DNA of 35,825 nucleotides from Candidatus Blautia stercoripullorum. GTDB taxonomy: Bacteria; Bacillota; Clostridia; Lachnospirales; Lachnospiraceae. Below the pieces are notes generated by a model. It was not told the origin of the DNA. It searched no databases and saw only the letters and a list, made by a program, of their open reading frames with translations. The position numbers and the translations under genes were made by a program. Below, one piece after another: positions 1-35,825 of the stretch; position 1 is the first letter of the stretch, and each line of letters opens with the position of its first letter. The DNA is taken from the NCBI GenBank assembly GCA_019120545.1, contig DWUX01000228.1, positions 1-35,825 of the forward strand. Reading direction: 5' to 3'.

Positions 1-47
1 CTACACCCTTAGCAGGGGCGCCTCTTCAGCCACTTGAGTATTTCTCC
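1..47 (-). tRNA. tRNA-Ser(GCU), 5' part, cut by window edge
   Basis: Read on the minus strand from position 47, the sequence begins GGAGAAATACTCAAGTGGCTG and continues through a D-arm typical of a class II serine tRNA. The anticodon arm follows, CGCCC-CTGCTAA-GGGTG, whose loop carries the anticodon GCT. The variable arm, T-arm and acceptor 3' strand lie outside the window. A consensus promoter lies about 55 bases upstream. Confidence 0.85.
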
Positions 48-101
48 ATTGCCTGAATAATTGATATTTATTCATTTTTCTGCTCTGCATGAGCAATATA
101 G

Positions 102-131
102 ATTATACCTCGTATTTTCCCAATTTGTCAA
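102..131 (-). promoter_or_regulatory. Sigma-A promoter of the tRNA-Ser gene
   Basis: On the minus strand there is a perfect -35 TTGACA (131-126) and a perfect -10 TATAAT (107-102), separated by 18 bases. The -10 ends 54 bases before the tRNA 5' end, which leaves a short leader for processing. A full consensus promoter fits a stable-RNA gene. Confidence 0.8.
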
Positions 132-185
132 CTACTTTTTAAAACTTTTTTTAATAAATATTTTTTTCCAGAGCAGGCCTGACAA

Positions 186-245
186 GAGCCGCCTCATTAA
201 TATATATCAGAAATATATAAATATTTTTCATTAATAAGACGGCTC
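186..245 (-). terminator. Long 3' hairpin behind lacZ
   Basis: A 16-bp inverted repeat (186-201 with 230-245) encloses an AT-rich loop and starts 30 bases after the lacZ stop. In minus-strand RNA all 16 positions pair, two of them as G-U. In plus-strand RNA those two would be C-A mismatches. That bias suggests the hairpin works in the lacZ transcript. No U-run follows the stem directly, so it may protect or process the 3' end rather than be a classical terminator. Confidence 0.55.
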
Positions 246-274
246 CCGATCATCCTTAAAAGATCTCTATACTT

Positions 275-3200
275 TTATATTCCCTGAAAACCAAAGGTAA
301 ATACCATTTTTTCATCCGTGTTCAGAAGATATTCTTCATGTGTTCTGGATCCCCAGCTGTCGTCTCCTCCGACTCCCATCTGCTGTTTGGAAACTCTGAC
401 TACTGTGTAGTGTATCTGAGGCAGCTCAAAATCATGTCTTGCGTTTTCTATTTCATGAGGTGTATAAGGAAGAGCTGAGAATTCCATGGAATCCCCTGTA
501 AAGAGGATACCTCTTCCCTTCTCATCTGTAACAGAGGCCCATCTTACTCCTGTCTTATTTCCGCATTCCTGAGGGTTCAGATATCTGGACATATTATCTT
601 TTACCTTATTTCTGTAAATTCCCAGTTTTCCTCCTCTGCACCTGTCTGTATAGGTTTCCTCCGGACCCATGCCGTACCACTCCACGTTCTGGTAATCTGC
701 GTTAAACTTAAACATTACCCCAAACTCAGGCATATCTCCCAGTTCTTTTACCGGATCATAAGATAATTCTGTCTCTATATAGCCGTCTCCATAAACCTTA
801 TAAGAAAGGAAACATTCTGACTGAGGCGCTGTAGGCATATAGTAATGATAAGTTACCTGCGCATATTCCTCTGTTACTGTAATCTGAGGATCTGCACTGA
901 CAGGATATCCTTCTGAAGGCCTTTTATGGGATATATACATACTTGCAAGCTTCCACTGACCATAACGGGCAGGCATAAGGCTTCCTTCGTCATTATCTGT
1001 AGGAGCTCTCCAGAAGTTAGGCTTTGGGATCATCTCGATCATTTCTTTTCCTCCGTATTTATAAGAGGCTAATCCTCCGTTCAGGTAAGAAAAGATTGCC
1101 GAGAAGTTTTCACCCTTTACCCCAAAATTATGCAGACTGTTAATCACACGCAGTTTTCCTTTATGTACCGGCTTGTTTCCTTCTATCCGGTAAGTATACT
1201 GTCCGAAAGCCACCTCATAGCCCTTTTCTGCCCAGAGGGTATCTTCCTTCAGATGGAAAGATACAGTGATCGTATACTCTCCCGGAAGAGTCTGAGAAAG
1301 ATCAGGAAGAGGATAAACATCTTCCTTTAAAGGTTCCGTATGGGTTTCCAAGAGAAGGCTCCTGATTTCTCTGCCGTCATTTTTCAAAGATACTTTGCAC
1401 TGGAAAGAATCTGTATTCACAAAAAGATTTTTATTAATGATCTTAACCTTATCTTTTTCTACCAGTGCAGAAATATTCTGGTAGTTGAATTTAACTTCCT
1501 GCATTTTGGGAGAAGGCTCTCTGTCTCCTCCATATACGATTCCATTTCCGCTGAAGTTATAGTCAGTAGGCCGGTCTCCAAAGTCTCCTCCATAAGCCTG
1601 GAAAGTTTTTCCATATCGGTCTTTCTTTCCTATAGACTGATCTATATAATCCCAGATAAAGCCTCCCTGATAAAGAGGTTCTGTGTCTGTCAGATCTGTA
1701 TATTTATCCATTCCTCCGCAGGAATTTCCCATAGCATGGGTATATTCACAACAAATGAAAGGTTTGCTTCTGTCTTTTTCCAGAAATTTCTTAATGTCTT
1801 TTACGCTGGTATACATCTGGCTTTCCATATCGCTGGTGTCATTATAGCGCCGGTCATGGAAAATTCCTTCATAATGGACCAGACGGGTTGGATCTTCTTT
1901 TTTCAGGAACTGGGACATCTCATAGATATCCTTTCCCCCGAAAGATTCATTTCCACAGGACCAGATCAGGATAGCAGGATGATTTTTATCTCTCTGATAC
2001 ATAGAATTTACTCTGTCCAGCATCATATCCAGCCACTCTTCCTTATCGCAGGGCACAATGTCCGTCCAGTCTCCCGTCCGCTCTGCAACGTCCCAGGATC
2101 CGTGAGACTCCATATTATTTTCATCGATCATATACAGTCCATATTCATCACAGAGATCATAGATAAATTCATCATCCGGATAATGACAGGTACGGATAGC
2201 ATTAATGTTATTCCGTTTCATAGTCACTATATCTTTCACCACATCTTCTTTTCTTACGCAGCGTCCTGTAACAGAATTAAACTCATGGCGGTTTACCCCT
2301 TTAAATACGATCCGCTTTCCGTTCAGGGTCATGATCCTGTCTTTCATCTCAAATCTCCGGAATCCTACCTTCTGAGGAATAATCTCCATGAGATTTCCCC
2401 GGCAGTCCATGATCTCCAGGTACAGATCGTAAAGAACAGGGGTTTCTGCGCTCCAGAGCCTGGGATTTTCTACCGGAAATACAATTTTTGTTTCTTCTGA
2501 TACTTCAATTTCTTCACAATGAAGGACCTCCCCGTCTTTACACAGAGAGATCTTCCCCAGACCCTTCTGAGAAGCCTTGATAACCAGTTCCAGATCCGCC
2601 TTTGTAAAAGTATCGTCTAAATAAGTACGGACTCTGATATCTTCTGCATGGACTTCAGGTACCGTATACAGATATACGTCCCGGAAGATTCCGGAAAAGC
2701 GGAAAAAGTCCTGGTCTTCGCACCAGCTGGATGATGTCCATTTAAATACCTGAACCGCAAGCTTATTTTCCCCGTCTTTAAGATAAGGGGTCAGATCAAA
2801 TTCTGAGGGAGTAAAGCTGTCTTCACTGTATCCGGCAAACTTCCCGTTCAGCCACAGAGCCATACCGCTTTCCACGCCCTGGAAAGAAATGCAGACTTTC
2901 TTTCCCTTCATATTTTCCGGAACCTGAAAATACTTTACATAGCTTCCCACAGGATTAAATTCTTCAGGGATTTCCCCGGGACGGATCTCTTCTCTTCCCT
3001 CCCATGGATACTGGGTATTGGCATACTGAGGACTGTCATATCCCTCCATCTGGATGTGGGCGGGAACCCGGATATCATCCCAGGACATACAGGAAAACTC
3101 TTCTTTTTCAAATCCTTTTATAGTCCCCTGATAGTTTTTGGCGTAGTGAAATTTCCAGAGCCCCTTCAAACTGTACCGAAAAGACTCCATTCCCTGCTCC

Positions 3201-3304
3201 ATATGTTCTCTGGACTCATAGTATTTATGGTTGGAATGAGCCGGCAGTCTTTTATCTCTGAAATATCCGGGATCCTTCACTTTACTGTAGTCAAAAAATT
3301 CCAT
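275..3304 (-). CDS. lacZ: Beta-galactosidase, LacZ type (GH2)
   Basis: This is a full-length, roughly 1009-residue family 2 glycoside hydrolase expected to cleave beta-D-galactosides such as lactose in the cytoplasm; there is no signal peptide. The order is an N-terminal jelly-roll sugar-binding region, an Ig-like domain, the TIM barrel and a C-terminal beta-galactosidase small-chain domain. The acid/base Glu is in WSCGNES (about residue 453) and the nucleophile Glu in CCEYTHAMGNS (about 520). A start at 3316 would touch the Shine-Dalgarno AGGAGG with no spacing, so the ATG at 3304, 12 bases from it, is preferred. The ribosome site sits immediately before the plsC stop, so lacZ is probably co-transcribed with plsC. 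No permease or regulator is adjacent, which is unusual for lacZ. Confidence 0.93.
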   Translation of the reverse strand: MEFFDYSKVKDPGYFRDKRLPAHSNHKYYESREHMEQGMESFRYSLKGLWKFHYAKNYQGTIKGFEKEEFSCMSWDDIRVPAHIQMEGYDSPQYANTQYPWEGREEIRPGEIPEEFNPVGSYVKYFQVPENMKGKKVCISFQGVESGMALWLNGKFAGYSEDSFTPSEFDLTPYLKDGENKLAVQVFKWTSSSWCEDQDFFRFSGIFRDVYLYTVPEVHAEDIRVRTYLDDTFTKADLELVIKASQKGLGKISLCKDGEVLHCEEIEVSEETKIVFPVENPRLWSAETPVLYDLYLEIMDCRGNLMEIIPQKVGFRRFEMKDRIMTLNGKRIVFKGVNRHEFNSVTGRCVRKEDVVKDIVTMKRNNINAIRTCHYPDDEFIYDLCDEYGLYMIDENNMESHGSWDVAERTGDWTDIVPCDKEEWLDMMLDRVNSMYQRDKNHPAILIWSCGNESFGGKDIYEMSQFLKKEDPTRLVHYEGIFHDRRYNDTSDMESQMYTSVKDIKKFLEKDRSKPFICCEYTHAMGNSCGGMDKYTDLTDTEPLYQGGFIWDYIDQSIGKKDRYGKTFQAYGGDFGDRPTDYNFSGNGIVYGGDREPSPKMQEVKFNYQNISALVEKDKVKIINKNLFVNTDSFQCKVSLKNDGREIRSLLLETHTEPLKEDVYPLPDLSQTLPGEYTITVSFHLKEDTLWAEKGYEVAFGQYTYRIEGNKPVHKGKLRVINSLHNFGVKGENFSAIFSYLNGGLASYKYGGKEMIEMIPKPNFWRAPTDNDEGSLMPARYGQWKLASMYISHKRPSEGYPVSADPQITVTEEYAQVTYHYYMPTAPQSECFLSYKVYGDGYIETELSYDPVKELGDMPEFGVMFKFNADYQNVEWYGMGPEETYTDRCRGGKLGIYRNKVKDNMSRYLNPQECGNKTGVRWASVTDEKGRGILFTGDSMEFSALPYTPHEIENARHDFELPQIHYTVVRVSKQQMGVGGDDSWGSRTHEEYLLNTDEKMVFTFGFQGI

Positions 3305-3322
3305 ATTCCTATCCATCCTCCT

Positions 3323-4078
3323 TTATTTATTTTCATTTTCTTTAATAACCTTTTCTATCCTTGCTCTCACTTCCTGAGCAATTTCAACGGTTTTCATATC
3401 TTTATATTCTTCATACAAAAGAGGCTTCAGAAAATGCACCTGTACGGTAACCTTTTCTATAGATTTTGTGTCGAAAGACTTATAGGAATCTATAAGAGCC
3501 ACAGGTACGATGGGACATTTTGCCTTAACTGCGCATTTAAAGCTTCCCCCTTTGAATTCATGGACATTGTTAGGATCCTTTGTCCTGGTCCCTTCCGCAA
3601 AGATCAGATAATTTCTCCCTGCTTTTACTTCCTTTGTGACCTGAATGATCACCTGCATGGACTGTTTCACATCTTCCCTGTCTATGGCATAGGCTTTCAT
3701 ACAGGCGAAAACCTGTTTTAAAAAGGGAATGTTCTGTATTTCTTTTTTCATAACTACAGAAAAAGGCGTAGGACACGCCTGTATGATAGCAAGAACATCG
3801 AACAGCCCCTGATGATTCGGGAAAAACATAAAACCGTTTTCCTTTGGTATATTTTCCTGTCCATGAACATCAATATGGATCCTTCCTCCTACAATTGCCC
3901 TGTTATCTATAAATCTTAATAATTTATATCTTTCTTCTTCTGTATACTTGTCTACATGACTGGCATAATAACATAATTTAAACCAATAATAAGGAACTAA
4001 AATAATATTATATGCCACCATCAATAGAATTCTTTTCACTTTTCCCTGCTCACTTTCTAATTCTCTTTTTGTTTTCAT
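3323..4078 (-). CDS. plsC: 1-acyl-sn-glycerol-3-phosphate acyltransferase
   Basis: A 251-residue PlsC/LPLAT-family enzyme that makes phosphatidic acid from lysophosphatidic acid and an acyl donor at the membrane. The catalytic HX4D motif is NHQGLFD (His89 to Asp94) and the second block is AEGTRT (about 161-166). A hydrophobic stretch near residues 17-40 would anchor it. The assigned ATG at 4078 has no Shine-Dalgarno; it directly follows the U-rich tail of a strong hairpin. A GTG at 4039, preceded by AGGG, or the ATG at 4021 are possible true starts. It lies between the gyrase operon terminator and lacZ. Confidence 0.88.
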   Translation of the reverse strand: MKTKRELESEQGKVKRILLMVAYNIILVPYYWFKLCYYASHVDKYTEEERYKLLRFIDNRAIVGGRIHIDVHGQENIPKENGFMFFPNHQGLFDVLAIIQACPTPFSVVMKKEIQNIPFLKQVFACMKAYAIDREDVKQSMQVIIQVTKEVKAGRNYLIFAEGTRTKDPNNVHEFKGGSFKCAVKAKCPIVPVALIDSYKSFDTKSIEKVTVQVHFLKPLLYEEYKDMKTVEIAQEVRARIEKVIKENENK

Positions 4079-4085
4079 AAAAAGA

Positions 4086-4125
4086 AGTGTGCATTAAAAA
4101 AATCTCTTTACTTTTAATGCACACT
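4086..4125 (-). terminator. Rho-independent terminator after the gyrase operon
   Basis: A perfect 14-bp inverted repeat (4086-4099 with 4112-4125) with a 12-base loop. On the minus strand it is followed by TTCTTTTT, which runs into the plsC start codon. It lies 29 bases after the lipoprotein stop and should end the dnaA-to-gyrA transcripts. An alternative is an attenuator for plsC. Confidence 0.75.
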
Positions 4126-4154
4126 CCGGACAGAGCTATCCTCACTCCTTTGAT

Positions 4155-4748
4155 CTACTGATCCCCTTTGACCAGCTGACCAAAACGCTTATCCAATTCT
4201 TCTTTATAAGACGGATTTTCCTCCTGAAACTTTTTTAAATCCTCCTGATAATTTTTATAAGTCTTTGTATTCATAAATTTCTCATAGGCATACCTTGAAT
4301 ACTTGCCCATTTCTTCTGTAACGTCTTTCGCCGGAACAACATAGTAGGTTTTATCCTTCTTGTTTACATAATAGAAAGACAGCACAGGACACTTCTGACC
4401 CTTTTCTTTTTTCTCTGTCTTATAGGTAAACCATACATAGATCAGCCGGCTTTCCCCGCTTTTTCCAAGAGAATCCGACTTTTCAAATTCTATGTTTTCA
4501 GCCTGGTATGCCTTGAAAAGCCGCATATTATAATCCATTTCTTTCTGGATATCCTCCTGGACATCTTCTTTCTCAACGCCGTAGCACTCTTTAACAGCCT
4601 GGGTATCCTGCTCCTGATAAGAAAGGATCAGAGATTTTACCACATCTTCCGGAGATTTATTCTTTACTCCTTTGCTGCAGCTTCCTAAAAAAATTATCAT
4701 AACAGAGGCTGTCAGAATTAATAGAACCCCTTTTTTAAATACTGACAT
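4155..4748 (-). CDS. Small lipoprotein of unknown function
   Basis: A 197-residue protein with a type II signal peptide: Lys5-Lys6, a hydrophobic core, and the lipobox LGSC with Cys24 as the lipidated residue. The mature part is charged and reads like a small single-domain lipoprotein (KSPEDVVKSLILSYQEQDTQAVKECYG), resembling DUF4878/NTF2-like lipoproteins in pattern only. It starts 8 bases after the gyrA stop, so it shares that transcript. Function not recognised. Confidence 0.8.
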   Translation of the reverse strand: MSVFKKGVLLILTASVMIIFLGSCSKGVKNKSPEDVVKSLILSYQEQDTQAVKECYGVEKEDVQEDIQKEMDYNMRLFKAYQAENIEFEKSDSLGKSGESRLIYVWFTYKTEKKEKGQKCPVLSFYYVNKKDKTYYVVPAKDVTEEMGKYSRYAYEKFMNTKTYKNYQEDLKKFQEENPSYKEELDKRFGQLVKGDQ

Positions 4749-4756
4749 GAAATTAT

Positions 4757-7246
4757 TTATCCCTCTCCGCTTCCGCTTTCTGTATCTTCGTTACTTGCTT
4801 CTTCGTCTTTATCTCTTACTTTTGCAATACTTGCCACTGTAATGTCATCTTTCAGATCCATCAGTTTCACTCCTGATGTAATTCTTCCCAAAATGGAAAT
4901 ATCCTTACATTCCAGCCGTATGATAATACCCTCTGTAGTGATCAGCATAATGTCATTGTCACTGTTTACCGCCTTTACGCCGATCACGTTTCCTGTTTTT
5001 TCCGTGATCTTATAACATTTCACGCCTTTTCCGCCTCGGTTTTGACGGGTAAATTCTCCTACAGATGTACGTTTTCCAAGTCCTTTTTCAGAAACGATCA
5101 GCAGATAATCACCCTGACAGGTAAGCTGCATGCCGATAACCTCATCCTCCTCCATAAGGTTAATGCCTCTTACTCCCATGGAAACTCTTCCGGTAACTCT
5201 TACGTCTGTTTCTTTAAAACGGATACACTGGCCGAATTTGGTTACCAGGATGATATCTTTCTTATTGTCTGTGAACTTCACTTCAATCAGCTCGTCATCT
5301 TCTCTTAAAGCAATGGCAGCCAGACCGGTTTTTCTCACATTTGCATAATCCTCGATAGGGGTTTTCTTAACCAGTCCGTTTTTCGTTGCCATAAAGAGAT
5401 AGTTGCCCTTTTTGAACTCATTGATAGGGATCACTGCAGTGATCTTTTCCTCCGGCTGCAGCTGAAGCAGATTGATAATGGCCGTTCCCCTTGCCGTTCT
5501 GCCTGCTTCCGGGATCTCATAAGCCTTTATCCGGTACACCCTTCCTGTACTGGTAAAGAACATCAGATAATGATGGGTAGTAGTCATCAGCAGTTCTTCA
5601 ATATAATCGTCCTCTATGGTGGACATACCCTTGATCCCTTTGCCGCCTCTGTTCTGACTGCGGAAATTGTCAACAGTCATTCTCTTTATGTAGCCCAGTT
5701 TTGTCATGGCTATCACAGTATTTTCTTTTGGTATCAGATCTTCCATGGAGATATCGTATTCATCATAACCGATAGAAGTTCTTCTTTCGTCTCCATACTT
5801 TTCCGCAATAGCAAGAATCTCTTCCCTGATCACCCGAAGAAGAAGATTTCTGTCTGAAAGGATTGCTTTCAGTTCTTTTATCTTTGCTTCCAGTTCGTTG
5901 AATTCATTCTGAAGACGTTCTCTTTCCATTCCTGTAAGCTGATACAGTCTCATATTAACAATTTCCTGAGCCTGTACGTCAGTAAATTCAAAGGTCTCCA
6001 TCAAAGTATCTTTTGCTTCCTGTCTGTTTTTAGAATTCCGGATGATCTGGATCACCTGATCGATCACATCCAGGGCTTTCAGCAGACCGGATACTATATG
6101 GGCTCTGGCTTCCGCTTTGTTCAGGTCATATTGTGTCCTTCTGGTGACCACATCTTCCTGATGGTTCAGATAGTGGTTCAGCATCTCCAGAAGGCTCATA
6201 ACCTTAGGTGTATTTCCCACCAGAGCCAGCATGATCACGCCAAAAGTATCCTGAAGCTGGGTATGTTTATAAAGCTGATTTAAGATCACATTGGCATTGG
6301 CGTCTCTTTTCAGTTCAATGCAGATCCGCATTCCCTCTCTGTTAGAGTGGTCATTGATAGCCGTGATCCCTTCTACTTTTTTATCTCTTACCAGCTCGGC
6401 GATCTTTTCTATCAGTCTTGCCTTATTTACCAGATAAGGCAGTTCTGTCACAATGATCTGGCTCTTTCCGTTAGGCATTGTCTCAATATCTGTCACCGCA
6501 CGGACCCGGATCTTTCCTCTTCCTGTCCTGTAGGCCTCTTCAATGCCTCTGGTTCCAAGTATCGTAGCTCCTGTGGGGAAATCCGGTCCCTTTACGATAG
6601 AGAGGATTTCCTCAATAGTGGTTTCTCTGTTTTCTTCAATCTGATTGTCAATGATCTTTACCACCGCGTTAATGATCTCCCTCAGGTTATGAGGAGGAAT
6701 ATTGGTGGCCATACCTACGGCGATCCCTGAAGTACCGTTTGCCAGAAGATTTGGATATCTGGAAGGCAGCACCGTAGGCTCTTTTTCTGTACCGTCAAAG
6801 TTTGGCACGAAATCAATAGTATTTTTATTGATATCCGCCAGCATTTCCATGGAAATCTTGCTTAAGCGGGCTTCTGTATAACGCATGGCGGCTGCTCCGT
6901 CGCCATCCACAGAACCGAAGTTTCCGTGGCCGTCAACCAGAGGATATCTGGTTGACCAGTCCTGAGCCATATTGACCAGAGCGCCGTATATGGAGCTGTC
7001 TCCATGGGGATGATATTTACCCATTGTATCACCTACGATACGGGCGCATTTTCTGTGAGGCTTATCAGGACCGTTATTTAATTCTATCATGGAATACAGG
7101 ATTCTTCTCTGTACCGGCTTCAGGCCGTCTCTTACATCAGGAAGCGCCCTGGAGGCGATCACGCTCATGGCGTATTCAATATAGGATTCCTCCATTTTTT
7201 TCTGCAGGTCAACTTCCTGGACTTTGTCAAAAATATTATCTTCCAT
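4757..7246 (-). CDS. gyrA: DNA gyrase subunit A
   Basis: An 829-residue breakage-reunion subunit of gyrase, which with GyrB introduces negative supercoils. The winged-helix core holds the catalytic Tyr123 ([11 protein letters not shown]), followed by a coiled-coil gate and a C-terminal beta-pinwheel with a GyrA-box-like QNRGGKG segment. The quinolone-determining region reads [13 protein letters not shown]. Ser84 matches E. coli Ser83, but Gly88 stands where E. coli has Asp87. An acidic tail ([18 protein letters not shown]) ends the protein. Shine-Dalgarno AAAGGAGA supports the start; gyrB ends 34 bases upstream. Confidence 0.97.
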
Positions 7247-7280
7247 CTGGTTTCTCCTTTTGCCCCTGGTATCCTTTTAT

Positions 7281-10353
<3,073 letters not shown>

Positions 10354-10376
10354 AAGTCACCTTTACCGCTGCCTTG

Positions 10377-10586
10377 TTATTTTTCAATCCGGATCTCCTC
10401 TCCTTTATAAGAAATCACATCGCCGTCATATAATTTACGGCCTCTGCGCGTCTCTGTCTCTCCATTGACCCGGACCTCTCCATCCTGGATCACATACTTT
10501 GCTTCCACTCCGTCTTCCGCCAGATTGGCGGCTTTGAGCGCCTGTCCCAGTTTTATAAATTCATCTCTTAATTTGATAATTTCCAT
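10377..10586 (-). CDS. yaaA: S4-domain RNA-binding protein YaaA
   Basis: A 69-residue protein that is essentially one S4 RNA-binding domain (IKLGQALKAANLAEDGVEAKYVIQDGEVRVNGE). It is found between dnaN and recF across Firmicutes and is linked there to ribosome assembly. The ATG at 10586 has AAGGGG seven bases upstream; an earlier in-frame ATG at 10616 adds ten residues but has no such site. Confidence 0.9.
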   Translation of the reverse strand: MEIIKLRDEFIKLGQALKAANLAEDGVEAKYVIQDGEVRVNGETETRRGRKLYDGDVISYKGEEIRIEK

Positions 10587-10636
10587 ATTTTTCCCCTTAA
10601 ATCCCCTCTCTGGCATTTTTTATCAATATATTCCGA

Positions 10637-11749
10637 CTATCTGCTTACTGCATTAAAATTTACCGGCAGTATCAGATAAATATACTGCTGGGCATCATCC
10701 CTGATAAAGCAGGGCGCCTTAGGATTCATAAGATATATGCTGATCTCCTCGTCATCGATCACCTTCAGGGCATCGATGAGAAACTTCGGATTAAAACCGA
10801 TCATAATATCTTTTCCCTCTTTTTCAATATCAATATCTTCTTTCATAGATCCGATCTGAGAATCAATGCTCAGCTCCATCTGTCCATCCTCTATGTTTAT
10901 GATAATCGGCTTCTTATCTCCTTCCTTTACAAGAAGGGTAGCTCTGTCGATACAGTCCAGAAATTCCTTTTTGTTAATCTTTACTTTTGTCTCATAATCA
11001 CTGGAAAGCATCTGGTCGATCTTGAAATATTCCCCTTCAATAAGACGGGAAACTACAGTTGTGTCGTCAAATTCAAATAAGATATGGTTCGAGGACAGAT
11101 AGATATCTACCATATCTTCCAGCTCTCCGGACAAAATCTTGCTGATCTCGCTCAAGGTTTTTCCCGGAACCACTACTTTACGGTTTTCACAGGCCTCCTG
11201 AAGAGGAACCCGGCGGATGGAAATCCTGTGTCCATCCAGAGAGATAACCCTCAGTCTGTTGTCTTCAATCTGAAAAAGCTCTCCGGTCATCAGTTTGTTG
11301 TTTTCATTTAAAGCGATGGAAAAAATGGTCTGCCGGATGATTTCCTTCAAAGTAAACTGTGAAACCCGTATACAGTCATTTTTTTCTATCAAAGGAAGAT
11401 ATGCAAAGTCCTCTCCGGATTTACCGGGAATATTAAATTTTGCTTTTTCACAGGTAATAGTTGTATTCAGTCTTTCATCGGTTTCTATAGTAACATCGCT
11501 GTCTGGAAGTTTACGGATAATCTCAGAAAAGATCTTTGCGTCAAGAGCAATGACTCCCTTTTCCAGTACCATGCCCTGTACCCGGGTTTCAATGCCCAGT
11601 TCCATATCATTAGATGTAAATTTGATGTCGTTTGTTGAAGCGTCGATGAGGATGCATTCCAGAATGGGCATGGTTGTCTTAGCCGGAACGGCTTTCATAA
11701 CGATATTGACACTTTTCTGAAGTTCAGCTTTAGAACAAAATAATTTCAT
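10637..11749 (-). CDS. dnaN: DNA polymerase III sliding clamp (beta)
   Basis: A 370-residue beta clamp of three repeated clamp folds that tethers the replicative polymerase to DNA. It starts MKLFCSKAELQKSVNIVMKAV, typical of clostridial DnaN, and ends LMPVN-like as LILPVNFNAVSR. The frame is open to 11995, but that upstream part covers the DnaA-box cluster and is not clamp-like. AAAGGAAG precedes the ATG at 11749. Confidence 0.96.
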   Translation of the reverse strand: MKLFCSKAELQKSVNIVMKAVPAKTTMPILECILIDASTNDIKFTSNDMELGIETRVQGMVLEKGVIALDAKIFSEIIRKLPDSDVTIETDERLNTTITCEKAKFNIPGKSGEDFAYLPLIEKNDCIRVSQFTLKEIIRQTIFSIALNENNKLMTGELFQIEDNRLRVISLDGHRISIRRVPLQEACENRKVVVPGKTLSEISKILSGELEDMVDIYLSSNHILFEFDDTTVVSRLIEGEYFKIDQMLSSDYETKVKINKKEFLDCIDRATLLVKEGDKKPIIINIEDGQMELSIDSQIGSMKEDIDIEKEGKDIMIGFNPKFLIDALKVIDDEEISIYLMNPKAPCFIRDDAQQYIYLILPVNFNAVSR

Positions 11750-12024
11750 GGTGTGTATAACTTCCTTTCTGTGATGGAGTGCTTTAAAAAAAATAAATTT
11801 ATTAACTAATCCGCAGTAGCCGCCGTAGGGGCTGTGAATATGTGCATAACTGCCAAAAACCCTGTAAAAACCGGGTTTTGGAGTATGGATAACTTTGTGG
11901 GTTAATCCTGAAGTTCCTGTGAAGAGCCAGTTGATAAAGGTGTGGATAAAAAACCCGGCTTTTGGGAAGGATTCAGGTTTCCACATGGAATTCACATTAT
12001 ATGCACTTTAGGTTGTGGATAAAT
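11750..12024 (-). other. Second origin segment: DnaA boxes and AT-rich stretch
   Basis: The dnaA-dnaN gap holds perfect DnaA boxes (TGTGGATAA) at 12014-12022 and 11941-11949, and one-mismatch boxes at 11884-11892 and 11841-11849. Next towards dnaN come a GC-rich stretch (about 11812-11833) and an AT-only-like run (about 11784-11808). On the minus strand this gives boxes, a GC block, then TAGTTAATAAAT. The layout resembles the B. subtilis unwinding site between dnaA and dnaN (inference). Inverted CCGGGTTTT and AAAACCCGG pieces also occur here. Confidence 0.65.
11996..12023 (-). promoter_or_regulatory. Candidate dnaN promoter overlapped by a DnaA box
   Basis: On the minus strand, -10 TATAAT lies at 12001-11996 and a weak -35 TTTATC at 12023-12018, with a 16-base spacer. 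The perfect DnaA box at 12014-12022 covers the -35. If used, DnaA bound here would block the promoter. No start-site data are available. Confidence 0.4.
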
Positions 12025-13386
12025 TTACTGCTTGGAAGGATTGATCTTCTTTTTAAGGATATCAATGACTTCCCGGGTTGATTCTGAGGTCTTAAGCTCG
12101 GCTTCTATTTTGTTAATGCCGTTCATGATGGTCGTATGATCCCGGCCTCCCAGATATTGACCGATAATCTTTAAAGTCGCTTCAGTCATATGACGGCACA
12201 GATACATAACGATCTGTCTTGGAAATACGACTTTGGAGTTTCTTTTGTTTCCTATAATATCCTCAGGGGTCAGATCAAAATGTTCCGCTACAATATCTGT
12301 AATCAATTCAGGAGTGATCACCCTTTTTTCATTGGGTGAAATAATATCTTTGAGTACCTTTTCCGCAAGGGCCAGGTTGATCTCGCTTTTTTCAAGATTT
12401 GCATAAGCCATGATCTTATTCAGAGAACCTTCCAGCTCACGGATATTGGATTTTACATTCCGGGCGATATATTCAATAACTTCATTGTCGATCTTATAGC
12501 CGTCCAGCTCTTCTTTTTTACGAAGGATCGCCATTCGGGTTTCGTAGTCAGGGGAAGAGATATCAACGATCAGTCCCCATTCAAAACGGGAACGGAGACG
12601 GTCTTCCAGGATTTCCATATCTTTCGGCGGTTTATCCGAAGATATGACAATCTGCTTTTTGGCTCCGTGAAGGGCATTAAATGTGTGGAAAAATTCTTCC
12701 TGAGTAGACTCCTTTCCAATGATAAACTGGATATCATCGATCAAAAGCACATCTATATTTCTGTATTTTTCCCGGAACTTGGAAGTTGTAGAATTATTGC
12801 CGCTTCGGATCGATTCGATCAGTTCATTGGTAAATTGTTCACTGGTGACATAGAGAACCTTTGCGCTGGGATTTTTCTGCAGAACAAAATGAGCGATAGA
12901 GTGCATAAGATGGGTCTTTCCCAGTCCCACCCCTCCATATATAAAAAGCGGATTATAAGCTTCCCCCGGGGACTCCGCCACGGCCAGGGAAGCTGCGTGA
13001 GCCATTTTGTTATTGCTTCCTACAACAAAGGTATCAAAAGTATAGCGGGGATTCAGCCCTGCTTTTGCAATGTTTTCGTTCAGAGTGGAAGTATCCGAGG
13101 GAACCGGCTCCTGAATCTCCTCTTTAATTTCCTCCGGAAGGACCAGGGAAACTTCATAATCTTCTCCTGTAGTCTCTACGATCGCTACCTGAAGAGGGAG
13201 AAGATACTTCTTATTTATATAATTCAGCGCCATGCTGCCATTGGTAACAACAATAGTTACAACATTTCCCTCCACTTTATACACCTTCAGAGGCTCCAGC
13301 CATGCAGAAAAAGAAACGGGCGACACATCGTGCTCCGTTCTTACCATATTAAGAATTTCCGGCCATTTTTCTTGTATAATGTGCAT
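12025..13386 (-). CDS. dnaA: Chromosomal replication initiator DnaA
   Basis: A 453-residue initiator that binds DnaA boxes and opens oriC. An N-terminal helicase-loading domain is followed by the AAA+ ATPase with Walker A GGVGLGKTH and Walker B LLIDDIQFI. The C-terminal helix-turn-helix carries the signature around GGRDHTTIMNGINKIE. AGGAGA lies eight bases before the ATG. It is transcribed away from oriC. Confidence 0.98.
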   Translation of the reverse strand: MHIIQEKWPEILNMVRTEHDVSPVSFSAWLEPLKVYKVEGNVVTIVVTNGSMALNYINKKYLLPLQVAIVETTGEDYEVSLVLPEEIKEEIQEPVPSDTSTLNENIAKAGLNPRYTFDTFVVGSNNKMAHAASLAVAESPGEAYNPLFIYGGVGLGKTHLMHSIAHFVLQKNPSAKVLYVTSEQFTNELIESIRSGNNSTTSKFREKYRNIDVLLIDDIQFIIGKESTQEEFFHTFNALHGAKKQIVISSDKPPKDMEILEDRLRSRFEWGLIVDISSPDYETRMAILRKKEELDGYKIDNEVIEYIARNVKSNIRELEGSLNKIMAYANLEKSEINLALAEKVLKDIISPNEKRVITPELITDIVAEHFDLTPEDIIGNKRNSKVVFPRQIVMYLCRHMTEATLKIIGQYLGGRDHTTIMNGINKIEAELKTSESTREVIDILKKKINPSKQ

Positions 13387-13493
13387 TTTCCAAATCTCCT
13401 AACAAGTATTTTATGCCTCTTTTCAAACACAAAAATATATGATTGACTGATCAGCTCACTCAACCACTGGCAAAAAAAAGTATTATTATCTAT

Positions 13494-13522
13494 ATATTAT
13501 AATAAAAACCCATTTTTATCAA
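13494..13522 (-). promoter_or_regulatory. Candidate dnaA promoter
   Basis: On the minus strand TTGATA (13522-13517) is followed after 17 bases by TAATAT (13499-13494); an overlapping TATAAT (13501-13496) would have a 15-base spacer. This leaves a leader of about 100 bases before dnaA. Confidence 0.5.
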
Positions 13523-13997
13523 TGAAAAAATCAAGAATCCCGGTTATTAAAGATGAAAAATACTATGTGGAAAAGTGGATATCTTAGAAAGACTGTATAT
13601 ATATAGGAAGGAACAGAAAAAGCAAGGGGGCGGGAAAAGAAGTGGATGTGTATAAGTGAATTTGTGGAAAAAGCTATGTGGATAATGGTGATAAATAAAA
13701 TCTGTAAACCTGATGAAAAAGAAAATGTGAGAAATGTGTATAATGTAGAAAACAGAATCCACATGTCAAAACCCGTTGAAAAATAAGGGTTTTTGATTAA
13801 ATTGTTAGAAAAAAAGTGGATATATCAAAAGACTTATCCACATTTTATCCACATTTTGTGGATAAAATTACGTAAACCTGAAAATGTGAAGAAGTATGTG
13901 TACAAGAATTGGGGATAATCCATATGTGAGGCGAGTTACCCACATTATTATGTGGATAAATGTGGATAAGTTTTTGAATAACTTTAGTAAGAAATAC

Positions 13998-14026
13998 TTG
14001 ACGAAATAAGGGATTGTGAATATAAT
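13998..14026 (+). promoter_or_regulatory. Sigma-A promoter of the rpmH operon
   Basis: TTGACG (13998-14003), a 17-base spacer and a perfect TATAAT (14021-14026). It lies about 90 bases before rpmH and should drive rpmH, rnpA, yidD, yidC and jag, up to the terminator at 17078. Confidence 0.8.
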
Positions 14027-14059
14027 TGAAATGATGTTTTCTAACATGCATAACTATGA

Positions 14060-14089
14060 GAGACGTCCAAAATATTGGAAGGATGTCTC
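14060..14089 (+). promoter_or_regulatory. Hairpin in the rpmH leader
   Basis: GAGACGTCC (14060-14068) pairs with GGATGTCTC (14081-14089) over nine positions including one G-U, with a 12-base loop. It lies between the promoter and the rpmH ribosome site GGGAGGTG. Its role is unknown; it could stabilise the mRNA or serve in L34 autoregulation. Confidence 0.4.
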
Positions 14090-14116
14090 CATTAATATAA
14101 GGGAGGTGCCTTGATT

Positions 14117-14251
14117 ATGAAAATGACATTTCAGCCTAAGAAGAGACAGAGATCCAAAGTGCATGGATTCAGAGCTAGAATGAGCAGTAAAGGCGGTAGA
14201 AAAGTGTTAGCTGCCAGAAGAGCAAAAGGAAGAAAAAGATTATCAGCTTAA
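14117..14251 (+). CDS. rpmH: 50S ribosomal protein L34
   Basis: A 44-residue, very basic protein: it begins [18 protein letters not shown] and ends [11 protein letters not shown]. It is a component of the large ribosomal subunit. Length and sequence are typical. GGGAGGTG precedes the ATG. It is the first gene of the rightward operon from oriC. Confidence 0.97.
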
Positions 14252-14316
14252 GACCGCAGCCATGTGGTCTTTTCTTCTCTTTGCATACCCTCTGCAGATA
14301 AGGGTAAGATTAGATT

Positions 14317-14688
14317 ATGAAGTATTCGGAATCATTGAAAAAAAACAGAGATTTTCAACTGGTTTACAGGAATGGAACATCTTTTGCAAATCGGTATTTA
14401 GTTATGTATGTGCGGAAAAACCAGTTGAATATCAATAGAATTGGAATATCCGTTAGTAAGAAAGTCGGAAATAGTGTTGTGAGGCATCACCTGACCCGTT
14501 TGATCAGAGAAAGTTACCGTCTCAATGAAGAAAAATTTTCCTGCGGATATGATTTGGTAGTGATTGTGAGAATGAATGGAAAGAATCAGGGATTCCATTC
14601 AATAGAGAGCGCCCTCCTACATTTGGGAAAGCTCCACAAGATTTTGAGAAGTGAAGAGAATGAAAAGAATATTGATCAAAATGATTAA
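14317..14688 (+). CDS. rnpA: Ribonuclease P protein component
   Basis: A 123-residue basic protein that assists the RNase P RNA in trimming tRNA 5' leaders. It has the FRxVYRxG-like start ([21 protein letters not shown]) and the conserved RNA-binding block. That block here reads [12 protein letters not shown], where many bacteria have RNRxKRxxRE. The outer arginines and REs are kept. Its 3' end overlaps the start of yidD. Confidence 0.95.
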
Positions 14689-14869
14689 AATCTATCAGAA
14701 ATATTTGTCCCCGCTGAAAAGGACATGCTGTCCCTATATCCCTACCTGCTCTCAGTATGGGCTGGAAGCCATAGAAAAATACGGAGCTTTAAAGGGAAGC
14801 CTTCTGGCTGCATGGAGGATACTCAGATGCAATCCTTTTTCAAAAGGCGGGTATGACCCGGTGCCGTAG
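14660..14869 (+). CDS. yidD: Membrane protein insertion efficiency factor YidD
   Basis: A 69-residue protein with the three-cysteine YidD pattern [16 protein letters not shown] followed by [28 protein letters not shown]. It is thought to help YidC insertion at the inner face of the membrane. The ATG at 14660 matches family starts ([18 protein letters not shown]); a GTG at 14651 is an alternative. It overlaps rnpA by 29 bases. Confidence 0.92.
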
Positions 14870-14905
14870 CATAAGGGGTGACAAGGTGATAAGGAGGATA
14901 CTGTT

Positions 14906-16186
14906 TTGGGTATGTTACTGACAAAAAGTACGATGCCGATCGTAAACTGGGTAGCAGAAGTCCTTGGCTGGCTGATGAACGGCATATACAGCATCGGAGT
15001 TCATAACTTAGGTTTATGTATTATTATATTTACGGTTATTATTTATGCATTTTTGACTCCTCTGCAGATCAAACAGCAGAAGTTTTCAAAAATGAACAAT
15101 GTTATGCAGCCGGAGCTGCAGAAAATCCAGAAAAAGTATAAAAACAAGAAAGATCAGGCCTCACAGATGAAAATGCAGGAAGAAACCATGGCTGTATATG
15201 AAAAATACGGCGTTTCTCCTACAGGAAGCTGCCTTCAGCTGTTGATCCAGATGCCGATCTTCTTTGCTTTGTATCAGGTAATCATTAAGATTCCGGGATA
15301 TATCGGGGGAATCAAAGATGTCTTCAGCGATGCTGTGACTCAGATCACAAGCGTCAGCGGATATTCTGATATTATCACAAAGTTTATCTCTGACAATTCG
15401 ATCAGAAGCTACAGCTGGGTGAACGGACAGGAAGGAACCCCTAATCAGGTAATTGACTTTTTATACAGTTTGTCTCCCTCTCAGTGGGATAAGCTGGCAG
15501 ATATTGATAAATTCCAGGGATTTTCAGATGTGCTGGACAAAACAGCGCAGACGCTTCAGCCAATGCAGAATTTTCTCGGGCTGAATATTGCAGACAATCC
15601 TTGGGCATTGATCCAGGCAGGCTGGTCTTCTCATCAGTATCTGATGATCGTTGCAGCTGTGCTGGTTCCGGTTCTTGCATGGGCTACTCAGATGATCAAT
15701 ATGAAGCTGATGCCTACAGCTTCTTCCAATAACAGCGGCAATGGAAATCAGTCTCAGATGGAAGCGACCATGAAGAGCATGAATATTTTTATGCCTCTTT
15801 TTACCGCCTTTATCTGTTTCACATTCCCCTTTGGTATCGGTATTTACTGGATCATCGGTTCTCTTGTCCGTACAGTCCAGCAGCTGATCATCAACAGACA
15901 TCTGAATCATATGGACATGGATGCCTTTATTCAGAAGAATAGAGAAAAAAGAGAAAAGAAAATGGCGAAAAAGGGAATCACTTCCCAGAATATCAGTCAG
16001 CAGGCAAGAATGAATGTCCGTAACATTGAGGAGCCGAAGAGAAAGACGATGGCTGAAAAAAGCGAGTCTGTAAAAGATGTTTCCGGTTATCAGTATACCG
16101 TTCCTAAGACAAAACCAGGAAGTCTGGCTTCAAAAGCAAATATGGTAGCGAAATTTGACGAGGAAAACAAGAAGAAAAAGAAATAG
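14906..16186 (+). CDS. yidC: Membrane protein insertase YidC/Oxa1
   Basis: A 426-residue insertase that places proteins in the cytoplasmic membrane with or without Sec. Transmembrane segments lie near residues 29-50, 102-120, 230-255, and as a pair around 285-320. A cytoplasmic coiled-coil hairpin (KQQKFSKMNNVMQPELQKIQKKY...) follows the first. An external loop of about 100 residues separates segments 2 and 3. There is no lipobox, unlike SpoIIIJ. The long lysine-rich tail (ends EENKKKKK) would contact ribosomes. A TTG start at 14906 is chosen because AAGGAGG lies eight bases upstream. Confidence 0.94.
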   Translation: MGMLLTKSTMPIVNWVAEVLGWLMNGIYSIGVHNLGLCIIIFTVIIYAFLTPLQIKQQKFSKMNNVMQPELQKIQKKYKNKKDQASQMKMQEETMAVYEKYGVSPTGSCLQLLIQMPIFFALYQVIIKIPGYIGGIKDVFSDAVTQITSVSGYSDIITKFISDNSIRSYSWVNGQEGTPNQVIDFLYSLSPSQWDKLADIDKFQGFSDVLDKTAQTLQPMQNFLGLNIADNPWALIQAGWSSHQYLMIVAAVLVPVLAWATQMINMKLMPTASSNNSGNGNQSQMEATMKSMNIFMPLFTAFICFTFPFGIGIYWIIGSLVRTVQQLIINRHLNHMDMDAFIQKNREKREKKMAKKGITSQNISQQARMNVRNIEEPKRKTMAEKSESVKDVSGYQYTVPKTKPGSLASKANMVAKFDEENKKKKK

Positions 16187-16205
16187 AAGGTAAGGGGGAA
16201 AAGAG

Positions 16206-17063
16206 ATGGAATTCAGAGAATTCTCTGCAAAAACAGTAGATGAAGCCATTACAAAGGCCAGTATTGAGTTTGAGACCTCCAGCGGAAATCTGGAAATCCA
16301 GGTGATTTCCCAGGGAAAGGCAGGATTTTTGGGATTTGGATCAAAACCTGCCATTATCAGAGCCGGCAAAAAAGAAGCGGAAGAGATCCTTCCCGAAGAA
16401 GTGAAAGAACCGGCAAAGAAATCTGTTCCGGCCAGAAAAGAAGAGAAAAAGCCGGGAGTTCCCCATGCTGTTAAGGAAGAGAAAAAAGAACAGAGAAAAG
16501 AAGGAAAGAAAGAAAATTCCATAAAGGCTCAGGAAGCGTCGGCGGCAAAAGAAGAAAAACCCCGTGAAGAACGGAAAGTTCTCTTAAGAACCGAAGAAGA
16601 AATAGCTGAGATCAAAGAAGAAGCAGTGAAGTTCTTATCAGGAGTTTTTAAGGCTATGGGGCTTCAGGTAGAGATCAAGATTGAATACAAGAATGAAGAA
16701 GGAAATCTGGATATCGATTTTGAGGGAGAAGATATGGGAATCCTCATTGGAAAAAGAGGACAGACCTTGGATTCTCTTCAGTATCTTACCAGTCTTGTAG
16801 TTAATAAAGGCAGACAGGGTTATATCCGTGTAAAGCTTGATACAGAGGATTACAGGAACAGAAGAAAGGAAACTCTGGAAAATCTTGCAAGAAGCATTGC
16901 TTATAAGGTAAGAAAGACCAGAAAGCCTGTATCCTTAGAGCCCATGAATCCTTACGAAAGAAGGATCATTCATTCCGCTCTTCAGGGAAATCGCTATGTG
17001 GAGACATACAGCGAAGGAAATGAGCCTTATCGTCATGTAGTGGTAAAATTGAAAAACAGATAA
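16206..17063 (+). CDS. jag: RNA-binding protein Jag/KhpB
   Basis: A 285-residue cytoplasmic RNA-binding protein. The Jag-N domain is at 1-55 (FREFSAKTVDEAITKA ... GKAGFLGFGSKPA), then a highly charged Lys/Glu linker (about 55-130). The KH domain follows (MGILIGKRGQTLDSLQYL), and the R3H domain has the Arg-x3-His pattern (NPYERRIIHSAL). It sits 20 bases after yidC, as usual. The linker is longer than in B. subtilis. Confidence 0.94.
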   Translation: MEFREFSAKTVDEAITKASIEFETSSGNLEIQVISQGKAGFLGFGSKPAIIRAGKKEAEEILPEEVKEPAKKSVPARKEEKKPGVPHAVKEEKKEQRKEGKKENSIKAQEASAAKEEKPREERKVLLRTEEEIAEIKEEAVKFLSGVFKAMGLQVEIKIEYKNEEGNLDIDFEGEDMGILIGKRGQTLDSLQYLTSLVVNKGRQGYIRVKLDTEDYRNRRKETLENLARSIAYKVRKTRKPVSLEPMNPYERRIIHSALQGNRYVETYSEGNEPYRHVVVKLKNR

Positions 17064-17077
17064 AATCAGATTATTCT

Positions 17078-17126
17078 AGGTGAAAGCGTGAATAACGGAA
17101 GTTGCTCTGCGCTTTCACCTTTTTTT
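17078..17126 (+). terminator. Rho-independent terminator after jag
   Basis: AGGTGAAAGCG (17078-17088) and CGCTTTCACCT (17110-17120) form a perfect 11-bp stem, with a T-run to 17126. The 21-base loop contains a small internal pairing. It should separate the rpmH-jag transcript from mnmE. Confidence 0.88.
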
Positions 17127-17174
17127 GTAGAGATTTGCCTATAAGGCTTAAGCATAGAAGAAAGGAGAAAAAAG

Positions 17175-18548
17175 ATGACAGATACTATTGCAGCTATTGC
17201 CACGGCTCTGTCTCCTTCAGGTATCGGAATTGTCAGGATCAGCGGGCCGGAGAGCAGAGAAATCGCAGGAAAAGTTTACCGTTCAAAAGGAGGGAAAAAG
17301 AAGCTTCAGGATGTTCCTTCTCACAGTATTCATTATGGATTTATCTGTGACGGGGACGAAGTGATAGATGAAGTTCTGGTGATGGTCATGGACGGTCCAA
17401 GGAGCTATACAGGAGAGGACACCGTAGAGATCGACTGTCACGGCGGCGTACTGGCAATGAGAAAAATTCTGGATACTGTGATAAAGAACGGAGCCAGGCC
17501 CGCCGATCCGGGAGAATTTACAAAAAGGGCTTTTCTTAACGGAAGGATCGATCTTTCCCAGGCAGAGGCTGTTATTGATGTGATCAATGCAAAAAACGAG
17601 TATGCCTTAAAAAGTTCTGTAAGCCAGCTGCGGGGAAATATCCAGAAGGCTATAAAAGAGATCCGGGAGGATCTGATCTATCAGATCGCCTACATTGAGT
17701 CTGCTCTGGATGATCCGGAGCATATTAGTATTGACGGATACGGAGAAAACCTGTATAAAGAAGTTAAGAAACAGGAAGAAAGGATAGACAGGCTCCTTCT
17801 CAGTGTGAAAGACGGAAAACTGGTAAAAGAAGGAATCAAGACTGTGATCGTGGGAAAACCCAATGCGGGGAAATCCTCTCTTCTGAATACACTTCTGGGA
17901 GAGGAAAGGGCCATTGTCACAGACATTGCAGGGACCACAAGAGATATTCTGGAAGAAACCATCCTTCTCCACGGGATCTCTCTCCGTATTATTGACACTG
18001 CAGGGATCAGGGAAACCCAGGATGTGGTGGAAAAGATCGGAGTGGAAAAAGCCATTGATTCTGCAAAGGATGCGGACCTAGTGCTTTTTGTAGTGGATTC
18101 TTCTGTTCCTCTGGATGAAAATGACAGAGAGATCATGGAGCTGCTGAAGGATAAGAAGACCATTGTCCTCTTAAACAAGGCGGATCTGGAACAGGCAGTG
18201 GATGAAGACGACCTGAAGAACACTGCAGGTCATCCGGTGATTTCTGTATCTGCCAAGGAAGAGCAGGGGATCGATCTTTTGGAAGATAAGATCAAGGAGC
18301 TGTTTTTCCAGGGAGGGCTGGAATTTAATGATGAGATCTATATCACCAACGCCCGGCACAAGGCGGCTTTGGAAGAAGCCAGAAAAAGCCTGGAGATGGT
18401 GGAGAACAGCATTGAAATGCAGATGCCGGAAGATTTCTTTTCCATAGATCTGATGAACGCCTATGAAGCTCTGGGCAGGATCATCGGAGAATCTGTAGGA
18501 GAAGACCTGGTAAATGAAATTTTTTCTAAGTTTTGCACCGGAAAGTAG
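17175..18548 (+). CDS. mnmE: tRNA uridine-5-carboxymethylaminomethyl GTPase MnmE
   Basis: A 457-residue GTPase that with MnmG modifies U34 of tRNAs reading two-codon boxes. An N-terminal formyl-THF-binding domain (IAAIATALSPSGIGIVRISG) is followed by helical segments. The G domain carries GKPNAGKSS, TDIAGTTRD, DTAG and NKAD, and the C-terminal cysteine motif is FCTGK. It is followed by mnmG after a 93-base gap holding an inverted DnaA-box pair. Confidence 0.97.
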   Translation: MTDTIAAIATALSPSGIGIVRISGPESREIAGKVYRSKGGKKKLQDVPSHSIHYGFICDGDEVIDEVLVMVMDGPRSYTGEDTVEIDCHGGVLAMRKILDTVIKNGARPADPGEFTKRAFLNGRIDLSQAEAVIDVINAKNEYALKSSVSQLRGNIQKAIKEIREDLIYQIAYIESALDDPEHISIDGYGENLYKEVKKQEERIDRLLLSVKDGKLVKEGIKTVIVGKPNAGKSSLLNTLLGEERAIVTDIAGTTRDILEETILLHGISLRIIDTAGIRETQDVVEKIGVEKAIDSAKDADLVLFVVDSSVPLDENDREIMELLKDKKTIVLLNKADLEQAVDEDDLKNTAGHPVISVSAKEEQGIDLLEDKIKELFFQGGLEFNDEIYITNARHKAALEEARKSLEMVENSIEMQMPEDFFSIDLMNAYEALGRIIGESVGEDLVNEIFSKFCTGK

Positions 18549-18559
18549 AAAAACAGTAA

Positions 18560-18596
18560 AGTTATCCACAAAAAAGCAGTGAAAATGTGGATAACT
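18560..18596. promoter_or_regulatory. Inverted pair of perfect DnaA boxes
   Basis: AGTTATCCACA (18560-18570) and TGTGGATAACT (18586-18596) form a perfect 11-bp inverted repeat with a 15-base spacer. Each arm contains the full consensus DnaA box. It lies between mnmE and mnmG, 45 bases before the mnmG start. It could also fold as an RNA hairpin, but there is no T-run. Confidence 0.75.
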
Positions 18597-18641
18597 CTGA
18601 TGATAAATTAAAAAGAATGTTGAAAGAAAGGGTCAGAGAAG

Positions 18642-20540
18642 ATGAAAGGGCTGGAAGAAAATTATGATATAGCGGTGGTGGGAGCAGGACATGCAGGCTG
18701 TGAGGCCGCTCTTGCCTGCGCCAGACTGGGGCTTGAGACGATTATGTTTACAGTGAGTGTGGACAGTATCGCCCTTATGCCCTGTAATCCCAATATAGGG
18801 GGAAGCTCGAAAGGACATCTGGTAAGAGAGGTAGATGCCCTTGGAGGAGAGATGGGAAAAAATATAGACAAGACATTCATACAGTCAAAAATGCTGAATG
18901 TTTCCAAGGGACCGGCGGTCCATTCTCTCCGGGCCCAGGCAGATAAACATGCTTACACGGAAGAGATGCGGAAAACTCTGGAAAATACAGATCATCTAAC
19001 AATCCGCCAGGCGGAAGTTACAGAGCTGATAGCCGAAGAAGGCGTGATAAAAGGTCTTAAGACTTATTCAGGTGCAGTCTATTATACAAAGGCGGTGGTA
19101 CTGTGTACAGGAACCTATCTGAAAGCCAGATGTATTTATGGTGATGTGAGTAATTATACAGGACCTAACGGCCTTCAGGCGGCAAATTATCTCACGGATT
19201 CCCTGAAAAATCTGGGGATTGAAATGTATCGGTTTAAAACAGGGACCCCTGCCCGTATTGATAAAAGAAGCATTGATTTTTCTAAAATGGAAGAGCAGTT
19301 TGGAGATGAGAGAGTGGTTCCTTTTTCTTTCTCTACCGATCCTGAAGATGTGCAGATCGACCAGGTCTCCTGCTGGCTTACCTATACCAATGAAAAAACT
19401 CATGAGATCATCCGGGAAAATTTAGACCGTTCTCCTCTTTTTTCTGGTATGATAGAAGGAACAGGACCCAGATACTGTCCTTCCATAGAGGATAAGGTGG
19501 TAAAATTTGCAGATAAGAACCGGCATCAGGTGTTTATTGAACCGGAAGGCCTGTATACCAATGAAATGTACATCGGAGGCATGTCCAGTTCCCTGCCGGA
19601 AGATGTCCAGTACGAAATGTACCGGTCTGTGGCCGGACTGGAAAACGCCAGGATCGTGAGAAACGCCTACGCCATAGAGTATGACTGCATTAATGCGAAC
19701 CAGCTTTACCCTACCCTGGAATTTAAGAAGATCAAAGGTCTGTTTTCCGGAGGGCAGTTTAATGGAAGCTCGGGATACGAAGAGGCGGCTGCCCAGGGAC
19801 TGGTGGCAGGGATTAACGCGGCCATGGAGGTACTGGGAAAAGAAATGCTGATCCTGGACAGGTCGGAATCTTATATCGGGGTGCTCATTGACGACCTGGT
19901 GACCAAGGAAAACCATGAGCCTTACCGGATGATGACCAGCAGGGCAGAATACCGGCTTCTCCTCCGCCAGGATAACGCAGATCTGCGGCTGAGGGAAAAG
20001 GGATATAAGGTAGGACTGGTGAGCAAAGAACAGTATGAATATGTTCTCTGGAAAAAAGAAAAGATCGCAGAAGAGAAGGAAAGAATGGAGCATGTTCATG
20101 TAGGGGCTTCTCCGGAGGTGCAGGAACTGTTAAAAGCTCATAACAGCACCCTGCTGAAAAACGGTATTTCCCTGGCAGATCTGATCCGGAGGCCGGAGCT
20201 TTCTTATGATATTGTGGCTCCTCTGGATAAAAACCGTCCGCAGCTGCCTCAGGATGTAAAAGATCAGGTAAACATTAACATTAAGTATGAAGGCTACATT
20301 AAAAGACAGGAAAAGCAGGTGGAGGGATTTAAGAAACTGGAAAAGAAAAGACTGCCTAAGGATCTGGACTACAGCCGGATCAGCGGACTGCGCATAGAGG
20401 CAAGACAGAAGCTGGAACAGTTCAGGCCCGTTTCAATCGGTCAGGCATCCAGGATCGCTGGAGTCTCCCCTGCAGACATCTCTGTGCTCCTGGTATATAT
20501 GGAGAGCTACAGAAGGCAGGGAGGAAGAGGAGAAAATTGA
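18642..20540 (+). CDS. mnmG: tRNA uridine-5-carboxymethylaminomethyl enzyme MnmG
   Basis: A 632-residue FAD-dependent partner of MnmE. The N-terminal dinucleotide-binding motif is [18 protein letters not shown], the family motif [22 protein letters not shown] follows, and the helical C-terminal domain ends the protein ([42 protein letters not shown]). Its TGA overlaps the rsmG start. Confidence 0.97.
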
Positions 20541-21283
20541 TGAGTTACGATATGACAATCTTACGGGAAGGGGCGGCCCGGTACGGGATTACTCTTACAG
20601 AAAAACAGGAAGAGCAGTTTATCCGGTATTATGAACTTCTGATCCAGTGGAATAAGGTTATGAACCTTACAGGGATCACAGAATTTGATCAGGTGCTGCT
20701 AAAGCATTTTACAGACAGTTTGTCTGTGGCAGGAAGCATAGACCTGACCGGAGTCAGGACCTGTGTGGATGTAGGGACAGGAGCCGGTTTTCCCGGAATC
20801 CCTCTGAAGATCGCTTTTCCCCACTTAAAGGTTACTCTTCTGGATTCCTTAAACAAAAGACTGAACTTCTTAAATGAAGTGATCCTCCAGCTGGGTCTCC
20901 GGGACATAGAGACTGTACATTTAAGAGCAGAAGAGGGAGGAAGAAAGCCCCAGCTCAGGGAAAAATATGATCTCAGCGTGTCCAGGGCTGTTTCCAGGAT
21001 GGCTGTTCTCTCTGAATACTGTATGCCTTATGTGAAAAAAGGCGGATATTTTATCTCCTATAAAGGGGGACAGGCGGAAGAGGAAATTGAAGAAGGAAAA
21101 AAAGCTATTTCTATTCTCGGGGGAAAACTGGAGAGGACAGAAAAATTCTGTCTCCCTGATACAGACATGGAGAGGACTCTTGTGATCATAAAAAAAGTAA
21201 AGGAAACGCCGAAAAAATATCCCAGAAAGCCGGGAACTCCGGCGAAAGAGCCTCTGGGAGTGACAGGGGAAAACAAAAAGTAA
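20540..21283 (+). CDS. rsmG: 16S rRNA (guanine527-N7)-methyltransferase RsmG
   Basis: A 247-residue SAM-dependent methyltransferase for G527 of 16S rRNA. The SAM motif is CVDVGTGAGFPGIPLKIAFP, and SVSRAVSRMAVLSEYCMPYVKKGG follows. The ATG at 20540 shares a base with the mnmG stop (TGATG) and has AGGAG seven bases upstream; a TTG at 20537 is too close to that site. The C-terminal tail is Lys/Pro-rich. Confidence 0.95.
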   Translation: MSYDMTILREGAARYGITLTEKQEEQFIRYYELLIQWNKVMNLTGITEFDQVLLKHFTDSLSVAGSIDLTGVRTCVDVGTGAGFPGIPLKIAFPHLKVTLLDSLNKRLNFLNEVILQLGLRDIETVHLRAEEGGRKPQLREKYDLSVSRAVSRMAVLSEYCMPYVKKGGYFISYKGGQAEEEIEEGKKAISILGGKLERTEKFCLPDTDMERTLVIIKKVKETPKKYPRKPGTPAKEPLGVTGENKK

Positions 21284-21307
21284 TTTTTTTATAAAGGAGG
21301 GTATTGT

Positions 21308-22696
21308 ATGGCAAAATACAAATGTAATGTATGCGGGTATGTTTTTGATGAGGAGGAACAGGGAATCCCCTTCTCACAGCTTAAGGAATGTCCGGTCTGT
21401 CATCAGCCGGCCTCTGCCTTTTCTCTTTATGAGGAGATCCGTCCGGTAAAGAGAGAAGAAAAGAAAGAAGAAAGTCTGGAATATCCCAGAGAATTTTCCC
21501 GAGAGGATGAAAGCTGCCGCTATATGAAAGAAATCCATGAGATGGCAGTGACGGGAAAAACCATCCATGCCGCTATGGGGACCAGGCTGCCTATGCCCTC
21601 CTGGGACGAGATCCTGATCTTAGGGGCGCAGCTGGATCCTATGCCTCTGCCGGAAGACGCCCAGGTAAATACCAGAACTGTGATCGGTAAACACGCCGAA
21701 AAGCCTCTGGTCCTGGAAAATCCTGTGTATATCTCTCATATGTCTTTCGGAGCTCTTTCAAAAGAAGCAAAAGTGGCTCTGGCCAGAGGATCTGCCCTGG
21801 GAAAAAGCGCTATGTGTTCAGGAGAAGGCGGAATCCTTCCGGAAGAAATGGAGGCTGCGGATAAATATATTTTCGAATATGTAGGAAATCTTTACAGCGT
21901 AACTCCGGAAAATCTTCAGAATTCGGACGCCATTGAAATAAAGATCGGACAGGGCACCAAGCCTGGGATGGGAGGACATCTGCCGGGAGAGAAAGTGACA
22001 GAAGAGATCGCAAAAGTCAGGAATAAGCCTGTAGGACAGGAGATCACCGCTCCTTCCAGATTTCCGGGGATAAATAGCAGGGAAGATCTCAAAAGCCTGA
22101 TCTCCCAGCTGAAAATGGCCTCGGGAGGGCGTCCTGTAGGCGTTAAGATCGCAGCAGGCAGGATAGAAAAAGACCTGGCTTTCTGCGTATATGCAGAACC
22201 GGATTTTATTACCATAGACGGAAGAGGAGGGGCAACAGGGTCTTCCCCCCTCCTTCTCCGGGATTCTGCCAGCGTACCGACCATTTACGCCCTATACAGG
22301 GCCAGAAAATATCTGGACAGCATAGGTTCGGATATCAGCCTGATCATTACGGGAGGCCTGAGAGTTTCCTCTGATTTTGCAAAGGCCATCGCCATGGGCG
22401 CAGACGCAGTGGCAGTTGCCTCTGCAGCGCTGATGGCTTTAGGCTGTCAGCAGTACCGGATCTGCGGAACAGGGATGTGCCCTGTAGGTGTAGCCACCCA
22501 GGATCCGGAACTGAGAGCCAGATTAAAAGGAGAGGCCGGCGCCAGAAGAGTGGGAAACTTCCTGAATACCTCTCTGGAAGAGCTGAAAATGTTCGCCAGG
22601 ATCACCGGCCACGAAAACCTTCACGACCTGTCAACAGACGACCTCTGCACCATAAACAGAGAAATCAGCGAACACACCAACATCCCTCACGCTTAA
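21308..22696 (+). CDS. Rubredoxin / FMN-binding glutamate synthase-like protein
   Basis: A 462-residue two-part protein. Residues 1-45 form a rubredoxin-like metal site (CNVCGYVF ... CPVCHQPA). After a charged linker, a GltB-type alpha/beta barrel follows, with FMN-binding stretches (MSFGALSKEAKVALARGSALG, GRGGATGSSPLL, ITGGLRVSSDFAKAIAMGADAVA). It ends with the CX5CX4C cluster motif CQQYRICGTGMC. It lacks the glutaminase and C-terminal domains of full GltB. The reaction is not certain; electron transfer to an FMN/Fe-S oxidoreductase is likely. It begins 25 bases after rsmG behind AAAGGAGGG. Confidence 0.85.
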   Translation: MAKYKCNVCGYVFDEEEQGIPFSQLKECPVCHQPASAFSLYEEIRPVKREEKKEESLEYPREFSREDESCRYMKEIHEMAVTGKTIHAAMGTRLPMPSWDEILILGAQLDPMPLPEDAQVNTRTVIGKHAEKPLVLENPVYISHMSFGALSKEAKVALARGSALGKSAMCSGEGGILPEEMEAADKYIFEYVGNLYSVTPENLQNSDAIEIKIGQGTKPGMGGHLPGEKVTEEIAKVRNKPVGQEITAPSRFPGINSREDLKSLISQLKMASGGRPVGVKIAAGRIEKDLAFCVYAEPDFITIDGRGGATGSSPLLLRDSASVPTIYALYRARKYLDSIGSDISLIITGGLRVSSDFAKAIAMGADAVAVASAALMALGCQQYRICGTGMCPVGVATQDPELRARLKGEAGARRVGNFLNTSLEELKMFARITGHENLHDLSTDDLCTINREISEHTNIPHA

Positions 22697-22737
22697 CAAC
22701 CGTAATATAGACTTATAGACTCCTTTAAAATAAAACA

Positions 22738-22890
22738 GGGAACTGCTTCATCATTTACATAAAAAACAGAAGGGGACTGCTTTATGCGAATTTGTCGAGC
22801 ACGCTCTGAGACTACAGGCTCAGAGCAGCGCAGACTGAGCAAGAAAGCAGTCCCCTTCTGTTTCTATAGAAAAGCCCTTAGGCAGTTCCC
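22738..22890. repeat. Nested palindromic element, copy 1
   Basis: The 313-base gap here is filled by a nested structure. The outer arms are GGGAACTGC (22738-22746) and GCAGTTCCC (22882-22890). The inner arms are a perfect 20-bp inverted repeat (22764-22783 with 22844-22863). They enclose a core (22787-22842) starting CGAATTTGT, with the perfect hairpin GCTCTGAG-ACTACAGG-CTCAGAGC (22803-22826). The end is T-rich, so it may also terminate the upstream transcript. The core matches copy 2 at 27991-28046. No transposase is nearby. Confidence 0.8.
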
Positions 22891-23009
22891 GTCCCCTTTT
22901 TGACTAAGTCTTTTTTGGTTTCACAGAAAAATCACATTCTAATCTAATTTTTATCACATTTTTCCCATAAAATAAAACAGTTAAAAAAGCTGAATAAGGA
23001 GGGAGTACT

Positions 23010-24014
23010 TTGATTGAAGTAAGGAATCTCGTAAAAAAGTACGGGGATCATGTGGCAGTGGACCATCTGAACTTTACAGTGGAAAAAGGAAAGATTTACG
23101 GCTTTCTGGGACCAAATGGCGCAGGAAAATCCACTACTATGAATATGATCACCGGCTACATTGCATCAACGGAAGGGGATATTCTCATTGACGGGCATAA
23201 TATCCTGGAGGAACCGGAAGAAGCAAAGAAGAAAATCGGCTATCTTCCGGAAATACCGCCTTTATACCAGGATATGACGGCGAAAGAGTATCTGGAATTC
23301 GCGGCAGAACTGAAAGGTATCCCAAAGGATAAAAGGGAAGGAAACATCAATGGAGTTATGTCAACTACAAAAATCCAGAATGTACAGAACCGTCTGATAA
23401 AAAATCTTTCAAAAGGTTATAAACAAAGAGTGGGACTTGCTCAGGCGCTGCTGGGATATCCGGAGATCATCATTCTGGATGAGCCTACTGTGGGACTGGA
23501 TCCAAAGCAGATCATAGAGATCAGGGATCTGATCAAAAGCCTTGGAAAAAATCATACGGTTATCCTCAGTTCTCATATTCTGTCAGAGGTAAGCGCAGTC
23601 TGCGATTATGTTCTGATCATTGATAAGGGAAGGCTTGTGGCCAGCGATTCTCCGGAAAACCTCAGCCGTGTGATGTCCGGAGCCAATTCTCTGGAACTTA
23701 CTGTCAAAGGGGAGGAAGAGGAGATCCGGAAAGCTTTGGATCTGGTGGATAATATTGAAGATCTGATCTACCATAATTCCATTGTTCCCGGTGCCTGTGA
23801 TTTTACAGTAAAAATATCAGGGGATGTGGATATGAGAGAAAATATATTTTTTGCTCTTGCGGAAGCCAAATGCCCGATCCTGAAAATGCAGTCTTCTAAC
23901 ATGTCTCTGGAAGAGGTGTTCCTCAAGCTGACAGATGAGAAGAATGAAAAAAAGTATATGTCTGAAGAAGACCTGTTTGAAAGCGAACAAGAAGAAGAGG
24001 AGGGAGAAAAGTAA
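23010..24014 (+). CDS. ABC transporter ATP-binding protein (GldA type)
   Basis: A 334-residue ATPase of the ABC-2 class. It has Walker A GPNGAGKST, signature LSKGYKQRVGLAQ, Walker B IIILDEPTVGLDP and the switch histidine SSHIL. An accessory C-terminal region (about 220-310) and a very acidic tail (SEEDLFESEQEEEEGEK) follow. TTG is the start, six bases after AAGGAGG. It powers the permease encoded three bases downstream. The substrate is unknown. Confidence 0.9.
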   Translation: MIEVRNLVKKYGDHVAVDHLNFTVEKGKIYGFLGPNGAGKSTTMNMITGYIASTEGDILIDGHNILEEPEEAKKKIGYLPEIPPLYQDMTAKEYLEFAAELKGIPKDKREGNINGVMSTTKIQNVQNRLIKNLSKGYKQRVGLAQALLGYPEIIILDEPTVGLDPKQIIEIRDLIKSLGKNHTVILSSHILSEVSAVCDYVLIIDKGRLVASDSPENLSRVMSGANSLELTVKGEEEEIRKALDLVDNIEDLIYHNSIVPGACDFTVKISGDVDMRENIFFALAEAKCPILKMQSSNMSLEEVFLKLTDEKNEKKYMSEEDLFESEQEEEEGEK

Positions 24015-24016
24015 TT

Positions 24017-24880
24017 ATGCTGGCAGTATATAAAAAAGAGCTGAGAAGTTACCTTACTTCTATGATCGGATATGTTTTTATCGCATTTATCCTGCTGATC
24101 CTGGGAATTTATTTCACTGCTTATAATCTTCAGTATGCCAGTCCTGATTTTGGCTATACATTGAATGCGGTGACCTTTCTGTTCCTCATTATCACTCCTG
24201 TCCTGACTATGAGGATTCTTTCTGAAGAAAAGAAAAATAAAACAGATCAGCTTTTACTTACGGCGCCTGTGCCGGTATGGAAGATCGTGATGGGAAAATA
24301 CCTGAGTATGATCACCATTTACCTGATACCGGTAGTGATCGCAGGGTTTTATCCTTTAATCCTGGGAAAATATGGAACCGTATCTTACGCCACCACCTAT
24401 ACGGCAGTCTTTGGATTTTTCCTTTTAGGCTGTGCACAGATCGCGGTGGGCCTTTTTTTGTCTTCTGTTACAGAAAGCCAGATCATTGCGGCGGTGATCA
24501 CCTTCGGCGTATTATTCTGCAGTTATGTGATGGATGGAATATCAAGTTTCTTTTCCAGCACTTCCGCAGCATCTTTTATTGCCTTTCTGGTTATTTCCTT
24601 TATCATTGCGCTTGTAGTGTATCAGATGACAAAAGATATGATCCTTTCTTTTGTTTTAGGGATTGTTTTGATCGCAGTAAATGTAGTCCTTTATATCGTC
24701 AGGTCTTCTTTGTACGAAGGACTGATCCAGAAACTCCTGGATCTTCTGGCTATTGCCAACCAGTATGACAGCTTTGTAGGAGGGATTCTGGATGTTTCGG
24801 GAATTATTTATATGCTGTCTGTTATCTGCATTTTTGTATTTCTTACAATTCAGTGCATACAAAAACGGCGTTGGAGCTGA
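24017..24880 (+). CDS. ABC-2 permease (GldF-like)
   Basis: A 287-residue integral membrane protein with about six transmembrane segments, beginning with the typical N-terminus MLAVYKKELRSYLTSMIGYVFIA. The cytoplasmic loop MRILSEEKKNKTDQLLLTAPV, which contacts the ATPase, is characteristic of GldF/NosY-like permeases. It pairs with the ATPase upstream and the GldG-like gene downstream. Confidence 0.88.
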   Translation: MLAVYKKELRSYLTSMIGYVFIAFILLILGIYFTAYNLQYASPDFGYTLNAVTFLFLIITPVLTMRILSEEKKNKTDQLLLTAPVPVWKIVMGKYLSMITIYLIPVVIAGFYPLILGKYGTVSYATTYTAVFGFFLLGCAQIAVGLFLSSVTESQIIAAVITFGVLFCSYVMDGISSFFSSTSAASFIAFLVISFIIALVVYQMTKDMILSFVLGIVLIAVNVVLYIVRSSLYEGLIQKLLDLLAIANQYDSFVGGILDVSGIIYMLSVICIFVFLTIQCIQKRRWS

Positions 24881-24916
24881 CCGGCGGGTATGGGAGATTA
24901 GAAAGGAGATGCAGAT

Positions 24917-26443
24917 ATGAAAAATTCAAAAGGGAAATTCAGCATAAAGAAATTAAGTCCCAAGAAAAGAATTAATATTAAGAATATTATTAATAATATA
25001 AAAGAAAAAAGAACCCAGAACAAAAAAATACTCCGGCATGGTTCATACAGTATCGGGATTACGGCGGTTGTGGTCGCCATTGTGGTAGTCTTAAATCTGG
25101 TAGTACAGGAACTGCCTTCCAATATCCGGGAAATCGATCTGAGCAGTGAAAAATTGTACACTATTGGGGATCAGACAAAGGATGTTCTTGACAATCTGGA
25201 TAAAGATGTAGAATTATATCTGATCGCTCAGGAAGGGACAGAAAACAGTGATATCCAAAGACTGCTGGAAAGGTACGAAGACCGCAGTTCCCATATTAAG
25301 GTAGAGCAGAAAGATCCTGCAGTTTATCCTACCTTTACTCAGCAGTATACTTCAGATTCAGTAAATAACAACAGTGTGATCGTAGTATGCGGCGATAAGA
25401 GCAGAGTGGTAAATTACAGCGATATGTATGAAACCAGCATCAATTATCAGACCTACACTCAGGAAACTACGGCTTTCGATGGAGAAGGACAGATTACCAG
25501 CGCCATTAATTATGTAATCTCGGAAGATATGCCGATTTTGTACACTTTGGAAGGCCATGATGAAGTATCTATGGGTACCGCAATGACGGAAACTATCCAG
25601 AAGGCAAACATAGAAATCCAGTCCTTAAATCTTCTGACTCAGGAATCTGTGCCGGATGACGCTGCCTGCCTTCTTATCTTTTCCCCTTCAAAAGATCTTT
25701 CAGAGGATGAAGCAAATAAGGTGATCGATTATCTGGAAAAAGGAGGAAAAGCTCTTATCCTTTCCGATTATACAGAAGAAGATATGCCTAATTTCCAGTC
25801 TGTTCTGGAAAATTACGGGGTTCAGACAGTAGATGGCATTGTGATGGAGGGGGATACAAATCATTATATTTCCCAGAATCCATATTATCTCCTTCCTAAT
25901 ATAGAGAGCGGAGATGTTACTTCTGGTTTGTCTTCAGGCAGCAGGTATGTGCTCATGGCTCTGGCTCAGGGAATTCAGAAAATGGACAATATCAGAGATT
26001 CTCTGAACATTGAAAGTATCCTTACAACATCAGACAGCGCATATTCCAAGACAGATTTGGAAAATATGCAGACTATGGAAAAGGAAAGCGGAGATATTGA
26101 CGGACCTTTTGATCTGGGAGTTTCTATCACAGAAGATCTGGGAGGCGATACAGAGACCAAGATCGTATATTTTGCTACCAGTACAATATTTGACGATACC
26201 ATTGACAGCTATGTATCAGGTGCAAATTATGAACTGCTGTTTTCTGCTTTATCATGGCTGTGCCAGACAGATGAAGACAGTAATACCAGCGCCATTTCTA
26301 TTCCAAGTAAAAGCCTGGATACCTCAAGCCTTACGATTTCAGCTGCTGATGTAAGTTTCTGGAGCATATTTGTAACTGCGGTTATTCCGGTCTGCATCTT
26401 ACTGGCAGGATTCGGAATCTGGATGAAGAGGAGAAAACAGTAA
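24917..26443 (+). CDS. GldG-like ABC accessory protein
   Basis: A 508-residue membrane-anchored protein. A basic N-terminus (about 1-38) is followed by one transmembrane segment (about 43-64), a large extracytoplasmic domain with the family feature of an auxiliary ABC domain (EIDLSSEKLYTIGDQTKDVLDNLDKDVELYLIAQ), and a C-terminal anchor (about 478-500, ending KRRKQ). In Bacteroidetes, GldG works with GldA/GldF; in Firmicutes its role is unknown. The next gene starts one base after it stops. Confidence 0.85.
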   Translation: MKNSKGKFSIKKLSPKKRINIKNIINNIKEKRTQNKKILRHGSYSIGITAVVVAIVVVLNLVVQELPSNIREIDLSSEKLYTIGDQTKDVLDNLDKDVELYLIAQEGTENSDIQRLLERYEDRSSHIKVEQKDPAVYPTFTQQYTSDSVNNNSVIVVCGDKSRVVNYSDMYETSINYQTYTQETTAFDGEGQITSAINYVISEDMPILYTLEGHDEVSMGTAMTETIQKANIEIQSLNLLTQESVPDDAACLLIFSPSKDLSEDEANKVIDYLEKGGKALILSDYTEEDMPNFQSVLENYGVQTVDGIVMEGDTNHYISQNPYYLLPNIESGDVTSGLSSGSRYVLMALAQGIQKMDNIRDSLNIESILTTSDSAYSKTDLENMQTMEKESGDIDGPFDLGVSITEDLGGDTETKIVYFATSTIFDDTIDSYVSGANYELLFSALSWLCQTDEDSNTSAISIPSKSLDTSSLTISAADVSFWSIFVTAVIPVCILLAGFGIWMKRRKQ

Positions 26444-26444
26444 T

Positions 26445-27911
26445 ATGAAGAAAAATAAGAAAGGTCTGATCACAGCGGTGATCCTGCTGATCCTCCTGCT
26501 TATTGTATATATTGTGATCAGAAATCTCCACCTGGACGAAGAGGAGGAAGAAGACAGCACAGAAACCGTCTATGAGATTGATGCGGCGGATATCAGTAAA
26601 CTGCAGATAGTCTCAGGGGACAAAACCTTTGATTTTACCCATGCAGATGATACCTGGACCTATGATGAAGACAGTAAGTTTCCTTTAAATGAATCTGCGG
26701 TTTTAGATAAGGTTTCTTCCGTAACTTCAGTTACTTCTTCCAGAACCATCGAAGATCCGGAAAATCTGGAAGATTATGGACTGGAAGATCCAGAGGTCAG
26801 CATTACAGTGACAGATACAGATGGAGAGACAGCCAGCCTGGAACTGGGGGCGACAAATGATACCGTATCTGCCTGCTATATGATGCTGAATGGAGACGAC
26901 AGCAAGGTTTATCTGGTGGATTCCAGTTTAAAAACAAATATGGAGTTTGACTTAAGCGATATTGCAGAAAAAGAAGAGATACCAAGCATTACAGGAACTT
27001 CCATAACCAGCGTTTCGATTGAAAGCGGAAGCGGAACAGCCAGACTGTATCAAGACAGCAGTTCAGAGACAGGATGGACTTTCGCAGATACTGATGGAAG
27101 CAGTGTTCCGGCAGACAGTTCTCAGGCGTCTACTTATACAAGCAATTTTTCAGCTCTTACCTGGACTGATTATGTGACCTATGACTTAAATACTTTAGGT
27201 GATTATGGTCTGGATCATCCTACTGTGATTACAGTGGATTATCAGGTAGAAGAAAAGGCAGACGATGAAGACTCTCAGAACACAGCAGATGAAGGTACGG
27301 CGGAAGATAGCGAAGAAGACACAGTAACAGTAGATAAACAAATGATCCTCCTTCTTGGAAAGCAGACAGATGACGGAACTTATTACTACGGGAAACTCCA
27401 GGACGATTCTTGTATATATACAATCGCCGCATCCTCGGTAGAAGGAATTTTAGATGTTCAGAAAAATAATTTCCTCAGTACAAAAGTTGCGGATTATTCC
27501 TTTGCGGATTTGGATAAGGTAACCTTTACAAGAAATGGGGAAACCTATGTAGCTTCAAAGGAAACTGTAGAAGTAGAGAGCGATGATGAAGATGAAGACA
27601 CCAAAGAAGAAACCAGGTATATGATAAATGATAAAGAAATTGAAACAACGGATTTCAATAGGTTCTATAATCTGATCACAGCTATGACCTGGCAGAGTCA
27701 GAATGAAAATGCTCAGCCTTCAGGCGAGGCAGACATTTCCATCAACTTCTATAAGAATGGAGGAACAAATGTGACTGTAGATTATTATTCCTATGATACA
27801 AACTTCTATTTAGTTATTGATTCTAAAGGAAATCATATGTTAGTTAACAAAATGGATGTGAGGGAATTCTTAGAAGCATTTGATTCCGCTATGGAAGAAT
27901 TAAATTCATGA
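26445..27911 (+). CDS. DUF4340 domain protein
   Basis: A 488-residue protein with an N-terminal signal anchor (KKNKKGLITAVILLILLLIVYIVI) and an acidic extracytoplasmic part. It holds repeated units of the form ISKLQIVSGDKTFDFTHADDTWTYD, typical of DUF4340, and an Asp/Glu-rich insert (about 265-290). It routinely follows gldG-like genes. It has very high Ser/Thr/Asp content and no cysteine pair. A parS site begins at the base after the stop codon. Confidence 0.85.
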   Translation: MKKNKKGLITAVILLILLLIVYIVIRNLHLDEEEEEDSTETVYEIDAADISKLQIVSGDKTFDFTHADDTWTYDEDSKFPLNESAVLDKVSSVTSVTSSRTIEDPENLEDYGLEDPEVSITVTDTDGETASLELGATNDTVSACYMMLNGDDSKVYLVDSSLKTNMEFDLSDIAEKEEIPSITGTSITSVSIESGSGTARLYQDSSSETGWTFADTDGSSVPADSSQASTYTSNFSALTWTDYVTYDLNTLGDYGLDHPTVITVDYQVEEKADDEDSQNTADEGTAEDSEEDTVTVDKQMILLLGKQTDDGTYYYGKLQDDSCIYTIAASSVEGILDVQKNNFLSTKVADYSFADLDKVTFTRNGETYVASKETVEVESDDEDEDTKEETRYMINDKEIETTDFNRFYNLITAMTWQSQNENAQPSGEADISINFYKNGGTNVTVDYYSYDTNFYLVIDSKGNHMLVNKMDVREFLEAFDSAMEELNS

Positions 27912-27927
27912 TGTTTCACGTGAAACA
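27912..27927. other. parS site 1
   Basis: TGTTTCACGTGAAACA is a perfect 16-bp palindrome that fits the Firmicutes parS consensus TGTTNCACGTGAAACA bound by ParB. It directly abuts the stop codon of the DUF4340 gene. Confidence 0.93.
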
Positions 27928-27947
27928 TTGATAGACAGAATAAAAAG

Positions 27948-28091
27948 AAGGCACTGTCATATTAATTCAGAAATACTTATATATTTTATACGAATTTGTA
28001 GAGTGCAGCTTTGAAACCATAGGCTTAAAGCAGTACAGATTAACAATAAAATATATAAATATTTTCGATTTTATTAATATGACAGCGCCTT
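27948..28091. repeat. Nested palindromic element, copy 2
   Basis: Outer arms of 19 bp (27948-27966 with 28073-28091, one mismatch) and inner arms of 19 bp (27971-27989 with 28046-28064, one mismatch) enclose a core from CGAATTTGT (27991) to CAA (28046). The core hairpin is GCTTTGA (28008-28014) with TTAAAGC (28025-28031). T-rich tails lie outside both arms, so it can end both convergent transcripts. Both stem mismatches would be G-U pairs in minus-strand RNA. Confidence 0.8.
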
Positions 28092-28095
28092 ATTT

Positions 28096-29049
28096 TTATA
28101 AGTATATATTCATTAGATCAAGAAAAGCATCGGGAGCTTCCATATGAGGAAGATGTTTGGTCCTTTCTATTGTACATGTCTCGATTGAAGGATTTATATC
28201 AGTATAAGCAGTTTGAATCCGTTGCATTTCAGGCTCTTCTTTACCGGAAATAAGTATGATGCTTTGATTGATTTCTCTTAATCCGTGGTTAATACTGTTG
28301 TTTGTATAACAGCCAATTATACTTGATAATAAAAATTTTGAACTGCTGAATCCCTTATGAGCAGCTTCGTGATATGTATCGATCATTTCAGCAGTTACGT
28401 CAAAAGGATTATAGAGATATTTCTCTGTGAAAAGCAACTGTATATTGCTTTGGCAAGTAATCATATTGTACACTAAGGTTCCAAAAACCGGGAGTTCCAA
28501 TAAAACCTTATACAGTTTACTTCTCTTTCCGGGAATTTTATTTAATACAGAAAGCTCCGGGGGATTTACCAGGAACAATTTTTTAAAGAGAGAAGATTCA
28601 TTATAGCATGCCAAAACCGTAAAAGATCCGGAATAACCGCTGGCAATCACATCTGTCTTTTCTTTGATCACATTCTTGATAAAATCAGAGATCAACTGTA
28701 CATATAGATAGTTGGTATAGGTGATTCTGGGCTTTTCAGAACGGCCGCAGCCGAGAAGATCAATAGCATATACAGTATGAGACTGAGATAATTTATCAAT
28801 CACTTCTTTCCATTCGTAAGCAGAACTGTATACTGTTAAATCGTGAATCAGCAGGATTGGAGAACCGCTTCCTGTTTTCTTATAGTATATTTTCCCAAAT
28901 CTCCAGTTATAATAATTATTTGCAGAAGATTTCAATAGGTTCTTTAGTGTTGCAGAGGCAAAAATCAAGCGATTAATAAAATATATGATTCCTGTGGCAA
29001 AAGAGATTAATATGCCAAGAGTAATGATTTTATTTCTGCCTTTTTTCAT
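28096..29049 (-). CDS. Membrane-anchored alpha/beta hydrolase
   Basis: A 317-residue protein with one N-terminal transmembrane anchor (about 9-31) and an alpha/beta hydrolase fold. The oxyanion region is ILLIHDLT, the nucleophile elbow is SGYSGS (Ser catalytic), and the terminal His is in TKHLPHMEAPDAF. The usual Asp after strand 7 is not evident: the site reads ISGKEEPEM, so a glutamate may serve. It is AT-rich, the only gene on the right arm read against replication, and flanked by parS sites. The substrate is unknown. Confidence 0.82.
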   Translation of the reverse strand: MKKGRNKIITLGILISFATGIIYFINRLIFASATLKNLLKSSANNYYNWRFGKIYYKKTGSGSPILLIHDLTVYSSAYEWKEVIDKLSQSHTVYAIDLLGCGRSEKPRITYTNYLYVQLISDFIKNVIKEKTDVIASGYSGSFTVLACYNESSLFKKLFLVNPPELSVLNKIPGKRSKLYKVLLELPVFGTLVYNMITCQSNIQLLFTEKYLYNPFDVTAEMIDTYHEAAHKGFSSSKFLLSSIIGCYTNNSINHGLREINQSIILISGKEEPEMQRIQTAYTDINPSIETCTIERTKHLPHMEAPDAFLDLMNIYL

Positions 29050-29084
29050 TGAATATTTGCACCTCCTGGTATTAAATTCCTTAA

Positions 29085-29139
29085 CCCTCGCGGCGGTTAT
29101 GAGTATATCCGCATGACCAGCTGAAGCGCCGCCCGCGGG
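29085..29139. repeat. GC-rich interrupted inverted repeat
   Basis: In an otherwise AT-rich gap, GCGGCG (29090-29095) faces CGCCGC (29127-29132), with flanking CCC (29085-29087) and GGG (29137-29139). It lies in the shared upstream region of the hydrolase and parA. Its composition is unlike its surroundings. Function unknown. Confidence 0.4.
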
Positions 29140-29225
29140 AATAATGGTTTTCTTCTATTATAAATCATGGGGGTGAAATATACAAGAAAAAATAAAAGGA
29201 CGTTCCTGGAAGGAAAATCTTATAA

Positions 29226-29241
29226 TGTTTCACGTGAAACA
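29226..29241. other. parS site 2
   Basis: A second perfect TGTTTCACGTGAAACA, upstream of parA and 75 bases before site 3. Confidence 0.93.
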
Positions 29242-29300
29242 TTACAAGATGAACAAGAAAAATATGAAATGTTTTTAAAAATTCATAAAAACATAAAAAA

Positions 29301-29316
29301 TGTTTCACGTGAAACA
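29301..29316. other. parS site 3, next to the parA promoter
   Basis: A third perfect TGTTTCACGTGAAACA. It ends 30 bases before the extended -10 of the candidate parA promoter, so bound ParB would lie close to polymerase. Confidence 0.93.
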
Positions 29317-29343
29317 CTTTCTGTAGAAATACAAATAGAAAGG

Positions 29344-29352
29344 TGCTATAAT
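29344..29352 (+). promoter_or_regulatory. Extended -10 promoter of parAB
   Basis: TGCTATAAT is a perfect extended -10 element; a second TATAAT lies at 29358-29363. The -35 is poor, as is common with extended -10 promoters. The leader contains the hairpin GGATTGC (29371-29377) with GCAATCC (29397-29403) before the parA start. Confidence 0.55.
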
Positions 29353-29465
29353 TACTCTATAATGGTATGAGGATTGCGGAAACATGATATGGTGAAGCAA
29401 TCCCTAACATTATGGGCAAAAATACAGCCCTGTACAATAAAAACGGCAATAAGGGGAAATCACAA

Positions 29466-30236
29466 GTGGGAAGAATTATTGCAATTGCTAATCAAAAAGG
29501 TGGTGTGGGAAAATCAACCACTGCTATTAATCTTTCTGCATGTTTAGCAGAAAAAAATCAAAAAGTATTATTGATAGACATTGATCCTCAGGGAAATGCT
29601 ACCAGTGGAGTAGGGATTGATAAAAATGAGGCGGAAAATACCCTATATGAACTGCTGGTAGGTGAATGTGAACTGAAAGACTGTATTATAGAAAATGTCT
29701 ATGATAATCTTTCTCTGATACCATCTAATGTTAATCTTTCTGGAGCTGAGATAGAATTGGTAGGGATTGATGGAAGAGAGTTTTTATTAAAAAATCATAT
29801 TGACACCATCCGGAATGATTATGATTTTATCATTATGGACTGTCCGCCTTCTCTGAATATCCTGACAATTAACGCTATGACAACTGCAGATTCTGTATTA
29901 GTCCCGATTCAGTGTGAATACTATGCTTTAGAGGGATTGACTCAGCTGATACACACCATAGAGTTGGTAAAAGAAAGACTGAATCCAAATCTGATCATAG
30001 AGGGTGTTGTCTTTACTATGTATGACGCAAGGACAAATCTTTCTCTTCAGGTGGTAGAGAATGTAAAGGCAAATCTGAATCAATCTATTTATAAGACGAT
30101 CATTCCAAGAAATGTACGACTGGCAGAGGCTCCCAGCTACGGAATGCCCATTAATCTATATGACACCCGATCTGTGGGGGCAGAGAGCTACAGGCTTCTG
30201 GCGGATGAAGTTTTACATAGGGAGGATGGAGAATGA
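29466..30236 (+). CDS. parA: Chromosome partitioning ATPase ParA/Soj
   Basis: A 256-residue ParA-family ATPase that acts with ParB at parS. It has the deviant Walker [25 protein letters not shown], and the C-terminal [17 protein letters not shown]. The frame is open from an ATG at 29412, but that has no ribosome site. The GTG at 29466 has AAGGGG nine bases upstream and gives the family start [13 protein letters not shown]. Its stop overlaps the parB start. Confidence 0.95.
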
Positions 30237-31156
30237 CAGCAAAAAAAGGAGGTCTAGGCAGAGGGCTTGGCAGAGGTCTGGATGCAATGATAAGTGATAC
30301 TTCAAAAACCAGATCAACGGAAAAAGTCCAGGAAAAGCCTTCGCATCAGGAATCTGATCCAAAAGATAAGGTTTTTATGGTGAAGCTCAGTCAGGTGGAG
30401 CCTAACAGAAAACAGCCCAGGAAACAATTTGATGAAGACGCCCTGCTGGAACTGGCTGAATCCATAAAACAGTTCGGAGTGCTTCAGCCGCTGTTAGTTC
30501 AAAAGAAAGATGATTATTATGAGATCATCGCAGGCGAGCGGCGCTGGCGTGCATCGAAGATGGCAGGAGTGAAGGATATTCCTGTGATCGTAAAGAACTT
30601 TTCAGAACAGGAAACAGTAGAAATCTCCCTTATTGAGAATATACAGAGAGAAAATCTGAATCCTATAGAGGAAGCGGCGGCGTATAAACGGCTGATGGAA
30701 GAATTTCATCTGAAACAGGACACGATAGCAGAGCGTGTAGCAAAAAGCAGGACGGCCGTTACAAATTCTATGAGACTTTTAAAGCTGGATGAAAGAGTAC
30801 AGCAGATGCTGATCTCTGAAATGCTTACTACAGGCCATGCCAGAGCGCTTCTGTCTATAGAAGATAAGGAACTGCAGTACAATACAGCTGTAAAAGTCTT
30901 TGATGAAAAGATCAGTGTCCGGGAAACAGAAAAACTGGTAAAAGAAGTGTTGAAACCCGCCGGAAAAGAGAAGCCCCAGGAAAAAGACAGAGCCCAGGAT
31001 CTGATCTATGAACAGCTTGAAGAAAAAATCAAGGGTATCATAGGCTCAAAGGTAGCGATACACCGGAAAACTAAAGATAAAGGAAAGATTGAAATTTCGT
31101 ACTTTTCCCAGGAAGAACTGGAACGTATTGTGGAACTTTTAGAAACTATCAGATAA
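30233..31156 (+). CDS. parB: Chromosome partitioning protein ParB/Spo0J
   Basis: A 307-residue parS-binding CTPase. After a basic N-terminus ([17 protein letters not shown], which resembles the ParA-activating tail) comes the CTP-binding domain with [12 protein letters not shown] and [14 protein letters not shown]. The helix-turn-helix region is [24 protein letters not shown], followed by a C-terminal dimer domain. GGAGG lies seven bases before the ATG, which overlaps the parA stop. Confidence 0.95.
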
Positions 31157-31177
31157 TACAAAGGGGTAGGAAAACAG

Positions 31178-31702
31178 ATGAATAATTTTTTAAACGGACT
31201 GCAGCATTACTCGGGTGTCTTGGTTCTGTGCCTTCTGATCCTTGTGATCGCGCTTCTGGTCTGTATGCTGAATATGTACCTGGGATTAAGCAGACTGAAC
31301 AGAAAATATAAGATCTTTATGAAGGGCAAAGACGCACAGTCCCTGGAAAAACTTTTTAAAAGAAAATTTGATATGATCGAAAAGGTTGTCAGCAATGGAC
31401 AGATCAGTCTGGAAAATATCCAGAGATTGGAAAGTCTCTACAACAAGTCGCTGCATAAGTACGCGGTAGTAAAATATGATGCTTTTGAAGGTATGGGCGG
31501 AAAACTGAGCTTTGTGCTGGCAATGCTGGATAAAGATAATACAGGATTTCTTTTAAACGCTATCCACAGCAGAGATAATTGCTTTTTGTATATTAAAGAG
31601 GTGGTAAACGGGGAATCCTATGTAATGTTAACAGAAGAAGAAGTCCAGGCTCTGAAGGAAGCCGCCAACTTCGGAATAGAAGAAAGTGAATTTGATATCT
31701 GA
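31178..31702 (+). CDS. DUF4446 family membrane protein
   Basis: A 174-residue protein with one N-terminal transmembrane helix (about 13-35), a coiled-coil-like segment and a compact C-terminal domain (YAVVKYDAFEGMGGKLSFVLAMLDKDNTGFLLNAIHSRDNCFLYIKEV) characteristic of DUF4446. It is usually found directly after parB in clostridia; its function is unknown. It starts 21 bases after parB. Confidence 0.88.
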   Translation: MNNFLNGLQHYSGVLVLCLLILVIALLVCMLNMYLGLSRLNRKYKIFMKGKDAQSLEKLFKRKFDMIEKVVSNGQISLENIQRLESLYNKSLHKYAVVKYDAFEGMGGKLSFVLAMLDKDNTGFLLNAIHSRDNCFLYIKEVVNGESYVMLTEEEVQALKEAANFGIEESEFDI

Positions 31703-31751
31703 TTTTATGTAAATCAGAATAAAATATTATGTAAACCATAAGGAGAGAACA

Positions 31752-33038
31752 ATGTTAGACATTAAATTTTTAAGAGAAAATCCAGAAATCGTAAAACAGA
31801 ATATCCGGAATAAATTCCAGGACAGTAAACTTCCCCTTGTAGACCAGGTCATCGACCTGGATAAGAAGAACAGAGAGATCAAACAGGAAGTAGAAAGCCT
31901 GAGAGCAGAAAGAAATAAAATTTCTAAAATGATCGGCGGCCTGATGAAAGAAGGAAAAAAGGAAGAGGCTGAAGAGGCGAAGAAAAAAGTAACTGCCAAA
32001 GCCCAGAGAGTAGAGGAACTTTCCGCTCAGGAAAAAGAAGTAGAAGAAGAGATTAAAAAAATCATGATGACCATTCCAAACATCATTGATCCTTCGGTTC
32101 CTATTGGAAAAGATGACAGTGAGAATGTAGAAGTTCAGAGATACGGCGAGCCTGCAGTGCCGGATTTTGAGATTCCTTATCATACGGATATTATGGAAAG
32201 CTTTGACGGTCTGGATCTGGACAGCGCCAGAAAAGTTGCGGGAAACGGTTTTTATTACCTGATGGGAGATATCGCAAGACTTCATTCCGCAGTGATCTCC
32301 TATGCAAGAGATTTTATGATCAACAGAGGATTTACCTACTGTGTGCCTCCTTTTATGATCCGCAGCAATGTGGTCACCGGAGTTATGAGCTTTGCGGAAA
32401 TGGACGCTATGATGTATAAGATCGAAGGAGAAGACTTATATCTCATCGGAACCAGCGAACATTCTATGATCGGAAAGTTTATTGATACCATTATCCCGGA
32501 GGAGGAGCTTCCCAAAACACTTACCAGTTATTCTCCCTGCTTCCGTAAGGAAAAAGGAGCCCATGGAATTGAAGAAAGAGGAGTTTACAGGATCCATCAG
32601 TTTGAGAAACAGGAGATGATCGTAGTCTGCAAGCCGGAAGAAAGCCCTATGTGGTTTGATAAATTATGGCAGAATACCGTAGACTTGTTCCGTTCCATGG
32701 ATATCCCGGTAAGAACTCTGGAATGCTGCTCCGGAGATCTGGCAGATCTGAAAGTAAAATCTGTAGACGTTGAGGCATGGTCTCCAAGACAGAAGAAATA
32801 CTTTGAGGTAGGAAGCTGCTCCAACTTAGGAGACGCTCAGGCAAGAAGACTTCAGATCCGCGTAAACGGAAAAGATGGAAAATATCTGGCACATACATTA
32901 AATAACACTGTAGTGGCTCCTCCCAGAATGCTTATCGCATTTCTGGAGAATAATCTCCAGGAAGACGGCTCTGTAAAGATTCCGGAAGCACTGAGACCTT
33001 ACATGGGAGGCGCTGAAGTTATTAAGCCCAAGAAATAA
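31752..33038 (+). CDS. serS: Seryl-tRNA synthetase
   Basis: A 428-residue class II synthetase that charges tRNA-Ser. A long antiparallel coiled coil (about 25-105) is followed by the catalytic domain. Motif 2 is FRKEKGAHGIEERGVYRIHQFEKQE and motif 3 lies around LNNTVVAPPRMLIAFLE, a form seen in clostridial enzymes instead of the more common GLAVGRTLVAILE. The upstream gap is only 49 bases and has no T-box leader. GGAGAG precedes the ATG. Confidence 0.96.
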   Translation: MLDIKFLRENPEIVKQNIRNKFQDSKLPLVDQVIDLDKKNREIKQEVESLRAERNKISKMIGGLMKEGKKEEAEEAKKKVTAKAQRVEELSAQEKEVEEEIKKIMMTIPNIIDPSVPIGKDDSENVEVQRYGEPAVPDFEIPYHTDIMESFDGLDLDSARKVAGNGFYYLMGDIARLHSAVISYARDFMINRGFTYCVPPFMIRSNVVTGVMSFAEMDAMMYKIEGEDLYLIGTSEHSMIGKFIDTIIPEEELPKTLTSYSPCFRKEKGAHGIEERGVYRIHQFEKQEMIVVCKPEESPMWFDKLWQNTVDLFRSMDIPVRTLECCSGDLADLKVKSVDVEAWSPRQKKYFEVGSCSNLGDAQARRLQIRVNGKDGKYLAHTLNNTVVAPPRMLIAFLENNLQEDGSVKIPEALRPYMGGAEVIKPKK

Positions 33039-33052
33039 ATGGAGGTTACCTA

Positions 33053-33934
33053 TTGCACAGTTATTTGAAAGCAATCGGATTTTCAGATATAGCTGAAAAG
33101 AGAGAGCTGGATACCATCCTTCAGGATGTGATCCAGAACTATGACGAAAAAACCGTTGTAGAAGACAGGAGCAATCATCTGTTTACAGAACTGTCTAAAA
33201 TGTACGGCTGTGATTTCGGGATCACGGTCTGCGGAGAATATGACGAGGACGATCAGTTCCAGATGGAATACTATTTTCCCTATTTCCGGGGAACCGGAGT
33301 CACTATGCAGGAAGAGGTGGTCATCGAAAAACATGCGGGGAAAGAATCCTATGCAGGGGCCTGCGACGATCTCCGCATAGGGGTGACGATTATTTTTTAC
33401 CTCCAGAACGCAGGAGAATATCTGACTCAGAGAAACCGGGGACATTACTCCGGAGGCGTCCACAGCCTTACTCTTTCCGGCCTTGCCAGAAAGGGGACCA
33501 TCCTTCTTCCTGTACTGAAGAAGCAGGAGAACAAAGAAGAGGAAGAAGAAAAAAGCATCAACAGAGGCAGACTCATGGCGGCAGCCAAAAACGGCGACGA
33601 AGAGGCCATGGAGAGCCTTACCATAGAGGACATGGATACATATTCTATGATCTCAAAAAGAGTGGAAAACGAGGATGTGTACAGTATAGTAGACAGCTAC
33701 TTCATGCCTTATGGTATGGAATGCGACCTGTATAATATTATGGGAGAGATCCTGGAATGTTCTAAAGTCCAGAACGTGCTTACAGGAGATACCATATATG
33801 AAATGCGGATCTGCTGCAATGATATTGAACTGGATGTCTGTGTAAATGAAAGCGATCTTCTGGGAGAACCTATGAAGGGAAGACGGTTTAAAGGAGTCGT
33901 ATGGCTTCAGGGGTATGTGGACTTTGAATATTGA
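33053..33934 (+). CDS. DUF3881 family protein
   Basis: A 293-residue soluble protein, matching by memory the Lachnospiraceae DUF3881 family (starts MHSYLKAIGFSDI; contains FFPYFRGTG-like EYYFPYFRGTGVTMQEEV). A TTG start at 33053 is supported by GGAGG seven bases upstream. It has no signal peptide or membrane segment. It follows serS by 14 bases and ends at the terminator. Function unknown. Confidence 0.75.
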   Translation: MHSYLKAIGFSDIAEKRELDTILQDVIQNYDEKTVVEDRSNHLFTELSKMYGCDFGITVCGEYDEDDQFQMEYYFPYFRGTGVTMQEEVVIEKHAGKESYAGACDDLRIGVTIIFYLQNAGEYLTQRNRGHYSGGVHSLTLSGLARKGTILLPVLKKQENKEEEEEKSINRGRLMAAAKNGDEEAMESLTIEDMDTYSMISKRVENEDVYSIVDSYFMPYGMECDLYNIMGEILECSKVQNVLTGDTIYEMRICCNDIELDVCVNESDLLGEPMKGRRFKGVVWLQGYVDFEY

Positions 33935-33972
33935 GAGTCCGGGAAAAAGAAAACAGAATAAAAAAATAGAGG

Positions 33973-34020
33973 CCGCCGGGTTTCTTTCAGTGAAAAGACT
34001 GGGAGAAATCCGGCGGTTTT
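33973..34020 (+). terminator. Terminator of the parAB-serS-DUF3881 operon
   Basis: CCGCCGGGTTTCT (33973-33985) pairs with AGAAATCCGGCGG (34004-34016) over 13 positions with one G-U, followed by TTTTACTTTT. Confidence 0.87.
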
Positions 34021-34039
34021 ACTTTTATTTTACAGGACT

Positions 34040-34177
34040 TTGCCTCTGGATTTTACATGGCTATGATAGGATTAAACTGGCTTATTCTAAACTTCTATGT
34101 CCGCAGACGCGGACTTCATTACGCATAAAAAATATTTCAGACCTGAACTACCCCGGTTTTGGAAAAGCTGATCCGTA
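34040..34177 (+). promoter_or_regulatory. Candidate sigI-rsgI promoter region
   Basis: Two candidates are seen. TTGCCT (34040-34045), 16 bases, TATGAT (34062-34067) is a fair sigma-A promoter. Closer to the gene, ACCCC (34150-34154), 19 bases, CGTA (34174-34177) resembles the C-rich -35 and CGWA -10 reported for SigI-dependent promoters. A short GTCCGC-AGAC-GCGGAC hairpin (34099-34114) lies between. Confidence 0.35.
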
Positions 34178-34203
34178 ATCTATTAATAGGAGGAAACCGT
34201 AGT

Positions 34204-34932
34204 ATGAACGAGGAGAGGGATATACTCCGGCAGGTCAGGGCTGCCAGGGAAGATATGGGGGCGGCCGATGCATTTATTCGTACATACATGCCCTTTATTA
34301 AAGCAGAAACCGCAAAATTTCTCCGCCGCCCGCCTGTAGAGGGACATGATGATGAACTGAGCATTGCCATGATCGCTTTTCATGAAGCGATACAAAGCTA
34401 TTCCCAGGTAAGGGGAGCCTTTTTTAAATACGCGGCCATGCTGATAAAAAGCCGGCTGATAGACTATCACCGGAAAGAAAAAAGACACAGTAAGATCATC
34501 TCTCTGGAAACGCCTGTAGGAGAAGAGGAAGAAAAATCTCTGGGAGAGACTCTGTCTGACGGGAAGGACCATAGTGAGGAGATGACTCTCCGGGAGGCCA
34601 CAAGAGAAGAAATCCAGGAGCTGACCAGACAGATGGCGGAATTCGGCGTTTCTCTTACAGATGTGGCAGAAAACTGTCCCAGACAGGAAAGAACGCTGAA
34701 CGCCTGCAGAAAGGCTTTGTATTATGCAAAGGAACATCCTGAGATTCTGGAAGAACTGCTTCGGACCAAACGGCTGCCGACAGCCAGATTATGTCAGGAA
34801 AGCGGTGTACAGAGAAAGACTATGGAACGTCACAGAAAATATATGGTGGCTCTGCTGCTGATCTATACAAATGGATATGAAATAATCAGAGGCCATCTAA
34901 AACAGGTTATGAAAGGAGTGACAGAAAAATGA
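34204..34932 (+). CDS. sigI: RNA polymerase sigma factor SigI
   Basis: A 242-residue sigma factor of the SigI subgroup. Region 2 reads ELSIAMIAFHEAIQSYSQVRGAFFKYAAMLIKSRLIDYHRKEKR. The C-terminal DNA-binding part is LCQESGVQRKTMERHRKYMVALLLIYTNGYEIIRGHL. ATG 34204 is chosen for AGGAGG ten bases upstream; an ATG at 34159 is less likely. Its stop overlaps the rsgI start, as in other sigI-rsgI pairs. SigI responds to heat in Bacillus and to polysaccharide in C. thermocellum. Confidence 0.9.
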   Translation: MNEERDILRQVRAAREDMGAADAFIRTYMPFIKAETAKFLRRPPVEGHDDELSIAMIAFHEAIQSYSQVRGAFFKYAAMLIKSRLIDYHRKEKRHSKIISLETPVGEEEEKSLGETLSDGKDHSEEMTLREATREEIQELTRQMAEFGVSLTDVAENCPRQERTLNACRKALYYAKEHPEILEELLRTKRLPTARLCQESGVQRKTMERHRKYMVALLLIYTNGYEIIRGHLKQVMKGVTEK

Positions 34933-35825
34933 GTTATATTGTTATGGAATGCCACTCCAGCTATGCCATTCTTCTTGATGAGAACGGCTGTTTTTTCAAG
35001 GCTGCCAATCTTCATTACGAGGTAGGACAGAAGGTCTATGATCCTGTCCTTATGAAAGAAGAATCTTCCAGAAAATTCCGGCCGGCAAGATGGATCGCCG
35101 GAAGCGCGGCCGCTATAGCCGCCTGCTTTCTTCTGGTTTTCGGGGCAGGATATTATCGGAACCATATGGTTTCATATTCCTCTATTTATCTCACCATTAA
35201 TCCGGAGATCCAGATGGATCTTAACCGGAGAGGAGAGGTATTGGACCTGGAAGGGATCAATGAGGATGGAAAGCTTCTTCTGGAAGGCTATGAAGGAAGA
35301 GGCAAGGACAAGACCATGGTCGCAGATGAGCTGATCGACAGAGCCATCGATATGGGATTTTTGTCTGAAGGAGGCCAGATATCTTTTTCCATAGATTCTC
35401 CCGATGAAGCCTTGTTCCGGCAATACGGAGAAGAACTGAAAGAAGAGGTGAACCGCCATCTGAAAGACAGGTTTTCGATTACTATAGAGATTATTGACCC
35501 TCATACAGGAGAGTCGGAAACAACTTCTGTAGAAAAGCCTGGACAGGAGGAAACCGGGCAGACGGAACAGGCCCAGCCCGAGCCTGAGACAGAAGCCAGC
35601 CCGCCGGCTGCTTCCAGTCCTGAACCGGCTGCCCCTCAGACATCCGGAGATTCAGATTATGGTCCCGGCAGCGGCGGGGATACACAGTACAGTCAGCCGG
35701 AACCTCAGCCGGTTCAGCCGGCAGCTCCTGTTTATTCAGAGGAGGGAGAATCTGACTATGATGAATATGAGGGGGAGAGCGATTATGAAGATGAAGAAGA
35801 GGAAGATGAGGAGGAGGATGAAGAG
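34929..35825 (+). CDS. rsgI: Anti-sigma factor RsgI family, cut by window edge
   Basis: 299 codons are open to the edge; the 3' end is outside. Residues 1-48 (MSYIVMECHSSYAILLDENGCFFKAANLHYEVGQKVYD) are the cytoplasmic SigI-binding domain. A transmembrane helix follows (about 54-76), then the RsgI-like extracytoplasmic domain (SSIYLTINPEIQMDLNRRGEVLDLEG, to about 190). After that comes a Pro/Glu/Ser-rich linker and a nearly pure Glu/Asp stretch at the edge. No carbohydrate-binding module is seen yet. Confidence 0.88.
   Translation, partial: MSYIVMECHSSYAILLDENGCFFKAANLHYEVGQKVYDPVLMKEESSRKFRPARWIAGSAAAIAACFLLVFGAGYYRNHMVSYSSIYLTINPEIQMDLNRRGEVLDLEGINEDGKLLLEGYEGRGKDKTMVADELIDRAIDMGFLSEGGQISFSIDSPDEALFRQYGEELKEEVNRHLKDRFSITIEIIDPHTGESETTSVEKPGQEETGQTEQAQPEPETEASPPAASSPEPAAPQTSGDSDYGPGSGGDTQYSQPEPQPVQPAAPVYSEEGESDYDEYEGESDYEDEEEEDEEEDEE

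Follow-up and report, generated by a model that had tools for sequence, protein, structure and literature searches.

What are the two long palindromes that lie between genes in this stretch of DNA (35,825 nt of contig DWUX01000228.1 of Candidatus Blautia stercoripullorum, hereafter the window), and does their common center reflect selection on a folded molecule, as an earlier note on the sequence proposed? The window sequence bears out the two elements described there (22738-22890 and 27948-28091), together with their shared 56-nt core (22787-22842 and 27991-28046), the near-constant apical loops (ACTACAGG in copy 1, ACCATAGG in copy 2), and the changes from C-G to U-A and from G-C to G-U that distinguish the two core hairpins. 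Folding agrees with its description of arms that differ in sequence yet pair in both copies. The fold of either element is far from chance, with z scores of -8.38 (+ strand) and -8.35 (- strand) for copy 1 and of -9.69 (+ strand) and -11.08 (- strand) for copy 2, each element beating 200 of 200 dinucleotide shuffles. The parts, all given on the + strand, are the following:

22738-22890, +: element copy 1, the whole nested hairpin (sequence, fold, orthologous copies in other genomes)
22738-22748, +: copy 1, outermost arm, left, partner of 22880-22890 (fold)
22880-22890, +: copy 1, outermost arm, right (fold)
22764-22783, +: copy 1, inner arm, left, perfect 20-bp complement of 22844-22863 (inverted repeat I13)
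22844-22863, +: copy 1, inner arm, right (inverted repeat I13)
22787-22842, +: copy 1, conserved asymmetric core, 56 nt (sequence; model R2 match 22779-22847)
22803-22810 / 22819-22826, +: copy 1, apical hairpin, loop 22811-22818
27948-28091, +: element copy 2, the whole nested hairpin, decayed (sequence, fold, comparison with genome G006)
27940-27966, +: copy 2, outer arm, left, pairs with 28073-28099 at 93% complementarity (inverted repeat I2)
28073-28099, +: copy 2, outer arm, right (inverted repeat I2)
27961-27989, +: copy 2, inner arm, left, pairs with 28046-28074 at 83% complementarity (inverted repeat I3)
28046-28074, +: copy 2, inner arm, right (inverted repeat I3)
27991-28046, +: copy 2, core, 56 nt (sequence; model R1 match 27967-28069)
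28008-28015 / 28024-28031, +: copy 2, apical hairpin, loop 28016-28023, A·C mismatch adjoining the loop

One pair had been overlooked: the G-C that closes the loop in copy 1 (22810/22819) corresponds to the A·C mismatch of copy 2 (28015/28024). Relative to the orthologous copy in G006, the core of copy 2 is 80.0% identical and its flanks 86.9%, and the core changes fall at positions that are nearly invariant across the repeat family; copy 2 is a decaying family member. Because of this decay, the comparison of the two window copies is in itself weak evidence of selection, and the strong evidence comes from the family alignments.

A Hairpin Family Dispersed in Blautia

A search for further copies returned elements with the core preserved, the arms paired, and covariation in the core. 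The window's own genome, which is fragmented, contains 13 copies with a core, and hand counts in two better-assembled relatives gave at least 39 distinct places in G013 and at least 19 in G004; the per-genome counts of model matches, which include antisense echoes, run up to 81. Matches were found in 14 of 20 genomes from the genus (weakly in one), as well as in two other genera of the same bacterial family, and the named matching contigs belong to Blautia. The search of genome contigs yielded 44 loci, seven of which were judged chance matches and one of which was truncated. From the R1 matches and the first alignment we drew 152 distinct sequences, which are not independent insertions and include two core-less copies (L064, L065) and one weak match (L082). 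The elements are noncoding, measure 100-160 nt, and carry long inverted arms, as a MITE does. Two exact patterns matched no viral contig, and there was no match to window copy 1 among plasmids or to the L006 copy among phages. The window elements are members of a multicopy family of small mobile DNA hairpins in Blautia gut bacteria, and our searches of the open-access literature found no description of such a family.

The Core Covaries and Is Conserved in Place

The core, of about 56 nt, is an asymmetric hairpin interrupted by two internal loops. In an alignment of 37 copies of 104 nt (38 minus L017, whose arms pair poorly), 21 of the 36 consensus pairs showed double-sided changes. Among 44 cores from seven genomes and the named contigs (three mis-anchored rows of 47 having been excluded), 98.8% of cells were paired and 67 were double-sided, against a shuffle mean of 14.9, with none of 500 shuffles reaching 67; in both alignments, related copies were counted separately. 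Shifting the 44-core alignment by 1-3 columns brought the paired cells down to 11-43%.

Of 22 orthologous pairs, 20 had a core more similar than the flanks, with mean identities of 94.5% and 88.0%, a difference that may be inflated because the pairs were hand-picked (23 minus one with low flank identity, other orthologous sets being left out), because both copies had to be detectable, and because window copy 1 occurs in three of the pairs. Such conservation could also be mimicked by gene conversion among paralogues, and in the same 22 pairs the difference between core and inner-arm identity was not significant (p 0.18). Within core pairs, G·U outnumbered A·C by 49 to 19 in 141 of the 152 copies (the core alignment retained 144 and lost window copy 2, which is not among the 141) and by 34 to 16 when each pair type counted only once within a genome group (p 0.015); this bias is modest and could stem from strand-biased mutation. 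The stems have no G·U excess, with 300 G·U against 346 A·C in 127 of the 152 copies.

Residence Downstream of Genes

The elements reside downstream of genes, above all between convergent ones: 61 copies lie in convergent, 8 in divergent, and 48 in tandem context, related copies again being counted separately, in a classification that covers 117 of the 152 copies (of the other 35, 18 are far from genes and 17 do not have a gene on both sides). Between tandem genes the core shows no orientation preference, being sense in 24 cases and antisense in 24. Replication polarity shows no bias in G004 either, with 8 versus 11 among the 19 places listed, assuming an origin near the contig end. The genes between two close copies (L197, L191; four proteins) and those beside copies in L173-L176 (nine proteins) are ordinary. 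A terminator scan matched neither window element, being blind to hairpins built like these because it allows only loops of 3-8 nt, and A/T tracts adjoining the outer arms were only modestly enriched in the 46 of 152 copies that could be scored. Several orthologous sites without the element carry another hairpin instead. Elements also coincide with breaks in a short-contig assembly.

These data bear on the possibility that the core acts in transcripts, as a structured RNA element such as a 3'-UTR regulator or an RNA-protein site, whose dispersal is incidental. The covariation and the conserved internal loops look RNA-like, G·U is more frequent than A·C among core pairs, and cores are conserved in place; against this stand the even split of orientations, the stems without G·U excess, and the Rfam search, in which no Rfam 15 family reached its gathering score in the window. 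Searches at E-values up to 5, covering three loci and part of the window, gave nothing credible; matches short of the cut-offs included U7 snRNA, which scored 17.7-20.5 bits over the core against a cut-off of 34, and part of SSRC8_2, at 15.6 bits against 72. We consider a structured RNA unlikely. The earlier note had invoked selection on either a folded RNA or a cruciform recognized by a protein: this interpretation is borne out in part, in that preserved cores, paired arms, and core covariation favor such selection, and the folded-RNA part is weakened because tandem cores are as often antisense as sense and the stems do not show more G·U than A·C. In view of the core's excess of G·U over A·C, the agent may be a factor that recognizes the top strand of the core when folded, be it DNA or RNA.

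Mobility and Shortened Derivatives

The elements move, and they leave shortened derivatives without a core, neither of which the earlier note had foreseen. One clean pair of sites, filled in G017 and empty in G002 with flank identity of 91-92%, shows an insertion of 107 bp with a 6-bp target duplication, TAACAG; the inserted unit does not have the outer arms that many copies carry. No second clean insertion was found among the filled and unfilled pairs examined, the rest of which look like deletion derivatives or replaced sites. Derivatives of the internal-deletion type are seen, and in L267 and L251 the outer hairpin is the same but encloses different sequences. Core-less hairpins of the family type were found at one to five places each in 6 of 20 genomes by an exact pattern, one that overlooks variants like a hairpin in G006. 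All six carry the family and several of these hairpins resemble element remnants, for which reasons we rejected, as the general case, the idea that the outer arms are a pre-existing palindrome targeted by the core.

Could the element be a conventional MITE belonging to a DDE-type insertion sequence, its stems being long terminal inverted repeats and its core passive filler? The target duplication of the one insertion, the outer-arm ends common to different loci, and the internal deletions would all fit. A passive MITE, however, should conserve its ends, whereas here it is the inside that is conserved, with covariation, and inner arms may differ completely between copies. Nor did the 1.1 Mb (partly redundant) of loci examined contain any element of greater length that carries Blautia-type inner arms; where such arms occurred apart from a core, they belonged to decayed or shortened copies, one of them ending at a contig end, or to one unrelated match. 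A passive MITE seems improbable.

Stems Can Differ while Remaining Paired

In many copies the outer arms are of the type GGRRCTGYYGCATTA... and its complement. In G120 and G411 the same core sits on unrelated stems of 25-28 bp, perfect or nearly so, in five of six copies, and in the sixth (L102) pairing extends over a shorter length. Stems can differ completely between copies while staying paired. Such arms might be kept complementary not by selection but by template switching (quasi-palindrome correction), in two-way intrinsic terminators with little or no mobility. The convergent location, the different hairpins that relatives carry at some of these sites, and 12 double-sided Watson-Crick changes (six of them transversion-type) across the arms of 20 orthologous pairs are in line with this explanation. 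In the same pairs, however, one-sided changes outnumber double-sided ones, with 50 mismatch cells (23 of them from two pairs shifted by an indel) and 16 G·U cells. Template switching also causes spacer inversion, according to the available text of PMC8604942, and none is seen in our 22 orthologous pairs, since the orientation of the core relative to its flanks agrees in all of them. With the clean insertion arguing further against the form without mobility, we regard this explanation as very unlikely.

A Folded Tip as Proposed Address

No autonomous relative or mobilizing gene was found in the loci and neighboring genes examined. Y1 transposase (PF01797) was matched in 10 of the 23 genomes searched, among them the copy-rich G002, G004, and G007 but also G003 and G011, where R1 found no copy, and was not matched in the copy-rich G013, G017, G019, G010, and G334 (completeness 99, 100, 91, 89, and 87%, respectively). 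To our knowledge, Y1 elements make no target duplication. REP/REPIN repeats mobilized by a Y1 (RAYT/IS200-type) transposase, although likewise palindromic, extragenic, present in dozens of copies, and in keeping with the top-strand fold bias of the core and with the Y1 matches, are hardly credible here, given the copy-rich genomes, including the complete or nearly complete G013 and G017, in which Y1 went undetected, the target duplication in G017, and a nested hairpin of 100-160 nt rather than a palindrome of 20-40 bp.

The reading that we favor, with moderate confidence, is a non-autonomous mobile foldback element that is addressed by its folded tip, sits at terminator positions, and depends on a putative trans-acting mobilizer. 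It consists of three nested parts, outer arms, inner arms, and the asymmetric core of about 56 nt, with the tip as the probable address. Mobilization would fall to a putative trans-acting protein that reads the top strand of the core once folded, either in single-stranded DNA or in an extruded hairpin, and less likely in RNA. The stems would need only to be double-stranded; in that state they could let the element act as, or replace, a two-way intrinsic terminator, a function for which it would be tolerated between convergent genes, and we offer this terminator role as a reading. Internal deletions at the palindrome would convert some copies into plain hairpins. If the proposal holds, common gut bacteria harbor an abundant mobile repeat, undescribed in the open-access literature searched, that occupies sites where relatives carry terminator-like hairpins and provides a natural experiment on how long palindromes stay complementary during sequence turnover; its strongly conserved tip could be used as bait for a factor that recognizes DNA or RNA in folded form.

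Comparison with Known Repeats

The attC sites of integrons are recombination substrates recognized as a folded single strand; their stem sequence is variable, and their outer boxes are conserved while the inside varies. The Blautia element shares the variable stem, and its core may, by analogy, be read in the same form, but it keeps the tip and varies the stem where attC keeps the outer boxes. The conserved parts of REPINs likewise form the foot of the hairpin rather than its tip. EFAR integrates into unrelated stem-loops and retains part of the target stems at its ends. Tentatively, and as something possible rather than probable, we suggest that tip-addressed elements constitute a class of their own, the inverse of attC and REP, in which a protein recognizes only the folded, single-stranded asymmetric core, stem sequence is replaceable provided that it pairs, and the recombinase represents a type for which no association with palindromic repeats is known.

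REPs are palindromes of 20-40 bp in the available part of PMC3733652. REPINs, described in the accessible text of PMC3116915 as REP doublets, resemble the Blautia element as non-autonomous palindromic mobile DNA with a predicted hairpin in single-stranded DNA or mRNA; they differ in being linked there to RAYT transposases, a type undetected in several copy-rich Blautia genomes. EFAR/Efa-1 of Enterococcus faecalis, miniature insertion sequences targeting stem-loops, are also structured intergenic repeats of similar size (the portion of PMC2267715 at hand lists Efa-1 with 163 and 65 (18), which we take as length and number); as described there, Efa-1 is a pair of adjacent stem-loops, whereas the Blautia element forms a single nested hairpin whose tip is conserved and covaries. 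SPRITE, RUP, and BOX of Streptococcus pneumoniae are, in the text available from PMC3049150, small structured repeats that are over-represented between convergent genes and insert into one another, RUP and BOX having inverted ends and target duplications and SPRITE resembling an over-long terminator. They share with the Blautia element their structure, convergent-gene bias, and nested insertion, and differ in their hosts and, judged by that description (PMC3049150), in having no conserved asymmetric tip with freely replaced stems. Nested insertion is seen at the loci orthologous to window copy 1 in G019 and G016, where a second element lies within the first.

Two Nested Hairpins and Their Repeat Family

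The two nested hairpins described in the earlier note were located in the window, and, as stated there, their cores resemble each other while their arms are paired yet different between the copies:

22738-22890, copy 1
22787-22842, core of copy 1
27948-28091, copy 2
27991-28046, core of copy 2

Both fold better than every shuffle, on both strands. A detail overlooked earlier is the loop-adjacent pair: copy 1 has G-C there, whereas copy 2 has a mismatched A·C.

These copies are members of a repeat family. A core-derived pattern was found at three places in the window's own genome and at 44 loci in genome contigs, one of which (L012) was judged truncated; seven (L010, L014, L025, L033, L040, L043, and L047) were, on reading, judged to be chance matches. 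The remaining loci are in Blautia-named contigs, except for those of uncultured Firmicutes (A106_L4) and one of Candidatus Merdivicinus (L036, DVOW01000058.1). In the vicinity of the element, the latter shares ~99% identity with L030, a contig of Candidatus Blautia, a likeness suggesting that it may be misbinned. The covariance-model search proposed in the earlier note did reveal further copies: a model built from 37 copies (L017 excluded) matched 14 of the 20 genomes of the genus, one weakly, and, at the family level, 6 of 397 genomes, three of them from two other genera. A core-only model matched four of the 392 genomes of an order sample, all from the same genus. Patterns run against viral contigs found no element, and neither did a single search of phages or a single search of plasmids. 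In the own genome, the first model recovered 13 core-bearing copies and a few shortened ones, many at contig ends; because the repeat seems to break this assembly, the copy number is a lower bound. Contigs ending in copies or shortened copies are C213, C80, C100, C98, C143, C188, C197, C159, and C130. Three shortened copies (L068, L064, and L065) keep the inner arms, with the core truncated or replaced.

A Covarying Core on Interchangeable Stems

RNAalifold placed 36 pairs in the 37 copies, 21 with double-sided compensatory changes. When the core was taken alone, in 44 diverse copies, the paired fraction of cells was 98.8%, and sliding the partner made the pairing collapse; double-sided changes numbered 67, versus 14.9 in shuffles. 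The three-pair helix of the core occurs as GTC/GAC, GCC/GGC, and GTT/AAC, and the loop ACYAYAGG changes to ATTACAAG, bases 2 and 7 varying jointly. Shared ancestry enters into all these counts. The stems are interchangeable: in five of six copies from G120 and G411, the same core tops 25-28-bp stems that pair perfectly or almost so and bear no likeness to Blautia stems, and at the copy-1 locus of four genomes (G000, G006, G010, and G007) the inner arms are different, still paired.

Among 22 hand-picked orthologous pairs, mean identity was 94.5% in the core, 91.6% in the inner arms, and 88.0% in the partly coding flanks. The core exceeded the flanks in 20 pairs, window copy 2 being one of the two exceptions, and did not differ significantly from the inner arms (P = 0.18; 22 pairs). 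Detection bias and gene conversion may contribute to the high core identity.

Folded Strand and Genomic Location

In the cores of 141 copies, a set from which window copy 2 is absent, G·U outnumbers A·C by 49 to 19, and by 34 to 16 with one count per genome group and type, the pattern expected if the top strand folds. The stems show no G·U excess (300 vs. 346 A·C; 127/152 copies), and core direction relative to neighboring tandem gene pairs shows no preference (24 sense, 24 antisense). This speaks against a transcript-level role; it is compatible with, though short of proof for, recognition of a folded DNA strand.

With orthologous copies entered separately, 61 of 117 classifiable copies lie between convergent genes and eight between divergent ones, a strong skew, since both pair types are necessarily equally frequent on a circular chromosome. 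Given this location, and because several orthologous sites without the element carry another hairpin instead, the elements may act as two-way terminators. A terminator scan restricted to short loops called neither window element, and the flanking A/T tracts are modest.

In G120, from a different genus, an element (L176, 3994-4099) has rsmG (gidB) on one side and a gene for an ABC-transporter ATPase on the other, surroundings close to those of copy 1, where a glutamate-synthase-like gene intervenes. The stems of the two are wholly different, and the likeness may reflect either shared ancestry or a repeated target.

Mobility and Relation to Known Repeats

The sole clean filled/empty case, L019 (G017) versus L125 (G002), with 91-92% identity on both sides, shows a 107-bp insertion with a TAACAG duplication; the inserted unit is without outer arms. 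The window genome and G006 likewise have no element there, but their sequence has diverged. At the copy-1 locus of G019 and G016, a second element is nested within the first, and G017 seems to keep a remnant. Elsewhere, unfilled sites resemble the products of internal deletion:

L243 locus, in G006 and G017
L288 locus, in G000
L276 locus, in G002

Short hairpins that likewise resemble deletion products occur in 6 of 20 genomes, every one carrying the family. Seven loci of G334 (L179, L180, L181, L182, L183, L185, and L186) hold inverted element pairs separated by ~100-700 nt; some of these pairs flank minisatellites with units similar to pieces of the core.

Y1 transposases are the enzymes associated with REP/REPIN repeats. 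The corresponding domain (PF01797) was matched in 10 of 23 genomes, but had no match in the copy-rich G013, G017, G019, G010, and G334; scanned genes adjoining or between copies were all ordinary.

The nearest kinds are other structured mobile Firmicutes repeats: SPRITE, RUP, and BOX (PMC3049150) and EFAR/Efa-1 (PMC2267715). From these repeats, as described there, the present family is distinguished by its asymmetric tip, which is conserved and covaries while the stems beneath it are freely replaced. EFAR/Efa-1 reportedly targets stem-loops.

Beside the parA/parB genes of the window lie three near-identical ATGTTTCACGTGAAACAT palindromes (27908-27929, 29222-29243, and 29297-29318), which we take to resemble parS sites, so that the window is probably close to the origin.
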